Source of the DNA: Natronorubrum sulfidifaciens JCM 14089
Lineage (GTDB): Archaea; Halobacteriota; Halobacteria; Halobacteriales; Natrialbaceae
Length of the DNA stretch: 64,000 bases
Direction of reading: 5' to 3'
NCBI RefSeq assembly: GCF_000337735.1
Contig: NZ_AOHX01000037.1
Location: forward strand, 62,001-126,000
Below, one piece after another: positions 1 to 64,000 of this stretch. The position numbers and the translations under genes were made by a program. Under the pieces are notes generated by a model. The model was given only the letters and a program-made list of their open reading frames with translations. It had not been told where the DNA came from and ran no database searches. How positions within the stretch are numbered: the stretch's first letter is position 1; every line of letters begins with the position of its first letter.

Positions 1-665
1 GAGAACCCGGCGTACGACGTCGTTGCCAGTCCCGTCCCAGCGATCGCGTTTCGCGGTGGGTGGATCGCCTCACAGTCGTAGCGGCGAGCGATCTCGAGGC
101 CCGCCTCGAGGTCGTTCCAGACGAGCGTTGCGGCCGCGTATGCGGGTGCGACAGCACGGAGGGCTGCGAGTGCGCCCTCACAGAACGACGAGAAGAGGAG
201 TTCGCCGTCGAAGCTCGCACACGCGTCGACGACGCGCTCGACGAACGGCAGCCAGACCGCACGCCGGTCGTCGCGGTCAGCCTCGGGAAGCGATTCGCCG
301 ACCCGCAACTCGCTCGTTCCGGGGGTTTTCAACTCGATGTTGACACCGACCGTCTCGGGAATCGCCTCGAGGAACTCGGTGAGTGTCGGGATCGGTTCCG
401 CGGTGTCGAGCACTCGAGCCGTCCGAAGGTCCTCGAGGCTCGTCTCCCGGACAAGACCCGACGCGTCGGTCAGGGGGCGGCCGTTGCGACGGCCCTCGAG
501 GCGCTCGTCGTGGATCACGACGGGTGTACCACAGGCAGCCGGCTGAACGTCGATCTCGAGCATCGCCGTCTCGTCGACCGCGGCGGCGTTGACGGCCGCG
601 GCGACGGTGTTTTCGGGGGCGACGCCGGCGTAGCCGCGGTGGGCGATCACGATGGGTGAAACCAT
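1..665 (-). CDS. glycerophosphodiester phosphodiesterase family protein (3' end off window)
   Basis: It probably hydrolyses glycerophosphodiesters to sn-glycerol 3-phosphate and an alcohol. About 221 residues are visible; the C-terminus lies beyond the left edge, so the gene is partial only because of the window. Family motifs seen: HRGYAG at residues 9-14, PENT at 17-20, EID at 37-39 and HD at 52-53, which together form the metal and acid-base site of the GDPD TIM barrel, followed by an NIELK strand near residue 107. The ATG at 665 starts MVSPIVIAHRG. There is no signal peptide, so the enzyme is probably cytoplasmic. It is divergent from an ABC-2 exporter, with a dyad in the shared intergenic region. 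The family is secure; the substrate is unknown. Confidence 0.9.
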   Translation of the reverse strand, partial: MVSPIVIAHRGYAGVAPENTVAAAVNAAAVDETAMLEIDVQPAACGTPVVIHDERLEGRRNGRPLTDASGLVRETSLEDLRTARVLDTAEPIPTLTEFLEAIPETVGVNIELKTPGTSELRVGESLPEADRDDRRAVWLPFVERVVDACASFDGELLFSSFCEGALAALRAVAPAYAAATLVWNDLEAGLEIARRYDCEAIHPPRNAIAGTGLATTSYAGF

Positions 666-678
666 TGTCGAGTGAGAT

Positions 679-702
679 AGTTACAAACAGCCGGCTGTAA
701 CT
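679..702. promoter_or_regulatory. bulged dyad in the GDPD/ABC divergent intergenic region
   Basis: A perfect 12-base palindrome, ACAGCCGGCTGT, lies at 687-698 and is flanked by outer arms AGTTAC and GTAACT, with a four-base asymmetry on the left. It sits just upstream of the GDPD start, near its expected promoter, and about 80 bases from the ABC start. It could be an operator. That role is inferred from position only. Confidence 0.4.
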
Positions 703-750
703 GTTCCCCCGACCGTTCGGCCGCGTACACGGCAGCGTCCGTGACCCACG

Positions 751-756
751 TTTAAG
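751..756 (+). promoter_or_regulatory. TATA-like box of the ABC-2 operon
   Basis: TTTAAG is centred about 26 bases before the ATG at 780. This fits a leaderless haloarchaeal transcript and favours 780 over the in-frame upstream starts at 756 and 771. Confidence 0.5.
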
Positions 757-779
757 TGTCAGCACAGTGTATGATCCCC

Positions 780-1673
780 ATGTCAGCCATTCGGATCGCC
801 GACCTCACCAAGCGATACGGCGAGATCGCCGCGAACGACGGCATCTCCTTCGAGGTCGGGCGGGGCGAAATCTTCGGCTATCTCGGCCCGAACGGGGCCG
901 GCAAGACGACGACGATCCGGCTCCTGCTTGGGCTCATCAAGCCGACGTCGGGAACGGCGGAGCTGCTCGGTGCAGATATCCGTGACCGACGGGCACTCAC
1001 TGCGGCGAAAGCCGATCTCGGCTATCTGCCGGATACGCTCGGCTTCGAGGAGCGACTCACCGGGCGGGAGGCACTCGATTACTTCGCCCGGATGCGCGGC
1101 GACGACCGGCGCGACGAACTGCTTGACCTCTTTGAACCGCCGCTCGAGAAGCGGATCGAGACGTACTCGGCGGGGAACCGACGAATGCTCGGGATCGTTC
1201 AGGCGTTCATGCACGACCCGGCAGTCGCGATTCTGGACGAACCAACGGCCGGACTGGACCCGCTCAAACAGGACCGAATGCACGCCTTTCTCGAGGCCGA
1301 ACGCGACGCTGGGAAGACCATCTTCTTCTCCTCACACGTCTTGAGCGAGGTCCAACGCGTCTGTGACCGCGTCGGCATCATTCGGGAGGGTGAGTTGGTC
1401 GCACTCGAGGAGATCGACGACTTGCTCGAGCGGGGCGGCAAGGAGGTTCGGGTCCAGTTGGCCGAGCCAGTCGACGAGGCGGCGTTTATCACGCCGGAGA
1501 TGATCGATGTCGAGGCCGTCGACAACACGGTCCGGTTCACCTACACTGGTGAGGCCGCAGCGCTGTTGGCGCATCTCGTTCGGTTCGAGATCGACGATGT
1601 CGGTATCGGGGACCCACAGCTCGACGATATCTTCAAACACTACTACGGGGACGACGGTGCCACGGAGGACTGA
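780..1673 (+). CDS. ABC-2 type transporter ATP-binding protein
   Basis: ATPase subunit that powers an ABC-2 exporter formed with the two permeases directly downstream. It has 297 residues from the preferred ATG at 780. Walker A is GPNGAGKT (residues 36-43) and Walker B is AILDEPTAGLDP. The signature region reads YSAGNRRML instead of the usual SGGQ or SKGM form, which is a divergent signature but typical in place. An H-loop follows (FFSSHVLSEV). The C-terminal 70 residues match the extension common in drug- or polysaccharide-type ABC-2 ATPases. The stop overlaps the next start (TGATG), so the genes are translationally coupled. The cargo cannot be read from the sequence. Confidence 0.94.
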   Translation: MSAIRIADLTKRYGEIAANDGISFEVGRGEIFGYLGPNGAGKTTTIRLLLGLIKPTSGTAELLGADIRDRRALTAAKADLGYLPDTLGFEERLTGREALDYFARMRGDDRRDELLDLFEPPLEKRIETYSAGNRRMLGIVQAFMHDPAVAILDEPTAGLDPLKQDRMHAFLEAERDAGKTIFFSSHVLSEVQRVCDRVGIIREGELVALEEIDDLLERGGKEVRVQLAEPVDEAAFITPEMIDVEAVDNTVRFTYTGEAAALLAHLVRFEIDDVGIGDPQLDDIFKHYYGDDGATED

Positions 1674-2455
1674 TGACGGCCATCCTTCGCAACGAGTCGA
1701 GAACGCTCCTCCGTGGGACGATCACCCTGACCGGGCTGCTCGTCTTGCTCTCGGCGTTTCTCCTCGTCGTGTTCCCGAGCATTCAGGAAGAGGCGGCGCT
1801 GTTCGAGGCGGTGTATCCGGAGTATCTCCTCTTGATGCTCGGGGTCGAAGAGTTGCACACGATCGAGGGGTTCGTCGGCGGCTACATCTTCCCGTTTATC
1901 TGGATCCTGCTAGCCGGACTCTACTTTGCGTACGTCAGCGCGGGCATGATCTCGAGAGACGTTCGGACGCGACAGTTGGATCTTACGCTCGCAGGGCCGG
2001 TCTCGCGCGAGTCGGTCGTCCTCCAGAAAGTGGGCGCGCTGTGGCTCCCACTGGTCGCGTTGAATCTCGGGTTGGTGGCCGTGTTACTCGTCGGGACGCC
2101 GCTTCTGGACGAGTCACTCGAGTTCGGCGCTCTCGTGATGGTTCACCTGCTCGGGATTCCCTACTTGCTGGTCTGTGCCGGCGTTGGAATCGTCTGCTCC
2201 GTCGTTTTCGACCGCGTCGAAACCGCGCAGGCGACGGCGCTGGTGGTCGTGTTCGTCCTCTGGCTGATCGATGGGCTCTCCCAACTGAACCCCGAGTACG
2301 AGTGGATCGGCAACCTCACGCCGAGTCGGTACTACGACCCGTCGGCGATCCTCGTCCACGAGGAGTACGCGTTCCTCGACGCCGGCGTTCTCCTTGCGGC
2401 GTTTCTCGTCTTGCTGGGTGTCGCCATCCTCATTTTCGTCCGGAGGGATCTCTAA
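1673..2455 (+). CDS. ABC-2 type transporter permease (first paralogue)
   Basis: Membrane subunit of the exporter encoded by this three-gene operon. It has 260 residues and about six hydrophobic segments: an N-terminal helix near 17-37, a pair near 65-90, and four more between 120 and 258. A conserved cytoplasmic block reads DLTLAGPVSRESVVLQK (about 102-118). It starts inside the stop of the ATPase gene. It is clearly homologous over its whole length to the next gene (shared LHTIEGF, YFAYV, PVSRESV, PSRYYDP), so the pair arose by tandem duplication and probably forms a heterodimer. Confidence 0.9.
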   Translation: MTAILRNESRTLLRGTITLTGLLVLLSAFLLVVFPSIQEEAALFEAVYPEYLLLMLGVEELHTIEGFVGGYIFPFIWILLAGLYFAYVSAGMISRDVRTRQLDLTLAGPVSRESVVLQKVGALWLPLVALNLGLVAVLLVGTPLLDESLEFGALVMVHLLGIPYLLVCAGVGIVCSVVFDRVETAQATALVVVFVLWLIDGLSQLNPEYEWIGNLTPSRYYDPSAILVHEEYAFLDAGVLLAAFLVLLGVAILIFVRRDL

Positions 2456-2456
2456 C

Positions 2457-3239
2457 ATGACGGCGATCTTCCGACTCGAGTCGAGAAAGCGGATTCGGGG
2501 TTCGGTCGTGTTAGTCGCCGTCTTCGCCCTGCTGTCGGCGCTGTACTTCTCGATGTTCCCCGGCGTTCAAGACGAGATGGACGTCTTCGAGGAGGCGTTC
2601 CCGGAGTTCATGTTCGACCTGTTCGGCATCGAAGCGCTCCACACCATCGAGGGATTCATCGCCGCCGAGATCTACTCCTTTTTTTGGGTGTTGCTCGTCG
2701 CCATCTACTTCGCGTACGTCGGGGCCGGCCTGATCGCTGGCGACGTCCAGAACCGGACGATGGATCTCACGCTCTCGAATCCGGTCTCCCGTGAATCGGT
2801 CATCCTCCAGAAGGTCGCCGCACTGTGGGTTCCGCTGGTCGCCTTGAACGTCGGGGTCCCGCTCATCGTCTACGTCGGTGCGCTCGTCATCGGCGAGTCG
2901 TTCGATCCGGTCGCTCTCGCGATGGCTCACGTGCTTTCTATCCCCTATCTGCTGGTCTGTGCCGGGATCGGTCTCGTGCTCTCGGTGCTCGTCGATCACG
3001 TCCGAACCGCGAGAGCGGCGGCGCTGAGTCTGGTACTCTCCCTCTGGCTGGTCGACGGCGTCTCGAGGGTGGACCCGGAGTACGAGTGGCTCGGTGACGC
3101 CACGCCGAGTCGGTACTACGATCCGACGGCGATCCTCGTCCGCGAGGAGTACGCGGTTCTCGACGCCGCCATCCTGCTTACGGTCTTCGTCGTCCTCGTG
3201 GCCGTCGCCGTCGCCGTCTTCACTCGCCGAGATATCTGA
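2457..3239 (+). CDS. ABC-2 type transporter permease (second paralogue)
   Basis: Second permease of the exporter, 260 residues, the same length as its neighbour. The ATG at 2457 lies one base after the upstream TAA, and an in-frame extension back to 2394 would run into the previous gene, so 2457 is preferred. It shares LHTIEGF, FAYVGAGLI, DLTLSNPVSRESVILQK, IPYLLVCAG and ATPSRYYDPTAILV with the first permease. The likely complex is one dimeric ATPase with one of each permease. The substrate is unknown. Export of a toxic compound or lipid is only one possibility. Confidence 0.9.
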   Translation: MTAIFRLESRKRIRGSVVLVAVFALLSALYFSMFPGVQDEMDVFEEAFPEFMFDLFGIEALHTIEGFIAAEIYSFFWVLLVAIYFAYVGAGLIAGDVQNRTMDLTLSNPVSRESVILQKVAALWVPLVALNVGVPLIVYVGALVIGESFDPVALAMAHVLSIPYLLVCAGIGLVLSVLVDHVRTARAAALSLVLSLWLVDGVSRVDPEYEWLGDATPSRYYDPTAILVREEYAVLDAAILLTVFVVLVAVAVAVFTRRDI

Positions 3240-3301
3240 CAGTCAGTCTCCGATGAACGAAGGGCCGGGCTATATCGAAATCGGCAACGTGGGCTCTTCG
3301 C

Positions 3302-4285
3302 ATGACACCGAGTCGACGAGCGGTGTTGGAACGTGTGGGCATGACGGTGACGATGGCGACTGTCGCCAGCGCAGGCGCTGCCACGGCCGCCACACAGGAG
3401 TCGGCTGACGATGCGCTCCCGGCGTACAGCCAGTGGCTCACGATCGACGACGGTAGCCTCGAGTTCGCCTTCGTCGATTGGGCGACCCTCGAGGCGTACG
3501 TTCGGGACGACCTCGAGACGGCCGACCCCGACGAAACGGTTCCGGCGGCGTACGAAGCGGACCCGATGATCGCGCCCGTCTCAGAGGGGGCGCTCTCGAC
3601 GTACCTGTTCGTCGGACTCACGCTCGGCCAGTTCAGGCTCGGCGGGCTCCTCGACGACGGAGCGTTGGAATCGTCCGTCGAGGGACTACTTCGGACGACC
3701 GACGTGTTCGTCGTGACCGGACAGATCGACCCCGCAGCGATCGACGAACAGGTCACGGCCGAACCGGAAGCCGAGTTCATCAGGCAACTCGAGCGGACGG
3801 CTGAGATCGACGGCTACGACGTCTACACGCCGGTTGCCGACGACACTGACGCGGCGATCGCCGTCGGCGACGAAGCGCTCGTGATCGCCACCGGCGAGGA
3901 CGTCGATACAGCCGACGACCCGAGGGCCGGACTCGACCGAGCGATCGAGGCGTCGACGGGGACCGTCGACCGGGCGACGGATTCCTCCGAGGCGTTCGCG
4001 TGGACCCTCGAGCGCGCTGGCGATGGCGACGTCGTCGTCGGGCAGTACGGCGACGGCGGCGCGCTCGTCGACTTCGCATCCGACGGACTCGAGGACGCCG
4101 AGAGCATCGTCTCGTCGCTTGCTGTCGAAGACGAGGAAACCTCGACCGGCGATTTCGCGGCAGTCATCGACGACCCCGATACGGCGACACTCGAGGCCGT
4201 CCTCGGTGCTTCGGCGGACGAGCGCTCGCTCGATATCGCAGACGACCGCGTGACGGCCACTGGGACGTGGCGAGAACTCGACTGA
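3302..4285 (+). CDS. hypothetical secreted haloarchaeal protein
   Basis: No function recognised. The 327-residue acidic protein begins with a possible twin-arginine signal (SRRAVLERVGMTVTM, then an Ala-rich segment ending near residue 30, AATAATQ). The lipobox cysteine is absent, so it may be a soluble secreted protein. The mature part is rich in Asp and Glu and alternates predicted strands and helices (for example VVTGQIDPAAIDEQV and VVVGQYGDGGALVDFASDGLEDAESIV). It follows the ABC-2 permease by 62 bases on the same strand, and the next small ORF follows after 9 bases. Confidence 0.8.
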   Translation: MTPSRRAVLERVGMTVTMATVASAGAATAATQESADDALPAYSQWLTIDDGSLEFAFVDWATLEAYVRDDLETADPDETVPAAYEADPMIAPVSEGALSTYLFVGLTLGQFRLGGLLDDGALESSVEGLLRTTDVFVVTGQIDPAAIDEQVTAEPEAEFIRQLERTAEIDGYDVYTPVADDTDAAIAVGDEALVIATGEDVDTADDPRAGLDRAIEASTGTVDRATDSSEAFAWTLERAGDGDVVVGQYGDGGALVDFASDGLEDAESIVSSLAVEDEETSTGDFAAVIDDPDTATLEAVLGASADERSLDIADDRVTATGTWRELD

Positions 4286-4294
4286 CGGCCACTG

Positions 4295-4612
4295 ATGTCG
4301 AACCCGACGACTGCCGGCCCAGTCCTCACGACGCTCGCACTCGAAGCCCGTTCGATGCCCGAACCCACGCTCGAAGACGTCGAACACAGCCTCGACCGGG
4401 CGACGGATCTCGAGACCGAGGCCGCCGTCGCCGCGTTACAGACGGCCCGTCAGGATCTCACAGCCCTCGAGGGAGAGCCAACCGTCGACGAAACCCGCCG
4501 ACAGGAACTCGCGACGACGCTCGAGCAGCGGCTTCGCGAGGTGAAAAACCGTGAGGCCTACGACAGCGCGTTCGGTGCGGCGATGAATCCGGACGACGAG
4601 GACGCACCGTAG
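4295..4612 (+). CDS. small hypothetical helical protein
   Basis: A 105-residue, highly charged ORF with no recognised domain. Residues 25-90 are a run of predicted helix with regular Leu/Ala spacing (VEHSLDRATDLETEAAVAALQTA and TTLEQRLREVKNR), so a helical bundle or coiled coil is likely. The first ATG is at 4295. A second ATG at 4355 (MPEPTLEDV) fits the charged haloarchaeal style better and may be the real start. It lies 9 bases after the previous gene on the same strand. Confidence 0.65.
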   Translation: MSNPTTAGPVLTTLALEARSMPEPTLEDVEHSLDRATDLETEAAVAALQTARQDLTALEGEPTVDETRRQELATTLEQRLREVKNREAYDSAFGAAMNPDDEDAP

Positions 4613-4667
4613 GCTGTCTGCCGGTGGCCCCGGCGAGAACCCGGCGAGATCGGCCGCCCTCCCACCC

Positions 4668-4674
4668 TTTTATT
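4668..4674 (+). promoter_or_regulatory. TATA-like box of npdG
   Basis: TTTTATT is centred about 28 bases before the ATG at 4699, at the distance expected for a leaderless or near-leaderless transcript. Confidence 0.45.
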
Positions 4675-4698
4675 CGGCTGCCGTCCCGAGTGTCGGAC

Positions 4699-5367
4699 AT
4701 GCGAATCGCACTACTCGGCGGAACCGGCGACATCGGACAGGGACTGGCCCTGCGCTTTGCGCTCGAGACGGACCACGAGGTCCTCATCGGCTCTCGAGAC
4801 CCCGAAAAGGCCCGCGAGGCAGCCGAAGACTACGAGGCCGAACTCGAAGCGCGCGGTGTTGATGCGAACATCAAAGGCTTCAAAAACGGAATGGCGGCCG
4901 ACCGATCCGATATCGTCGTCCTCAGCGTCCCACCGTACCACGTCGGCGACACGATCGAGGCCGTCGAAGACCGTCTCGACGAGGAGACGATTCTGGTTAC
5001 CCCCGCGGTCGGGATGAAAGGCGACGAAGATGGCCTGCATTATCACCCACCGGGGACGGGCAGCGTCACCGAACTCGTCGCCGAGCGCGCCCCCGACGAG
5101 GTACCCGTCGTCGGTGCGTTCCACAATCTCGCAGCCGACGCGCTCGCGGACCTCGACACCGACCTCGATCTCGACACCCTGTTAGTTGCAAACGACGCTG
5201 ACGCCAAAGAGACCGTCCGCAATCTCACGAACGAGATCGAGGGACTGCGCGCACTCGATGTCGGCCCGCTGGCCAACGCTGCCGAGGTCGAAAGCGTCAC
5301 CCCCCTCGTGATCAACATCGCGAAGTACAACGAGGACCTCCACGACGTCGGCGTGAAGTTCCACTAG
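4699..5367 (+). CDS. npdG: NADPH-dependent F420 reductase
   Basis: Moves hydride between NADP(H) and the deazaflavin coenzyme F420 in the cytoplasm. The 222-residue protein opens with the nucleotide-binding motif LLGGTGDIGQGLALR (residues 5-19), followed by an Arg after strand 2 (IGSRDPEKA) that fits the NADP phosphate. Later blocks typical of the family are VVLSVPPYHV, ILVTPAVGM and VGAFHNLAADAL. The start at 4699 matches the usual family N-terminus (MRIALLGGTG); the ORF is open back to 4624. It is a single-gene unit, followed by a T-rich stretch. Confidence 0.92.
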   Translation: MRIALLGGTGDIGQGLALRFALETDHEVLIGSRDPEKAREAAEDYEAELEARGVDANIKGFKNGMAADRSDIVVLSVPPYHVGDTIEAVEDRLDEETILVTPAVGMKGDEDGLHYHPPGTGSVTELVAERAPDEVPVVGAFHNLAADALADLDTDLDLDTLLVANDADAKETVRNLTNEIEGLRALDVGPLANAAEVESVTPLVINIAKYNEDLHDVGVKFH

Positions 5368-5378
5368 CATCTGAAATA

Positions 5379-5383
5379 TTTTT
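5379..5383 (+). terminator. T-run after npdG
   Basis: Five T residues, in the context AAATATTTTTG, begin 11 bases after the npdG stop. Short T-runs are the usual archaeal termination signal. There is no hairpin before it. Confidence 0.4.
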
Positions 5384-5467
5384 GTCGTCGTCTGATACAA
5401 GAGTGGGGCTGAGACGCCCCGAACCCGGCGACCCTGGTTCCTGAACGGTTGTGTCAGAGCTGGGCCA

Positions 5468-6196
5468 CTACAGGAGACCGAACAGGCCGAACAGTCCCAG
5501 TGGAACGCCGACGCTCACCGCAGCCGCCGCTCGAGAGAGCTCTGCTTCCCGCCTCAGTCCGCCGGTGAGCAGGTACCACTGCCAGCCGAGTGTGGCGAGC
5601 GACGCCAGCACGAACACGGGTTGTATCGACGCGAGCGCTGCTTCTAGTACGGTTACTGCCCGGTCGGGATCAGTGATCGTCATGTCCTCGAGAGCGATTC
5701 GTAACCCGAGGAGTCCGACTGCGAGTCGGAAAAACTCTGGAACTGCCGCCCAGCCGGCGAGCGAAAGCGAGCCCGCAAACGACGGCCCCCCGTTCGCAAG
5801 CCGTCCGGCTCCGAACAGCACCACGCCCCCAACGAGCCAGAGTACGAACGGGCCGATCAGTGCCATCCAGAGGTAGTCATACGCTGCTTCCTGAACCATC
5901 GAACCCATATCACGCTCGATCGTTTCGGGTTCGTCACAGTCCATCGCTTCGTCCATCATCTCCCCTTGCATGTCACAGATCGGTTCGGGCGGGCGATCCG
6001 GATTATCCATCGTCACCGTCCCGTCGACTGAACCAGCGAGCATCGCTCCGACGAGCAGGATCGAACCGACGAAACAGAGCGCGAGCAGCGTGACGATTCC
6101 CGCCGCAATGGGGAGCGTTTCGGCTGGTGGTCGCTCGTCGAAGAACGTCGCCGGCGATAGGAGGAGTTGTTTGAGGCTGCGACTGGTGGGGACCAT
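5468..6196 (-). CDS. Yip1-like integral membrane protein
   Basis: A 242-residue protein with the layout of archaeal Yip1-domain proteins. The short N-terminus contains LLLSPATFFDERPP, a common Yip1 lead-in, followed by a membrane segment (about 29-54). An acidic external loop with three Cys (CDMQGEMMDEAMDCDEPET) spans residues 73-95. Four further membrane segments lie between 108 and 242. The exact role of archaeal Yip1-like proteins is unknown. The gene is convergent with npdG and divergent from the cobalamin-binding protein gene. Confidence 0.75.
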   Translation of the reverse strand: MVPTSRSLKQLLLSPATFFDERPPAETLPIAAGIVTLLALCFVGSILLVGAMLAGSVDGTVTMDNPDRPPEPICDMQGEMMDEAMDCDEPETIERDMGSMVQEAAYDYLWMALIGPFVLWLVGGVVLFGAGRLANGGPSFAGSLSLAGWAAVPEFFRLAVGLLGLRIALEDMTITDPDRAVTVLEAALASIQPVFVLASLATLGWQWYLLTGGLRREAELSRAAAAVSVGVPLGLFGLFGLL

Positions 6197-6211
6197 TTCT
6201 CCCTGCTGTTT

Positions 6212-6226
6212 TTACCACAGCGGTAA
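6212..6226. promoter_or_regulatory. small dyad between divergent genes
   Basis: TTACC-ACAGC-GGTAA is a perfect five-base inverted repeat 16 bases upstream of the Yip1-like start, in the region shared with the BtuF-like gene. It may be an operator half-site pair. There is no other support. Confidence 0.25.
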
Positions 6227-6307
6227 GTGTTTTTCTTCGTAGGTCTGCGATACGGTTCTATCCGAGAGAAGCCGCTGTTTTTGATCATGCACCACCAACG
6301 ATTAGCC

Positions 6308-7258
6308 ATGCGAATCGTTACGACGCTTCCTTCGGCGACCGAAACCGTCGCCGCCCTCGACCTCGAGCCGGCGGCCGTCTCCCACGAATGTGACCACCCA
6401 CCCGGCATCGAATCGCTCCCGTCGGTCACGGCCTCGAGAATCGACACCGACGGCTCGAGTGCCGAGATCGACAGTCAGGTGCTCGAGACTGCCGATGACG
6501 GAGGCGTCTACGACGTCGACACCGAACTGCTCGCGGAGCTCGACCCCGAGCTGATCGTCACGCAGGGGATGTGTGACGTCTGTGCGGTCGACGAGACGGT
6601 CATCACCGAGGCCGTCGACGCGCTCGATACGAACCCGGAAATCCTGACGACTGACCCCCACCGCGTTTCCGACGTTCTCGACGACCTCGAGCGAGTCGGC
6701 CACGCGACGGGCCGCGAGAAACGCGCCAGCGAGGTGCGGGCCGACCTCGAGTCCCGAATCGACGCGATCCAAGCACGAACGGCCGACCTCAAGGCCGACG
6801 ACCGGCCACGGGTCGCCATCTTCGACTGGACCGACCCCGCCATGATCGCGGGCCACTGGACGGCCGACCTCGTCGAGTGGGCCGGCGGCACGTACGGGCT
6901 GGCCGACGCCGGCGAGCGCTCGCGGCCCCGCGAGTGGGAGGAGATCCGCGAATACGACCCGGAACTCGTGATCGTCGCCCCCTGTGGCTTCGGCCTCGAG
7001 CAGGTCGCCGCCAACGCGGCGGATCTTACCGACCGCGAGGGCTGGGACGAGCTTACCGCAGTCGAAAACGGTCGCGTCTGGGCGATGGACGGCGATCACT
7101 ACCTCAACCGGCCCGGCCCGCGGCTGGTCGACACCCTCGAGGCGCTGGCCCCGATCGTCCAGCCCGACATCTTCGACGAGGAGACGCCGCCGGAATCGCT
7201 TTCGGAGATCGCGGTTCCGTTCGAGACGCTTTTGGATCGACTCGAGGCAGACGCCTAA
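6308..7258 (+). CDS. cobalamin/iron-type periplasmic-binding-fold protein (BtuF-like)
   Basis: Has the helical-backbone binding-protein fold of BtuF/FhuD. The 316-residue protein runs from MRIVTTLPSATETVAAL through the interlobe region to the C-lobe (NGRVWAMDGDHYLNRPGPRLVDTLE). There is no signal peptide or lipobox, so it is not an ordinary ABC-transporter receptor. Many archaea have such cytoplasmic versions, usually annotated as cobalamin-binding proteins. A CDVC cysteine pair (TQGMCDVCAVDE) lies near residue 95. The ATG at 6308 is the family-like start; the ORF is open back to 6227. The ligand is inferred, not shown. A JAMM protease gene follows after 7 bases. Confidence 0.82.
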   Translation: MRIVTTLPSATETVAALDLEPAAVSHECDHPPGIESLPSVTASRIDTDGSSAEIDSQVLETADDGGVYDVDTELLAELDPELIVTQGMCDVCAVDETVITEAVDALDTNPEILTTDPHRVSDVLDDLERVGHATGREKRASEVRADLESRIDAIQARTADLKADDRPRVAIFDWTDPAMIAGHWTADLVEWAGGTYGLADAGERSRPREWEEIREYDPELVIVAPCGFGLEQVAANAADLTDREGWDELTAVENGRVWAMDGDHYLNRPGPRLVDTLEALAPIVQPDIFDEETPPESLSEIAVPFETLLDRLEADA

Positions 7259-7265
7259 CTAGCTG

Positions 7266-7694
7266 ATGACACTCGATCCCGAACTCGTCGTTCCGACCGC
7301 CGTTCGTGACGCAATCCTCGAGCGCACCCGCGACGGCCACCCCGAGGAGATCTGTGGGGTCTTTGGCGGCGAATACGACCCCGACGGGCGAAGTCGCGCT
7401 CGCTCGCAGTACCCAGCCGCAAACGTCGCCGAGACGCCACGAACGCGCTACCGGATCGACCCGGAGGCCCAACTCGAGATTTTCGAGCGCCTCGAAGAGC
7501 GCGGCGAGGAGATCGTCGGCTTCTATCACTCTCACCCCCGCGGGCCGCCACGGCCAAGCGAGACCGACGTCGCGCAGGCGACCTGGCCGGATCGCTCGTA
7601 TCTGATCGTCTCGCTCGAGCCACGCGAGGTCGGCTCGTGGCGCTGGCGGGCCGCCGACGACCGATTCGAACGTGAGGCTGTCGTCCTCGAGTGA
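7266..7694 (+). CDS. JAMM/MPN metalloprotease (desampylase-like)
   Basis: Probable zinc isopeptidase that removes ubiquitin-like SAMP proteins, as established for HvJAMM1 of Haloferax. The 142-residue protein is a bare MPN domain. The catalytic Glu lies in HPEEICGVFGG (about residues 26-36) and the JAMM zinc motif HSHPRGPPRPSETD has both His, the Ser and the Asp in place (about 87-100). It shares a strand with the BtuF-like gene and starts 7 bases after it. The substrate (SAMP conjugates) is inferred from the family. Confidence 0.9.
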   Translation: MTLDPELVVPTAVRDAILERTRDGHPEEICGVFGGEYDPDGRSRARSQYPAANVAETPRTRYRIDPEAQLEIFERLEERGEEIVGFYHSHPRGPPRPSETDVAQATWPDRSYLIVSLEPREVGSWRWRAADDRFEREAVVLE

Positions 7695-7707
7695 CGGACG
7701 ATGCGGC

Positions 7708-9192
7708 TCAGTCCTCGTTTGCGGCTCGGAGCACGTCCGGGACCCAGCCCTGATTCGGATCGTCCGTTTTTTTCATCCACCCGATGAGTCGCTCTCGAAG
7801 ATCCCGTCGAACGTCCGTATAGCCCGGGTGGTCGATTAGATTTTGGAGTTCGGCGGGATCGGCCTCGAGATCGTACAGTTCGTCGATATCCGGCCCGTTG
7901 TAGACGTACTTGTATCGCGCTGTGCGGACCATTCGCTGGGTGTAGAGGCCGAACTCGTCGCCGTGGTACTGGGCGAAGACGGCGGTGGGCCACGTCGCCG
8001 GCACCTGCTCGGAGTCGCCGCCGGACTCGAGCAAGGGCACGATGCACCGAGCGTCGAAGGCGTCCGGGACCGCCACGTCACCGATCTCGAGGAACGTCGC
8101 CGCGAGGTCGTGGAGATGAACGGGAGCGTCACAGACCGATCCCGGGTCGGTGACGCCGGGCCAGCGAACCTGCAGCGGGATTCGATAGGTGTCGTCGTAC
8201 ATCAGCGGTCCCTTGTTGAACTGTCGGTGGCCGCCGGCGAAGTCGCCGTGATCCGAGGCGTGGACGACGACCGTCTCCTCGGCGAGGCCGTTTCGCTCGA
8301 GCGCCTCGAGCACGCGCTCGAGTTGGTCGTCGAGCATCGTCACGAAGCCCCAGTACTTCGCGATGGCTTCAGCCCAGAGCTCCCAGTCGAATCCGGTGAC
8401 GCCGCGATAGGAGAGGTAGTTTTCATGCACCCGTGGTTTCCCGTCGTAGGTCTCGGCGTAGCTTTCGGGGCGCTCGATCTCGTCGGGATCGTACATCGAG
8501 GCGTACGGCTCGGGGACGACGTAGGGATGGTGGGGCCCGTAGAAATCGGCTCGGTGGAAAAACGGCTCGTCTCGGTCGCGCTCGGCGTGGGCGTCGATCG
8601 CCTCGATCGTTTTCTCGGCGAGAAACCAGGCGCGGGTCTCTTTGACGTCGATCGGCGTTTTCGCCGCGACGAACGTTCCCTCGGTGCTGTCTCGCGGGTT
8701 CGTTCCCGTGTAGATCTCCTCCTCGAGTTCGACCGCTTTGATCGGCTCGCCGCGCTCACGGCGATACTCGCGGAACGCGTCGTCGATGTCGTCGTGGTGG
8801 ACGTCACTGCCGCCGAGATACGAGAAACCGAACTCCTCGGGGGTCTGGTCGCGGCCGACGTGCCACTTGCCGACGTAGCTCAGATCGTAGCCGTGTTCGG
8901 CCAACTGTTCGGAGAACGTGGGGTGGTCGGACGGAAGGTTCGGCTGAATCGAGTCGGCCTCGTGGCTGTTGTTCAACATTCCGTGACTGTGCGGATACCG
9001 GCCGGTCAGCAACGATGCGCGGGCGCTCGTACAGATGCTGATCGGCGTAAACGCGTGTGTAAAGCGCATCCCCTCGCTCGAGAGCCGATCCATCGTCGGC
9101 GTCTCGACGGGCGGCCCCTCGGGCGCGCTACAGTCGTATCGTTCCTGATCGGTGAGCACAAAGAGGACGTTCGGGCGATCGGCGTCGGCCAT
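7708..9192 (-). CDS. sulfatase family hydrolase
   Basis: An alkaline-phosphatase-superfamily sulfatase of 494 residues. Metal ligands are visible in LFVLTDQ (Asp15, Gln16) and in the later DHGDFAGGH block. The formylglycine region is C54-T-S-A-R58 followed by ASLLTGRYPHSHG, a Cys-type site with Ser where Pro or Ala is more usual. The ATG at 9192 is preferred, because longer readings run into hisS. There is no signal peptide, so the enzyme is probably cytoplasmic. It is convergent with the JAMM gene and lies downstream of hisS on the same strand. The substrate is unknown; choline- or aryl-sulfate are examples only. Confidence 0.9.
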   Translation of the reverse strand: MADADRPNVLFVLTDQERYDCSAPEGPPVETPTMDRLSSEGMRFTHAFTPISICTSARASLLTGRYPHSHGMLNNSHEADSIQPNLPSDHPTFSEQLAEHGYDLSYVGKWHVGRDQTPEEFGFSYLGGSDVHHDDIDDAFREYRRERGEPIKAVELEEEIYTGTNPRDSTEGTFVAAKTPIDVKETRAWFLAEKTIEAIDAHAERDRDEPFFHRADFYGPHHPYVVPEPYASMYDPDEIERPESYAETYDGKPRVHENYLSYRGVTGFDWELWAEAIAKYWGFVTMLDDQLERVLEALERNGLAEETVVVHASDHGDFAGGHRQFNKGPLMYDDTYRIPLQVRWPGVTDPGSVCDAPVHLHDLAATFLEIGDVAVPDAFDARCIVPLLESGGDSEQVPATWPTAVFAQYHGDEFGLYTQRMVRTARYKYVYNGPDIDELYDLEADPAELQNLIDHPGYTDVRRDLRERLIGWMKKTDDPNQGWVPDVLRAANED

Positions 9193-9259
9193 CGGGGGTC
9201 GTACACCGACGCCGTAGTTAATGCTGGGGCCTGCTTCGGGCCGCGTTACATCATCGCGC

Positions 9260-10558
9260 TCACTCGAGGTCGTCGAACGTCGGCCGCTCGAGGTCGCCGG
9301 GGAACGAGTCAACTGGAACCTGCGCTTGGTCGCCGGATTCCATGTCTTTGATCGTGACCTCGTCGTTCTCTAAGTCCTGCTCGCCGACGATAACGACCGT
9401 CTCGGCGTTGATCGAGTCGGCGTAGTTGAGTTGTGCGCCAAAGGAGCGACCGGCGACATCGGTTTCGACGACGTGGCCACGGTCGCGGAGGTCGCGGACA
9501 ATCCGGGCCGCCTCGGGCCGCGTGTCGCCGATCTGGAGGACGTAGTAGTCGGTCGTCACTTCCTCTTCGGGCCAGACGCCCGCGCGCTGCATCAGGAGGG
9601 GCAGGGTCGCGTGGCCCGGTGCGACGCCGACCGCGGGCGTCGGCTGGCCGCCGAAGCCTTCGATGAGGTCGTCGTAACGGCCGCCGCCGAAGATCGACCG
9701 CGAGACCTCGCCCGCGGAGTCGAAACACTCGAAGACGACGCCGGTGTAGTAATCGAGTCCGCGCGCGGTCTCGAGGGAGATCGTACAGTACTCACGCGCG
9801 CCGAAGTCCTCAGCGGCCTCGAGGACGTTCTGGAGGTTCTCGACGGCTGCCGTGACGCGCTCGGTGTCGGCAAAGGCCTTGACTTCCTCGAGGTCGCCGC
9901 CGGCGATGAGGTCGTCGAATTCGACGGCCTGATCCGCCGAGAGGCCGGCCCCGATCAGCAGGTCGTGGTACTCGACCTGAGAGATCTTGTCACTCTTATC
10001 GACTGCGCGGATGGCCGCCTCGGTATCGACGTCGGCCTCGTAGCTCTCGAGGACGCCCTCCAGAATGTCTCGGTGGGAGATGCGGAACTCGAAGTGCTCG
10101 CCGGTCAGCCCCAACCCAGTCAGTGCGTCGGCGGCCCAAGCGAGGATTTCGGCGTCGGCTTCAGGCTCCTCGGAGCCGAAGATGTCGACGTTGGTCTGGT
10201 AGAACTCCCGCTGGCGGCCCTGCTGGACCTGCTCGTAGCGCCAGAACGGCCGCGTCGAGAACCACTTGATCGGCTTCGAAAGTGCCTGCTGTTTGGCGAC
10301 GACCATCCGTGCGACCGTCGGCGTCAGCTCCGGGGTCAGCGTGACATGTCGGCCACCCTGATCCTCGAACGAGTAGAGTTCGTCGACGATGTCGTCACCG
10401 CTTTTGTCAGTCCACATCTCTGCCCGCTCGAGTGCGGGGGTGCCGATCTCGCGGAAGCCGTAGCTGCGGGCAGTGTCCTCTAAGGTGTCGATGGTCGCCC
10501 GTCTGGCGGCCATCTCTCCGGGATAGAAGTCACGAAAACCCTTGATGCCGTCGTACAT
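9260..10558 (-). CDS. hisS: histidyl-tRNA synthetase
   Basis: Charges tRNA-His with histidine. The 432-residue protein starts MYDGIKGFRDFYP and has the class II motifs in order: motif 1 in the N-terminal third, motif 2 as FWRYEQVQQGRQREFYQTN (about residues 105-124), the His-specific LETARGLDYYTGVVFE block, and motif 3 as GGGRYDDLIEGFGG. A compact anticodon-binding domain follows (YYVLQIGDTRPEAARIVRDL to the end). The length is normal for the family. A sulfatase gene follows on the same strand after 67 bases. Confidence 0.97.
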   Translation of the reverse strand: MYDGIKGFRDFYPGEMAARRATIDTLEDTARSYGFREIGTPALERAEMWTDKSGDDIVDELYSFEDQGGRHVTLTPELTPTVARMVVAKQQALSKPIKWFSTRPFWRYEQVQQGRQREFYQTNVDIFGSEEPEADAEILAWAADALTGLGLTGEHFEFRISHRDILEGVLESYEADVDTEAAIRAVDKSDKISQVEYHDLLIGAGLSADQAVEFDDLIAGGDLEEVKAFADTERVTAAVENLQNVLEAAEDFGAREYCTISLETARGLDYYTGVVFECFDSAGEVSRSIFGGGRYDDLIEGFGGQPTPAVGVAPGHATLPLLMQRAGVWPEEEVTTDYYVLQIGDTRPEAARIVRDLRDRGHVVETDVAGRSFGAQLNYADSINAETVVIVGEQDLENDEVTIKDMESGDQAQVPVDSFPGDLERPTFDDLE

Positions 10559-10644
10559 GACCCAGTATTGGTGGACGGCGAACTTCTATCCTGTTATTTA
10601 CTGCGTGGTGGGCGCCCGTCGCCCAGTGCGTGGCCGCGTCTCGC

Positions 10645-11241
10645 TCAGCCGCGGTGGACGCCGGTCACGTACGTCTGGTCGTGGTCCGGGAACAGATCAC
10701 CGATCGCTGCTGGCCCGTCTTCATCGGCGATAAGCGCCCGCAGTTCCGCCTCGTAGTCGGCCCGATCGATCTCCTCGCTCGGGCCGGCAATCACCTCGAG
10801 TCGATCCTCGACCAACCGGTCGACGGCGGTGCGACCGAATCCCGACAGCGGTGCGATGTAGTCGATGTCGTGGCGGTCCTCGAGGCTTTGGGCCTGCGCT
10901 CTCGAGACCGTCGGGACGCGGTCGTCGCGTCGGGTGCCGTCGGCGATGGCGTCGAACTCTCGCTGAGCCAGTCGCTCGAGGGCGTGGAGGTGGATCTGCT
11001 GGATGCCGTTTCGCGGGAAGCCGTCCGCTCGAATGCGGTCGACGGCGTCGTGAGCGACGTCGGGGTCCAACTCGAGTCGGTCGAACGCGAAGTCGATGGC
11101 GTCGGCGGTCTCGCGGGCGTGTTTCCAGTCGTCGCTGATGCCGAAGTGGGCCGTGACGAGCGTTACGTCGTAGAACTCCTCCAAGAGAAGGGCCGCGAGC
11201 GTCGAATCCTTGCCGCCGCTGTAGAGAACGCCGAGCTCCAT
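10645..11241 (-). CDS. PP-loop superfamily ATPase (tRNA/thiolation or diphthamide-type)
   Basis: Adenylating enzyme of the PP-loop family with the motif SGGKDST at residues 8-14 and 198 residues in total. Later blocks LVTAHFG, AIADGTRRDDRVPT and YIAPLSGFGR resemble the ATP-pyrophosphatase fold of archaeal diphthamide-synthase-like and alpha-hydrolase proteins. The target is not evident. Its ATG overlaps the stop of the upstream PDCD5-like gene (TAATG), so the two are co-translated. That coupling, together with the S19e gene just upstream, suggests a translation-related role. Confidence 0.82.
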   Translation of the reverse strand: MELGVLYSGGKDSTLAALLLEEFYDVTLVTAHFGISDDWKHARETADAIDFAFDRLELDPDVAHDAVDRIRADGFPRNGIQQIHLHALERLAQREFDAIADGTRRDDRVPTVSRAQAQSLEDRHDIDYIAPLSGFGRTAVDRLVEDRLEVIAGPSEEIDRADYEAELRALIADEDGPAAIGDLFPDHDQTYVTGVHRG

Positions 11242-11591
11242 TAGCGGCGCTTGATGTCGAAGCTCTTCGAGTCGGGTTTGAGCTCTTGGAGGAGCTGTTT
11301 CATCTTGTCGTCGTCGATCTTCCCCTGAATGCGACCGCTGCGGGCGAGTGTGACGACCTGTCGTTCGACCTGTTCGCCGAACTGCGGCTTACTCATCTTG
11401 ACCGTGTTGAGCCGCTTGCGAGCCTCGTCGGTCAGGTGCTGGCGTAGGACGGCTTGCTTTTGAGCTTCGGCCTGTTGCTGGGCCGCCTCCTGGGAGGCAC
11501 CGCCTTGCTGGCCCTCTGCCTGTTCTTGGAGCTGTTCCATCTTCTTCTGACGGAGTTCCTCGAGTTTCTCCTCGTCGGGTGAACCACTCAT
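11241..11591 (-). CDS. PDCD5-family DNA-binding protein
   Basis: Small basic/acidic helical protein of the PDCD5/TFAR19 family, 116 residues. An N-terminal Gln-rich helix ([16 protein letters not shown], about 17-35) precedes the conserved core [17 protein letters not shown] and [22 protein letters not shown]. Archaeal members are annotated as DNA-binding proteins, and their physiological role is unclear. The start at 11591 ([13 protein letters not shown]) is the usual family start. Its gene sits between S19e and the PP-loop ATPase on the same strand, an order common in archaea. Confidence 0.92.
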
Positions 11592-11694
11592 AGCTACACA
11601 CATCTACCGTCGCACGGCGGAAAATGATTACGGACGACAGTGAGCTACTGACGGCTCTCTGCGGTTGTGTCGGCGAGAAAACTGGATTCGTCGC

Positions 11695-12150
11695 TTACGC
11701 GTAGCGCTCGAGTTCCGGACGGTCGAGCTCTTCGAGAACGGCACCGGCGGTGTCGTCGAGCAGGCTGCGTCCTTCGGGCGTGATACGGCGACCCTCACCC
11801 TCTGCAGTCTCGACGAGGTCTTCCGCTTCGAGCTGCTGGAGGAGCGTTCGGATCAGGTTCTTCGAGCCGTCTGCGCGCTTGTCGGGGGCGACCTGATACC
11901 GGTTCGAACCGTTCTTGCCGCCGCCGTACTCCGTCGAGAGTCGCTCGACGCCAACGGGGCCGCGGTCTGCGACCTTGCGCAGGAGACTTGCGGCGCGAGT
12001 TGCCCAGAAGTCTTCCTGTTCCGGTGGGAGTTCGCGGTCGACACCGGTCTTTACGAACTTGCCCCAGTCGGGTTCGTCGAGTCGGTCCTCGAGCTCGTCG
12101 GCGAGCGCCTCGATGAGGTCGTCCGCCGGAACGTCGTACATCGTAGCCAT
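11695..12150 (-). CDS. rps19e: 30S ribosomal protein S19e
   Basis: Small-subunit ribosomal protein found in archaea and eukaryotes. The 151 residues begin MATMYDVPADDLIEAL, with conserved blocks KTGVDRELPPEQEDFW, RAASLLRKVADRGPVGVERL, GGGKNGSNRYQVAPDK and RRITPEGRSLLD. The start at 12150 is supported by a TATA-like ATTTAA centred about 27 bases upstream; the ORF itself is open further back to 12402. It is probably first in the S19e-PDCD5-PP-loop unit, with about 100 bases before the next gene. Confidence 0.96.
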   Translation of the reverse strand: MATMYDVPADDLIEALADELEDRLDEPDWGKFVKTGVDRELPPEQEDFWATRAASLLRKVADRGPVGVERLSTEYGGGKNGSNRYQVAPDKRADGSKNLIRTLLQQLEAEDLVETAEGEGRRITPEGRSLLDDTAGAVLEELDRPELERYA

Positions 12151-12174
12151 TGGCGTGTGGTTCCCGTCCGCGGC

Positions 12175-12180
12175 ATTTAA
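12175..12180 (-). promoter_or_regulatory. TATA-like box of rps19e
   Basis: On the minus strand TTAAAT is centred about 27 bases before the rps19e ATG at 12150, consistent with a leaderless transcript. Confidence 0.5.
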
Positions 12181-12271
12181 GAGCATCGTATCGCCGTCGG
12201 AATCCGTGTCGCACACCCACATCCACCACTCGGCCCGCATCGTTTTTCGCGCTCGAGTCGAAACGGGGTGC

Positions 12272-13159
12272 ATGGACGAACGCGCCGCCCTGGCGCTCTT
12301 AGCGCGCGAACTCGAGTTTGCCGGCGACGACGCCGCCATCATCGACGGGCTCGTAATCACGACGGATATGCTCCACGATCGGACGGACTTCCCCGACGGC
12401 ACGACCCGCTACACGGCGGGCTGGCGAGCCGTCGGCGCGTCGCTGTCGGACGTGGCTGCGATGGGGGCGGAGGCGACCGCGACCGTCGCCGCCTACGCCG
12501 CCCCCGAGTTCGATCCCGAGGAACTGCTCGGCTTCGTCCGTGGCGCACGCGATGTCTGTGAACGTGTCGACGCGAACTACGTCGGCGGTGATCTCGACGG
12601 ACACGACGAGTTTACCGTGACGACGACGGCCATCGGCCACACCGACGCCCCCGTTCCGCGCAGCGGCGCTCGAGCCGGTGATCTCGTCTGTGTCACCGGG
12701 ACACTCGGGCGCAGCGCCGCTGCACTCGAGTTCTTCGAACGTGGCGATGCTGCCGCCCTCGAGCGGGCAAACGAACTGTTCCGCTTCGAGCCACGCGTCG
12801 CGGCCGGGCGGACACTTGCCCCCCACGCGACGGCGATGATGGACTCGAGTGACGGCCTCGCCCGGTCGCTGCACCAACTTGCCGACGCCAGCGACTGTGG
12901 CTTTGCGATCGAGTCCGACTCGGTGCCGATCGCTGCCGCCCTCCATGAGGTCGCAACTGACGGGGACGTACTCGAGCGAGCGACAACGTTCGGCGAGGAC
13001 TTCGAACTCGTCGTCACGCTACCCGAATCGGCACTCGAGGCCGTGCAGGCAGCGCTCGATGTCGATCTCACGGTACTCGGGCAAGTCACGGCCGCCGACC
13101 ACGGCATTACACTCGACGGCGAGCCACTCGCGGATCGGGGCTTCACTCACGGTGAGTAG
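12272..13159 (+). CDS. thiL: thiamine-monophosphate kinase
   Basis: Phosphorylates thiamine monophosphate to thiamine diphosphate, the last step of cofactor synthesis. The 295-residue protein shows the PurM-like order: GDDAA at 18-22, TTDMLHDRTDFP, WRAVGASLSDVAAMGA, the GGDLDG metal/nucleotide loop, a TGTLGRSAAAL linker, and the C-terminal MDSSDGLARSL block. The ATG at 12272 gives the expected N-terminus. It is divergent from rps19e. No TPP riboswitch is visible upstream. Confidence 0.93.
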   Translation: MDERAALALLARELEFAGDDAAIIDGLVITTDMLHDRTDFPDGTTRYTAGWRAVGASLSDVAAMGAEATATVAAYAAPEFDPEELLGFVRGARDVCERVDANYVGGDLDGHDEFTVTTTAIGHTDAPVPRSGARAGDLVCVTGTLGRSAAALEFFERGDAAALERANELFRFEPRVAAGRTLAPHATAMMDSSDGLARSLHQLADASDCGFAIESDSVPIAAALHEVATDGDVLERATTFGEDFELVVTLPESALEAVQAALDVDLTVLGQVTAADHGITLDGEPLADRGFTHGE

Positions 13160-13266
13160 CTCCAGTGGGTGTGTGATCGTTACTAGCACTCCGTCACGCG
13201 TCGCCGTCCGAGCCGAACCGGACAACCGCGATCGGTTCGACTCGCAAATGCAGGCGTGACGAACTA

Positions 13267-14427
13267 CTAGATGACCTCGAGTGGCACCGGCATGAAACAG
13301 AGCAGTCCGAGGCCGAACGTGATGAGGCCGATGACGACTCGTGAGGTGCCAAGTTCCTCTTCGGTGACCGGATGTGCTGCGCCTGCCGAGGCGAGCACCA
13401 TCGCCAGCAGGCCCCAGAACACCCAGATGAACACCGTCTGGAGGCCGTAGCCGCCGATGTAGTAGAGGTATGCGGCGAGCCCAAACAACACGGCCGGCAC
13501 GAGTGCGCCGATTGTCTCGTAGAACTCGCCGGTCATCGCTCGCAGGATGTGGCCACCATCGAGTTGGCCGACGGGGATCAGGTTGAGGAACGTGACGAAC
13601 ATCCCGACCCAGGCACCGATAACGACTGGGTTGACGTTTCGCGTCGGATCGTCACCGTACAGCGGCTGATCGACCGCCATCGCGAGCAACTCGAGCAGCG
13701 GTGGGATGCCGAGTCGAACCCCGCCACCCTCCGCTTGCTGGGCAATTGATTCCGGGACGGTCACCGGGGGCAGATGGAGGCCGATAATGGCGACGGCCAC
13801 CGTCGCGACCAGCCCGGCTAACGGGCCGGCGACGCCGATATCGAACAGGGCCTTCCGGTTTGGCATTCGTCCCTTCAGCTTGATCACTGCGCCCATCGTC
13901 CCGATGATCGTCGGGATAGGGAGGAAATACGGCAACGAGGCGTCGACCTCGTGGTACCGACTCATCACGTAGTGGCCGAGTTCGTGAATCCCGAGCACCG
14001 AGAGGATCGCGAGCGAAAACGGCCAGGCGTGGAGCACCTCGAGTGGGTTGGCGAACGGATCGATCGACGGATACCACCACAGGGCGCCGACGAACAGCGT
14101 CGAGAACACGGTCGCGACGAACAGGAGAATGTTCGTCCACGGAATCGTGTCGATGCCAATGCTCACCGGCTCGGCGACGAGGACGTACTCGCCGTACCGT
14201 GTCGTCAACTGTGGTTCGTACCCCGCCTGTCGAAACGCCGGCCACAGCTCACGCATCACCCGTTCGGGATGGGTCCGCGGATCGCCGTAGTACACCAGCT
14301 GATCGCCCTCGGTTCGAACCTCATAGACCGTAAACACCGACTCGACGTGCTCGAGCGGCGGGCCGTCCTCGAGTGACGGCCGGTCCGCCCGCGACGAACC
14401 GAACCCGGACGAATCGACGTCATCCAT
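13267..14427 (-). CDS. site-2 protease family (M50) membrane metalloprotease
   Basis: Intramembrane zinc protease of 386 residues. An N-terminal soluble region of about 90 residues, rich in acidic residues, precedes the membrane core. The zinc motif HELGH is at residues 148-152, and the second ligand motif LDGGHIL lies near 295 between hydrophobic segments. About seven membrane segments are likely. Family members cut membrane-anchored regulators; the substrate here is unknown. The TATA-like TATAAA at 14453-14458 supports the ATG at 14427. A second, PDZ-containing M50 protease is encoded near 61 kb. Confidence 0.9.
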   Translation of the reverse strand: MDDVDSSGFGSSRADRPSLEDGPPLEHVESVFTVYEVRTEGDQLVYYGDPRTHPERVMRELWPAFRQAGYEPQLTTRYGEYVLVAEPVSIGIDTIPWTNILLFVATVFSTLFVGALWWYPSIDPFANPLEVLHAWPFSLAILSVLGIHELGHYVMSRYHEVDASLPYFLPIPTIIGTMGAVIKLKGRMPNRKALFDIGVAGPLAGLVATVAVAIIGLHLPPVTVPESIAQQAEGGGVRLGIPPLLELLAMAVDQPLYGDDPTRNVNPVVIGAWVGMFVTFLNLIPVGQLDGGHILRAMTGEFYETIGALVPAVLFGLAAYLYYIGGYGLQTVFIWVFWGLLAMVLASAGAAHPVTEEELGTSRVVIGLITFGLGLLCFMPVPLEVI

Positions 14428-14452
14428 TGTTCGTTACTCAGAGCTCACGGCG

Positions 14453-14458
14453 TATAAA
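14453..14458 (-). promoter_or_regulatory. TATA-like box of the M50 protease
   Basis: The minus-strand TTTATA is centred about 28 bases before the ATG at 14427. Confidence 0.5.
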
Positions 14459-14661
14459 TCGACTGCGTCGGCGCTGGACTGCGCCTGTCAGAAACCGCGA
14501 GCCACCGGGACTTGCGTCGAACGGTTATCGCTGCCGTCGACGGGCCGTCCAACGTGGGCAATCGGCTCTCGACGGCTGACCGGCAGGACGGCGGGAGACG
14601 ATGGGGGAGAAAACGGTGTGCCGGATGGCGTGGTCGGACGCGCCGGCACGGGAGAGGCCGA

Positions 14662-14901
14662 TTACGCCGGCTCGACACGCCACGTGGTCGCGCTCGTGTA
14701 CGACCACTTCTCGATCTCGAGGTCGGTTGCTGACTCCGAGAGTTTGACCATCAGCGCGCCGATCTCTTTGGGGGACATCCCGACCTCGTCCGCGATGAAC
14801 TTGCCTTTGAAGTACAGTTCACCGTCTGCTGCGCGGTTGCGCAGGTAGCGCTTCAGGCGGTGTTCCTTGCTTTCCGTGGAGGGGTGGGCTGTGGTGCTCA
14901 T
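14662..14901 (-). CDS. conserved small haloarchaeal protein (DUF7123-like)
   Basis: A 79-residue protein recognised from memory as a conserved haloarchaeal family (DUF7123). The order is KEHRLKRYLRNRA, GELYFKGKFIADEVGMSPKEIGALM and LEIEKWSYTSATTWRV. The middle part looks like a winged-helix DNA-binding fold (a helix, then ADEVGMSPKEIG as helix-turn-helix, then a beta hairpin), so a transcription factor role is plausible but untested. A TATA-like TTATAA lies about 30 bases upstream of the ATG at 14901. Confidence 0.8.
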   Translation of the reverse strand: MSTTAHPSTESKEHRLKRYLRNRAADGELYFKGKFIADEVGMSPKEIGALMVKLSESATDLEIEKWSYTSATTWRVEPA

Positions 14902-15228
14902 CGACAGTCGTTCGTTGTGGGGGAGATCTGTTATAAAGGGCGGATGGTTAGCCGCGTTTCGTTTGTGTTCAACGATTTGGGGGGTACCCGTTGTTTCAGC
15001 CGCATTTATCCTATCGGTTATGACTGTTTCAAAAACAGCGAGACGTTTTATAACCGTTCCAGATTTATTATTTCCAATGGGTCATATGTGGTTAATACTC
15101 AGTCTTTTCTACCGGCGGTATACAATATTTTGAAATATGAGTGCCTGAATATATCGTCTGACTGGCCGAATCGACGTGGGTCGACAGCGAGCGATGCTCG
15201 GGGCGGTCACGTTGTACGACCCGTCTCA
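14902..15228. other. AT-rich intergenic region
   Basis: No credible gene is present. Roughly 14950-15160 is clearly richer in A+T than the surroundings, with phrases such as TTTATTATTTCC and ATATCG. A six-base-stem hairpin, CTGTTT-CAA-AAACAG, lies at 15024-15038. The minus-strand promoter of the DUF7123-like gene is at the left edge. The long plus-strand ORF that crosses this region is a shadow of moaE. Confidence 0.6.
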
Positions 15229-15301
15229 TACTGTCGGACAACAGTCAGTGAGACGTCAGTCGCACATTCGCGGCCGATCTTCGAATCGTGCCGTCCGACA
15301 G
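15229..15301 (+). repeat. dispersed palindromic element, copy A
   Basis: Begins TACTGTCGGACA and ends CCGTCCGACAG, with imperfect inverted arms. The centre (AGTCAGTGAGACGTC, then CGCGGCCGATCTTCGAATCGTG) matches copy C nearly base for base. It ends two bases before the moaE stop codon, that is, immediately 3' of moaE. Two other copies lie at 58064 and 58927 in the same orientation. Confidence 0.85.
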
Positions 15302-15303
15302 CC

Positions 15304-16131
15304 TCAGGATCGGTCGTGCACCCAGAACTCGTCGTCGACTGTGACCTCTTTTTTGAACAGCGGAACCTCGTCTTTCAGCCGATTGATGCCGTCTTCGACG
15401 GTTCGAAACGCCTCCTCGCGGTGGCCGGCGAGGACCACGACAAAGACGATGTCTTCGCCGTCCTCGACGATGCCAGTCCGGTGGTAGAGTTCGACCTCGA
15501 GCACGCCCGCACGCGCCTCGAGATCCGTCTCGAGGGCCGCCATTCGCTCGTCGGCGACGCCCTCGTACTTCTCGAACTCGAGATATTGGGTGCGTGCGTC
15601 GTCCGGGTCGTCTTTTGCGCGCACTCGACCGGTGAAGGTCGCGATCGCGCCCGAGCGCTCCGCCGCCGGCGACCGTTTGACCCGGTCGACCAGCGACTCG
15701 AGAGTTTCGTGAGGGTCGGTCTCCTCGAGGGCGGCGACGACGGCCTCGACGTCGAGTTCGCCGGGTGTGTCGACGGCTTCGAGGACGTCGTCGTCATCGA
15801 CATCGCTCGAGCCCACGACGAGTTTCGGGTAGCGAAGGTCGTCGACGCCGACGACGACGGCGTAGTCACAGGTCGGCGTCAGTTGATCGAGCGCGTCCGC
15901 CACGTCCATTCCAGTTCCGGTGGCGGTCCAGTCGCCGTCGGCACCGAGGTCGTAGATGACATCGCCACCGACAGCCGTCGGTTCGTGGGCGTGCATCCCG
16001 TCTGCGATCGTCGCGTCGTATCTGACGACGCCGACACGGCCCGCCGCGGTGAGTCTGTCGATGGTTCGATCGACGACTTGCTCGAGTGTGTCGCCGCGTG
16101 CGCCGTGGTCGAGAATACCGAGTACGTGCAT
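15304..16131 (-). CDS. moaE: molybdopterin synthase catalytic subunit fused to a MobB-like domain
   Basis: Large subunit of molybdopterin synthase, which inserts sulfur into precursor Z during molybdenum cofactor synthesis. The C-terminal half (about residues 150-275) is MoaE: SGAIATFTGRVRAKDD, then YLEFEKYEGVADERM, LYHRTGIVEDGEDIVFVVV, GHREEAFRTVEDGINRLK and the catalytic Lys pair in VPLFKKEV. The N-terminal 140 residues resemble MobB (MHVLGILDHGARGDT), but the P-loop has lost its Lys, so GTP binding is doubtful. The ATG at 16131 is the family-like start. A palindromic repeat follows the stop directly. Confidence 0.92.
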   Translation of the reverse strand: MHVLGILDHGARGDTLEQVVDRTIDRLTAAGRVGVVRYDATIADGMHAHEPTAVGGDVIYDLGADGDWTATGTGMDVADALDQLTPTCDYAVVVGVDDLRYPKLVVGSSDVDDDDVLEAVDTPGELDVEAVVAALEETDPHETLESLVDRVKRSPAAERSGAIATFTGRVRAKDDPDDARTQYLEFEKYEGVADERMAALETDLEARAGVLEVELYHRTGIVEDGEDIVFVVVLAGHREEAFRTVEDGINRLKDEVPLFKKEVTVDDEFWVHDRS

Positions 16132-16270
16132 GACTGCAGTATGGTGACGTTGGACTTTGTAGCTGTCGACGGTCGGGACCGTTGGCGGGCAGGTCCTCTC
16201 GCCGGGGCAGCCGTGGGTAGGAGAACGTTGCACGTTCGCGGTGATGGGTCGGCGACACAGCGAATCGGTT

Positions 16271-16597
16271 TCACGGCTCGTCCGATGGCGACTGTGTGGC
16301 CGCCCGTTTCGTCAGCCCGAGGAGATAGACATCGAGCAGACAGACGAGCAAGACGGCAAGCGGCACGGCGACGTCGGTGTAGCTGACCGAGTCGAACTGC
16401 AACGCCGTCACGAAAAACGGCTCGCCGATCTCGAGTGCACCCGACAGCGTCCGAGCACTCAAAAACGCAAGCGCGAGCGCATAGAGGAGAAACCAGCTCA
16501 CGCCACGTTTCCACTCGCCGAGATACCAGTGGCCGAGGCCAGCGACGAACACGGACAGCGGGTAGGCCGGCCAAATCGGACGCGAATATGCACGCAT
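16271..16597 (-). CDS. small membrane protein (TM2/DUF5683-like)
   Basis: A 108-residue membrane protein of unknown function. It begins MRAYSRPIWPAYPLSVFVAGLGHWYLGEWKRGVSWF, and the GLGHWYLG..KRG pattern is typical of TM2-like small membrane proteins. Three or four hydrophobic segments lie near 13-28, 34-52, 70-85 and 85-98. The ATG at 16597 starts 5 bases after the stop of the upstream gene on the same strand, so the two form an operon. Confidence 0.7.
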   Translation of the reverse strand: MRAYSRPIWPAYPLSVFVAGLGHWYLGEWKRGVSWFLLYALALAFLSARTLSGALEIGEPFFVTALQFDSVSYTDVAVPLAVLLVCLLDVYLLGLTKRAATQSPSDEP

Positions 16598-16601
16598 CGC
16601 A

Positions 16602-17528
16602 CTAGCCGCCCTGAAACGGCAGCCGGGTCGCTTGCTCGAGGCGAGCGAGTGGTGGCGGTGTGCGTGTGGCTGGCTGATCGTCTGTCGATGGGCGGTCATC
16701 CGTCGCGAGTCGCTCGAGGGCGGTTTGTGCTCGTTCGACAGCGGTGGTCACGGGCGGACTGTACTGGTCGTCGTGCTCGCGGTCCGTTTCGACTCGCACC
16801 GGCTGGTGGCCGGAGAGAACCGCAACGGCGGTCGCTCGAGTGTCGGTGTCGTCGACCGTGACCGTCGATTGGGACGCGAGTGCGCACGTGATCGCTCGGC
16901 TGTAGCGCCGCAAGCAGTCGCGTGTTTCAGCGCTGCCGCCGACGGCCGTCACGCCGAGTTCGCCGGCGACACCCGCAAGCGTCGCTGCCACATCGACCCC
17001 TGTCTCGGCTGGCTTGTCCGGTTCGAACGCCGAGTGCGATCGGCTGGCAAGCGCCGCCGAGCCGTGTGTCAGCAGCCGGTACAGCTCCAGTTTTCGATCG
17101 TCTGGAACCGGCGTTTTCGCGATTCGCTCGTAGGCGCTGGCGTGGAGGAAATCGCTGGCGAGAATGGCCGTCTCTCGGTCGACCGGCGACATTGCGATCC
17201 AGTCGGGTACCGTCTCGGCTGCCACCGCCGTCTCGTCTCCGGTCACACCCTCTGCGAGGCGAAGCCGGGCGTATCCCTCGAGGAATCCAACGGCATCACA
17301 GACCGGCTCGAGCAGGTCCTCGAGCCGGGTCGTGGTCGCCTCCGTCTGGTCGGCCACGTCGTCGCTGCACTCGCCGGCCACGTGACACAACGCGCGGGGA
17401 AGCGACTCGTCGGGCGACGACAGCGACTCGTCGACGACGGCCCGGAACGGTGGCGGGAGGTCGGCCACCGAGCCGTCAGTACTCGAGCGAGTCCGCTCTC
17501 GGATCTGCTGTGGGGTGTTGCCAGTCAT
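16602..17528 (-). CDS. conserved haloarchaeal helical protein (DUF7114-like)
   Basis: A 308-residue, mostly helical protein resembling, from memory, a haloarchaeal family (DUF7114) with distant likeness to polyprenyl synthetases. Visible features are an acidic N-terminus, LCHVAGECSDDVADQTEATTTRLEDLLEPVCDAVGFLEGYARLRL, and ETAILASDFLHASAYERIAKTPV, reminiscent of the LASDFL block of prenyl synthetases. The DDxxD motifs needed for catalysis are not evident. It shares a strand with the small membrane protein 5 bases downstream. Function unknown. Confidence 0.72.
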   Translation of the reverse strand: MTGNTPQQIRERTRSSTDGSVADLPPPFRAVVDESLSSPDESLPRALCHVAGECSDDVADQTEATTTRLEDLLEPVCDAVGFLEGYARLRLAEGVTGDETAVAAETVPDWIAMSPVDRETAILASDFLHASAYERIAKTPVPDDRKLELYRLLTHGSAALASRSHSAFEPDKPAETGVDVAATLAGVAGELGVTAVGGSAETRDCLRRYSRAITCALASQSTVTVDDTDTRATAVAVLSGHQPVRVETDREHDDQYSPPVTTAVERAQTALERLATDDRPSTDDQPATRTPPPLARLEQATRLPFQGG

Positions 17529-17660
17529 CTCACTCACCGACCAGAACCAACCGCGAATCGTCGACCCGGCTGTCACGACATCGATTGCGTGTGGTTACGC
17601 GTTCGTTGTGATGATCCCGCTGCCGTGAGCCGACGTGCGTTCGCTCTTGCATTGCGATCG

Positions 17661-18332
17661 TTATTGTTCGTCCCGGTCGTCGGCGCTGTTCGTCTCGACG
17701 AGTCGCTCGTCACGCGGGAACGTGAACGTGACTTCCGCTGGAAACTCGATGCCCGGTTCGAGGACGTCCGCAAGGACGTGTGCCACCGTCCCCGCGCGGA
17801 TCGTCTCGAGGTACTCGTTTCGTCCCAGCGTCACCTGCCGGATTCGTGCCCCGTCGAACGCTGCAAGCAACAGCGCTGCGACGGCGGCCGGGTCGTGGTC
17901 CTGGAAGACGCCCTCGTCGATCCCGTCCCGAAGGATCTCTTCGAGTGCACGCTGGAGGCGGTCGTCGCTCTCGCGGAGTTTCGCACGGAACACGTCGTTG
18001 TAGGGGGCCTGTGCCCGAAGTTCGAGCAATGCGGTGTGAAACGCCAACTCCTCGTCGTCCGGATCGGTGAGAAACCAGTCGACGAAGGCTGCGAGCCGCT
18101 CGAGTGCCGGTTGGTCTTCGATCGTGGTAACTCGGGATTCGAACCCTTCGATCAGATACTCGATGAACTCCGCGACGAGCGCCTCTCTCGAGCCGTAGTG
18201 ATAGAACAGCGCGGCCTTGCTCCGATCGGTTCGATCGGCAATCGCCTGCGCAGTGAGATCGCTGTAGCCTTCCTCGCAGAGCGCTTCGTAGGTGGCGGTC
18301 ATGATCGCATCGCGGACGTCGGGATCGGTCAC
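17661..18332 (-). CDS. TetR/AcrR family transcriptional regulator
   Basis: DNA-binding repressor with an N-terminal helix-turn-helix: AIMTATYEALCEEGYSDLTAQAIADRTDRSKAALFYHYGSREALVAEF (about residues 9-57). The remaining 160 residues are a helical ligand/dimer domain with an RxL-type TetR core (ERLAAFVDWFLTDPD). The start is GTG at 18332; an internal ATG lies at 18302. A TetR-type palindrome sits 4 bases upstream, so it probably represses itself. No transporter gene is adjacent, and the target and ligand are unknown. Confidence 0.9.
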   Translation of the reverse strand: MTDPDVRDAIMTATYEALCEEGYSDLTAQAIADRTDRSKAALFYHYGSREALVAEFIEYLIEGFESRVTTIEDQPALERLAAFVDWFLTDPDDEELAFHTALLELRAQAPYNDVFRAKLRESDDRLQRALEEILRDGIDEGVFQDHDPAAVAALLLAAFDGARIRQVTLGRNEYLETIRAGTVAHVLADVLEPGIEFPAEVTFTFPRDERLVETNSADDRDEQ

Positions 18333-18350
18333 TAGCTGACTAGTCAGTCA
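18333..18350. promoter_or_regulatory. TetR-type operator
   Basis: The perfect 12-base palindrome CTGACTAGTCAG (18336-18347) sits in an 18-base near-palindrome (TAGCTGACTAGTCAGTCA, 14 of 18 symmetric). It closely resembles operators of TetR-family repressors of efflux systems. It lies 4 bases before the GTG of the regulator gene, near the expected transcription start, so occupancy would block transcription. Confidence 0.7.
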
Positions 18351-18373
18351 AGGCCCAAAAAGCTGTTTCGATC

Positions 18374-18658
18374 TCAGTCATACGTCCGATACCGTCGAAT
18401 CCCGAACTGGCTGTAGCCGCCGTATGCAAGCTCCAGCGACCCAATCCACCAGTTCCATCGGTCCGGTGGCGTCCCGTCGGGTGCGTCGGCGAGTTCGTCG
18501 ATGACGATCTCGGTGGTCAGTGGGGAGCCGACGTCCGCTTTGTACCGGCCGGCATCCGCGAGGTCGACAGCCTGTCGAACCACGACACGGGCTTGGCCGT
18601 CCGTGCCACCGAACTCCTCACGGAGGTGGCGCTCGAGTCGTTCGGGGTCGATGAACAC
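18374..18658 (-). CDS. conserved hypothetical protein
   Basis: A 94-residue protein, [18 protein letters not shown] to the C-terminal [13 protein letters not shown]. The ending [17 protein letters not shown] is conserved-looking, but no function is known to me. The GTG at 18658 is chosen because upstream sequence is arginine-rich and non-homologous in character, and because AAGTATCTT at 18677-18685 on the minus strand is a plausible TATA box. A longer ATG reading starts at 18805 and would enter the rps6e gene region on the opposite strand. Confidence 0.6.
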
Positions 18659-18791
18659 GGGTACACGTAGGCGGGGAAGATACTTGAGTGTTCGAGCCCG
18701 ACCTATCGCCGCCCGAAAGCGGCCCCGTTTGTGGAGCGCAGTTGTAGGTCGTATCGATGTTCTTTTGAGCAACGGCCGTCTTCCGTCGGAC

Positions 18792-19193
18792 ATGGCAAGT
18801 TTCACTGTCGTCGTCGGCGACCCCGACTCCGGGTCGTCCTACCAGCTCGAGGCGGAAGAACAGGATGCAAACCGGTTCATCGGCAAGTCGATCGGCGAGG
18901 AAGTCGACGGCGGGGCAGTCGGCCTCGACGGCTACACGCTCGAGATCACCGGTGGCTCCGACGAAGCCGGGCGACCGCTCAACCCGGATGTCGCCGGCGC
19001 GAACCTGCAGGAAGTGCTGATGAAAGAGCGCCAGACGGGCTACAAGCCATCGCGTGACGGCGAGCGCCGCCGCATCACGGTTCGGGGTCGCGAAGTCTCC
19101 GACGCCGTCGCACAGATCAACGCCACGGTCGTCGAAGCCGGAAGCACCGACATCGACACGCTGCTCGGCGACGGCGAAGACGCCGACGAATAA
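18792..19193 (+). CDS. rps6e: 30S ribosomal protein S6e
   Basis: Small-subunit protein shared by archaea and eukaryotes, 133 residues. Conserved blocks are [59 protein letters not shown], and [31 protein letters not shown]. The ATG at 18792 gives the usual start. The C-terminus is acidic, as in other haloarchaeal versions. A conserved hypothetical gene follows after 27 bases. Confidence 0.96.
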
Positions 19194-19220
19194 CCCCACA
19201 GCCGAATTTTCGTTTCGTCA

Positions 19221-19658
19221 ATGGCAGACCGAATTTCGAGCGACCACCCGTCAGTGCAGACGGTCCGGTCGACGTGTACGGAGACGGCAACCGGTGTCCG
19301 TCTCGAGGTACCGGCCGACGATCGCGACGCGTTCCCGACCGACGAGGTCGTCCGGATCGTCGTCGATGGCGACGAGTGTTTCGCACGGGTCGAACGGGCG
19401 CTAACTGGTGACGACCTCTCGATCCCCGGCGTCTACGAGACACCCGATCAGGCCCGCGATCCAACCGGGGCGACCGATCGCCTCGCCGACTGGATCGACG
19501 ACCACGGCGTGTCAATGGGCGGCTCGGCTCTCGTCGACGTCATCGAACCCGAGTTCCTCTACGGGCTTCGATCGCCGGGCGAGACCGTCTATTACGACGC
19601 TCGAGAACCCCCAAGTAGCAGTCTGCAGGATATCGCGTCGGATCTCGAAGAGCAGTGA
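19221..19658 (+). CDS. conserved haloarchaeal protein (DUF7112-like)
   Basis: A 145-residue acidic protein recognised from memory as a conserved haloarchaeal family (DUF7112). Blocks are MADRISSDHPSVQTVR, VPADDRDAFPTDEVVRIVVDGDECFARVERALTGDD, YETPDQARDP and SALVDVIEPEFLYGLRSPGETVYYDA. The central part could be a beta-barrel (AbrB- or PilZ-like), but this is not certain. It follows rps6e on the same strand, with no sign of a separate promoter. Function unknown. Confidence 0.78.
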   Translation: MADRISSDHPSVQTVRSTCTETATGVRLEVPADDRDAFPTDEVVRIVVDGDECFARVERALTGDDLSIPGVYETPDQARDPTGATDRLADWIDDHGVSMGGSALVDVIEPEFLYGLRSPGETVYYDAREPPSSSLQDIASDLEEQ

Positions 19659-19780
19659 TCCGCCCGCGGGTTCGAGAAGCGACGCCACCGGTAGCAACGG
19701 GTGTTCGACCGCTGACAGCTGCCGACCGTCGGGAAACCAGTATAGCGCCTTTTTTCCACCTCGAGCGGGAATACAGGGGT

Positions 19781-20209
19781 ATGACTGACTCACGCGAAGC
19801 GTTTCTGGCCGGCGAGCGACCGGACGACGTCGCGTTGTTTCTGGCTGACTCGTACGTCTCCGACGACCGATTGGCTGAGTTCGGCGAGGAAGTCGACGAC
19901 GGCGTACTGATCGTCGTCGACGGCGAGCGCGGCCGGAACGCGTTTCAGGCCGCGACCGGGATGGAAGCGATGCAGTTCGCCAAGTCCGCGATGGATCTCG
20001 AGGGAATCATCGACGCGGACCTCACTGGCGGCACCTGCCCGGAGACGCCGGGAGATGGCGACCACGAGATTCAGTTCGTCTTTGCCTTTGCCGAAGAACA
20101 GAACGAAGACGTCGGCGGCATCTACGCCGAGGGAGACGTGATCCACGCCTACGCACAGTGTACCTGCGGGACGGCGTACTCGGACCGCTGGAACCCCGCC
20201 GACGCGTAA
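19781..20209 (+). CDS. DUF5807 family protein
   Basis: A 142-residue haloarchaeal protein of unknown function. It starts MTDSREAFLAGERPDDVALFL and contains GVLIVVDGERGRNAFQAATGM, then AFAEEQNEDVGGIYAEGDVIHAYAQC and a CTCGTAYSDRW end. Three cysteines (about residue 110, then the CTC pair near the C-terminus) could bind metal. The ATG at 19781 gives the start typical for the family as I recall it. It is a separate unit between the DUF7112-like gene and a membrane protein gene. Confidence 0.8.
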   Translation: MTDSREAFLAGERPDDVALFLADSYVSDDRLAEFGEEVDDGVLIVVDGERGRNAFQAATGMEAMQFAKSAMDLEGIIDADLTGGTCPETPGDGDHEIQFVFAFAEEQNEDVGGIYAEGDVIHAYAQCTCGTAYSDRWNPADA

Positions 20210-20281
20210 GCGCGAGTCGAACGACGACCGAGTCGACCGGAAGGACCATCCTTTTGCGACCGGACGGCGTACACTCGAGTC

Positions 20282-20980
20282 ATGAGTTCTTTCGAAACCC
20301 CACACGAGACAGGCCGTGGCTTCGGCCTCTCGAGTCGCGAGGTGCAGGTGATCGGCGGCGCGACCGGGCTGATGGCGATCACCGTCGCGCTGATGTACGT
20401 CTTCGCGGCGACGCCGCTTGCGGTCGTCAACGACTACCTCTTTGCGTTCCCGATCGTCGGCGTGCTCGTCTACGGCGCGGCGATCATGGGCGGGGAGCTG
20501 ATCGCCGAGCGCGGGGTCACGAACGGCGACATGGGGGTGGCGTTTATCGGCATGGTCGTCTTGCAACTGGCCTTTGGAATCTTCGGTGCCGGAATCATCT
20601 CGTTTGTTCCACAGGAGACACAGCTGCTGGTGCTTGGCATTACAGCGGTGGTCACCGCACTGCTGACGGCGCTGATTTCGGGCTACATCTACGCGCGCTC
20701 GAAGACGTTCGAACACTGGGGTCAGTTCGCAAACTACGCCTTCCTCGGCGGTATCGGTGTAATCCTCGTCGGGACGTTCGTCCTGCAGGTGCTGTTGCTG
20801 GTCGGCTTCGTCCTCATCTTCCTCGGTTTTCTGCTCCGACTGGGCTATGAGATCTGGCAGGTTCGTGATCGTCGCAACGCTTCTGTCGGTCTCCAGACCA
20901 TCGGCGTCTACATCGCCGTCGCTGGTGTCTTCGTCCACGTCCTCCAGCTCGTGATGCGGTACGTGCTCTCGCAGGAGTAA
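20282..20980 (+). CDS. seven-segment integral membrane protein, conserved hypothetical
   Basis: A 232-residue membrane protein with no recognised function. Hydrophobic segments are near 23-43, 52-73, 84-110, 114-138, 149-170, 170-192 and 204-229. A short cytoplasmic N-terminus (MSSFETPHETGRGFGLSSREVQ) and positive loops (RSKTFEHWG and RDRRN) suggest inside-positive ends. The ATG at 20282 follows DUF5807 by 72 bases on the same strand. Confidence 0.75.
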   Translation: MSSFETPHETGRGFGLSSREVQVIGGATGLMAITVALMYVFAATPLAVVNDYLFAFPIVGVLVYGAAIMGGELIAERGVTNGDMGVAFIGMVVLQLAFGIFGAGIISFVPQETQLLVLGITAVVTALLTALISGYIYARSKTFEHWGQFANYAFLGGIGVILVGTFVLQVLLLVGFVLIFLGFLLRLGYEIWQVRDRRNASVGLQTIGVYIAVAGVFVHVLQLVMRYVLSQE

Positions 20981-21009
20981 GGCGGTGTCGGCGTCTCCCC
21001 TCGAGTCAG

Positions 21010-22197
21010 CTACTCGTCGGCCTGTTCGTCGTCTGCCGCGTCGGCCTCGGCGACGACGTCGCGGAACGCATCGAGGATGACCTGTTTCGTCACCGCGCCG
21101 CGGGTCGTCCAGTGGGTCGCGTAGTCGAGCATATCGTCGTAGATGTCGGGTTTACAGCCCGCGGCCTTCGGGTGGCCGCCGCCGTTGACCTTGCCCGCGA
21201 CCTTGTGACACAGCTGGAACTCGTCGGTGCCCCGAATCGATGCCGAGCCGGCGGGTTTGACGACGACCGAGGCGTCGGCCCCCTGCTCGCGCATCGCTTC
21301 GGCGACCTCGTTCTGTGAACAGCGACCGTACGTGATCCCGACCGTGTAGCCGCCGATTTCGCGGACCTCCGAGCGACCGACGGCCTGTTCGATGAGCGCT
21401 TCCTTCTCGACGCGGCGTTCTTCGAGGAACTCACGAACCCAGTCGGGCAGGTCGACGCCGTACTCGCGGATGACCTCGACGTACTCGGCGGGGTCGGTCC
21501 AGTAGGCGTAATCCGCGAGGTCGTCGCTGCGTGGGTCCTCGCGCAGCCAGAGATCGTGATCGCGCGTGACAGTCGCCAGCTCCTCGTACATCGGTCCGAA
21601 CTCGTACTCGAGCGAACGGTAGACGACGTCCGCGCTGCACTCCTCGTCGGAGTCGCCAACGACCAGCGTCGCGCCGGCGTCGCGAACCGCCGCGGCGACG
21701 TCGTCGTCCCACTGGTGGTGGTCGTACCACTCGACGCTGGCTCCGGTCTCGAGGGCGGCCTCGAGTTCGTCCTCGACGTACTCGTAGCGATCCGGCGCGA
21801 GGTCACAGACGAAGATATCGATGCCCTCGTCGCCGAACTCGGCGACACGGGCGAGTGCGTCCTCGACGTCGTGGGGGCTTGCGGGGATCAGGGCGACGTT
21901 GTGGGGTGTCGGTTCGGGCTCCTCGAGTGGCTCGTCGTCTCCCTCCGCGTCGTTCTCGTCGTCGGGTTCGGGGACGACCTGAACGTCGTCGTAGGCCTCT
22001 CGAATGAGGGCGACGCAGGCGAGACCGTCGGCGTCGGGGTCGGCGATGACGGCGACGTCGGCTCCCTCGAGGGCGGCCGCCGTCTGTTCGTCTTCGAGGT
22101 CCTCCTCGAGGGTGTCGGGCAGGAAAAAGCCGGTGCCCGGAAGGACGGATTTCCGGGCGAGCGGGAGATCGCCGCTGTCGATGAGTTCGTCGTACAT
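21010..22197 (-). CDS. DHH-family phosphoesterase (RecJ-like)
   Basis: Predicted phosphodiesterase or nuclease of 395 residues. DHH motif I is DPDADG at 53-58, the signature DHH lies at 159-161 (WYDHHQWD), and the DHHA1 domain carries GGGHPKAAG at 339-347. An acidic insertion occupies about 79-97. Archaeal members are often annotated as RecJ-like exonucleases; the cyclic-dinucleotide phosphodiesterases are related. Which substrate applies here cannot be decided from the sequence. It is convergent with the membrane protein gene and precedes a Usp gene. Confidence 0.88.
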   Translation of the reverse strand: MYDELIDSGDLPLARKSVLPGTGFFLPDTLEEDLEDEQTAAALEGADVAVIADPDADGLACVALIREAYDDVQVVPEPDDENDAEGDDEPLEEPEPTPHNVALIPASPHDVEDALARVAEFGDEGIDIFVCDLAPDRYEYVEDELEAALETGASVEWYDHHQWDDDVAAAVRDAGATLVVGDSDEECSADVVYRSLEYEFGPMYEELATVTRDHDLWLREDPRSDDLADYAYWTDPAEYVEVIREYGVDLPDWVREFLEERRVEKEALIEQAVGRSEVREIGGYTVGITYGRCSQNEVAEAMREQGADASVVVKPAGSASIRGTDEFQLCHKVAGKVNGGGHPKAAGCKPDIYDDMLDYATHWTTRGAVTKQVILDAFRDVVAEADAADDEQADE

Positions 22198-22277
22198 GTC
22201 ACGTCCTGCGGGACGGGTGGGGAAGTGACTTCCCCTCTCGAACGGCGAGACAGGAGTCGGTGACCCGTGGCTCGAGG

Positions 22278-22742
22278 CTACTGGGCTGCTGTGTCCGCGT
22301 CGTCTCCTGCCATCGGATCGAGCTGTCGAACGGAGAGGACGGGGACGGGGGAGGTACGCACGATTCGTTCGGCGACGCTGCCCAGCAGGAGGCGGTTCTC
22401 GCCGTGACGGCCGCGAGTGCCGGTGGCGACCAGATCGGCGTCGATCTCGCGGGCGTACTCACAGATCTCGGCCGCGGGTCGACCCTCACGGACGGCGGTC
22501 GTGATCTCGGCGTCGTCGGTCGCACGCTCCTCGACGGTCGCGAGCGCGGCGTCGGCAGTCGTCTCGAGGGCGGTTCGGAGTTCGTCGCGGAGCTGTTGGG
22601 GCGAGGCGTCGACCTCGCTGGCATCGACGACCGAGAGCGCGTGGATCTCGGCGTCGAACCGCGCTGCGAGATCGAGCGCGACGTCGATGGCCCGTTTGAC
22701 GCTCTCGGAGCCGTCGGTGGCGACCACAACCGTATCGAACAT
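22278..22742 (-). CDS. universal stress protein
   Basis: A 154-residue UspA-domain protein. It starts MFDTVVVATDGSESVKRAIDVALDLA and ends with the ATP-binding motif ATGTRGRHGENRLLLGSVAERIVRTSPVPVLSV, an intact G-x2-G-x9-G-(S/T) pattern, so this is an ATP-binding Usp. It is divergent from a second Usp gene (126-base gap), and a third lies 1.2 kb further. The physiological trigger is unknown. Confidence 0.92.
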   Translation of the reverse strand: MFDTVVVATDGSESVKRAIDVALDLAARFDAEIHALSVVDASEVDASPQQLRDELRTALETTADAALATVEERATDDAEITTAVREGRPAAEICEYAREIDADLVATGTRGRHGENRLLLGSVAERIVRTSPVPVLSVRQLDPMAGDDADTAAQ

Positions 22743-22868
22743 GCGTGATGGTTACGACCGAGGTGGCTTAAACACCGGCGGCTCTTCGCCGGGCACGAAC
22801 CACGTTGCCGCGTCGATCCCCGGCGGGTGTCGGGTGGCTTTTTGACGACGGGGAACACATCACCGCGT

Positions 22869-23330
22869 ATGGACGACAGCGAGCCGTTTACCGTCGATAC
22901 TGTTCTCGCGCCGGTCGACGGGAGCGAGGAATCCGCGACCGCCGTCGAGTACGCCATTGCGATCGCCGACCGCTACGACGCGTCGGTTCATGCCCTGTTC
23001 GTGCTCGGCCGTGGCGTCGTTCAGGGGATGAACGCCGGCACCGTCGACGAAGAGACCATCGCGACGGATACGCAGGGTTTTTTCGACCGCATACAGGCCG
23101 TCGCGGACGAGACAGACGTCCCGCTCGTGACCGCCGTCGACGACGGCTTCTCACAGACACGCAAAACACGCCATCCCGGCAACGTCGTCCTCGACACGGC
23201 CGATACGATCGACGCCGACTTCATCGTCCTCCCCAGAGAGCCGGTGACTGACACAGCATCGTCGGAAGTCCTGGAGAAAGCCGCGGAGTACGTCCTCGCG
23301 TACGCGAGCCAGCCGGTGCTGTCCGTCTGA
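22869..23330 (+). CDS. universal stress protein (degenerate ATP site)
   Basis: A 153-residue UspA-fold protein: TVLAPVDGSEESATAVEYAIAIADRYDASVHALFVLG to a hydrophobic C-terminus ending SQPVLSV. The glycine-rich ATP-binding loop is missing (the corresponding segment reads FIVLPREPVTDTASSEVLEKAAEYVL), so it probably does not bind ATP in the usual way. The ATG at 22869 is the family-like start; the ORF opens at 22827. It is divergent from the Usp gene at 22278-22742. Confidence 0.85.
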   Translation: MDDSEPFTVDTVLAPVDGSEESATAVEYAIAIADRYDASVHALFVLGRGVVQGMNAGTVDEETIATDTQGFFDRIQAVADETDVPLVTAVDDGFSQTRKTRHPGNVVLDTADTIDADFIVLPREPVTDTASSEVLEKAAEYVLAYASQPVLSV

Positions 23331-23372
23331 GCGGGCGCTCGACCCGCCTACGGACTCATTGTCGATGACTCC

Positions 23373-23936
23373 TCACTCGAGTCGGATCGCCATCTCCTGT
23401 TCGAAGCTCTCGGTGCCGGTCGACTCGAAGCCAACGCGTTCATAGAGGGCGATCGCCGGGTTGTTCCAGCGTTCGACGGTCAGCCACACCTGTTCGATGC
23501 CGATGTCACTGGCATGTCCGAGCAGATGCTCGAGAAGCCGTGTCCCGATCCCGGCGCGCTGGTAGTCCTGCAGGACGAAAATCGCAAGCTCCCACTCGAC
23601 GTCGCCGCGGTCTTCGATCGCCTGCGGATCGTCGGTGTCGGGCACGAGCGTTGCGTGGGCGACGACGTCCTCGCCGTGGCGGGCGACGACGTTGACGCTC
23701 TCGTCGGCGATCGTCTCGAGCCAGTTGCGGATGCGTGCTTCACCAGTCGGTGGAATCCCCTGTGCGCGGTCAGTGGGATCGAACTGGGCGTACATGTCGA
23801 CGACGTCGTCGAGCGCGTCCGCGAAGTCGGCTTCGGCGGCGATCTCGATCGGTCGTCCCTCTCGGTCGTCGAACGTCGTCGTCGGCGAGGGAAACGGTCC
23901 GGCCGGTTCGTCGGGGTACGGTCGCGTTCCAACCAT
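23373..23936 (-). CDS. GNAT-family N-acetyltransferase
   Basis: Acetyl-CoA-dependent acetyltransferase of 187 residues. The acetyl-CoA motif A is LAIFVLQDYQRAGIGTRLLEHLLGHA (Q-R-A-G-I-G matching the Q/RxxGxG/A pattern), followed by VWLTVERWNNPAIALYERVGF, the usual GNAT motif B. The N-terminal 60 residues are a variable lead. The ATG at 23936 starts 2 bases after the stop of a Usp gene upstream on the same strand, so they form an operon. The acceptor substrate is unknown. Confidence 0.9.
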   Translation of the reverse strand: MVGTRPYPDEPAGPFPSPTTTFDDREGRPIEIAAEADFADALDDVVDMYAQFDPTDRAQGIPPTGEARIRNWLETIADESVNVVARHGEDVVAHATLVPDTDDPQAIEDRGDVEWELAIFVLQDYQRAGIGTRLLEHLLGHASDIGIEQVWLTVERWNNPAIALYERVGFESTGTESFEQEMAIRLE

Positions 23937-23938
23937 CG

Positions 23939-24307
23939 TTATCGCACCAGTTTGACCGTCGTCGGCGCGTTCAACAGGACGAACTCGGTGATCGGACCGA
24001 GCTGGATCTTGCCCATCGGACTCAACGTACCGCCGCCGATCACCAGCTGGTCGTACTCGCCCTGTTCGGCGTAGTCGACCAGTGAACTGCCCGGATCGCC
24101 CTCGAGCGTGATGATCTCTGCGTCGATGTTCGTCTCCGAGAGCAGCGTCTCCGCCTGCTCGGTCATTTCCGTCTGTGAGCGTTTCGCCTCGGGTTTTTCG
24201 ACGACGGCGACGGTGAGTTCGTCGCCAACCTCGCGTGTGCGATCGATCGTCCGCCGGAGCGTTTTGATCGATTCGTCGCTTCCAACGAGGCCCACTAGGA
24301 CGTTCAT
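23939..24307 (-). CDS. universal stress protein (small)
   Basis: A 122-residue Usp-fold protein, MNVLVGLVGSDESIKTLRRTIDRT through LVIGGGTLSPMGKIQLGPITEFVLLNAPTTVKLVR. The C-terminal block keeps a G-x-G glycine pattern and a G-x9-type spacing. The ATG at 24307 is preferred, because upstream sequence is Arg-rich and not family-like. It is followed after 2 bases by the GNAT gene, suggesting a two-gene unit. It is divergent from the AAA+ ATPase gene. Confidence 0.87.
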   Translation of the reverse strand: MNVLVGLVGSDESIKTLRRTIDRTREVGDELTVAVVEKPEAKRSQTEMTEQAETLLSETNIDAEIITLEGDPGSSLVDYAEQGEYDQLVIGGGTLSPMGKIQLGPITEFVLLNAPTTVKLVR

Positions 24308-24439
24308 ACACATGCGTGTGTACCCACGGACGAAAACCGTTATGCCACGTAACAGATACTCGAGTGCGAGTAAGCGTATCTCCCGCATGCGTTGCGCATG
24401 ACGACGACGTTAAGACCATGTGGTGAATACGTTGACCGA

Positions 24440-25852
24440 ATGAGTGATGCGGCGCTCGATGTCGTGGAGTTCCTGCTCACGACGAGCGTGTATTCGGACG
24501 ATCGGACGCTGGATGAGAACGATCTCCCACCGTCGTTCCGCCGGGTATTCTGGTCCGGCGGCGTCGACGACGGTGACGGGGACGGTGGACAGACACACGC
24601 CGGCATCAGCCGGCCGCTCTCAGCCACGAACAGCACCGCACGTGAGGCGACCGGCGTCGGCCAGCCCTGGGACGCCGTCTCGGAGTTGATGTTTACCGAC
24701 CGCGACGAGTTCTCGGGAACGATCTCACTCGTCCAACAGGAGTTGGCCGAACAGTGGTTCGCCGAGCGTGTCGACGACGACCGCTTGCTCGAGAACCCGA
24801 CGCTGGCCAAACACTTCACGACACACGAGGAGTTCGGCGACAGCTTCGACGTCACCCACGAGGAGGCGCGAGAGCAAAACCGCCCGATTCAGGCCGACCG
24901 CGTCTGGATCGACGGCTTACTCGAGGAGTACTTCGACGAGGACGACGACGAGGAGATGCTCGACCTCGTCGAGGTCCGCGCGCCGGAGGAAGTCGATATG
25001 TCGCTCGACGATCTGGTGCTCACCGACGATCAGGAGAACGAACTCGACAAGATTTCGAAGGCGATCGAACACCGCGACTACCTCGCGAACATCGGCCTGC
25101 GCGAGATCGGGAAACTGCTGTTCGTCGGTCCGCCGGGAACAGGCAAGACATCGACGGCACAGGCGCTCGCACAGGATATGGACCTGCCGTTCGTCGAGGT
25201 CAAACTCTCGATGATCACGAGCCAGTATCTCGGCGAGACGGCCAAAAACGTCGATAAGACGTTCGAAGTCGCCAAACGGCTGTCGCCGTGTATCCTCTTT
25301 ATCGACGAGTTCGACTTCGTCGCCAAAACACGGCGCAGCGACGAACACGCCGCGCTCAAACGCGCCGTCAACACCCTGCTCAAGAGCATCGACAACATCT
25401 CGCTGATCGAAGACGACGTCCTCCTGATCGGCGCGACGAACCACCCCGATCAGTTGGACGACGCCGCCTGGCGACGCTTCGACGAGATTATCAACTTCCC
25501 CAAACCCGACCGCGGTATGCGGGCGGACATTCTCGGCGTCATCACCCGCACGATGGACATCGAGGAGTTCGACCCACAGCTCATCGCTGAGGTGACACAG
25601 GGGCTGACCGGCAGCGACCTCCGGATGGTGCTCCGAGAGGCCGTCCTCGAGGCGCTGACCGAAGACCGGACGACGCTGACTCAAGAGGATCTGCTCGACG
25701 CCGTCGAGGAGTTCGAAGAACGAGATACGCTGAAGAACATGGATATGATGGGCGGCGACCACGACGCACTCGTCGCGGGCGGCGACCTCGGCAGCGACGG
25801 CGGCCACTCACACGATCACGGGCACGACCACGACCACGATCACAGCCACTGA
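24440..25852 (+). CDS. AAA+ ATPase (SpoVK/Ycf46-type) with His/Asp tail
   Basis: A 470-residue AAA+ ATPase. The N-terminal 190 residues are acidic and not recognised. Walker A is GPPGTGKT at 230-237, Walker B is ILFIDEFD near 285-292, sensor 1 is LLIGATNHPDQLD, and an arginine-finger region follows (AAWRRFDEIINFPKPDR). The C-terminal lid reads TGSDLRMVLREAVLEAL. The last 20 residues are almost only His, Asp and Gly, a possible metal-binding tail. Relatives act as unfoldases or membrane-protein remodelling factors. The start follows a TATA-poor 132-base gap from the Usp gene. Confidence 0.9.
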   Translation: MSDAALDVVEFLLTTSVYSDDRTLDENDLPPSFRRVFWSGGVDDGDGDGGQTHAGISRPLSATNSTAREATGVGQPWDAVSELMFTDRDEFSGTISLVQQELAEQWFAERVDDDRLLENPTLAKHFTTHEEFGDSFDVTHEEAREQNRPIQADRVWIDGLLEEYFDEDDDEEMLDLVEVRAPEEVDMSLDDLVLTDDQENELDKISKAIEHRDYLANIGLREIGKLLFVGPPGTGKTSTAQALAQDMDLPFVEVKLSMITSQYLGETAKNVDKTFEVAKRLSPCILFIDEFDFVAKTRRSDEHAALKRAVNTLLKSIDNISLIEDDVLLIGATNHPDQLDDAAWRRFDEIINFPKPDRGMRADILGVITRTMDIEEFDPQLIAEVTQGLTGSDLRMVLREAVLEALTEDRTTLTQEDLLDAVEEFEERDTLKNMDMMGGDHDALVAGGDLGSDGGHSHDHGHDHDHDHSH

Positions 25853-25927
25853 GCCACCAGCGACGTGCTGTGTGGAGACGTCTGCGGCTGGCGAAACACC
25901 CAACTGCCAGCCCGGTGTCGTCGCCGT

Positions 25928-26710
25928 ATGCACGATTTCCACACCCACACGAACTACTCCGACGGCAGCGTTCTCGAGCGAATGGTCACCGCCGCCGACA
26001 CGGCCGGCCTCGAGGGAATCGGACTCACGGACCACTGTACGATCTCCGCCCGTGAGCGCCCGGCCACCGCTCGCAGCGTCTACGGTTTCAATCTGGATCT
26101 GACCTACGAGCGCCGCCGCCGGGCGATCGAGGCCCTCCGTGAGCGAGCGGACATCACACTCGAGATCTACGACGGTGTCGAGATGGACTACGACCCCCGC
26201 GACGAGCGCGCGATTCGGGAGTTCCTCGCGGAGGCGGAGTTCGAATACACGCTCGGCAGCGTCCACACCGTCGATGGACTGAACGTACAGGTACCGGGGA
26301 ACTTCACGGGGATGAGCGGGGCAGCACTGGATGCGATCGCCGACGACTACTTCGACGCGCTCGTTACGATGATCGACGCGGAGCTGTTCGACGTCGCCGC
26401 CCACCTCGATCTGCTCGAACGAACGCCGCCGCTGCGCGGGCGTGCGACGAGAGACCACTACGAGCGCGTCGCTCGAGCGCTGGCCGACTCGCGGACGGTC
26501 CCCGAAATCAACGCCGGACGCGCAACGGCAGCGACGACGATCGTCCACCCCGACGAGTCGTTTCTCGAGGTGCTCCGGGAGTACGACGTCGCCGTCACCG
26601 TCGGCACCGACTCCCACCGCCCGGCCGAGATCGGCGAGCGGACCGATTTTCTCGAGACGTATCTCGAGACCCGTGATCTCGAGCCGGTTTACCCGCCGAG
26701 TCTCGAGTGA
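25928..26710 (+). CDS. PHP-domain phosphoesterase
   Basis: Metal-dependent hydrolase of the PHP family, 260 residues. Motifs seen are HDFHTHTNYSDG (residues 2-13, first metal ligands), GIGLTDHCTI, EMDYDPRDE, GSVHTVDG, and the C-terminal TDSHRP. Family members include histidinol-phosphate phosphatases and polymerase exonuclease domains. The isolated version suggests a small phosphatase, but the substrate is not known. The ATG at 25928 gives the family start. It follows the AAA+ gene by 75 bases on the same strand. Confidence 0.9.
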   Translation: MHDFHTHTNYSDGSVLERMVTAADTAGLEGIGLTDHCTISARERPATARSVYGFNLDLTYERRRRAIEALRERADITLEIYDGVEMDYDPRDERAIREFLAEAEFEYTLGSVHTVDGLNVQVPGNFTGMSGAALDAIADDYFDALVTMIDAELFDVAAHLDLLERTPPLRGRATRDHYERVARALADSRTVPEINAGRATAATTIVHPDESFLEVLREYDVAVTVGTDSHRPAEIGERTDFLETYLETRDLEPVYPPSLE

Positions 26711-26785
26711 CTCGCAGACGGACACTCGAGGCGAGTCGTGTCCGGTACCCCACTGCTTTTGGCCACAGCAGCCGACGCTTCGGCA

Positions 26786-27169
26786 ATGCCTACGGACCGG
26801 AACGTCTACGGCGGCGACCTCGAGCCCTGCAGCACCGAACCGATGACTGGGTTTCTCCGAGATGGGTGCTGCCGTCGCGTCGAGGGCGATCGGGGTCGCC
26901 ACGAGCTCTGTGCCGTGATGACCGAGCCGTTTCTCGAGTTCAGCAGGGAAAACGGCAACGACCTCATTACCCCGAAGCCCGAGTTCGACTTTCCGGGTCT
27001 CGAGCCCGGCGATCGGTGGTGTTGCTGTCTCGGCCGGTGGCTCGAGGCGGTGGAGGCCGACTGTGCCCCACCCGTCGTGCTCGAGGCGACCCACGAGGCG
27101 GTCCTGCGCGACGTCGAGCCGGACCTGTTGCGGGCACACGAGTACGACGGTGATTCGCAGTCGGAGTGA
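26786..27169 (+). CDS. DUF2237 family protein
   Basis: A 127-residue protein of a widespread family of unknown function, related to small Cys-rich Zn proteins. It starts MPTDRNVYGGDLEPCSTEPMTGFLRDGCC, has C-rich segments (DGCCRR and DRWCCCLGRWLEA), and the conserved VVLEATHEAVLRDV end. The ATG at 26786 has TTTTGG about 28 bases upstream as a weak promoter. It lies between the PHP gene and a metallo-hydrolase gene on the same strand. Confidence 0.88.
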   Translation: MPTDRNVYGGDLEPCSTEPMTGFLRDGCCRRVEGDRGRHELCAVMTEPFLEFSRENGNDLITPKPEFDFPGLEPGDRWCCCLGRWLEAVEADCAPPVVLEATHEAVLRDVEPDLLRAHEYDGDSQSE

Positions 27170-27196
27170 TCGGCCACCTCGATTCGGGCAACACCC

Positions 27197-27200
27197 ATAT
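27197..27200 (+). promoter_or_regulatory. TATA-like box for the leader ORF and PhnP-like gene
   Basis: CCATATGC has its ATAT at 27197-27200, 26 bases before the ATG at 27225. No comparable box lies 26 bases before the GTG at 27302. This suggests the transcript starts at the small ORF. Confidence 0.45.
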
Positions 27201-27224
27201 GCCCTGCCTGCCAATCGACTCGCA

Positions 27225-27311
27225 ATGAGCGATGAATCGCGACACGAGAACGCCGTCGATTCGATCGCACTGTGTCTCGAGTGGAGAGGTGACCACGGAC
27301 TGTGCGCGTAA
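27225..27311 (+). CDS. 28-residue leader ORF upstream of PhnP-like gene
   Basis: ATG at 27225, TAA at 27309-27311, encoding MSDESRHENAVDSIALCLEW plus GDHGLCA after an Arg. A TATA-like box is at the right leaderless distance, and its stop overlaps the start of the downstream gene (the GTG at 27302 lies inside its last codons, in a different frame). It may be a translated leader that couples to or tunes the metallo-hydrolase. It is too short for confident coding calls and has no recognised homologue. Confidence 0.4.
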   Translation: MSDESRHENAVDSIALCLEWRGDHGLCA

Positions 27312-28126
27312 CGCTGCTCGGGACGGGCGATACGACCGGGACGCCCACTGTCGGCTGTGACTGTGACACGTGCGAGCTGGCCCGCGAACGCGGTGTCGAA
27401 CGGACCCGGTTTTCGGTCCACGTCGAGAACGACCGCACCGGCGAATCGCTGCTGGTCGATTTCAGCCCGGACTTTCGTATGCAGTTTCTGCGCGAGGACG
27501 TGGCCCTGCCGGACGCTGCCGTCATCACCCACATCCACTTCGATCACCTCGATGGGCTTGGCAACGTCTTTCGCGTCCTCGACTCGCTGCCCGTCTACGC
27601 CGCCGACGAAACCGACCCCAAAACTGGCAAGAGTGTCGCCGAAACCGTCAGCGACGACTATCACTACCTCGAGTTGCTCGAGGTCCATCCGACGACGCCG
27701 CTTGAGCCGGTTCGGATCTGTGGGTTCGACGTGACGCTGGTGCCGGTCGACCATCCGCCGCTGGTCTGTTATGGCGTCGCGATCGAGGACCCCGAAACGG
27801 GCGCGAAGCTGTCGCTCTCCGGCGATACGAGCTACGACATTCCCGATTCCTCCCGGACGGTGCTCGCCGACCCTGATCTGTTGCTCGCGGACGCGATCGT
27901 CCCCGCCCATCTCTGTGCGTACCATCCACTGGGCGGTCGCCACGAGAACGACGACGGCGTCCCCCGGACGTTCGGGACGAAACACATGACTCGAGAGGGA
28001 GCACTCGAGTTAGCCGACGAACTGAACGCCGAGCGGACGCGGCTGGTCCATCTCGCCCATTACTACCCGGCCGACGAGGCGTTCGAGGAGCCGCTGGCGA
28101 TCGACGGCGAGCAGTACGACCTGTAA
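27302..28126 (+). CDS. MBL-fold metallo-hydrolase, PhnP-like
   Basis: Metallo-beta-lactamase-fold phosphodiesterase of 274 residues. It carries the PhnP-type structural zinc motif C19-D-C21-D-T-C24 near the N-terminus and the catalytic THIHFDHLDG (His77, His79, Asp81, His82), then further His/Asp ligands (LSLSGDTSYD and VHLAHYYP). PhnP hydrolyses 5-phosphoribosyl 1,2-cyclic phosphate in the C-P lyase pathway, but no C-P lyase genes are visible here, and this enzyme may act on another cyclic phosphate. It starts with GTG inside the preceding leader ORF and lies about 1.9 kb from the phn operon. Confidence 0.88.
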   Translation: MRVTLLGTGDTTGTPTVGCDCDTCELARERGVERTRFSVHVENDRTGESLLVDFSPDFRMQFLREDVALPDAAVITHIHFDHLDGLGNVFRVLDSLPVYAADETDPKTGKSVAETVSDDYHYLELLEVHPTTPLEPVRICGFDVTLVPVDHPPLVCYGVAIEDPETGAKLSLSGDTSYDIPDSSRTVLADPDLLLADAIVPAHLCAYHPLGGRHENDDGVPRTFGTKHMTREGALELADELNAERTRLVHLAHYYPADEAFEEPLAIDGEQYDL

Positions 28127-28148
28127 CGGAACGGACACCGTCGCTCGC

Positions 28149-29156
28149 TTATCCGAACTGGTCGAGTCCCGACTGCCGGCGGCGTTTGCCCGCTGGCTCG
28201 GCCACCCACGGCGTTCGACGGTCACGTTCTGCCTCGAGATCCACCTCGAGGGCTGCTGTGGAGTCGTAGCCCGGACACGACGGCCCACACTCCACGCTGG
28301 CGTCGACGACGCGGTCGTACCGCTCACAGTAAGGCAGTGTCGCGCCGCTCGAGTCGTCGGCTCGACAGGCTCCACAGTCGGGAAACCCGTACGTTCGCCA
28401 CCCCTTACCGTAGGCACGTTCGGCGATGCGTCGTCGCCGCCGGGCTTTCGCCTCGGGCGAGACGACGGCGATCTCGGTCCGCCCCGGCTGGTACTCGAGC
28501 GGCTCGATCCCCGACTCGTCGACGGCCAACGGCGTCGGCTCGCGAACGATCTCAATCTCGAGTGTCGATGCGTCGTCGTTGCGATGAACGCGCCAGACGC
28601 CGACCGCGTCGGGAATGCGGTGGAGATGCGCTCGCGTGACGTAGCTCTCGGTCGCGAGGACGGCCTCGTCGACCAGCGCGAGGCTGACGTCCGTTCGGAG
28701 CTGGGCCTCGAGGTCGCCCGGCCGCTCGAGGTCGGGTTTGTTCTCGATGCCGACGATGCGGTCGTCCCACTCCGGATAACGCGCGACCTGCCGGACGTAC
28801 TCGCGTCCCTTCCGTCGGTCGCGTTCGAAAAAGCCGATCTCACAGGCCCGCTCGGTGGCTCGACGGGCACGATCCGGATGGCAGTCGAAGGCGTCTTTCC
28901 AGTACCGCGCCCGGCCGGTGCCGACGTCCGACTCGATCGCCGCCGCCGGAATGGACGCGCTCGTCAGTTCGAGTCGCTCCTCGAAAGCTGGGCCAGGTTC
29001 GACACAGACGACGTCGAGGATTCGGCCACCGGGCTCGGCGACGCTGGCTCCAAGCTGGCGGGCGACGATGCCCGGCTGGTGGCTCTCGAGGTGGGCACAC
29101 AACTCGAGTTCGAACGCGAACTCGGACACGGTTACAGGAACGAGAGCGACCGGCAT
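28149..29156 (-). CDS. DUF5787 protein with nuclease-like and cysteine-cluster motifs
   Basis: A 335-residue haloarchaeal protein of unknown function. Residues 131-140 read DDRIVGIENK, a D-x(n)-E-x-K pattern typical of PD-(D/E)XK nucleases, followed by DVSLALVDEAVLATESYV. Five C-terminal cysteines (261, 264, 277, 290, 294) and one near the N-terminus (Cys20 in FELELCAHLE) recall the split Fe-S site of Cas4/AddB nucleases. The C-terminal tail is basic. The ATG at 29156 is preferred. This reading is my own motif inference, not an established annotation. Confidence 0.72.
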   Translation of the reverse strand: MPVALVPVTVSEFAFELELCAHLESHQPGIVARQLGASVAEPGGRILDVVCVEPGPAFEERLELTSASIPAAAIESDVGTGRARYWKDAFDCHPDRARRATERACEIGFFERDRRKGREYVRQVARYPEWDDRIVGIENKPDLERPGDLEAQLRTDVSLALVDEAVLATESYVTRAHLHRIPDAVGVWRVHRNDDASTLEIEIVREPTPLAVDESGIEPLEYQPGRTEIAVVSPEAKARRRRRIAERAYGKGWRTYGFPDCGACRADDSSGATLPYCERYDRVVDASVECGPSCPGYDSTAALEVDLEAERDRRTPWVAEPAGKRRRQSGLDQFG

Positions 29157-29305
29157 AAGCAGGTTGGAACCGGAACGGACTCGAGTGGAAACGATGCCCG
29201 ACTGTGGGACGGATGCCTCTATAGCAGACCGGAGCACGACCGTGCCGTATCGAGAGCACATATAATCGGTTAACCCGATCAAGCGCAGGCTCAGTACCGA
29301 GAGAC

Positions 29306-29938
29306 GTGACTCAGGCAGACCATCCGAATACAGACGACGACCTTCGACTGTTACTCGTCAGGCATGGCGAATCGATCTACAACGAGCAGAACCGACTTGC
29401 TGGACGCACTGATGTCGAACTCAATGCTCGCGGCAAACGGCAGGCCAAAGCGCTCGCCGAACGGTTCCGAGACACGGAGCTCGATACCGTGTACTCGAGT
29501 TCGCTCAGTCGTGCGCTGGAGACAGCGACGATCGCGAGCGAACCACACGGGATCGACATCACGACGGTCGACACGCTCTGTGAACGCAGCTTCGGTCGAC
29601 TCGAAGAGCGTCACAAACCCGCTGTCGAGCGCAGTAGGGCCGAGACGAACGTGAATCGAAGCGAATGGTGTCCACCCGGTGGTGAGACCAGACAAGACGT
29701 CGCAGATCGAGTTGTGCCGTTTGTCGAATGGCTCGTCGACGAGCACCGTGGTGAGGTAGTCATGATCGTTGCTCACAGCGGCGTCAACAAGACACTGCTC
29801 GCCGCCCTCACGAGCGGGGATTGTATGTGGGGTCATCGAATCGCACAGAACAACACCGCACTCAACGTCCTCGAGTACAACGGCAGTTGGACACTCGAAC
29901 GCGTAAACGACACCGCACATCTCGAGGCGCTCCGATAG
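29306..29938 (+). CDS. histidine phosphatase family protein
   Basis: Phosphoglycerate-mutase-like phosphatase of 210 residues. The catalytic motif is R19-H-G-E-S with the phospho-accepting His20, and the later VMIVAHSGVNKTLL supplies the second His. Other Arg positions are in YSSSLSRALETA. It starts with GTG at 29306, about 35 bases after the TATA-like ACATATAATC near 29262. It is convergent with the phn operon and could remove phosphate from phosphosugars or other esters. The link to phosphonate use is only positional. Confidence 0.88.
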   Translation: MTQADHPNTDDDLRLLLVRHGESIYNEQNRLAGRTDVELNARGKRQAKALAERFRDTELDTVYSSSLSRALETATIASEPHGIDITTVDTLCERSFGRLEERHKPAVERSRAETNVNRSEWCPPGGETRQDVADRVVPFVEWLVDEHRGEVVMIVAHSGVNKTLLAALTSGDCMWGHRIAQNNTALNVLEYNGSWTLERVNDTAHLEALR

Positions 29939-30033
29939 TCCCTCTCAAATCGAGTGACGGAGAGATGATTCGGGCGAGTCCGATGAGGGTACCGCTTTTG
30001 GACGTAGTGCCGGGATGAACGTCCCGTCGGCCG

Positions 30034-30855
30034 TTAGCCGTTTTTCGTCAGCAGTTCATCTTGACTGAGCTGATCGTCAGCTGACTCGCCTGTTGACCGA
30101 GACGCTTCGACGCTGTCGGTCGCGCCCTGATACACCCGCGTTTTCGCCGCCTCATCGAGCTCGGCAGGTGGTCCATCGAAGACGAGACTGCCGTCTGAAA
30201 GACCGAGAATCCGATCCGCGAACTCCTCTGCCAGATGGACTTCGTGGATGTTGATCACGACTGGAACATCGGTATCGACCGCGATTTCGGCCAGGAGTTC
30301 CATCACCGCGTGTGAGGTTTCCGGATCGAGGCTGCTCGTCGGTTCGTCGACAAGCAACAGTTTCGGTCGCTGGAGCACTGCTCGTGCGATCCCGACACGT
30401 TGGCGTTGGCCACCCGAGAGCGCGTCGACACGCTTGTTCTCGTAGCCACGAAGACCGACGCGCTCGAGGGTCTCGTAGGCGTGTTCAATAGCATCAGGGG
30501 GGAATTTCCGCCGGAGCGACTGCCAAAAGCCAACGTAGCCGAGCCGCCCTGAGAGGACGTTCTCCATGACGGTCAGACGCTCGACGAGTCCGTACTCCTG
30601 AAACACCATTCCGATGTTCCGACGCTCTCGCTGAAGTTCCGGCTTCGAGAGTGCGGTGAGTTCGACGTCGTCAAGCCAGACGTCACCGCTGGTCGGTTCA
30701 ACCAGTCGGTTGATACACCTGATGAACGTACTCTTGCCGGCACCGCTCGGCCCAATCATCGCGACGACCTCGGTTCCATCGAGTGTGACAGACACGTCGT
30801 CCAGCGCGCGGTCACCAGTCTGATACACCTTCTCCAAGTTTTTTGTTTCTAACAT
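30034..30855 (-). CDS. phnC: phosphonate-type ABC transporter ATP-binding protein
   Basis: ATPase of a phosphonate/phosphite-type importer, 273 residues. Walker A is GPSGAGKS at 35-42, the Q-loop is [14 protein letters not shown], the signature is [14 protein letters not shown], Walker B is [13 protein letters not shown] and the switch His is in [15 protein letters not shown]. The C-terminal 30 residues are Asp/Ser rich. It is the last gene of phnD-phnE-phnC on the minus strand, 69 bases after phnE. Phosphonate, phosphite or phosphate could be the substrate; the family alone does not decide this. Confidence 0.93.
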
Positions 30856-30924
30856 TGTTTATTTGCAAGCGTTGTGTTCGAAAGGCGATACAGTGTCCTC
30901 GTTGCGTGGGCTACCGACTGATCG

Positions 30925-32565
30925 TCACATCACCTTTTTTCGTGCGTACGCAGAGACGACTTCGCTGAAAAGAACGATACCGAGGATTGCGATCAGGATC
31001 GTCATCGCGTTTGCCCACTGGAACTGGTTTATTTGTGACATGAGCAGACTACCGATCCCACCACCACCAACGAATCCGATCACGGTCGATGCACGAACGT
31101 TCGAGTCCCATCGGTACGTCGCGATGCCGATAAACGCCGGCTTCACTTGCGGAACAATGGCATACACAGCTGTTTCGAGGCGACTCGCCCCAGTCGCGGT
31201 CATCGCCTCGACTTGGGTCATATCGATCTCTTCGATGGCCTCTGCGAGGAGTTTCCCGATGAACCCAACCGACCGGATACCGATAGCGACGACGCCCGCA
31301 AGCGCGCCGGGTCCGAGCAGCAAAACGAGCACGAGGACCCAGATAATGACGTTCACAGAGCGCGTCGTGGTGACGATCAATTTCCCGAGTGTGTACGTAA
31401 CTCTGTTTGGCGTTGTTGTATCGGCCGCGATAAGCGCCGTCGGGATCGACAGGGCGATTGCGAGCACGGTTCCGAGGATGGCGATATGCAATGATGTCAA
31501 CAGCGGATCAACCATCTCCGCGACGATCCCAGTCGACGGCGGCCACATTCGGGTCCAGAGGTCGTATAGCTCTGCGGGAGCGGTTCGAACAACGCCGATG
31601 CCCATCTCGAGATGACGCCAGGAGATGACGATGACACCAGCGACAAGGGCAACGGAACCGTACCGCAGTAGCTGTTGGCCTCTCGTAAACCGATTCCAGG
31701 TGCGCCTGCCGGCATCTCTCGTGGGAGTTGTCTCTACACCCGCAGCTCCAGTCGAGATTCGCTTTCGGGCTACAGCACTCACAGCTTCGCCTAACAAAAC
31801 CAGCGCGATGATGACCAGGATGATCGCAGCCGAGAAGTCGTACTCGAAGCGGTCGAATGATGCGACCAGTGTCTGACCGATCCCACCCGCACCGACGATG
31901 CCAACGATGGCACTGCTTCGAAGGTTGATATCCCAGCGGTAGATCGAGAGCGCGACGAATCGCTGTGTGATCTGCGGAACGACGGCGTAAAAGTACGTCT
32001 GGAATCGGCCCGCACCCGTCGCCTCGATCGCCTCGAGCTGTGTCGGATCAATATCTTCAATCTCCTCGGCAAGCAGTTTCCCAAAGAAACCGACTGTCTT
32101 GATCATCAGCGTGATGATCCCGGCCAGCGGGCCGAACCCAACGGCTTTGACGACGATAATCGCGATTATCAGCGCGTGAAACGCGCGTGAAGTCGCGATA
32201 ATAGTCCGGCCAATCCAGAACACTCGCTCGGAGACGAGGTTTCTCGACCCGAGGATGGCGACTGGAACGGAGAGGATAATACCACCGATAGTCGCGATGA
32301 CGGCCATTGCGAGGGTTTCCAGAATATCACGCCAGATCATTTCTCGCCTTTCAGGCGTGAAGTCAGGCGGCCACGCGTTAGCCATCAGCTGACTGGACTG
32401 CTCGAGTCCGACGAGAAGACGGCCGGGAGTGATGCGGATCTCCCAGTAACTCCACGCCGCAAACAGCACGATCAGTAGATAGACAGTCCACTTCACATAT
32501 TCGTTGTAGAATATCGTGGGACGATCCCAATCGGTCGGAGACGACGCCTCTGTATCCGTTTTCAT
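30925..32565 (-). CDS. phnE: phosphonate-type ABC permease, tandem fusion of two PhnE units
   Basis: Membrane subunit of the phn importer, 546 residues, about twice the usual PhnE length. The first permease unit (about 85-285) and the second (about 340-546) share the same blocks: GKLLAE(E/A)IE(D/E)ID.TQ.EA, then ATGA.R..T..YA(V/I)VPQ, and YRWD.N.R(S/A)S..(I)G(I/F)VG.GGIG. The EAxxxTGA-type coupling loop therefore occurs twice. The linker (about 285-335) is Arg/Thr rich and carries a membrane anchor. A single chain may thus form the whole channel with a PhnC dimer. It is transcribed between phnD and phnC. Confidence 0.92.
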   Translation of the reverse strand: MKTDTEASSPTDWDRPTIFYNEYVKWTVYLLIVLFAAWSYWEIRITPGRLLVGLEQSSQLMANAWPPDFTPERREMIWRDILETLAMAVIATIGGIILSVPVAILGSRNLVSERVFWIGRTIIATSRAFHALIIAIIVVKAVGFGPLAGIITLMIKTVGFFGKLLAEEIEDIDPTQLEAIEATGAGRFQTYFYAVVPQITQRFVALSIYRWDINLRSSAIVGIVGAGGIGQTLVASFDRFEYDFSAAIILVIIALVLLGEAVSAVARKRISTGAAGVETTPTRDAGRRTWNRFTRGQQLLRYGSVALVAGVIVISWRHLEMGIGVVRTAPAELYDLWTRMWPPSTGIVAEMVDPLLTSLHIAILGTVLAIALSIPTALIAADTTTPNRVTYTLGKLIVTTTRSVNVIIWVLVLVLLLGPGALAGVVAIGIRSVGFIGKLLAEAIEEIDMTQVEAMTATGASRLETAVYAIVPQVKPAFIGIATYRWDSNVRASTVIGFVGGGGIGSLLMSQINQFQWANAMTILIAILGIVLFSEVVSAYARKKVM

Positions 32566-32685
32566 TTGTGTCTTGAGGGGGGCTGAATTTGCTGCTGTGT
32601 GTTGAGTCGGTCGCTGTTCAGGTCGGATGGAACGTCGAGAGACGTTTACGCGAATGCCTGCCGAGAAACAGTGGCGAAGACTGTG

Positions 32686-33813
32686 CTATAGGTCACCGAT
32701 GTTGTACTCGATATCGTTCGCTTCGTGAATCTGCAGGACTGGATGGTGGTGCGTAGCGTAGTCGAACTCGATAAACTCGTTTTGCTCGGTCTGGGTTTCG
32801 ATCGATGTCCCGGAGTAATCGTACTCGAGGTGGGCGGCTTTGATTCCCTCGACAAGGTCGGGGTGAAGCCGATAGTGATAACAGGACGGTTGGGAGGCAA
32901 ACGGTGGACTCATCCAAATACACCGAAGTCGTGTCGGATCGAAGTTCCCCGACGTAACGAAGTCACCGTACGAACTACTCGCGATCATCCCCGCGTCGTA
33001 GTCGCCGATGTCAACGCCACGGACGCTGTTGTTGTGATCACCGGAAAACTGAATCTCGTAGTCTTCGCCGGGGATAATTCCTTCCTCGGGCATCAGTGCC
33101 ATCGGTGCAAGATGGCCCGAGTTCGAGGTGTCATGGGCGTGCGCGACGACCTTGCCACGCAAATCATCCAGTTCGGTAATCTCTTCGTTGTCTCGCTGGG
33201 CACAGACCCACAGCCGATAGCCGAACGTCCCCTCTTTGACCAACATCCCGAACGGGACGGCTCCGGCAATATTGACGGCGTAGGGAACCGTCCCCGCACT
33301 GAACGTCGAGAGATGCAGTCTGTCGGACCGCATTGCCTCTACTTGCGCTGCACTGCTATCGAGGACGGTGAAATCGACATTACGGCCGGTTTCGGCTTCG
33401 ATGTTCTCGACGAGTGGATCCATCGCGTCGGCGTAAATCGTCGCGGCCGACTCCCCCGATCCGAACGCGAAGTTGATCGTATCCGGGTCGAGATACGAAT
33501 CGCTTGATCCAGGCTCCATTACCGGGTTGCCGTAGTGGGGTTGGTCACGGGGCTCGAAGTTCGCGAGTGCCTGTTCGTCCCCTTCGTTGAAGCCGTGATC
33601 AAACAGGACATCGGTCGGTTGTGGAAGCGTCTCGTGAGGATTGTCTGTATCGAAGTCCTGAAATTCGATAGCGTTGCTGCTGCCTGCCCCTCCGTTTCCG
33701 TCGTCGCTATCGGAGACACAGCCCGCAAGAGATGCGATCCCAAACGCGCCACCAGCCATAACAAATCGCCGCCGCGAGAGCGGTACAGTATCTGAATTGA
33801 CGTTTTTGTCCAT
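32686..33813 (-). CDS. phnD: phosphonate-type ABC transporter substrate-binding lipoprotein
   Basis: Extracytoplasmic receptor of the phn importer, 375 residues. It has a twin-arginine lipoprotein signal (SRRRFVMAGGAFGIASLAGC, about residues 13-32), so it is exported folded and lipid-anchored at Cys32. A Gly/Asp/Ser spacer precedes the two-lobed fold. The ligand-binding block HDTSNSGHLAPM fits the TSxSG-type phosphonate site, and FGYRLWVCAQRDNEEITELDDLRGK is typical PhnD. The ATG at 33813 gives this signal. It is first in phnD-phnE-phnC, downstream of an AbrB-PhoU gene on the same strand. Confidence 0.92.
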   Translation of the reverse strand: MDKNVNSDTVPLSRRRFVMAGGAFGIASLAGCVSDSDDGNGGAGSSNAIEFQDFDTDNPHETLPQPTDVLFDHGFNEGDEQALANFEPRDQPHYGNPVMEPGSSDSYLDPDTINFAFGSGESAATIYADAMDPLVENIEAETGRNVDFTVLDSSAAQVEAMRSDRLHLSTFSAGTVPYAVNIAGAVPFGMLVKEGTFGYRLWVCAQRDNEEITELDDLRGKVVAHAHDTSNSGHLAPMALMPEEGIIPGEDYEIQFSGDHNNSVRGVDIGDYDAGMIASSSYGDFVTSGNFDPTRLRCIWMSPPFASQPSCYHYRLHPDLVEGIKAAHLEYDYSGTSIETQTEQNEFIEFDYATHHHPVLQIHEANDIEYNIGDL

Positions 33814-34216
33814 TGTACAATCATCCCTGCTGCCGTTCCAAAAGTGAAGGTTGCTATGAGATGGATAGACAGCCACGTGTTTCGACGTCTCTCTCGGGAG
33901 AAATCCGGAGAAAAATGTACGGCTCATACGCTTGTTAGAGTACTGACTGTCCGCGGTGTCCGAGCGGTTTCGTGGACAGGATTCCGTTGAACTCCAAGAT
34001 TGATTCGCTTGTGAACTACCCCCGCCTACTCACTCGTGGTGGCTAGGTTATCGTCTACAAACTCGGATTCCTCATTCGTTTCAGAAAGCCGCCTCAATAA
34101 CCGCTGCTATCACGCGGTTTCTCTCTTAGCTAAAAGCGAGACGTGATCGAAAAGCGGGACAACCGTAGGTTCAGTTGCTATCGCGGACGTCCATCTGAAC
34201 CGAATTAATCGAACGT
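33814..34216. other. intergenic region between the AbrB-PhoU gene and phnD
   Basis: No gene is visible. It should hold the minus-strand promoter of phnD near its left edge (ACTTTTGGA about 30 bases upstream of the ATG). A hairpin AACCGC-9 nt-GCGGTT lies at 34099-34119, followed by a CT-rich run, and may end transcription of the AbrB-PhoU gene. A sequence at 34008-34049 resembles an IS200/IS605 element end. Confidence 0.5.
34008..34049. mobile_element. possible remnant of an IS200/IS605-type end
   Basis: CTTGTGAACTACCCCCGCCTAC, continuing to CACTCGTGGTGGCTAG, resembles, from memory, the subterminal hairpin at the end of haloarchaeal IS1341-type elements (GTGAACTACCCC..C followed by a G-rich arm and GGCT). 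No transposase or second end is visible, so this is at best a scar. Confidence 0.25.
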
Positions 34217-35212
34217 CTACGGCCGTGGTGCTGCCTTCTGCAGCGCCGTCTCGGCGATATTGCCGCCGTAGTCGGCGCTCCGGGAGAGCGAGTCGAGGAT
34301 CAGCCCCAGCGACTGGGCCTGTACGGGATCGAGTTCACGGAGCATATCGTCGATGGTTCGGGTGTGCTCGTCGATATCCAGCACCGACTCGAGGGCGTCG
34401 TGGCTCAGGTCGGTCGCCTCGGCGCTGTCGTCGGCGAACAGCGCATCGAGGGATTTCTCGAGGATCGTCGCCGTATCGGCGTGGAGTTCGAGCAACGCGT
34501 CGGCGACGTCTTCGGGAACGTCGCCGAGTTTGCGCGCGAGTTGGCTGATCTTGACGGCGTGGTCGGCGACCCGCTCGAGCTGGCGGGCACTCGAGTGATA
34601 ATCGAAACAGTCCTCGCGGGAGACGCCAAGCGACTCCGCGGCCCGTGGCGAGCGCAGCGTCGCCCGGAAGATCCGCGAGACGACGAGCCAGAGTCGGTCG
34701 ACGTCGTCGTCGCGTTCGACCACGTCGATGGCGCGTTCGTCGTCATTCTCGACGAGCGCGTGGATGGCGTCCTCGAGCATCGAGGTCGCGATCAGGCGCA
34801 TTCGCGTAACGGCGTTGACGATCGACAGCTCCGAGGAGTCCAGCAGGTCCTGGACGACGACGCAGTCGGCCGACTCCTCGACGACTTCGACGCCGATCAG
34901 CCCCTGAATCGCACTGCGGATCGCCCGCCGTTGTGCCGTTGTGATCCGGCCGGCCTCGAGGCGGATGATATCGAACCCACTGACGTACATCGTCAGGACA
35001 GCACGGGTGAGTTGCTCGTCCTCGAGGACGGAGACGTCGAGTTGTCCCTCCTGATGATCGGTCTCACGCTGTGGCGTGACGAGCAACATATCGTCTTCAG
35101 CATAGATTTCGACGGTTGCACCACTGCTGATGTCGTTGTCGATGGCCCACGTCTTCGGAAGTGAGACGGTGTACGTCGAGCCACCGGTCACCTGGACCTT
35201 GCGTGTCTCCAT
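34217..35212 (-). CDS. AbrB-type DNA-binding domain fused to PhoU domains (phosphate regulator)
   Basis: Phosphate-related regulator of 331 residues. An N-terminal SpoVT/AbrB swapped-hairpin domain (VQVTGGSTYTVSLPKTWAIDNDI and VEIYAEDDMLLVTP, about residues 7-52) is followed by two PhoU-like helical repeats. The second contains YHSSARQLERVADHAVKISQLARKLGD and SRSADYGGNIAETALQ. Such AbrB-PhoU proteins are common in haloarchaea and are thought to regulate phosphate genes. The TATA-like AATATAAA centred about 26 bases upstream supports the ATG at 35212. It is divergent from pstS and upstream of phnD. Confidence 0.9.
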   Translation of the reverse strand: METRKVQVTGGSTYTVSLPKTWAIDNDISSGATVEIYAEDDMLLVTPQRETDHQEGQLDVSVLEDEQLTRAVLTMYVSGFDIIRLEAGRITTAQRRAIRSAIQGLIGVEVVEESADCVVVQDLLDSSELSIVNAVTRMRLIATSMLEDAIHALVENDDERAIDVVERDDDVDRLWLVVSRIFRATLRSPRAAESLGVSREDCFDYHSSARQLERVADHAVKISQLARKLGDVPEDVADALLELHADTATILEKSLDALFADDSAEATDLSHDALESVLDIDEHTRTIDDMLRELDPVQAQSLGLILDSLSRSADYGGNIAETALQKAAPRP

Positions 35213-35620
35213 AGGGCACGATTTCGATGACGGGAATATAAATCTACTCGAATCTATAGAGGGATTTCCAGAGGGCGCTATTAGCGCTTCAGAAAGGCGT
35301 AAAGTCCGGTATCTTGCGAACAGACAAACATAGGTGTATAGTACAATTCGTAGTGTTCTATAGAACTATATACTTATCTGTGCCGTGAATGATGAGCCAT
35401 CAAAGTCACCGAAACCGCGAGAGAATTGCCTTCGAAGATGATTCGAATCAGCTGCGGAACCGGACGCGAATAACTTGAACTGGCCGAATATCCGTTTTAC
35501 TGGCTGTTTTCAGCGGCACCGCTCGATCTATGGTCGTCTACATAGGCGTCTATTGATGTACGAGATAAGATATATAGATATTAGCACCCTCTTTATATGG
35601 CTGTCCCAATCGATCGGGTG
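35213..35620. promoter_or_regulatory. divergent promoter region of phoU-type gene and pst operon
   Basis: No gene lies in this AT-rich stretch. Two TCTATAGA palindromes (35253-35260 and within the perfect 12-mer GTTCTATAGAAC at 35355-35366) are separated by about 100 bases, which is suggestive of a shared regulator site. AATATAAA at 35235-35242 serves the minus gene. ATATATAG near 35570 and TTTATAT at 35592-35598 are candidate TATA boxes for pstS. Confidence 0.55.
35592..35598 (+). promoter_or_regulatory. TATA-like box that fixes the preferred pstS start
   Basis: TTTATAT is centred 26 bases before the ATG at 35621, supporting a leaderless start there. An alternative ATG at 35597 has ATATATAG centred about 25 bases upstream. 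Confidence 0.5.
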
Positions 35621-36652
35621 ATGACGGACAACACGTCCGAAGGCGACCAGACCGGGTTTGCATCGCGACGAACGTTCCTCGCCGGCGCGAGCATGGCGGG
35701 GCTGACCGCACTCGCGGGCTGTATGGGTGGTGACGATAGCGACCTGTCCGGAACGATCGACGCATCCGGGTCGAACACGGTCGCACCGATCACCTCGTGG
35801 GCCGGCGAGAACTTCGAAAACGAGTACCCGAGCGTCTTGGTCGACGTTGCACCGGAGGGAACCGGAGCCGGCTTTCAGGAGTTCTGCCGGGCCAACTCCG
35901 ACTATCAGAGTGCGAGCCGTCAGATCACCGAGGAAGAAATCGGCCTCTGTGAGGAAAACGATGTCAACTACGGTTTCCTCGAGGTCGGCCTCGACGGGCT
36001 CGCAGTCGTGAAAAACTCCGAGAACACCTGGCTCGAGGAGATCACTCTCGAGGAACTCAAGCTGATCTGGGAGTTCGAGGCGACCGGCGAGATTACCCAC
36101 TGGAGTGACGTTCGCGACGAGTGGCCCGACGAGGAGATGCAGCTGCACGCCCGCGACAGCGCGTCGGGGACGTTCGATTACTTTACCGAGAATATCTGTG
36201 GCGAGCGCGGCAACATCCGTGACGACTACTCCGCGACCAGCCAGACCAACGAGATCATGGCTGCGGTCGCGGACAACGAACACGGCTTCGGCTGGGGTGG
36301 ACTGGGTTACCTGCGTGAGATCGAAGACGACCAGCCGATCGAGGCCGTCCCAGTCGAGAGCGACAGCGAAGACGGCTTCTACCTCCCGACAGAGGAAAAC
36401 ATCGAGGACGGACTGTACTCGCCGCTGGCTCGTCCGCTGTTCGCCTTCGTCAGCATGGCGAGCCTCGAGGAACGAACCGACCTCATCGGCTCGTTCGCAC
36501 GCTTTTACACCAACGACGCACAGCAGTTCGCCCGCGACGAGGGCTTCTATGCGGCTCCCGACGACGTGACCGACGAGAACCACGAGAAGATCGACGAGTG
36601 GCTCGAGGAGGTCGACGCGTCGCCAGATGACCTCACCGTACAGCGCGCATAA
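35621..36652 (+). CDS. pstS: phosphate ABC transporter substrate-binding lipoprotein
   Basis: High-affinity phosphate receptor, 343 residues from the preferred ATG at 35621 (351 from 35597). A twin-arginine lipoprotein signal, SRRTFLAGASMAGLTALAGC, ends at the lipid-anchored Cys. The mature domain has the PstS phosphate loop blocks IDASGSNTVAPI, EGTGAGFQEFC and RDSASGTFDYFTENI. It is first of pstS-pstC-pstA-pstB-phoU on the plus strand. Expression on phosphate shortage is expected from the family and from the palindromic divergent promoter. Confidence 0.94.
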   Translation: MTDNTSEGDQTGFASRRTFLAGASMAGLTALAGCMGGDDSDLSGTIDASGSNTVAPITSWAGENFENEYPSVLVDVAPEGTGAGFQEFCRANSDYQSASRQITEEEIGLCEENDVNYGFLEVGLDGLAVVKNSENTWLEEITLEELKLIWEFEATGEITHWSDVRDEWPDEEMQLHARDSASGTFDYFTENICGERGNIRDDYSATSQTNEIMAAVADNEHGFGWGGLGYLREIEDDQPIEAVPVESDSEDGFYLPTEENIEDGLYSPLARPLFAFVSMASLEERTDLIGSFARFYTNDAQQFARDEGFYAAPDDVTDENHEKIDEWLEEVDASPDDLTVQRA

Positions 36653-36667
36653 GCCTCGAGGCATCCA

Positions 36668-37669
36668 ATGAGCACTGAATCACACCACGAGTCAGGAGCC
36701 GGGATCAGCGGCGATGGACCCGTGCAGGCCGATAACGAGGCCAATCGTCGTGCTCGTCGCATCCTCTTTGGCTGTGCGACGATCACGGTCCTGACGACGC
36801 TTGCGATCTTTTTCGTCCTGATCGACAACGCGGCGAGTTACTTCTTCGGCGCGAAGCTGACCGAGATGCTCATGGGAGCAAGCCCCGAGCAGACGGTTAC
36901 GTTCACCGAGTTCTTCACCGGAACGCGGTGGGCACCCGACCACGCGACGCCGGCTCACGGCGCGATTCCGATCATCTTCGGGACCCTCGCGATCACGGTC
37001 GGCGCGGCGTTTGTCTCGATCCCGATCGGGACGGCGACCGCGATCTACCTCTCGGAGTACGCCCCCGACAGCGTCCGCTCGAAACTCAAACCGACCCTCG
37101 AAATTCTCGCCGGAATCCCAACGATCGTCTACGGTTACTTCGCGATCGCTTTCATCAACCCGGTTCTCGTCGCCCCGATCGCGTCTGCGCTGTTCGGCAT
37201 CAACATGGGTCGATACAGTCTGCTCTCGGGAATGCTGGTCGTCGGCATCATGACGATCCCGATGGTCTCCTCGATCAGTGAGGACGCCATGTCGGCCGTC
37301 CCGGACGAGCTCAGAAACGGCGCGTACGCCCTCGGCGCGACGAAGTTCAACGTCTCGACGCGGATCGTGCTTCCGGCGTCGATCTCGGGCGTCTTCGCGT
37401 CGTACATCCTCGCCGTCTCTCGAGCGATCGGTGAGACGATGGCGGTTACGCTCGCGGCCGGGTTCACCGCGAATCTCACCGCCAACCCCTTCGGCGAGAT
37501 CATGACGATGACGGCGTACATGGTGAAGATGGCACGCGGGACGACCGCGGTGGGCACCGTCGAGTATCAGTCGCTGTTCGCCGTCGGCTTACTGCTGTTC
37601 GTCATGACACTCACGATGAATCTGCTTAACGACTGGTTCAAACGCCGCTTCCAGGAGGAGTACCGATGA
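36668..37669 (+). CDS. pstC: phosphate ABC transporter permease PstC
   Basis: Membrane subunit of the phosphate importer, 333 residues. An acidic cytoplasmic N-terminus of about 30 residues is followed by a first membrane segment (about 34-56), then a periplasmic loop and the five-segment permease core. The EAA-type coupling loop reads LRNGAYALGATKFNVSTRIVLPAS. It starts 15 bases after pstS, and its stop overlaps the pstA start (ATGA). The length and order are normal for the family. Confidence 0.95.
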   Translation: MSTESHHESGAGISGDGPVQADNEANRRARRILFGCATITVLTTLAIFFVLIDNAASYFFGAKLTEMLMGASPEQTVTFTEFFTGTRWAPDHATPAHGAIPIIFGTLAITVGAAFVSIPIGTATAIYLSEYAPDSVRSKLKPTLEILAGIPTIVYGYFAIAFINPVLVAPIASALFGINMGRYSLLSGMLVVGIMTIPMVSSISEDAMSAVPDELRNGAYALGATKFNVSTRIVLPASISGVFASYILAVSRAIGETMAVTLAAGFTANLTANPFGEIMTMTAYMVKMARGTTAVGTVEYQSLFAVGLLLFVMTLTMNLLNDWFKRRFQEEYR

Positions 37670-38565
37670 GCACCGATACCGACACCGATCTGTTCAGCGA
37701 CGTCGACCTCAGCTGGGAGCACCTGAAGAACCGACTCTTCCTCGGGGTCATCTTCGCTGCGTCGATGTTCGGCGTCGTCATGCTCGCACTCTTGCTGTTC
37801 GACGTCGCCACCGACTTCTACGTCGGACTGACCGAGTACAACATCAGTCTGGTCGATTTCTTCACCCGGGACGGCTCCCGGCGTGAAGAGTTATCCGGCT
37901 TCAGAGGTGCGATCGTCGCCTCGATCATGCTGATGGTCCTCGTCACGATTCTGTCGTTTTTCGTCGGCGTCGGCACGGCGATCTACTTGGAGGAGTACGC
38001 ACCCGACAACAGAATCACTCGCCTCATCGAGGCGAACCTGGCGAACCTTGCGGGCGTCCCGTCGATCGTCTACGGCCTGCTCGGGCTGGCGGCGTTCGTC
38101 AACGGGATCGGGATGGGCCCGATCTTACTCGCCGGGGCGATCGCCCTCGCCTTGCTCGTGATGCCGATCATCATCGTCTCTGCACAGGAGGCGATTCGGT
38201 CGGTTCCCGACGGCGTCCGTAACGGCTCGTATGCGACCGGCGCGACGAAGTGGCAGACAGTCCGTCGGGTCGTCCTGCCGGCGGCGATCCCCGGTATCAT
38301 GACCGGGACGATTCTGGCGCTCGCCCGCGCGATCGGTGAGACGGCCCCGCTGATCATGGTCGGGGCGATCTTCATCAACCGGATGCCCTACGGGCCGTTC
38401 GACCGCTTTAGCGCGATGCCGACGACGATCTACAACTGGGCGAACGAGCCGAGCCAGCACTTCATCCACCTCGCTGCGGTCGGCATCGTCGTATTGCTCG
38501 CGTTCCTGTTCGTCATGAACGGGGTCGCGATGTACATCCGACACAAGTACGAGACGGAGGTATGA
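37666..38565 (+). CDS. pstA: phosphate ABC transporter permease PstA
   Basis: Partner permease of PstC, 299 residues. An N-terminal acidic stretch (about 20 residues) precedes the first membrane segment near 27-48. The coupling loop reads [28 protein letters not shown]. Conserved blocks are [25 protein letters not shown] and [17 protein letters not shown]. It is translated from an ATG that overlaps the pstC stop by four bases. pstB follows one base after its stop. Confidence 0.95.
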
Positions 38566-38566
38566 C

Positions 38567-39403
38567 ATGTCCACGAAAGACGCAGATCAATCGCTGATCA
38601 CGACCGACGTACAGACCGGGTCCAGAGACCGAACCGACCGCACACACGAGACCGTCGTGAAAGCCCGCAACCTCGACGTCTACTACGGCGACGAGCAGGC
38701 GATCTCGGGCGTCTCGATGGATATCCCCGAACACGAGGTCACCGCGATCATCGGCCCCTCGGGCTGTGGGAAGTCGACGTTCCTACGCTCGATCAACCGG
38801 ATGAACGACCAGATCGACGTCTGTCGCGTCGAGGGCGACCTCTCTTTCCACGGGAAGAACGTCTACGACGAGGACGTCGACCCTGTCGCCTTGCGTCGGA
38901 AGGTCGGGCAGGTCTTCCAGAAACCCAACCCCTTCCCCAAGTCGATCTACGACAACGTTGCTTACGGGCTGCGTATCCAGGGGAAAGCCGACGAGGTCGA
39001 TCTCGACGACGCCGTCGAGCGCGCCCTTCGCGGGGCGGCCCTGTGGGACGAAGTGAAGGACAAACTCGACTCCTCGGGACTCGATCTCTCTGGTGGCCAA
39101 CAGCAGCGCCTGTGTATCGCCCGTGCGATCGCACCCGACCCCGAGGTCATCCTGATGGACGAACCGACCTCGGCGCTCGACCCCGTCGCCGCCTCGAAGA
39201 TCGAGGACTTGATCGACGAACTCGTCGAGGAGTACACGGTCATCATCGTCACCCACAACATGCAACAGGCCGCCCGCATCTCCGATCAGACGGCCGTCTT
39301 CCTCACCGGCGGCGAACTCGTCGAGTTCGACGAGACGGCAACCATCTTCGAAGACCCCGACGACGACCGCGTCGAGGACTACATCACCGGCAAGTTTGGA
39401 TAA
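38567..39403 (+). CDS. pstB: phosphate ABC transporter ATP-binding protein PstB
   Basis: ATPase of the phosphate importer, 278 residues. An N-terminal tail of about 30 acidic residues precedes the ABC core. Walker A is GPSGCGKS (about 65-72), the Q-loop is [18 protein letters not shown], the signature is [14 protein letters not shown], Walker B is [13 protein letters not shown] and the switch is [26 protein letters not shown] near the end is typical PstB. It is coupled to pstA and followed 2 bases after its stop by phoU. Confidence 0.97.
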
Positions 39404-39405
39404 CC

Positions 39406-40083
39406 ATGGCACGAACTGACTACCAACACCAACTCGAGCAACTGCGCGAGGACGTCCTCGAGATGAGTGCTCTCGTCTGCCAGCGGCTCCGCCGGGCACT
39501 CGAGGCCCTCGAGACCAAAGACACCGCCCTCGCCGAGGGAATCATCACGGGCGACCACGAGATCAACCAGCTCTATCTCGATCTCGAGCAGCAATGTATC
39601 GAACTGCTCGCCTTGCAACAGCCCGTCGCGGGCGATCTGCGATTCGTCGCGGCCTCGTTCAAGATCATCACCGACCTCGAGCGAATCGGCGATCTCGCGG
39701 TCAATCTGGCGGAGTACACCAAGCAGGCCGAACGGGAGCGCTACTCAGAGATCGACATCGACTACATCGGGACACAGACCGTCGAGATGGTCGAGACGGC
39801 GATGGAGGCGTACGCGACCGACGACGTGGCGGCGACCCACGAGATTGCGGCGACGGACGACGAGGTCGACACGCTCTGTGAAGGTGCAAGCGAAGTCGTC
39901 GTCCGAGACCTCCTCGAGGCCGAGACGACGTCGATCGACGAACTGACCGATGACGCGCTGCTCGAGGACGTCTCGCGGATGCTGTTGACGATCCGTGATC
40001 TCGAGCGGGTGGGCGATCACGCCGTGAATATCGCTGCTCGAACGCTGTACATGGTCGAAAACGACGACGAACTGATCTACTGA
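39406..40083 (+). CDS. phoU: phosphate signalling complex protein PhoU
   Basis: A 225-residue PhoU made of two three-helix repeats, with metal-cluster motifs E..D.INQLYLDLEQQCIELLALQQPVAGDLRFV and FKIITDLERIGDLAVNLAEYT in the first half, and LLTIRDLERVGDHAVNIAARTLYMV in the second. There is no DNA-binding domain, unlike the AbrB-PhoU gene at 34217. PhoU represses the Pst system and its signalling when phosphate is plentiful. It is the last complete gene of the pst operon. A truncated AbrB-type ORF begins directly after its stop. Confidence 0.96.
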   Translation: MARTDYQHQLEQLREDVLEMSALVCQRLRRALEALETKDTALAEGIITGDHEINQLYLDLEQQCIELLALQQPVAGDLRFVAASFKIITDLERIGDLAVNLAEYTKQAERERYSEIDIDYIGTQTVEMVETAMEAYATDDVAATHEIAATDDEVDTLCEGASEVVVRDLLEAETTSIDELTDDALLEDVSRMLLTIRDLERVGDHAVNIAARTLYMVENDDELIY

Positions 40084-40581
40084 ATGCGTCAACGACGCTC
40101 GGCCGACGACATGACCGTTCCCGTCGAACGCAAGCTCCAGCTGACCGGCAACTCCACGTTCGTCGTCTCGCTCCCGAAAGCGTGGGCGACGGCACAGAAC
40201 CTCGAGTCCGGGATGTCGATGTATCTGTATCCGGCCGACGACCGAGTCGCCGCTACACCGGAGCGCGTCTCGACGCAGGGTCGGGCGGTGACGATCGACG
40301 CGCGGACGGACACCAGCGACGGCGTGGAACGACAGGTTCGGGCGGCGTACGCCGCGGGAGACGATCTTTCAACCGTGTCTCTGCCGAGTCTTTCTGCTGA
40401 AACGACTTGCCGTCCAGAACTCGTTGTCGCCACTACTTCGCGGTCAGCACGTAGCCGTCGACACGCGACAGCGTCCGCTCGAGGCGCTCGCCGTATGCGG
40501 CGAAGGCGGCGAGTACCGGGTACGACCACTCACACCCGCCATAACAGTAACGTTCGAACAGCCCGCTCTCGGCGATCGTGA
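40084..40581 (+). pseudogene. truncated AbrB/PhoU-type regulator
   Basis: The first 60 or so residues are a good SpoVT/AbrB domain (VERKLQLTGNSTFVVSLPKAWATAQNLESGMSMYLYPADDRV), like the N-terminus of the AbrB-PhoU gene at 34217. Likeness continues weakly to about residue 100 (VERQVRAAYAAGDDLSTVS) and then turns into Arg/Ser-rich shadow sequence that overlaps the opposite gene at 40433. The PhoU half is missing, so this looks like a gene cut off at its 3' end. It starts at the ATG right after the phoU stop; an ATG at 40111 is the alternative. A functional small AbrB protein is possible. Confidence 0.65.
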
Positions 40582-41242
40582 GCTGTCGCCGCCGCCAGAT
40601 CGTCTCCTGTCGGGCAGCAACGAACTCGTCACACCGGACTCGAAGCGCCTCGAGTCGCGCTCTTGTCAGCCGAAGCGCGTTGAACTCGAGTTGTGCCAGC
40701 GGCTGTGCGCGCAGCGACTCGAGATCCGCATGGAGTGTGTCGAGGGTTCGGCCGGCCGCCTCGAGTTCAGTCCGTTCGTCCTCGATGGCGTCGATGAGCT
40801 GTGTTCGGGCGTCGACGGCGTGCTCGGTTGCCATGAGCACCGATTGTTTGACCGACGCATGGAACTGCGACTCCTGTTCGATCGCTGCTGCCAGCGCCGC
40901 GCCGAGCTCGCCAGCCATGTGTTCGTGGCAGGGTTCGGCGTACACCTCGTCGTAGTGGGGGACAGCAACCACCGTCTCACGATAGGCGTTGGAAATCGAC
41001 TCGAGGCCGCTCGGCTGCGGCGTCGTCGAGCAGGTTCGGACCGACACCTGCGGTCCGGCTGCGTGCGATTCGACTGCGGTCGGCTGGGGGGCCGTCTCGA
41101 GTCCCACGACACGCGCCCGAAACCGTTTGAACGCCCGTCGTTCGTCGCTCAACTGAGTGTGCTCTCGCTCGAGTGTCGCTGTTGCCGACTCGAGAACGGC
41201 CGATCGCATTGCGGACACAGCCGGAACAGGGGATCGATGCAC
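40433..41242 (-). CDS. conserved haloarchaeal coiled-coil protein (DUF7260-like)
   Basis: A 269-residue protein recognised from memory as a haloarchaeal family (DUF7260). A long coiled-coil-like region (about 115-215, with repeats such as LEAAGRTLDTLHADLESLRAQPLAQLEF) precedes a Cys-containing end (LFERYCYGGCEWSYPVLAAFAAYGERL). The start is GTG at 41242; an ATG at 41209 is the other option. It is convergent with the truncated AbrB-type gene, overlapping its shadow end. Function unknown. Confidence 0.65.
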   Translation of the reverse strand: MHRSPVPAVSAMRSAVLESATATLEREHTQLSDERRAFKRFRARVVGLETAPQPTAVESHAAGPQVSVRTCSTTPQPSGLESISNAYRETVVAVPHYDEVYAEPCHEHMAGELGAALAAAIEQESQFHASVKQSVLMATEHAVDARTQLIDAIEDERTELEAAGRTLDTLHADLESLRAQPLAQLEFNALRLTRARLEALRVRCDEFVAARQETIWRRRQLTIAESGLFERYCYGGCEWSYPVLAAFAAYGERLERTLSRVDGYVLTAK

Positions 41243-41501
41243 CGTAACTCCCGCTAATAGCTCTCTTGGCCGGTACGATGGCGCTCTGCGCCGACGGGAG
41301 CGATACCGAGGGGAACGTACCGCTATGGAATCGACACCCGAGGGTTGTGACGACGATGTGCCGCCTCAAGTATCGTGTGCGCTCGGCTCCCAGTCGATAC
41401 TGACCCCCTCGAGGGAGTATGGAGTCCTCAGTACGGCACTTAGCAGCGGTTTTGGTGGGTCCCGATCACGTAGTAGCTACCGTGTCCGAGGGTACCAACT
41501 C

Positions 41502-41726
41502 ATGAGCGGTTCTGCAACCGGCCACGACGACCACGGCATCGGCGATCGATTGGCTACGGCGGCGAATACGGACCACGCACCCGCACTCGAGTGTGTCGTC
41601 GTCCGATATCGGGAGCGGTCGGATCGGTGTACGTTTGCGCCACGCGAGTGTACGGAGGCGGAACAGTTGACGCAGTGGCTTTCCGCCGACATCGACACAG
41701 TCGTTGACCTCGATAACGTCCGATAA
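41502..41726 (+). CDS. small conserved haloarchaeal protein (DUF7511-like)
   Basis: A 74-residue protein with the pattern LECVVVRYRERSDRCTFAPRECTEAEQLTQWLSADIDTVVDLDNVR, recognised from memory as a small haloarchaeal family (DUF7511). Many such proteins are encoded in multiple copies. The ATG at 41502 is preferred; the ORF opens further upstream at 41157 with non-family-like sequence. TAGTAGCTACC about 26 bases upstream may be the promoter. Function unknown. Confidence 0.68.
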   Translation: MSGSATGHDDHGIGDRLATAANTDHAPALECVVVRYRERSDRCTFAPRECTEAEQLTQWLSADIDTVVDLDNVR

Positions 41727-41885
41727 CCGGACCGAATCGGTGCCGACCACGTTCGGTGCCGGCGGCCGAACAAAGGTAGCGATTCGTCGACGGTGACGAG
41801 CCGAACCGACAGGCGGGGAAACCGTGGTATGCCAGTCGAATACGGACGAACTGTTATCCCCGACGGCTCCATAGGGCAACATATT

Positions 41886-42338
41886 ATGTGGACGCGACGG
41901 ACGTTCGTCGGAACGGCAGCCAGTACCGCGGCGCTGCTTGCGGGCTGTCTCGGGGATGACAACGGCGATGAAGACGATGACGCCACCGAGGACAACAACG
42001 GCTACGATCCACACCTCGACGAGATCGACGACTACGAACCGGTCGACCGAACCGGAGAGTCGGAGATCACGATACAGATATCGCCGGACAGTGAGCCCGC
42101 GTTCGATCCGGATGCCGTAATGGTCGACTCGAACACCGAAGTGACCTGGCGGTGGAGCGATAGCGCCGGAGAGATCGAACCGGTCGAGATGCACAGCCCG
42201 TGTCAGTGGACCGGCAGCGACGGCGGGACGAGCCACTCGTGGACGTTTCCGTTCGAGGGGAAGTACGTGATCGGCTACTCGTCACCGACTGTCGAGGAAG
42301 TCACTGGCACCATGTTCGTCGTTGACCCCGACGACTGA
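41886..42338 (+). CDS. cupredoxin-like lipoprotein lacking the usual copper ligands
   Basis: A 150-residue lipoprotein with a twin-arginine signal (TRRTFVGTAASTAALLAGC), an acidic spacer of about 25 residues and a halocyanin-like beta-sandwich (EITIQISPDSEPAFDPDAVMVDSNTEVTWRW, then a YVIGYSSPTVEEVTGTMFVV end). Halocyanins end with a C-x2-H-x4-M type ligand set after the YY strand; here those positions read SSPTVEEVTG, so copper binding is doubtful. A His and a Cys occur earlier (EMHSPCQW). It is a separate unit before aIF2 gamma. Confidence 0.8.
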   Translation: MWTRRTFVGTAASTAALLAGCLGDDNGDEDDDATEDNNGYDPHLDEIDDYEPVDRTGESEITIQISPDSEPAFDPDAVMVDSNTEVTWRWSDSAGEIEPVEMHSPCQWTGSDGGTSHSWTFPFEGKYVIGYSSPTVEEVTGTMFVVDPDD

Positions 42339-42666
42339 GACGGATTGCTGTAAGATTTCCCGGCGCAACCGCCGTCCGGGTCGCGATTGCGCCGGAAATG
42401 ACTGACAGGAAACCGTCTGAGGCGGTGCTGTCCCGCGTACGGGGGCGGGCCGTGCTGACAGCAGTCCGTACAACTGGGGCCATGTTGTTCGTCCGTAACC
42501 GGTTCTACAGGGCAGCAAGGCGAGTGTCTCGAGGCTTGCCCTCGAGGCGGTTCACTGTGCGTGACAGTCGGTGAAATGATGGCAACCATCGGGGCAGAAC
42601 CGCCCACAGAACAGTAGGTTTATCAAGCGCACGACGGAACCCTTATCTAAGATTACTCACCGTCTT
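42339..42666. other. structured intergenic region before aIF2 gamma
   Basis: No credible gene is present. A strong stem-loop pairs ATTTCCCGGCGCAA (42355-42368) with TTGCGCCGGAAAT (42387-42399), one bulged base, loop of 18. The following 200 bases are GC-rich and self-complementary in places. TTATCTAA at 42643-42650 is a weak promoter candidate for aIF2 gamma, 21 bases before its ATG. An unannotated RNA is possible. Confidence 0.45.
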
Positions 42667-43899
42667 ATGGCAGGAAATCAACAACCGGAGGTGAACATCG
42701 GGCTCGTCGGTCACGTCGACCACGGCAAGACCACGCTGGTACAGGCCCTCAGCGGTTCGTGGACTGACCAGCACTCAGAGGAGATGAAACGCGGTATCTC
42801 CATCAGGCTTGGCTACGCCGACGCCACGTTCCGCCACTGTGCGGAGCTTGACGAACCCGAATGTTACACCGTCGAAGAGGAGTGTCCGGACGGCTCGCCG
42901 AGTGAGCCGCTGCGGACCGTTTCGTTCGTCGACGCCCCAGGTCACGAGACGCTGATGGCGACGATGCTCTCTGGCGCATCGCTGATGGACGGCGCCGTGT
43001 TGGTCATCAGTGCCAGCGAACCCGTCCCACAGCCCCAGACCGAAGAGCACCTGATGGCGCTTGACATCATCGGCATCGATAACATCGTCATCGCCCAGAA
43101 CAAGGTCGACCTCGTCAGCGCCGATCAGGCCCGACAGAACTACGAGGAGATCCAGGAGTTCGTCGAGGGGACCGTCGCCGAAGACGCACCCGTCGTCCCA
43201 GTCTCCGCCGGTCAGGAGGTCAACATGGACCTGCTGATGCAGGCGATCGAGGAGGAGATTCCGACTCCCGATCGAGACCCCGAGGCCGACGCCCGGATGC
43301 ACGTCGCCCGCAGTTTCGACATCAACAAACCGGGAACAACCCACGAGAACCTCGCCGGCGGCGTGCTCGGCGGCAGCCTCGTTCAGGGTGAACTCGAGGT
43401 CGACGACGAGATTGAGATCCGTCCCGGCCGTGAAGTCGAAGAAGGCGGCCAGACCGAGTACGTGCCAATCGAGACGACGGTTCGCTCGCTGCAGGCTGGC
43501 GGCGAACCCGCCGACACGGTCACGCCGGGTGGCCTCCTCGGTGTCGGCACCGGACTCGACCCCGCACTGACGAAAGGTGACGCGCTTGCCGGCCGGCTGG
43601 CTGGCCCATTGGGGACGCTCCCGCCGACCTGGCAGCAGTTCACCATGGACGTCGACTTGCTCGACCGTATCGTCGGTGCCGAACAGGGCGAGACCGTCGA
43701 CGAGATTAGCACTGGCGAGCCGCTGATGATGACCGTCGGAACTGCGACGACCGTCGGTGCCGTCACCAGCGCCCGCGAAGGCGAGTGTGAGGTCAACCTC
43801 AAACGGCCCGTTGCGGCCGAACCGGGTGCAAAGATCGCGATCAACCGCCGTATCGGTGCCCGCTGGCGGCTGATCGGTCTCGGAACGCTCAAAGAATAA
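42667..43899 (+). CDS. eif2g: translation initiation factor IF-2 subunit gamma
   Basis: GTPase subunit of archaeal aIF2, which delivers initiator Met-tRNA to the small ribosomal subunit. The 410-residue protein has G1 as [13 protein letters not shown] (about residues 12-24), G2 in [14 protein letters not shown]3 as DAPGHETL, G4 as NKVD and G5 as SAG. The zinc-ribbon insertion contains C-x-C type cysteines ([16 protein letters not shown]). Domains 2 and 3 follow with SFDINKPGT and [26 protein letters not shown]. It is first in a conserved operon with PIN, Rpo7, Spt4 and a dephospho-CoA kinase. Confidence 0.97.
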
Positions 43900-43913
43900 C
43901 GACAGCGACGAGC

Positions 43914-44306
43914 ATGACTTCCCCGACGCAAGTCGCCCTCGATACGAGCGCGCTCATGATGCCGGTCGAACTCGACGTTCGACTGTTCGACGAACTCGAT
44001 CGAGTGCTCGACGGGTACGAACTGACGGCCCCACAGGCCGTCATCGAAGAGCTCCGTCGACTCTCCGAGAAGGGTGGCCGCGAGGGGACGGCGGCAAACG
44101 TCGGTCACGATCTCGCGACCGAGCGCTGTCTCGTCGTCGATACGGAGGCATCGTACGCCGACGACGCGCTGGTCGAACTCGCCCGTGAGGGCGTCGTCGA
44201 CTATGTCGTCACGAACGACCGCCCGCTGGGCGACCGCGTACTCGAAGCGCGTGTACCGGTAATTGCATTACGCGGGAGAAACAAGTTAGCGATCACTCAA
44301 CCATAG
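43914..44306 (+). CDS. PIN-domain protein (FCF1/UTP24-like)
   Basis: Predicted metal-dependent RNase of 130 residues. The PIN acidic residues are in VALDTSALMMP (Asp at residue 9), the central Glu in VIEELRRLSEKG, and the C-terminal Asp pair in VVTNDRPLGDRVLEARVPVIALRG. Archaeal homologues next to aIF2 gamma and Rpo7 resemble FCF1/UTP24, which cut rRNA precursors in eukaryotes, so an rRNA-processing role is likely. It follows aIF2 gamma by 14 bases, and its stop abuts the Rpo7 start. Confidence 0.9.
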   Translation: MTSPTQVALDTSALMMPVELDVRLFDELDRVLDGYELTAPQAVIEELRRLSEKGGREGTAANVGHDLATERCLVVDTEASYADDALVELAREGVVDYVVTNDRPLGDRVLEARVPVIALRGRNKLAITQP

Positions 44307-44876
44307 ATGTACAAACGGGTCAGACTAAAGGACACGGTAGAAGTACCACCGGAGGAACTCGGCGACGTCTCGCCGGACCTCGTGAAGCGACTGCTGCAGG
44401 ACAAACTCGAAGGCCGCATGGACGAAGACGTCGGAAGCGTCGTCTCGGTCACCGACGTCCACGACATCGGTGAGGGGACGGTGCTGCCCAACCGACCGGG
44501 CGTCTACTACGAAGCCGACTTCGACGCCGTCACCTTCGATCCTCAGATGCAGGAAGTCGTCGACGGCACCGTCGTCGAAGTCGTCGAGTTCGGTGCCTTC
44601 GTCGGCATCGGTCCCGTCGACGGCCTGCTCCACGTCTCACAGATCAGCGACGAGTACCTCGCCTTCGACGGCGAGAACCAGCAACTCGCCTCGAGCGAGT
44701 CAAACCAAACACTCGGCGTCGACGACGCCGTCCGTGCTCGCATCGTCACCAAAAGCATCGACGAGCGCAACCCGCGTGACTCGAAGATCGGCCTGACGGC
44801 GAAACAGCCCGGTCTCGGCAAACACGGCTGGCTCGAGGAAAAACACGAGAGAAACGAAGCGCCGGCGGGTGAATAA
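44307..44876 (+). CDS. rpo7: DNA-directed RNA polymerase subunit Rpo7 (E')
   Basis: Stalk subunit of archaeal RNA polymerase, homologous to eukaryotic RPB7, 189 residues. The N-terminal RNP domain begins MYKRVRLKDTVEVPPEELGD, and the S1 domain follows (VDGTVVEVVEFGAFVGIGPVDGLLHVSQISDEYLAFD). The C-terminal tail (EEKHERNEAPAGE) is charged. The ATG directly follows the stop of the PIN gene, and Spt4 begins 2 bases after this stop. This order is conserved across archaea. Confidence 0.97.
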   Translation: MYKRVRLKDTVEVPPEELGDVSPDLVKRLLQDKLEGRMDEDVGSVVSVTDVHDIGEGTVLPNRPGVYYEADFDAVTFDPQMQEVVDGTVVEVVEFGAFVGIGPVDGLLHVSQISDEYLAFDGENQQLASSESNQTLGVDDAVRARIVTKSIDERNPRDSKIGLTAKQPGLGKHGWLEEKHERNEAPAGE

Positions 44877-44878
44877 CC

Positions 44879-45076
44879 ATGGCCGCTGACCGTCTCGTCT
44901 GTCGTGAGTGTCACCGGGTCAACGATCCGGACAACGAAACCTGCGACGCCTGTAACTCCTCGTCGCTGACCGAAGACTGGGCCGGCTACGTCGTCATCGC
45001 CCACCCCGAGGAGAGCGAAATCGCGACCGAAATGCAGGTGACCGAACCCGGCTCGTACGCACTGAAGGTCCGGTAA
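44879..45076 (+). CDS. spt4: transcription elongation factor Spt4
   Basis: A 65-residue zinc-ribbon protein that pairs with Spt5 to increase RNA polymerase processivity. The zinc ligands are CRECHRVN (Cys8, Cys11) and CDACNSSSL (Cys22, Cys25). The conserved end reads EDWAGYVVIAHPEESEIATEM. It is coupled tightly to Rpo7 upstream (2 bases) and the dephospho-CoA kinase downstream (2 bases). The annotation RpoE2/E'' is an older name for the same gene. Confidence 0.96.
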   Translation: MAADRLVCRECHRVNDPDNETCDACNSSSLTEDWAGYVVIAHPEESEIATEMQVTEPGSYALKVR

Positions 45077-45078
45077 CC

Positions 45079-45648
45079 GTGACTGGCGAGGACGACCGTT
45101 CGGTGTCTGCCGACAGCGGCGAGCAACTGCTGGTTCTTCCCGACGCGCTCCGACACGAACTCAAGGAGCCGATGGGTCCGATCGAAACCGACGCTAACCG
45201 GCTGCTCGAGGCCGTCGACGGCCCACTGATCGCCGTCGGCGACGTCGTTACCTATCACTTCCTCGAGGCTGGACGGCCGCCGGACGTCGCCGTCGTCGAC
45301 GAGCGGACCAAACGGGAGGCCGTCGACGAGGAGATCCGCGAGACCGTCACCGAAGAGACGACACTCGAGGCCACGAACCCGCCCGCCGAACTGTCAGCGG
45401 CGATGATCGAGGCGCTCGTCGACGCCGTCGACCGCGAGGAGCCGACGACGATTCTGGTCGACGGCGAGGAGGATCTGGTCGCGCTGCCGGCGATTGTCGC
45501 CGCTCCCGAGGGGGCAAGCGTCGTCTACGGCCAACCCAACGAGGGGATGGTCCACGTAAAAGTCACCGACGACCACCGCGCGGAGATGCGTGCCTTGCTC
45601 GAGCGATTCGAGGGCGACGTCGAGCGGTTCTGGTCGCTACTCGAGTAG
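45079..45648 (+). CDS. GTP-dependent dephospho-CoA kinase
   Basis: Completes archaeal coenzyme A synthesis by phosphorylating dephospho-CoA with GTP, as established for the DUF359 family member of Thermococcus. The 189-residue protein has VGDVVTYHFLEAGRPPDVAVVDERTKRE (about 49-76), PAELSAAMIEAL and TTILVDGEEDLVALPAIVAAPEGASVVYGQPNEGMVHVKV, all typical. It starts with GTG at 45079. It ends the conserved operon here: the usual ribosomal protein S24e gene does not follow, and a convergent photolyase gene comes next. Confidence 0.92.
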   Translation: MTGEDDRSVSADSGEQLLVLPDALRHELKEPMGPIETDANRLLEAVDGPLIAVGDVVTYHFLEAGRPPDVAVVDERTKREAVDEEIRETVTEETTLEATNPPAELSAAMIEALVDAVDREEPTTILVDGEEDLVALPAIVAAPEGASVVYGQPNEGMVHVKVTDDHRAEMRALLERFEGDVERFWSLLE

Positions 45649-45661
45649 CCCGCCAGACGAT

Positions 45662-47047
45662 TTAGTCTCGTTTTCCGAGCGCTCGCTCGAAGACCCGCTG
45701 GGCTCGTTCGTAGGCACCGTTTCGATCGACGATCGGGGCCGGGTAGTCGGGTGCAAGCGCCTGTCGCCGGTCGCTCGAGAGCGTCGGCCACTCGACGATG
45801 TAGTCGGCGGGCACCGACTCGAGTTCGGGGACGTACTCGCGGACGAACGTGGCCTCGGCGTCGTATTTCGCGAGCTGCGCGACCGGGTCGAAGATTCGCA
45901 CGTCGACGGAGTCGGTGCCCGTCGAGGCGATCCACTGCCAGTTGCCGGCGTTGATTGCCGGGTCGTGATCGAGCAGTCGGTCCCTGAAGTGAGCCGCGCC
46001 GCGTCGCCAGTCGATCAGGAGGTGTTTGGTCAGGAAACTCGCGACGACCTGTCGCGGCCGGTTATGAATGTACCCCTCGCGCTCGAGTTGGCGCATTCCG
46101 GCGTCGACGAGTGGATACCCCGTCTCGCCGCGTTTCCAGGCCGCAAACTCGTCGGCATCGGTTCGCCAGGCGATCTCGTTCGGTGGATCGTCGTAGTTCT
46201 CGGTCTCGAGGGTGGGCGTGTCGGAGAGCAGATGATAGTTGTGTTCGCGCCAGGTGAGTTCGTCGGCGTACTTCTCGACGTTTCGTCGGTCGCGGCCGTC
46301 GACTGTCTCGAGGACGTCCGTGACTCGCTGCCAGACTTCCCGAATTCCGATCGCGCCGACGGCCAGATACGGCGAGAGCCGAGAGACGGCCTGTGTTGGC
46401 TCGGCGACGGCCCGCGCGAGGTCGTCCCGTGTCTCACGATAGTGGACTATTCCCGACGCACAGAACGACTCGAGACGGGCGCTTGCGGCGTCGTATCCCG
46501 CCGTCGGAAGCTCGATGTCCGTCGCGGTCGTCGGGATCGATTCGGTGTCCATGATGTCGGCGAGCGCGTCGGGGGTGGGTTCGGGTGCCGGCGGTGCGTT
46601 CGTGTGTGTCTCCCAGTCGGCGGCGAACTGCGAATACGTCGGATACGATGGCTCGAGGCTGGCGGGATCGACGAGCACCGAATCGACGTGGGACTCGAGT
46701 GGGATCTCGAGGGCGGCCTCGACAGCATCAGCCTGCGCTCTGTGTGTCGAATCGAAGCAGTCAGTGGTGACGACTCGATCGACGCCGTACTCTTTACAGA
46801 GGGGAGGAAGCACGTCGGCTGCGGGCCCGGTTCTGACGACCAGTTCGCCCCCCAGCTCTCGGTATAGCTGTCTAAGTGCGCCGACGGTGCGCTCGACGAA
46901 CGCGCGTTTGCGCTCACCCATCTGCTCGGTGACGGCGGGATCGAAGACGTAGACGGGGACGACCAGCCCCTCATCGGCGTCGACCGCCGCGGTCAGGCCA
47001 CGGTTGTCCGTGGTCCGTCGGTCGCGGCGATGCCAGAACAGGATCAT
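45662..47047 (-). CDS. phr: deoxyribodipyrimidine photolyase
   Basis: Light-dependent repair of UV-induced pyrimidine dimers. The 461-residue flavoprotein has the N-terminal antenna domain (MILFWHRRDRRTTDNRGL, with GLVVPVYVFD) and the C-terminal FAD domain: ELTWREHNYHLL, then RTDADEFAAWKRGETGYPLVDAGMRQL, GYIHNRPRQVVASFLTKHLLIDWRRGAAHF, and NAGNWQWIASTGTDSV. These are the FAD-binding and lesion-binding blocks of class I CPD photolyases. It is convergent with the aIF2 gamma operon. The length is normal. Confidence 0.95.
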   Translation of the reverse strand: MILFWHRRDRRTTDNRGLTAAVDADEGLVVPVYVFDPAVTEQMGERKRAFVERTVGALRQLYRELGGELVVRTGPAADVLPPLCKEYGVDRVVTTDCFDSTHRAQADAVEAALEIPLESHVDSVLVDPASLEPSYPTYSQFAADWETHTNAPPAPEPTPDALADIMDTESIPTTATDIELPTAGYDAASARLESFCASGIVHYRETRDDLARAVAEPTQAVSRLSPYLAVGAIGIREVWQRVTDVLETVDGRDRRNVEKYADELTWREHNYHLLSDTPTLETENYDDPPNEIAWRTDADEFAAWKRGETGYPLVDAGMRQLEREGYIHNRPRQVVASFLTKHLLIDWRRGAAHFRDRLLDHDPAINAGNWQWIASTGTDSVDVRIFDPVAQLAKYDAEATFVREYVPELESVPADYIVEWPTLSSDRRQALAPDYPAPIVDRNGAYERAQRVFERALGKRD

Positions 47048-47119
47048 GGCGAGCCTAGCGGCTGTGGCGTGTAAACCTCTCGAGTACCGGCACTGGTGGC
47101 CGAAATCCGGCGGCCGTCG

Positions 47120-49141
47120 CTACAGCCCCCAGATGAGGACGATGCCGGCCGTCGTGACGCCCGCCAGCAGGAACTGAAGTGGGCCACCGACGCGCAGGAA
47201 GTCCGTAAACTCGTAGCCGCCGGGGCCGTACACCATCAGATTCGTCTGGTAGCCCACGGGCGTCATAAACGAGGTCGCGGAGGCGAACATCACCGCGAGC
47301 AGGAACGAAAACGCCGAGGCGTCCAGACTCGTCGCGGCGTTGATTGCGATGGGGCTCATCAACACCACTGTCGCGACTGGGGTGATGACGTTCGCGAGCA
47401 GTCCTGTCACGACCGAAAACAACAACAGGACGAGAACGAGCGGGAGATAGCTCGCCGTCGACACCAGCCCGGCGGCGATGAGCTGTGAGCCGCCGGTGGC
47501 CTCGAGGGCGACACCGAGCGGGATCACGCCGGCGAGCAGGAAGATGACGTTCCAGGAGACGGCGTCGTAGGCGTCGCCGATCGAGAGACAGCCGGTGACG
47601 ACCATGAGGAAGACGCCGGCGAGTGCGCTGATCACGATGGGGGCACCCCCGAGTGCGGCCGTCCCGACCACCCCCGCCATGATCGCGATCATGATTGGGG
47701 TCTTCGGCGACAGCGGCGCGAGGTCGTCGACATCGTCCTCGAGTAGCCAGTCGAAGGCGTCCTCTTCGATGACGACGAGGTCGCTCGAGTCGGTGAAATA
47801 GCGGATCGAACTGGGGATCGTCTGAACCAGAAGGACGTCACCGGCCTCGAGCCGGTGGTCGCCGAGCTCGGTTCGGAGCAACTCGCCGTCGTGACGGATC
47901 GCGAGCACGGTCGTCCCGTAGAGTTCACGGAGTCGGGTTTCGGCGAGGGTTTCGCCCACGAACGAGGATTTGTCCGGCACGATCGCCTTCGCGAGCAGGT
48001 CCTCGCTGGTCGACTCGTCGAACGTCTCGTCGGTCACTGGCCTGCGGACGAGCTGGTGGAGTCCCTGATTCGCGACGAACTGGTTGACCGCCTGCAAGGT
48101 GCCATGGATCGTGAGTACGTCGTCTTCCCGGATGCGCTGGTCGGTTCTAACTGCAACGTAGGATTCAGCTGCGTCCTGGCGCTGGTCGCGCTCGAGTGTC
48201 TCTGCTGTATCGAGCGCAGCGGGCTCGGCGTCGAGATCGCCGGCCCGCTGTAGCTGCTGGTCGTGCTCGTCGGTATCAGCCGTCGTGTCGGGTCCGTCGC
48301 CGTCGTCGTACTCGAGGACCTGTGCTGTCGCAGCCGGCTCGAGGTCGGATTCGCGGCGAAGCTGCAGAATCCGAACGTTCGCCTCAGTTCGTGCCTCGAG
48401 GTCGCCGACAGTGTTGCCGACCGCCGCCGAGTTCGAGCCGACGCGAACGTGGGTAAGGTGGTCCTCGAGGTCGAACTCCTCGACGAGATCCGCGTCGACA
48501 GGGATTCGTGCGGGCGTCAGCCACCGGCCGACGGTCATGAGATACGCCAAGCCGACGGATAGGATGACGAGCCCGAGCAGCGTGAACTCGAACATGCCGA
48601 TCGGGTCGCGCCCGAGCAGGTCGACAGCGAACTCGCTGGCGAGCAGGTTCGTCGACGTCCCGATGAGCGTCAGGGTGCCACCGAGGATCGCCGCATACGA
48701 CAGCGGCAAGAGCAGTTTCGACGGCGAGATACCCGTCTTCTCGGCGAGTTCGGAGATCATCGGGATGAAGACTGCGACCACGGGCGTGTTGTTGATCACG
48801 CCTGCAAGCGGCCCCGTCGTGGCGATCGTCGCCGCTAACGCTCGCGTCTCACTGCCGCGCGTAAACCGAGCGAGCCAGAGGCCGAGTCGCTGGACCAGCC
48901 CAGTCCGCTGGATTCCTGCGCTGAGCATGTACATCGCGACGATCGTGATGGTTGCGGTGCTCGCAAACCCCGAAATCGCCGATCGGTAGCCGACGCCGGT
49001 CACCGGCTCGAGGACGGCCAGCGCGACGATGATCCCGATCGCTGTCACGTCAGTCGGGATCGCTTCGCTGACGAACAGGACGAGCGCGACGGCGATGAGT
49101 CCGAAAACGACCAGCGCGCCGGTTGACACGCCAGCGATCAT
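47120..49141 (-). CDS. SLC13-family anion permease with two TrkA-C domains
   Basis: Membrane transporter of 673 residues. Membrane segments flank a cytoplasmic middle: the first set covers about 1-200 (with NNTPVVAVFIPMI, a helix-breaking loop of the family), and the last covers about 430-673 (LLANVITPVATVVLMSPIAI). The middle holds two TrkA-C domains (from VRVGSNSAAVGNTVGDLEAR, and KAIVPDKSSFVGETLAETRLRELYG), which usually bind nucleotides or ligands. An acidic low-complexity insertion splits the first domain. The ATG at 49141 is preferred (alternative 49189). Sulfate or dicarboxylate is the likely substrate class. Confidence 0.9.
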   Translation of the reverse strand: MIAGVSTGALVVFGLIAVALVLFVSEAIPTDVTAIGIIVALAVLEPVTGVGYRSAISGFASTATITIVAMYMLSAGIQRTGLVQRLGLWLARFTRGSETRALAATIATTGPLAGVINNTPVVAVFIPMISELAEKTGISPSKLLLPLSYAAILGGTLTLIGTSTNLLASEFAVDLLGRDPIGMFEFTLLGLVILSVGLAYLMTVGRWLTPARIPVDADLVEEFDLEDHLTHVRVGSNSAAVGNTVGDLEARTEANVRILQLRRESDLEPAATAQVLEYDDGDGPDTTADTDEHDQQLQRAGDLDAEPAALDTAETLERDQRQDAAESYVAVRTDQRIREDDVLTIHGTLQAVNQFVANQGLHQLVRRPVTDETFDESTSEDLLAKAIVPDKSSFVGETLAETRLRELYGTTVLAIRHDGELLRTELGDHRLEAGDVLLVQTIPSSIRYFTDSSDLVVIEEDAFDWLLEDDVDDLAPLSPKTPIMIAIMAGVVGTAALGGAPIVISALAGVFLMVVTGCLSIGDAYDAVSWNVIFLLAGVIPLGVALEATGGSQLIAAGLVSTASYLPLVLVLLLFSVVTGLLANVITPVATVVLMSPIAINAATSLDASAFSFLLAVMFASATSFMTPVGYQTNLMVYGPGGYEFTDFLRVGGPLQFLLAGVTTAGIVLIWGL

Positions 49142-49283
49142 CTCACACCATCCACTATGGACGCTACTGGTCTCGCGTTCACACTCCATTGAGGACGGAC
49201 AATTCACAAAACAATACCTGTTCACAGAGCGGCCCGTTTTACCGTCGCCGGTCGTTGGCTCCCAGCGAGCGAATCTCGAGAAG

Positions 49284-49290
49284 CTATTTA
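49284..49290 (+). promoter_or_regulatory. TATA-like box of the geranylgeranyl reductase gene
   Basis: CTATTTA is centred about 28 bases before the ATG at 49315, consistent with a leaderless transcript and with the start chosen. Confidence 0.5.
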
Positions 49291-49314
49291 CTGCCCGCCG
49301 AGTACGTGACGAAC

Positions 49315-50409
49315 ATGTACGATTTCGTCGTCGTGGGCGTCGGCCCGGCCGGGGCGCGCTTCTCGCGACGGGCCGCCGAACAGGGGTACGACGTGCTCGC
49401 ACTCGAGAAGGGAACGGTGGGGACGCCACTGGCCTGTTCGGGCCACGTGAGTACGGACATCTGGCAGTTCACTGGCGAGGGGGCACGCGAGGAACTGTTC
49501 CAGAACGAGATTTACGGCGCGCGATTTCACGTCGGCGGGCCACACAGCGCCGCTTACCCCTTTTATAAAGACGAGGTCGCTTCGAACGTCATCGACCGCG
49601 TCGGCTTAGATCGCCACCTCGCTGACCTCGCTCGGGAGGCGGGCGCAGACGTCCGCGAAGAACATACCGTTACGGACGTAACTGAACACGACGACCACGT
49701 CGCTGTCGTCGTCAACGGCCCCGACGGCGTCCTCGAGTTCGAGGGGAAGATGCTGGCCGGCTGTGACGGCCCTCGATCGCGCGTTCGTGAGTCGCTGTCG
49801 CTGCCCGAACCCGACGAACTCCTCCACGGCGTGCTTGCCTTCTCCGATGAGGTCGACCACGAGAACTTCGTCGACGTTCACCTGACCGCGCCGACGTTCT
49901 TCGCGTGGCGCATCCCCCGCGGCGAGGCTGGTGTCGAGTACGGGCTCGCAGCCCCGCCGGGCGTCCAGGTCACCAAACATTTCGAGGAACTGATCGACGG
50001 CTACGAGATCGACGTTGCCCACCGCTGCTCGGGCGCGATCCCAATCGGGCCACCCAGCCGCGTCACGAGCCGTCGTGCGTTTCTCATCGGCGATGCGGCT
50101 GCTCAGACGAAACCCTTCACCGGCGGCGGCATCCTGTATGGGATGACCTGTGCCGACCACGCCGCCCGCGAGATCAACCCCGACCGGCCCGCCACACTCG
50201 CCGCCTACGAACGCGCGTGGCGCGACGACTTAGAGCGCGAGATGACGCTCGGCCACTCCCTCCGGCGAGCCTACTCGTTGCCCGAACCCGTCCAGCGAGT
50301 CGGCCTCAACGCGCTGTCAGGCGAAATCGGCGTCCACATGGACCGGCCAACCTCACTCCTCTCGCCGGCCCATCTCAAGGCGATGCTCTCGAGGCTGCGA
50401 CCATCGTGA
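49315..50409 (+). CDS. geranylgeranyl reductase family FAD-dependent oxidoreductase
   Basis: A 364-residue flavoprotein of the digeranylgeranylglycerophospholipid reductase family, which saturates isoprenoid chains of archaeal lipids or quinones. The FAD motif is VVVGVGPAGARFSRRAAEQGYDVLALEK (about 5-32), then the family PLACSGHVS block, CDGPRSRVRE, FFAWRIPRGEAGVEYGLA (the substrate-pocket strand), and FLIGDAAAQTKPFTGGGILYGM. The upstream TATA-like box supports the ATG at 49315. It is divergent from the SLC13 gene and followed by a MATE gene after 52 bases. Confidence 0.92.
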   Translation: MYDFVVVGVGPAGARFSRRAAEQGYDVLALEKGTVGTPLACSGHVSTDIWQFTGEGAREELFQNEIYGARFHVGGPHSAAYPFYKDEVASNVIDRVGLDRHLADLAREAGADVREEHTVTDVTEHDDHVAVVVNGPDGVLEFEGKMLAGCDGPRSRVRESLSLPEPDELLHGVLAFSDEVDHENFVDVHLTAPTFFAWRIPRGEAGVEYGLAAPPGVQVTKHFEELIDGYEIDVAHRCSGAIPIGPPSRVTSRRAFLIGDAAAQTKPFTGGGILYGMTCADHAAREINPDRPATLAAYERAWRDDLEREMTLGHSLRRAYSLPEPVQRVGLNALSGEIGVHMDRPTSLLSPAHLKAMLSRLRPS

Positions 50410-50461
50410 TCGCCGAGCACAGTCGACAGACCGAAGCCGCCGCACTCGAAACGCCTGGTCG

Positions 50462-51892
50462 ATGACAGGCCGGCAGGCGGCAGCCGTCGCGTTCCTCGCC
50501 GAGACACTCGAGCGACTCGGCATCATCGACAGCGAGCGGTTTCGGCCGACGGTCGACCTCGCGTGGCCACGGATCGTCACCGGCTTTGCGATCATGTCCA
50601 AGCAGACGGCCGACCTCGCGATGGTCGGCATCGCCGTCGGAACGGCTGGCACGGCAGGGCTTGCCTTTGCGCTCGCGTTCTGGGAGATCGTGACGATGCT
50701 CGGGCTCGGACTGGCCGGCGGGACCGTCAGTCTCGTCTCACAGAACTACGGCGGCGAGCAGACCGAGCGGGCCACGCTCGTCGTGAAACAGAGCATCCTG
50801 CTCACCGTTGCACTCGCGATTCCCATTGCGGCCGTTTTCGCCCTCTTTGCCGAGTCGTTGATCGGGCTGTTCGGTGCCGGACCGGCGTCGCTCGCCCACG
50901 GGAGCACCTACCTCGTTTACGTCGCACCGGCTGTCCTGTTCGAACTGCTCAATCTGGTCGCCAGTCGAACCTATACGGGCGTCGGCGACACGTTCACCGA
51001 GATGGTCGCCCGCGCCGGCGGGGCCGTGCTCAACATCGTTCTCAGTGCGACGCTCATCTTCGGCTTCGGGCTCGGCGTCGCCGGCGCAGCGATCGGGACC
51101 TCCGTCTCGACGGGCTTTGTCACGCTCGTCCTCGCGTGGGGGATGCTCGGACGGTCTTACGGCGTCCTCGGGATGGAACCCAGCCCGGTTCCAGTGACGC
51201 TTTCGGGCTCGTGGCTCGAGCCGACGCTGTTGCGCCAAGTGGTCGAAATCTCGGCGCCGGAGATCGGCCGTCGACTGGCACAGGGGATCGTCGTCTTCCC
51301 GCTGTTGTGGATCGCCGCCACCTTCGGCCCGGTTGTCGTCACCGCCCTCGAGGTCGGCCGTCGGGTTCGGAGCCTGATCAACGGCGTCAACTGGGGGCTC
51401 TCGCTGGCCGCGAGTTCGCTCGTGGGCCAACACCTCGGCGCAGGCGACGAGGACGAAGCCGGCGCGTACGGCGCGGCGATCATCCGACTCGCCATCGTCT
51501 GTTACACCGTGTTGGCCGTGCTGGTCGTCGTCTTCGCCGAACCGATCGCGAGCCTGTTCGTCTCCGGGAGCGAGGAACTCGCGCTGGCGGCCACGTTCGT
51601 CGCCGTTGGCGCGGTCAGTTCGATCGGCTTCGGGATCGACGGCGCTGCCGCGGGCGCGTTGCTCGGTGCCGGCGATACGCGCCTGCCGTTCGTCGCCTCG
51701 CTCGTCGGCCGGTACGCCTTTGCGCTCCCGGCGGCCGCGCTGGGACTCGTCACGCCGCTGGGAATTGGCGGCCTCTATCTCGCCTTGCTGCTCGAGACGG
51801 CCGTCCCCGGCGGGATCACCTACTGGCTGTTCCGGCGGGGCCGTTGGAAAGTCGTGAGTCGGCGCTATCGGCCAGCGGCGGAGGCCGACTGA
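50462..51892 (+). CDS. MATE family efflux transporter
   Basis: Multidrug and toxin extrusion protein of 476 residues with twelve predicted membrane segments in two six-helix halves. The first half has LGLGLAGGTVSLVSQNYGG, the second PLLWIAATFGPVVVTALEVGRR and SLVGQHLGAGDEDEA, the classic MATE Q-x-x-G-A block. An N-terminal tail of about 45 residues is longer than usual. The ATG at 50462 is the first in frame. It exports drugs by Na+ or H+ antiport; the cargo is unknown. It follows the geranylgeranyl reductase gene on the same strand. Confidence 0.93.
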   Translation: MTGRQAAAVAFLAETLERLGIIDSERFRPTVDLAWPRIVTGFAIMSKQTADLAMVGIAVGTAGTAGLAFALAFWEIVTMLGLGLAGGTVSLVSQNYGGEQTERATLVVKQSILLTVALAIPIAAVFALFAESLIGLFGAGPASLAHGSTYLVYVAPAVLFELLNLVASRTYTGVGDTFTEMVARAGGAVLNIVLSATLIFGFGLGVAGAAIGTSVSTGFVTLVLAWGMLGRSYGVLGMEPSPVPVTLSGSWLEPTLLRQVVEISAPEIGRRLAQGIVVFPLLWIAATFGPVVVTALEVGRRVRSLINGVNWGLSLAASSLVGQHLGAGDEDEAGAYGAAIIRLAIVCYTVLAVLVVVFAEPIASLFVSGSEELALAATFVAVGAVSSIGFGIDGAAAGALLGAGDTRLPFVASLVGRYAFALPAAALGLVTPLGIGGLYLALLLETAVPGGITYWLFRRGRWKVVSRRYRPAAEAD

Positions 51893-51915
51893 GGCTGCCA
51901 CGGGGACTGACGGAG

Positions 51916-53346
51916 TCAGGTGTCGTCGCCGTTGCCGGCTGACGGGGTGATCGTTCCGAACAGGTTTTCGGGATCGTACTTCGATTTGATCTCGAGCAGT
52001 CGCTCGTAGTTGTCGCCAAAGCGTAGTTTGGCAGGGTCTTCGTTCATCCCCGGAAAGTTGCCGTAGCTTCCCGACGCAACATCCAGCGCCGCCGCGTCGG
52101 CGATCCCGTCGCGTCCCCAGGCGACGTTCGCGTCGTCGTCGGCTTCGTCCTCCCAGTTGGCCTCGAAGTTGAGCATGTACGGCTTGTCCCGGTGCCAGAA
52201 CGCGGTCGCGTCCTGTGGCACCTCGGCAACTGCGCCACCGAGATGCCAGAGGTCGATCGTCGAGAGCGCCGACGGTGCTGACTCAGTGTACCGATCCATG
52301 ATGTCGACGACCTCGTCGGTAACGTCGGTCAGGAAGATCGACTTCCAGTAGTAACGCAGCCCGTCGGGGTAGTCCTCGTCGAGCATCGACTGCAGGTCGG
52401 CGTATTCCATCGGCCCGCTGAGATCAGCGATCGGCGTCGCACTCGAGCGTAGCGGCTCGAAGACGCCGTCGGCCTCGAGGTCGCCACGAGCCGTCCCGAG
52501 CATTGCGACGGCTGGCTCACCCCACATCTCCTCGGGGAACTCCTCGAGGTCGGGGACGTGCGCGGTGAACACGAGCACACCCGCCTCCCGTGGCGCGTCG
52601 TCGGTCCACTCGAGGAATCGAGCCATCACGTCGGCTATCTCCTCGGCGTGGAACCAGACGAAAAAGGCGTCCACCTCGGGGCCGACCTCGTGGAGGTCGA
52701 ACTCGAAGGACGTGACAACACCGAGCGTGCCGCCACCGCCGCGAAGCCCCCAGAACAGCTCTTCGTTTCGGTCGGCGCTGGCGGTGTGAACCTGCCCGTC
52801 GGCGGTCACGACGTCGACGCTTCGCAGGTTGTCCATCGCGAGCCCGTACTGGCGACTCAGGTGGCCGTAGCCGCCGTTGAGTGTGAGCCCCGCGACACCC
52901 GTCTCCGAGACGGCTCCAAGCGCCGTCGCCAGCCCGAACAGCTGTGTTTCGCGATCGACATCGCCGAGCGTCGCGCCACCCTCGACGCGAACGGTCCGTC
53001 GCTCACGGTCGACGCGCACGCCGTGCATCGGCGAGAGGTCGACGACGAGCCCGCCGTCACAGACGGCTGTCCCGGCGACGTTGTGGCCGCCGCACCGAAC
53101 CGCAAGCGGCAGGTCCTGCTCGCGGGCGAACGTCACCGCCGAAACGACATCGGCAGTGCCGGCACAGCGGGCGATGATCGCCGGATACTTGTCGATCATC
53201 CCGTTCCAGACCTGTCGCTCCCGTTCGTACTCCGGATCTGCTGGAAGGATCACGTCGCCGCCAACCCCCGTCTCGAACGACCGGACCGCACCGCCCGGGA
53301 GCTCGGCGAGCGCTTTCTCACCCGGATGTTTGCCAACTTGTGCCAT
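51916..53346 (-). CDS. FAD-binding berberine-bridge-type oxidoreductase
   Basis: A 476-residue oxidase with the PP-loop-free FAD_binding_4 domain (VRCGGHNVAGTAVCDGGLVVDLSPM; the His in GGHNVAG is the residue that often bonds the flavin covalently) and GGATLGDVDRET, GGYGHLSRQYG. The C-terminal domain ends with the berberine-bridge block NYERLLEIKSKYDPENLF. The ATG at 53346 is chosen. It is convergent with the MATE gene. Secondary-metabolite or sugar oxidation is possible; the substrate is unknown. Confidence 0.92.
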   Translation of the reverse strand: MAQVGKHPGEKALAELPGGAVRSFETGVGGDVILPADPEYERERQVWNGMIDKYPAIIARCAGTADVVSAVTFAREQDLPLAVRCGGHNVAGTAVCDGGLVVDLSPMHGVRVDRERRTVRVEGGATLGDVDRETQLFGLATALGAVSETGVAGLTLNGGYGHLSRQYGLAMDNLRSVDVVTADGQVHTASADRNEELFWGLRGGGGTLGVVTSFEFDLHEVGPEVDAFFVWFHAEEIADVMARFLEWTDDAPREAGVLVFTAHVPDLEEFPEEMWGEPAVAMLGTARGDLEADGVFEPLRSSATPIADLSGPMEYADLQSMLDEDYPDGLRYYWKSIFLTDVTDEVVDIMDRYTESAPSALSTIDLWHLGGAVAEVPQDATAFWHRDKPYMLNFEANWEDEADDDANVAWGRDGIADAAALDVASGSYGNFPGMNEDPAKLRFGDNYERLLEIKSKYDPENLFGTITPSAGNGDDT

Positions 53347-53439
53347 GATATGAGCTATGCCGCCAGTGATGATAAACCAGTTTTACTGCAGACGCGACGG
53401 TCCACCGCATCGACGTGACGAGCGCGCGACGGATCGGGA

Positions 53440-54747
53440 TCAGTCACCAGTGTCGCCGTGTTGCTCGGCGACGACGTACTGAACCTCGACGACCAGTGAT
53501 TCCTCGCTATGCTGGCTGATCGCCGCGTGGAGCCGTTCGGCGAGTCCCGGTTCCGGTCCGGGTGTCTGTCCAGTGACCGTGATGACGATCCGATCGACCG
53601 ACTGGATCGGGTAGTTGCCGTCGAGTTCGACCACGACATCGTCGACCTCGCGGGTCTCGTACTGTGGGTCGGCGAGCACCGTCTCAGCTTCCTCCTCGGC
53701 AACCGACTCGAGTTCAGTCGTGTGAAAGTCAAACAGGGTGATGCCAGCTAACGGGGCCGCCAACACCAGCAGCGCGATCCCGAAGATCGCCGCGTAGGTG
53801 TACGTCGGCGTCCGGGTCGGTGACACCTCGAACAACCCCTGCGGGCGGTAGCCGGCGATCCACAGGGTCGCCAGCGCGGCGAGGTTGATCGAGAGGACGT
53901 TGACGATCACGAGCACGGCGGCCCCGGTCGCCGCGCCGTACATCCCCCAGGCGACGGTGATGCCAACTGCAGCCGACGGCGGGATCAACGCGGCAGCGAT
54001 CATCACACCGACGATCGCCTCCGAAAACCCCCGCGTGAGACTCAGAATGCCGGCGATCCCGGCCCCGAGTGCGACCGCGAGCGAGAACAGGTTCGGCGCG
54101 ACTCGCTCTTGGAGTTCGGTGGCGACGACGATGTCGACGCCCGCCGGCTCGAGTCCCGCGAGCCGAGCGAGCGCCGCGAGGGCGATCGAAGCGACGATCA
54201 CCATCGTGACCCCGACGATCTGGTAGCTAAAGCCGGTCGATTTGAGCCGCTTGTCGCCCGTGACGATGCCGACGTTGGCCGCGAGTGCGGGTCCGAGCAG
54301 CGGCGCAATCACCATTGCCCCGATCACGACCGCTGGGGAATCAGCTAGGAGGCCGGCAGTGGCGACGACGGCGCTGATGAGCAACATGACGGCGTAGATC
54401 GGAAACGGCGGCGTGAGTTCGTCGGCTTTCGTTCGCAGGACTTGCCTCGAGGTGCGTGCCCCTGCTTGCCCGCCGTGGCTGTACTGTTCTCGGAGCGTCG
54501 AAAACTCCTCGGAGATCACCGTCTCGGCGTCGATCACGACGACGCTTGCATCCTCGCTGATCCCGGCTTGCCTGAGTCGATCGAGCACCGGTTCGACGGC
54601 TCGGGTCGGGATCGGAAATCGGACGACAGCGGTGTACCCCCGACCACTGGTTTCGTCGCTGACGACGTATTCGATACCTTCGTCCTCGAGAATGTCGATG
54701 ACGGCCTGTCGTTTCCCTTCGGGGACCGTTACCTCCAGATAGCGCAT
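53440..54747 (-). CDS. TIGR00341 (DUF389) family membrane protein
   Basis: A 435-residue protein with a cytoplasmic N-terminal ACT-like part (MRYLEVTVPEGKRQAVIDILEDEG and TRAVEPVLDRLRQAGI) and a membrane region of about six segments from residue 118. The core has LLADSPAVVIGAMVIAPLLGPALAANVGIVTGDKRL, typical of the family. The C-terminal third alternates a membrane-anchored stretch and a soluble part (VVVELDGNYPIQSVDRIVITVTG). Function is unknown. It lies upstream of the berberine-bridge gene on the same strand. Confidence 0.9.
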   Translation of the reverse strand: MRYLEVTVPEGKRQAVIDILEDEGIEYVVSDETSGRGYTAVVRFPIPTRAVEPVLDRLRQAGISEDASVVVIDAETVISEEFSTLREQYSHGGQAGARTSRQVLRTKADELTPPFPIYAVMLLISAVVATAGLLADSPAVVIGAMVIAPLLGPALAANVGIVTGDKRLKSTGFSYQIVGVTMVIVASIALAALARLAGLEPAGVDIVVATELQERVAPNLFSLAVALGAGIAGILSLTRGFSEAIVGVMIAAALIPPSAAVGITVAWGMYGAATGAAVLVIVNVLSINLAALATLWIAGYRPQGLFEVSPTRTPTYTYAAIFGIALLVLAAPLAGITLFDFHTTELESVAEEEAETVLADPQYETREVDDVVVELDGNYPIQSVDRIVITVTGQTPGPEPGLAERLHAAISQHSEESLVVEVQYVVAEQHGDTGD

Positions 54748-54822
54748 ACAGGACCGACCATGGTGCTGCCAATAATACTGCGGGAGGCCGGTCGTGGTGG
54801 GGAACGGCGTCTCGCTGTCGAG

Positions 54823-55920
54823 CTACTGGTATGCTGGCAGTCGCCCCGACCGATCCGAGCCCTCGACGAACGGCAACGCGGTGACGGTGGCGGGCACCTC
54901 CTCGCCGCCAACACGAACCGTCAGCGCCTCGCTTTCGAGGCCGTAGTCGACGAGTGCGAGCGCGATAACCGACTCGAGCGACGGACTCTCGCCGGCGCGC
55001 GTAACCTCGCCGACGGACGCATCGCCATCGAAAACGGCTGCGCCGGATTCAGGGACCGCGGCGTCGTCCGCCTCGAGCGTCAGACCGACGAGTTTCCGAC
55101 TGGGCTGGCCGCGGTTCTCGACGCGGGAGACGACCTCCTGTCCGACGTAACAGCCCTTCTCGAAGTCCAGTGCGGCTCGCAGGCCGAGGACGTTCGGGAG
55201 CGTTCCCTCGAGTTCGGTTTCAAAGAGCGGTGAGCCGGCCTCGAGCGCGAGACTCTCGAAGGTTCGGTAGCCGAAGGGGGCGGCGTTCAACCCCTGATTC
55301 AGAAGGGTGTCGTAGACGGCTTCGGCGTCGTTGGCCGCACAGATCACCTCGTAGCTCTCCTCGCCGGTGAGGGCGTCGGTGCGGATGACGGAGACGCCTT
55401 CGTCGCCCATCGTCCCGCGGACGAACGAGTAGCGCTCGTCGGGCGAGGCGGCACCGTTGAGGACGCTGGCGATCTTTTCTGTCGCGTTGGGGCCGTGAAT
55501 CCCGAAGATCGCGTAGTCGTCGGTTGCGACTCGGATGTCGACGTCTTGGATGAAGACTTTCTCTCCCCACTCTTCTGCCAGCGGTTCGGCTTCGGCTGGC
55601 GGCGTAAACAGCAACAGTCGCTCGCCGGCGTTGTAGACGTAGAGTTCCACCTCGATCCCGCCCTGTGGATCGAGAACGAGCGCATAACAGCCCTGTCCGT
55701 CCTCGGCGGGGACGCGATTCGAGACGACGTTGTCGACGTACTCGAGGCGATCCTCGCCCTCGATGACGACGACGCCGTAGGCGCACTCGAGTAAGCCGAC
55801 GCCGTTGCGGACCGCGAGATGTGTTCGCTCGGGTCGGCCGAAGTGTTCGACGATCGTTCGCCCGTCGCGCTCGCCGAACGTCGCGCCGTGGTCGGCGTGA
55901 ATGGACTCGATGACGCTCAT
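54823..55920 (-). CDS. YgfZ/GcvT-domain folate-binding protein
   Basis: A 365-residue aminomethyltransferase-fold protein. The YgfZ signature KGCYVGQE (about residues 257-264) is intact, and the N-terminal block EYVDNVVSNRVPAEDGQGCYALVLDPQGGIEVELYVYNAGE is typical. YgfZ proteins use tetrahydrofolate in Fe-S cluster assembly or repair, which is the likely role here; a glycine-cleavage T protein would normally have different context. The ATG at 55920 is used. It shares a strand with the TIGR00341 gene 75 bases downstream. Confidence 0.9.
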   Translation of the reverse strand: MSVIESIHADHGATFGERDGRTIVEHFGRPERTHLAVRNGVGLLECAYGVVVIEGEDRLEYVDNVVSNRVPAEDGQGCYALVLDPQGGIEVELYVYNAGERLLLFTPPAEAEPLAEEWGEKVFIQDVDIRVATDDYAIFGIHGPNATEKIASVLNGAASPDERYSFVRGTMGDEGVSVIRTDALTGEESYEVICAANDAEAVYDTLLNQGLNAAPFGYRTFESLALEAGSPLFETELEGTLPNVLGLRAALDFEKGCYVGQEVVSRVENRGQPSRKLVGLTLEADDAAVPESGAAVFDGDASVGEVTRAGESPSLESVIALALVDYGLESEALTVRVGGEEVPATVTALPFVEGSDRSGRLPAYQ

Positions 55921-55959
55921 GCCTTCTCCCTCGGGCCTGACCCCCTCAGGCGTTTCGAT

Positions 55960-56259
55960 TCAAAACGGCAACCGCTCGCGAAGCCACTCGCTGATCGACT
56001 GCTCGTCGTCCTCGTCGGTCGGAATTTCGGGGACGACCCGTTCGTCGGGTTTGATGACGGTCTCGGTGTGATCCGACTCGACGACGATCAGATCGTCCTG
56101 TTTGAGCGTCGAGAGGGCACGCTCTAAGTCGTCGATATCGACTTCGACAGCGGCACGGAGTTCGAAGACGGTCATCCCGTCTTCGGTCCGGTCGACGAGT
56201 TCGTCGAGGACCGCCACCTCAGTCGATTCCCGATCCCGAAACTCCCGCTTTGCTCTCAT
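55960..56259 (-). CDS. small winged-helix protein (DUF6432-like)
   Basis: A 99-residue protein recognised from memory as a haloarchaeal family (DUF6432). A helix-turn-helix is visible in EVAVLDELVDRTEDGMTVFELRAAVEVDIDDLERALSTLKQDDLIVVES (about residues 14-62), with a short wing. It may be a small DNA-binding regulator. The C-terminal tail (SISEWLRERLPF) is typical. It lies upstream of the YgfZ-like gene on the same strand with a 39-base gap, so the two may be co-transcribed. Confidence 0.75.
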   Translation of the reverse strand: MRAKREFRDRESTEVAVLDELVDRTEDGMTVFELRAAVEVDIDDLERALSTLKQDDLIVVESDHTETVIKPDERVVPEIPTDEDDEQSISEWLRERLPF

Positions 56260-56384
56260 CCGTCTACGTATTCAACGACCGGGGATTTGACGTTTGCCGT
56301 TTTTCCGGTGGCCGACAACGGAACCGGCCGTTCGGGGACAACAACGTAGTGTGCTGTCACGAAGACGTTCCGACAGGCAGTACG

Positions 56385-56393
56385 TTTTTTATG
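56385..56393 (+). promoter_or_regulatory. TATA-like box of the zinc-ribbon protein gene
   Basis: TTTTTTATG is centred about 27 bases before the ATG at 56417, favouring that ATG over an in-frame ATG at 56396. Confidence 0.5.
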
Positions 56394-56416
56394 CGATGAC
56401 TGGGAACGGTGAGACA

Positions 56417-57448
56417 ATGGTCCTGCGATGTTCGCTGCTCGGACACGACTACGGTGAGGCCGATGTCGAACGCGAGCGCGAAGAACGGGGCAGTGAAGTC
56501 GTCGTCACCGTCCAGGAGTACGAAGAGTGTGTCCGCTGTGGCGAGCGCAACGTCATCAGCGAGAACACCGAGATAACGAGTCTCTCCATGGAGGCGGCCG
56601 CCGACTCACGCGCCACCGAGGAAGAACCCGAGCCAGACACGACTGCCGACGCTGTCGAAACACCACCCGATGTGGCCCCCGAAGCCGATGCGTCGACGGA
56701 ACTCCACGACGACGAGGACGATGCCGAGTTCATCGACGCCGATGCTGACGCTGATGCCGAGTTTATCGACGCTGACAGTGACGTCGACGACGAGACCGAC
56801 CCCGAAGCGCCGCCCGCGAACACGGCCGCCGACGACGAGGATGCGCTCGAGATCCCGACCGACGAACACGGTGAGCCGGTGACCGACGACGGTGAAATCT
56901 TATCGGACGACACGGAGTCCCAACCCACTCGTGACCGCGAACACGGCGAGTGGCCGGACTCAGAAGACGTCGGCCCACCGCTCGGAGCCGAAAACGAGCC
57001 GGCGGGATGGCCGGACGACGAGCCCGAACACACTGCAGCCGATGCGGCCACCGAGACCGACGCCGAGCGTCTCGACGCCGACGTGACGGATGACGGAATC
57101 GTCCTCGAGAACGATTCCGGGAGCGACTCCGGGCCACTGGGCGAGTCGGCTGCAGCAGCGGACGCCAGAACGGTCACGACCGAGCCGCCAACGGCTGACA
57201 CACAGTCCGACGCAGACGCCGAGGCGGGGACGGAGACCGACGCTGGAAGTGGAATCGAGCGGGCGGGGTCCGCGCCGGTCCCCGGCGAAAGCAATACCAC
57301 ACAGGACGCCGGGCCAACGGAACTGTACTGTCCGCGGTGTGAGTACGTCGCGGCCGACAACCGAACCTCGCTGCGCACCGGCGATATCTGTCCCGACTGT
57401 CGAAAGGGCTATCTCGGCAACCGAGAGCGCCAGTATGGTGATCGCTGA
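56417..57448 (+). CDS. zinc-ribbon protein with long acidic linker (DUF7093-like)
   Basis: A 343-residue haloarchaeal protein. An N-terminal part (MVLRCSLLGHDYG and YEECVRCGERNV, Cys near 5, 37 and 40) and a C-terminal zinc ribbon (YCPRCEY and CPDCRKGY) are joined by about 230 residues of Asp/Glu/Ala/Thr-rich disordered sequence. The linker contains a tandem repeat AEFIDADADAD-AEFIDADSDVD. Recognised from memory as a haloarchaeal family (DUF7093). Binding to a nucleic-acid or protein partner is plausible but not shown. Confidence 0.75.
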   Translation: MVLRCSLLGHDYGEADVEREREERGSEVVVTVQEYEECVRCGERNVISENTEITSLSMEAAADSRATEEEPEPDTTADAVETPPDVAPEADASTELHDDEDDAEFIDADADADAEFIDADSDVDDETDPEAPPANTAADDEDALEIPTDEHGEPVTDDGEILSDDTESQPTRDREHGEWPDSEDVGPPLGAENEPAGWPDDEPEHTAADAATETDAERLDADVTDDGIVLENDSGSDSGPLGESAAAADARTVTTEPPTADTQSDADAEAGTETDAGSGIERAGSAPVPGESNTTQDAGPTELYCPRCEYVAADNRTSLRTGDICPDCRKGYLGNRERQYGDR

Positions 57449-57679
57449 GCCGAGTTATCTACCAGTCGCACAGTTGCCATGTCTGCGGGTGTGCACTGAC
57501 GGCCAGTCGCGACAAGAGTCATTCCTATTCGGTTCCGACGGGTCGCTTGCCTCGAGGCACAGCCACATCGTCTCTCGAAATGTGAGACACGTGTGCGGCG
57601 TCACCACCCTACTCAAACCCCGTTTGTCGGCTGCGTCGGTATGAAAAGAGGTAAACAGTCCGCCGTGTATCACCAATCC

Positions 57680-58063
57680 ATGAAGGAGTACAAAATGCGC
57701 CGCGGCGAGTATCTCGAGGAGCGAATTCCCGATATGGAATCGACGATCGAGGACTACTTCGGCCCGATCACTGAGACCGAGGAGTACAAGGGGAGCGAAC
57801 TCTACGTCATCGGCGAACCCGACAACCCCGTCTTCGAAAAGGTCGTCGCTGGAACCGTCGAGTACTCCGGCAAAAAGGACAAACTCGGCGTCGAGTTCTA
57901 CGAGCGTGACCCCACCGAACTCGGTCCGGACGAACTCGAGGCCGCCGGTGAAGCCGTCGACGCGAAAAACAGCTTCCTGCTCGAGGCGACCGGTCGTGAC
58001 GCCAAATCCCGCCGCGAGTCGATGAAACGACAGGTCGAAGACGACCCTGATCACGACTTCTAA
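57680..58063 (+). CDS. DUF5611 family protein
   Basis: A 127-residue haloarchaeal protein: MKEYKMRRGEYLEERIPDMESTIEDYFG, then YVIGEPDNPVFEKVVAGTVEYSGKKDKLGVEFYERDP, and a C-terminal helix (AAGEAVDAKNSFLLEATGRDAKSRRESMKRQVEDD). The fold may be a beta-barrel followed by a helix. Function unknown. The ATG at 57680 is the family-like start; an in-frame ATG at 57641 and a GTG at 57593 lie upstream. Its TAA stop is followed at once by a palindromic repeat. Confidence 0.85.
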   Translation: MKEYKMRRGEYLEERIPDMESTIEDYFGPITETEEYKGSELYVIGEPDNPVFEKVVAGTVEYSGKKDKLGVEFYERDPTELGPDELEAAGEAVDAKNSFLLEATGRDAKSRRESMKRQVEDDPDHDF

Positions 58064-58169
58064 TACTATCGGACAGCAGTCAGTGAGACGTCGGTCGCGA
58101 AGTCGCGGCCGTCCTCGGGGATCGGCCGCAGTCGCGCGCCCGATCGTCAACTCGTGCTGTTCGCCAGTA
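58064..58169 (+). repeat. dispersed palindromic element, copy B (expanded)
   Basis: Starts TACTATCGGACAGCAGTCAGTGAGACGTCGGTCGCGAAGTCGCGGCCG, as in copies A and C, but then carries about 30 extra bases before the right arm GCTGTTCGCCAGTA. The arms match at 10 of 13 positions. It begins directly after the DUF5611 stop codon, between convergent genes, 13 bases from the stop of the lipoprotein gene. Confidence 0.75.
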
Positions 58170-58181
58170 TCACTCGTCGGT

Positions 58182-58625
58182 CTACGGCGAGTCAGACACT
58201 GAGACGAGTCCGGCACCCGAGCTTCGGTAGACGAGGTCGGCGATATCCCCGGCCTCGAGGGCGTTGAAATCCTCCCGGACGAGCGTCGTATGCCGACAGT
58301 CGCCGTCGTCGACGTCACAGCCGCGAATCCGGTACTCGACGATCTCGAACTCGGCTTGGAGGCGTGCGGCGAGCGCGTCGGTGATCTCGAGGGGGTCGTC
58401 GGGGCCGAGCTCACCAGCCAGTGACTCGTGGAGGTCGTCGTGATAGTACGGGCCCGTGTCCGGATCGTACCGTCTCACAGCCACGTCGATCGGGTCGGCC
58501 GTCTCGCGGGGGTGGGCGCGGACGTACTTCTGGACGACCTCGACGCGATCGGCGAGTCCGAGACGAGTCGCACACCCGGCGACTGTCATCGCCACGCCAC
58601 CGCTAAGGAACGCACGGCGCTTCAC
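58182..58625 (-). CDS. hypothetical Tat lipoprotein
   Basis: A 147-residue protein with a short twin-arginine-type signal: MKRRAFLSGGVAMTVAGC, a lipobox ending at Cys18, then a mature acidic domain of about 125 residues (VEVVQKYVRAHPRETADPIDVAVRRYDPDTGPYYHDDLHESL). A Cys pair, CDVDDGDC, lies near residue 105. No homologue is recognised. The ATG at 58625 is used. It is convergent with the DUF5611 gene across repeat copy B, and divergent from a two-segment membrane protein. Confidence 0.75.
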   Translation of the reverse strand: MKRRAFLSGGVAMTVAGCATRLGLADRVEVVQKYVRAHPRETADPIDVAVRRYDPDTGPYYHDDLHESLAGELGPDDPLEITDALAARLQAEFEIVEYRIRGCDVDDGDCRHTTLVREDFNALEAGDIADLVYRSSGAGLVSVSDSP

Positions 58626-58711
58626 GATGAGACGCTTCGTGGCGCAGCGTCGAGTAGTTTTCCCGGGCGAGTTCGAAACGGCTATTACGACAACGTCGAA
58701 TCTCCCGGGTG

Positions 58712-58882
58712 ATGGATCTCGCTGGATTTCTCGCCGCGACGCTCGTCGCCCATATCGGTTTTGCGGTCTTCATCACTGCACACGCTGCGTTGACCGACAC
58801 CGATGCCGGCAACTGGCCGTATATTACGCTCGCACTGGGGCTTGCAGGCGTCGCTGGCTACTTCTTCTACGACGAACTGTAA
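58712..58882 (+). CDS. small two-segment membrane protein
   Basis: A 56-residue ORF, MDLAGFLAATLVAHIGFAVF to YFFYDEL. Hydrophobic segments at about 4-23 and 36-52 are joined by a short loop with Asp and Thr (HAALTDTDAGNWP). CTATTACG, centred about 27 bases before the ATG at 58712, is a plausible leaderless promoter. It is short, but codon use and the two clean membrane segments support it. A palindromic repeat follows 44 bases after the stop. Confidence 0.68.
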   Translation: MDLAGFLAATLVAHIGFAVFITAHAALTDTDAGNWPYITLALGLAGVAGYFFYDEL

Positions 58883-58926
58883 TCGCCCCACGCTCACTCG
58901 AGCGACGATCTGTCGCCGGACACTGT

Positions 58927-59001
58927 TACTGTCGGACAGCCGTCAGTGAGATGTCGGCCGCGACTTCGCGACCGATCTTCGAATCGTGCTGTCCGACAGT
59001 A
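58927..59001 (+). repeat. dispersed palindromic element, copy C (best conserved)
   Basis: A 75-base unit with perfect 14-base inverted termini, TACTGTCGGACAGC and GCTGTCCGACAGTA. Internal hairpins are CGCGA-CTT-CGCG and CGATCTTCGAATCG. It lies between convergent genes, 37 bases past the 3' end of pitA. The sequence matches copy A almost throughout and copy B in the left half. Confidence 0.88.
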
Positions 59002-59038
59002 TGAAACGAGTCGATCGGAACCGGACAGCGAGCCTCGC

Positions 59039-60544
59039 TTAAGCGAGGAAGACGTGTCGTGGTCGGTCGGTCAGAATGTCGCGACCGAACTCGACGGCCT
59101 CCGAGAACGCGTCGCTGCGGAAGAACTGCATGGCGTCTTCACGGGAGTCCCAGCGGCTGGCGATGAACATATCGTTTTCGTCCTCACAGTTTGCCAGCAG
59201 GTCGGTCTTGCGGTGGCCGTCCATGTCGGCGAGCAAGGCCGCGGCGTCGTCGAACGCGCCGGTGAAGTCGCCCCGGTGGTCGGGTTTTACGGTGTAGAAC
59301 ATCCCCATCGTGCCCCACGAGTCGTCCTCGTCGTCGCCTGCCTGTCGGACGATGTCGGGGAGTTCGGCGAGGAAGCCGGCGGCCGTGTTCGCGGCCCGTT
59401 CGGTCTCCCAGAGACTGACGATCGCCGCCTCCGCGTCGTCAGCTCCCGTTTCGGACTCGTAGACGGCGGTCTTGACGTGTGTATCGTAGTGGTCGAAGTT
59501 CGTCCGCATTCCATCGACCTCCTCGAACAGTTCCTCGGCGTCGGCCGCCGAGTAGAGCACGACCGCGTGGACGTCCTCGCCGTGTGGTTTGCCCGCGTAG
59601 ACACCCATCTCCTCGAGTTCACTCCGGACGTCGTCGTCCTCGGAGCCGCTGTGGTGGCCGCCGGAGTCACCGTGGTGGCCGCCGGAGTCACCGTGAGCGT
59701 GCCCGTGATCGCCGGACTCGCCGTGGCCGTGTGGATGGCCGTGGGCGCTGTCAGCGTCGTCCTGTGGCACTCGCTTGCCGGCGAGAAACGCCCCGAGGTC
59801 GCTCGAGTCGATCCGGCGGGCCGAGAGGAAGCGGCCGAACTCGGCAAAGCGCGAACTCGAGGGGTCAAAGCGCATCTCGTAGAGCAGTTCCTTGACGTCG
59901 GTCGGATCGTCGCCAAAGAGCGTGATCCCCCACTCGTAGTCGTCGAGGCCGACGCTGCCGGAGATGATCTGCGTGACGCGGCCGGCGTAGTCTTTGCCGA
60001 TCTCGCCGTGGTTCGAGAGATAGTCGGCGCGCTCGTCGAACGGCAGTTCGTACCAGTTGTGATCGGGACCTCGACGCTTGCTCATCGGGTAGAAACTGAG
60101 GAAGTCAGTGTCCGGAATCTCGGGTTTGAGTCGGGACTCGATGTAGTTGGCGATTCCGGCGTCTGCGGTCTCGTCGTCCTCGAAGTACTCCTGAGACATG
60201 TAGCCCGAGACCTCCGTCACCGACAGATACGAGTCGGCGCGCTCGGTGAACTCGGCGAGTGCCGTGTGTTCGAACTGTCGCTCGAGCGCATCGATGTCGC
60301 CGAGCGTCGGCCGCAGGTGGAGGACGAGCAAGTCGGCCTTATGTCCGAGGACGGTGAACGTCGCCGAGTCGCCCTCGTCGGCGTCCGCGACGGCTTCGGC
60401 GGCCGAGAGGTACTCGCGTCCCTCCTCGATCGCCCGTTCGCGGCGACGGTCGGGTGCGTTACGCCATGCATCCCAGTCGATCGACCGGAAGTCGTGCAGG
60501 ACGTACCAGCCCTCTTCGGTCTGTGGCGGCTGTCGTCGTTCCAT
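59039..60544 (-). CDS. pitA: chlorite dismutase-family/monooxygenase fusion (PitA-type)
   Basis: A 501-residue fusion known from haloarchaea as PitA. The N-terminal domain (about 1-260) is a chlorite dismutase/HemQ-family fold (WYVLHDFRSIDW, LLVLHLRPTLGDIDALE, LSFYPMSKRRGPDHNWYELPFDERADY, and YEWGITLFGDDPTDVKELLYEMRFD). A His-rich linker (about 270-300, HGHPHGHGESGDHGHAH and two GDSGGHH repeats) precedes an antibiotic-biosynthesis-monooxygenase domain (MGMFYTVKPDHRGDF). The C-terminal domain may act on haem or its products. A haem-related role is inferred from the family. Confidence 0.92.
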   Translation of the reverse strand: MERRQPPQTEEGWYVLHDFRSIDWDAWRNAPDRRRERAIEEGREYLSAAEAVADADEGDSATFTVLGHKADLLVLHLRPTLGDIDALERQFEHTALAEFTERADSYLSVTEVSGYMSQEYFEDDETADAGIANYIESRLKPEIPDTDFLSFYPMSKRRGPDHNWYELPFDERADYLSNHGEIGKDYAGRVTQIISGSVGLDDYEWGITLFGDDPTDVKELLYEMRFDPSSSRFAEFGRFLSARRIDSSDLGAFLAGKRVPQDDADSAHGHPHGHGESGDHGHAHGDSGGHHGDSGGHHSGSEDDDVRSELEEMGVYAGKPHGEDVHAVVLYSAADAEELFEEVDGMRTNFDHYDTHVKTAVYESETGADDAEAAIVSLWETERAANTAAGFLAELPDIVRQAGDDEDDSWGTMGMFYTVKPDHRGDFTGAFDDAAALLADMDGHRKTDLLANCEDENDMFIASRWDSREDAMQFFRSDAFSEAVEFGRDILTDRPRHVFLA

Positions 60545-60691
60545 ACGTGCCGGTTCGAACGCAGATGCTAAGAAGCATCGGGTTTCGAGCCGATATCGAA
60601 CTCGAGGTATCCCACCGTAGCAGCCTGTAGCGGGTCATATGACGGGAAGGCCGACAGCACGACGTGAGCGTTCGTCGGCATCCACCGCAGC

Positions 60692-62521
60692 TTAGAGCAA
60701 GAACGGGACGAACAGCATCGTCAGGAAGCTGACGAGCATCGTCACCCCGATGGTTGTCGTCACCGTTCGGACGTGGCCGCGGGTCGCCTCGATGGGCAGT
60801 CTCGAGACGACGGCCTCGGTACTCGTCCGTAGGATGTGGCCGCCGTCGAGTGGGAACGCCGGAATGCAGTTGAAAAACCCGAGCTGAACGTTGATCCAGC
60901 CGGTCCAGAACAGCAGGTTCGCGATGATGAACACCGTACTGTCCCCGAGTGCGGCGAGCGAGCCCTGCACCTCGTAGAAGTTTTCGACACCGCCGGTGAA
61001 CCCGGCGAAGTTGAACGGTAAAAGCCCGATGACGCCGATGACCGGGAGGAAAATTGCCAGTCCGATTTTGCCGAAGAACGAGTCGGTCGCGCCGCCGCCG
61101 TTCCCGCCGTCGCCGCCGAGGATCGACAGATACTCCGCGGCCGGATAGAGCTGCACGCCGATATCGCTGATTTCGAAGCCGGAGATGCCGGGTTCGGCAA
61201 GGATTCCGAGGAAGCCGCTGTCTTCACGTGGATGCTCGGTAAGCGTTACCTCGTACTCCTGGCGGTCGTCGCCGAAGTAGCCCGCCACCGTCACCTCATC
61301 GCCGGCCTCGCTCTCCTCGAGCAACGCACTGAGGTCCGCGTAGGTGTGCGTGCGCTCGCCGTCGAACGCGGTGATGACGAACGTCTCGTTCGTCGGCCCG
61401 GTTGCGGCCTCGAGCGGCCCGTCGTCGCTGACGTCGACGGCAGCACCGATCGGCACCTCGCGGTCGTCCTGCTCACCGGCCGCGTTCTCGATCGTCAGTG
61501 TCACGCGCTCGTCGTCGCCGACGGCCTCGAAGAAACTGCGTTCGGTCGCGACCTGCTGGCCGTTGACGGCGACGACCGTGTCACCGGCTTCGACGCCAGC
61601 CGGGCCGTTGTCCATCGCAGCCGTAACCAGCAGCGAGCGATCGACCATCACGCTCTGCTCGCCGTTGCGCTCGAGTTCGACCTGCTCACCGTCTGCGGCC
61701 TCGAGTCGGTCGGCGAGATCGTCGTTCGTCTCGACGGCCTCGCCATCGACGGCGGTGATCCGATCGTTGGGTTCGATCCCCGCGGCATCGGCCGAGGAGT
61801 TCGGGGCAACGCCGCCGACCGCAGCGCCGGGTGCGACGGCGATCGCGCCGGCGATCGGTCCAAAGAGGATCGCGAACACGAGCAGCGTGACCGCGAAATT
61901 GTTCATGACCCCGGCGGCGAACATTCGAGTCTGTCCGCCTCTCGAGGCGTTCTGACTGCTTTCTTGCTCGGGTTCGACGAACGCGCCGAAGGGGATGATC
62001 GCGAGCATCGCGACACCCATCGACTTGATGCCGATGTCCTCGACACGACAGAGCAGGCCGTGACCGCCCTCGTGGACGACGAGTCCGACGAGGAGCCCAA
62101 CGGCGATCCCAGGTGTCGCGGACAACGGCAGGAAGTCGTTGACACCGGGGAACGGGACGACGTTACGGGGTTGCTGGACGGACGAGCCGGTCGGCTGTGG
62201 GGAAGTGACCGCAGAGATCGCTGCAAGGAGGAGGAGGACGAACATGGCCACCATCACGATGATTGCGATGCCGACGCCGAGGTTCGCCCACGCACGCCAG
62301 AACCGTTTCGGACCCGAGAGCCAGTCGAGGAACTCACGGCCGCGTTTCGTATGGAAGGTGAGAATCGGGCCCTGGGTTCCGACGTACTCCGGTAAGAGAT
62401 CAGCTCTCCGAAGTGCGATAACCCCGAACCAGTAGACGAGCAGGCCAATGAAAGCCCACGTCGCCAACTCAGAGCCGAAGAGTTCGGGAACCGAGACGAC
62501 AGCGGGGAAACCGTGATCCAT
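60692..62521 (-). CDS. site-2 protease family (M50) protein with PDZ domains
   Basis: A 609-residue intramembrane metalloprotease. The zinc motif is HEGGH at 150-154, and the second metal motif FPLDGGHIL lies near 553. Between them lie one clear PDZ domain (GVAPNSSADAAGIEPNDRITAVDGEAVETNDDL) and a second PDZ-like segment (GVEAGDTVVAVNGQQVATERSF). About eight membrane segments are likely. Substrates are probably membrane-anchored regulators. It is transcribed just after lysS (77 bases) and before pitA. A smaller M50 protease without PDZ is at 13267. Confidence 0.92.
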   Translation of the reverse strand: MDHGFPAVVSVPELFGSELATWAFIGLLVYWFGVIALRRADLLPEYVGTQGPILTFHTKRGREFLDWLSGPKRFWRAWANLGVGIAIIVMVAMFVLLLLAAISAVTSPQPTGSSVQQPRNVVPFPGVNDFLPLSATPGIAVGLLVGLVVHEGGHGLLCRVEDIGIKSMGVAMLAIIPFGAFVEPEQESSQNASRGGQTRMFAAGVMNNFAVTLLVFAILFGPIAGAIAVAPGAAVGGVAPNSSADAAGIEPNDRITAVDGEAVETNDDLADRLEAADGEQVELERNGEQSVMVDRSLLVTAAMDNGPAGVEAGDTVVAVNGQQVATERSFFEAVGDDERVTLTIENAAGEQDDREVPIGAAVDVSDDGPLEAATGPTNETFVITAFDGERTHTYADLSALLEESEAGDEVTVAGYFGDDRQEYEVTLTEHPREDSGFLGILAEPGISGFEISDIGVQLYPAAEYLSILGGDGGNGGGATDSFFGKIGLAIFLPVIGVIGLLPFNFAGFTGGVENFYEVQGSLAALGDSTVFIIANLLFWTGWINVQLGFFNCIPAFPLDGGHILRTSTEAVVSRLPIEATRGHVRTVTTTIGVTMLVSFLTMLFVPFLL

Positions 62522-62598
62522 CGCTCCTATCTCGGGGAGGCGTTCTCAAAGGGCTTTTGTCTATCGAGTCGACCAACTGCCGGGGCGAGCGGCTCGTG

Positions 62599-64000
62599 TT
62601 ACTGCTCCCGACGCAGTCGGGCGACGACGAACCCTCGGTCGACTTTCGCGAGGAACGGGCCGAGCTTCGGCCCCTGCTCTTCGTCGAAAAAGAGCCGGTA
62701 GCCCGCACTGAAGAAGTCGCCGACGTCGACGTCGTGTCGTCGCGCCGTCTCGTAGATTTCCCCCTGGATTTCCTCGGCGTCGTGGCCCGCCTCGATGAAG
62801 TCCGCGAGGTCAGCGAGCGCCGCTTCGGTCGCGTCGTCGAAGTCGTGATCCGGAATCGCGCTCCGTTTGAGTTCGTAATCGAACTCGTTTTCGGTCCGTC
62901 GGGCCCAGTTTCTGGCCTGTTCGACGCGTTTGAGCGCCCCTTCGACCGCCCACTCGGGGGCGTCCTCGGGGATGTGCCCCTCTCGGCGGGCAATCTCCTC
63001 GCGCAGGTCGGGGTCGTCGGTCATCCCCAACACGGCAGCGAAGGTGTACGGCAGTCGGATGCGCTCCTCACGTGGCTCCTCGACCACGAGCGGGTACACC
63101 CGTTTTGCGAACGCCGTCTCGTCGTCGCTGGCGTCGATCTCGTCGAAGTAGATCGCCTCGAGGCGGTCGAACTCGTCGACCAGCTGGTCGAGGCGCTCGA
63201 TGCTGAAGTCTCGAGCCTTCGACGGGTCCTTCGCGAAGAAGTAGCGCAGGACCTCCGGCTCGAGGAGTTCGAGCACGTCCGAGACGAGAATAACGTTTCC
63301 TGCCGAGGACGAAAACGGCTCGCCGTCGAGGGTGAACCACTCGTAGACCATCGGGACGGGTGGCTCGATCTCGAGGACGTTGCGTGCAACGTCTTGGCCA
63401 CTCGGCCATGAGCCTTCGGCGTGGTCCTTGCCGAAGGGCTCGAAATCAACGCCGAGGACCTGCCACTGGGCGGGCCACTCGAAGCGCCAGGGCATCTTGC
63501 CCTCGCGCAGGGTCGCCGTACCCTCGTGGCCACAGCCGTTAATCGTCTGGTCGCCGGCGTCCATATCGGTACACTCGTACTCGACGGTCGGCGGTTCAGC
63601 GTCCAGATCGACGCCAGTCACGGTCTCGGTGACCTTGCCACACTCCGCACAGATGGGGTTGAACGGGACGTAGTCCGCGTCGACTTTGTCCTGATACGCG
63701 GCGAGGACCTCGCGGGCGCGATCCTGATTCTCGAGGACGAATCGGGTCACGTCGTCGAACGCGCCGTCTTCGTACAGCTCCGTGTTCGAGAGCAGTTCGA
63801 TCGGGACGTCGAGTGCGTCCGCGCTGTGCTGGATGATCGTCGAGAAGTGGTCGCCGTAGGAGTCACAGCAGCCGAAGGGGTCCGGAATGTCGGTGTAGGG
63901 CGCACCGAGATTGCGGCCGAGCGCGCCGGCATCGACCTCGCCGAGGTCGACGAGATTCCCCTCGAGGTCACAGAGCGTTCGCGGGAGTCCACGCAGCGGG
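62599..64000 (-). CDS. lysS: class I lysyl-tRNA synthetase (5' end off window)
   Basis: Charges tRNA-Lys. The C-terminal 466 residues are visible; the N-terminus and start lie beyond the right edge. Zinc-type cysteines are in NPICAECGKV, and the KMSKS-like loop is in PFSSSAGNVILVSD. Further family blocks are PFGCCDSYGDHF, VLRYFFAKDPSKARDF and RLPYTFAAVLGMTDDPDL, with the helical anticodon-binding end to residue 466 of the visible part. It is of the archaeal class I type, not the class II LysU type. S2P follows on the same strand. Confidence 0.95.
   Translation of the reverse strand, partial: PLRGLPRTLCDLEGNLVDLGEVDAGALGRNLGAPYTDIPDPFGCCDSYGDHFSTIIQHSADALDVPIELLSNTELYEDGAFDDVTRFVLENQDRAREVLAAYQDKVDADYVPFNPICAECGKVTETVTGVDLDAEPPTVEYECTDMDAGDQTINGCGHEGTATLREGKMPWRFEWPAQWQVLGVDFEPFGKDHAEGSWPSGQDVARNVLEIEPPVPMVYEWFTLDGEPFSSSAGNVILVSDVLELLEPEVLRYFFAKDPSKARDFSIERLDQLVDEFDRLEAIYFDEIDASDDETAFAKRVYPLVVEEPREERIRLPYTFAAVLGMTDDPDLREEIARREGHIPEDAPEWAVEGALKRVEQARNWARRTENEFDYELKRSAIPDHDFDDATEAALADLADFIEAGHDAEEIQGEIYETARRHDVDVGDFFSAGYRLFFDEEQGPKLGPFLAKVDRGFVVARLRREQ

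Follow-up and report, generated by a model that had tools for sequence, protein, structure and literature searches.

Mobile palindromic mini-elements of haloarchaea duplicate a TNA target and are enriched at stop codons

The closest described relatives of the repeats analysed here are the MITEs (HqIRS families) and the short mobile repeats SMR-A and SMR-B of Haloquadratum walsbyi (PMC3119063); few haloarchaeal cases appear in a 2024 review of prokaryotic MITEs (PMC10969869). Like the present elements, the Haloquadratum MITEs are short, non-coding and mobile, with inverted ends, target duplications, a high copy number and a patchy distribution. They differ in sharing their ends with known transposons, whereas the searches made here found no partner, and the available text of that account describes for them neither a 3-bp TNA duplication nor a preference for stop codons (PMC3119063). 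The SMRs match the present elements in length (about 80–110 bp), in prominent inverted ends, in tens of copies and in that no enzyme was found; their ends are unrelated to known transposons, and their mobilisation has been called enigmatic (PMC3119063). They are reported without target duplication (PMC3119063), whereas the present elements duplicate TNA, a comparison of descriptions and not of sequences; because its target is duplicated, the element is not a Haloquadratum SMR as defined. SMR-A targets PATEs and IS605-type elements (PMC3119063), whereas most present copies are intergenic beside ordinary genes, at gene 3′ ends. Bacterial REP sequences with RAYT offer a further likeness, as dispersed extragenic palindromes with a possible dedicated enzyme (PMC2817692). 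Halovirus intergenic repeats were considered and set aside as unrelated, being AT-rich promoter repeats (PMC7230728). The end sequence of the present elements was not found printed for archaea in a relevant context in the literature searched. Neither paired terminal repeats nor target duplications are known from REPs, whereas the present elements have both. By form the element is a MITE, with four of the five defining features: it is short and non-coding, has inverted ends, makes a fixed 3-bp duplication, and is dispersed and mobile.

The window is a stretch of 64,000 nucleotides from Natronorubrum sulfidifaciens JCM 14089 (contig NZ_AOHX01000037.1, positions 62,001 to 126,000). An earlier note, made from its sequence alone, had described three dispersed palindromes in it, suggesting a REP/MITE-like element or a structured 3′-end signal. 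All three lie at the places it named, with the following limits and flanks.

15226..15228, no strand: left target duplication of copy A, TCA, read from the sequence
15229..15303, plus strand: copy A, short form of 75 bp, with a decayed right end that reads GACAGCC instead of GACAGTA
15304..15306, minus strand: right target duplication of copy A, TCA; on the minus strand it reads as the TGA stop of gene 15304-16131
58061..58063, plus strand: stop codon TAA of gene 57680-58063, bordering copy B on its left
58064..58169, plus strand: copy B, long form, 106 bp, belonging to the class of about 108 bp
58170-58172: TCA right of copy B, against TAA on its left; the duplication of copy B is no longer exact
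58924..58926, no strand: left flank of copy C, TGT; the right flank is TGA (59002-59004), a near-duplication with one mismatch
58927..59001, plus strand: copy C, short form, 75 bp, between two convergent genes
58927..58940, plus strand: left terminal inverted repeat of copy C, TACTGTCGGACAGC, 14 bases
58988..59001, plus strand: right terminal inverted repeat of copy C, GCTGTCCGACAGTA, 14 bases, the perfect inverse of the left

The perfect 14-base inverted ends claimed for copy C are thus seen in the sequence, and each copy does lie behind a gene stop or between convergent stops: copy A touches the stop of a minus-strand gene that lies to its right, copy B comes directly after the stop of a plus-strand gene to its left, and the convergent stops on either side of copy C are 44 and 37 bp away. 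The common orientation proposed for the three holds relative to the window strand and fails relative to the genes, for which A and B differ and the genome-wide picture is mixed. The two internal hairpins proposed for copy C gave way to one long foldback with an internal stem.

With copy C as query, the host genome (3.46 Mb in 63 contigs) gave 74 match pieces that merge to about 40 places, with E = 4e-26 for a second copy, so the repeat is spread over the genome as the earlier note supposed, well beyond the three copies of the window. Family-wide the ends read TACTGTCGGAC...GTCCGACAGTA, with terminal inverted repeats of 13–14 bp, and a further host subfamily has the ends TACTGCCGGACAG. The host carries short (75–77 bp) and long (107–111 bp) forms, a 162-bp form enlarged by an additional hairpin insert, and a number of half copies; over all genomes the forms measure 75, 78–79, 98–99, 108 and 162 bp, all below 500 bp and with no coding capacity for a transposase. 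The 162-bp copies (L029 2004-2165, L035 2004-2165 and L039 2002-2163) have in common a 54-bp internal insert (TTGAGCAACCCCGTGGG...) with hairpins of its own. Two copies with TACTGCCGGACAG ends (L043 2001-2188 and L044 2001-2185) contain a single N flanked by repeated interior, which is probably an assembly join across two copies or a tandem. The end repeats are near-palindromic (CTGTCSGACAG), so that the two ends can also be read as direct repeats of each other. A solitary 15-bp TACTGTCCGACAGTA occurs at L053 2000-2014, flanked by TCA/TCA, and at L049 2000-2014; the one in L053 is probably the product of a deletion between the direct-repeat ends.

Several lines of evidence demonstrate that the three repeats are copies of a mobile element rather than a fixed 3′-end signal. 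The bases just outside the ends of host copies are TCA/TCA, TGA/TGA, TAA/TAA or TTA/TTA. Of 150 places scanned across all loci, 112 have the same triplet on both sides, always TNA, and where exact ends were required, 91 of 116 distinct copies have an exact TNA duplication. Since T and A alone might belong to the repeat, it is the middle base that proves duplication; the two flanks match in a fraction of 0.90, 0.89 and 0.87 of elements at the three duplicated positions and of 0.06–0.38 outside them. We also joined the host flanks, searched nine congeneric genomes for the empty sites and aligned the results. Uninterrupted orthologous sites were recovered that lack the element together with one of the two TNA triplets: a single TAA remains in three relatives for L039, a single TAA in two relatives for L018 and a single TCA in one relative for L016. 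Two genomes contain three identical copies each, of 108 bp (G057) and 79 bp (G329), at different sites with their own duplications, which indicates recent movement. The REP/MITE-like element proposed in the earlier note is borne out by these features. That the repeats are degenerate REP-like or chance palindromes without mobility, a reading to which the halved or decayed copies might be referred, is contradicted by the duplications, the empty sites and the identical copies. An origin of the family by chance was likewise rejected, the exact paired-end pattern giving 0 matches to the reversed control over 392 genomes, and we regard a non-mobile palindrome as scarcely credible.

The family is widely distributed. 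A covariance model detected it in 72 of 125 genomes of the host's family and in 20 of 29 genera, and a pattern scan found it within the Natrialbaceae in Natrialba, Natronorubrum, Natrinema, Haloterrigena, Natronococcus, Natrarchaeobius, Salinadaptatus and Halobiforma, among others. Copies with exact ends number 39 in G197, 27 in G359 and 10 in G329. Scattered genomes in other families of the class carry elements of 77–79 bp and 98–99 bp with identical TACTGTCGGAC ends and different interiors; among 28 inspected copies from these families, 23 have an exact duplication and seven lie on a stop codon. Plasmids of Halobellus, Haloarcula, Halomicrobium, Natribaculum and Natrialba are also carriers, and on one of them, the 637-kb Natribaculum breve plasmid CP095391.1, 24 places resemble the 78-bp Haloarcula-type variant, a local build-up. 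Phage records gave no match to the element and viral contigs no paired ends; 14 viral-contig matches to a single end were discarded, because they have no second end and look like chance. A second family of palindromic mini-elements (77–81 bp, ends TACGGWCTGCTGT) makes the same TNA duplication, at L055 3715-3794, L086 1230-1309, L037 2143-2221 and other sites, and has the subterminal layout of the main family, with AGTCA on one side and AACGAT on the other. At L350 1400-1477 a 78-bp element with unrelated ends TAGGGATTATCGT, a TGA/TGA flank and a similar interior layout adjoins a TACTGTCGGAC element.

The choice of target was read from the reconstructed empty sites, which have TNA at the centre, 83% of them TCA or TGA, within a weak, roughly palindromic preference (C before and G after the triplet, G at −5 and C at −6). 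By our home-made codon-usage gene caller, whose calls are not curated annotation, the duplication falls exactly on the stop codon of a neighbouring gene in 37 of 101 intergenic copies. Of the rest, 18 lie within 30 bp of a gene 3′ end, 19 at 31–100 bp and 13 at greater distances, and 14 are next to no gene 3′ end; the TNA sites available in the same five classes number 716, 653, 1,258, 2,087 and 2,296, so about 10% of them are at a stop codon. Counting only copies with an intact duplication, 30 of 81 occupy a stop codon, whereas 10.4% of the TNA sites in intergenic sequence do (P = 2e-10). The link between copies and stop codons in the earlier note is therefore real, and the copies are not strewn at random inside genes. 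When sites are weighted by the flank preference learned from non-stop insertions, the expectation is 8.6%, and flank preference does not explain the enrichment. Divergent (promoter) intergenic regions are depleted, with 14% observed against 30% expected, and convergent gaps are enriched.

Taking these observations together, we put at about 85% the probability that the three repeats belong to a non-autonomous MITE, palindromic over its full length, with ends TACTGTCGGACAG/CTGTCCGACAGTA, mobilised by a transposase in trans and surviving at stop codons. A DDE-type transposase leaves a fixed-length target duplication and paired terminal repeats, and we infer such a mechanism here. As the element has no gene, its enzyme must act in trans; a transposase so supplied would recognise the element ends and insert the element at a TNA triplet, mostly TCA or TGA, in a weakly palindromic G+C-flanked target, duplicating the three bases. 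Insertion at a TGA or TAA stop codon would leave the gene intact, and copies at stop codons and gene 3′ ends would be the likeliest to persist, those elsewhere being purged. The stop-codon link would then follow from target choice plus selection, and selection appears the simplest account of it because a duplicated TGA or TAA leaves the protein unchanged; true targeting of gene ends may also lie behind the enrichment.

The same enrichment, together with the folding of the repeats, could be taken to mean that they are functional 3′-end or terminator/RNA-stability signals that have spread by helping the host. As single strands the three copies fold far better than shuffled sequence (z = −7.4 for copy C, at −43 kcal/mol, −3.6 for A and −4.5 for B). 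Over 61 aligned copies a three-stem foldback has 93.9% of its cells paired, and nine pairs show two-sided changes against 3.2 in shuffles, eight of the nine in the two inner stems. Such co-variation hints that the foldback itself is maintained, something that a plain DDE MITE does not need and that counts against our preferred reading; it is a hint and not proof of RNA function, because kinship and templated correction of imperfect palindromes also yield it. An excess of G-T pairs in the main set, considered as a sign of a strand-specific RNA, was dismissed as biased, since the left end is fixed by the search pattern, and wobble pairs in the host genome (13 G-T against 8 A-C) give no clear strand signal. 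Relative to the oriented element the stop lies on the left in 16 cases and on the right in 23, so a directional 3′-end signal is not supported, though a palindrome might work both ways. In close relatives the orthologous genes are not followed by the element, many relatives have none, and an Rfam scan of the window gave no match. Hairpins are, moreover, not the usual archaeal terminator. The structured 3′-end signal of the earlier note is thus disfavoured, and we consider this function very unlikely.

A standard MITE should have an autonomous partner, now or in the past, and that none turned up in the searches made counts against the MITE reading. The partner searches used two transposase profiles (PF01609 and PF13358) in draft genomes and allowed one to two end mismatches. 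Neither the 30 loci surrounding PF01609 transposases nor the 20 surrounding PF13358 transposases yielded an autonomous element with these ends, and none appeared among long or distant end-pairs at any of the loci retrieved. Following unpaired ends in copy-rich genomes led to no transposon; in G197, despite its many exact-end copies, the inspected extra ends that were followed up are truncated copies beside ordinary genes. A subterminal motif common to two genomes, GGTTAAGACTTTA, was rejected as a lead, because its sequence context matches in both and no long pair of transposon-like ends goes with it. The neighbouring proteins form no recurrent cluster, and no gene is consistently linked to the elements. 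IS5-type elements (IS1031 group) and PIF/Harbinger make a 3-bp TNA-type target duplication, as the present elements do; their ends start with G and the present ends with TAC, and our searches tied no transposase of either type to these elements. The partner may have diverged, be extinct in these genomes or lie in assembly gaps, or it may be no insertion sequence at all.

Under this last option, the host or a lost element would supply an unlinked recombinase devoted to moving the elements, as in the comparison with REP/RAYT and the Haloquadratum short mobile repeats, and no same-ended insertion sequence would be involved. The truncated ends in G197 speak for it, as do the several sister families that differ in their ends and have the TNA duplication and layout in common, and the class-wide spread of one end sequence suggests a widespread enzyme. 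The absence of any consistently linked gene weighs against it, as does the scope of the partner search, which covered two transposase families in draft genomes where a partner may sit in a gap, be diverged at its ends or be extinct; on balance we hold an unlinked enzyme possible but rather unlikely. Still more tentative, and in our estimation doubtful, is a class-wide system of orphan palindromic mini-elements with swappable ends (TACTGTCGGAC, TACGGWCTGCTGT and TAGGGATTATCG), one layout and one TNA duplication, served by a dedicated enzyme that is not an insertion sequence and tuned to stop codons.

Orphan status and the stop-codon habit are the interesting features of this MITE-type element. 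Gene-end annotation, 3′ UTRs and genome assembly are all affected by a mini-element of this kind, which is widespread and recently active in haloarchaea and repeatedly occupies stop codons and the ends of genes. It also turns the question of what enzyme moves repeats that lack a transposase in halophilic archaea into one that can be tested.
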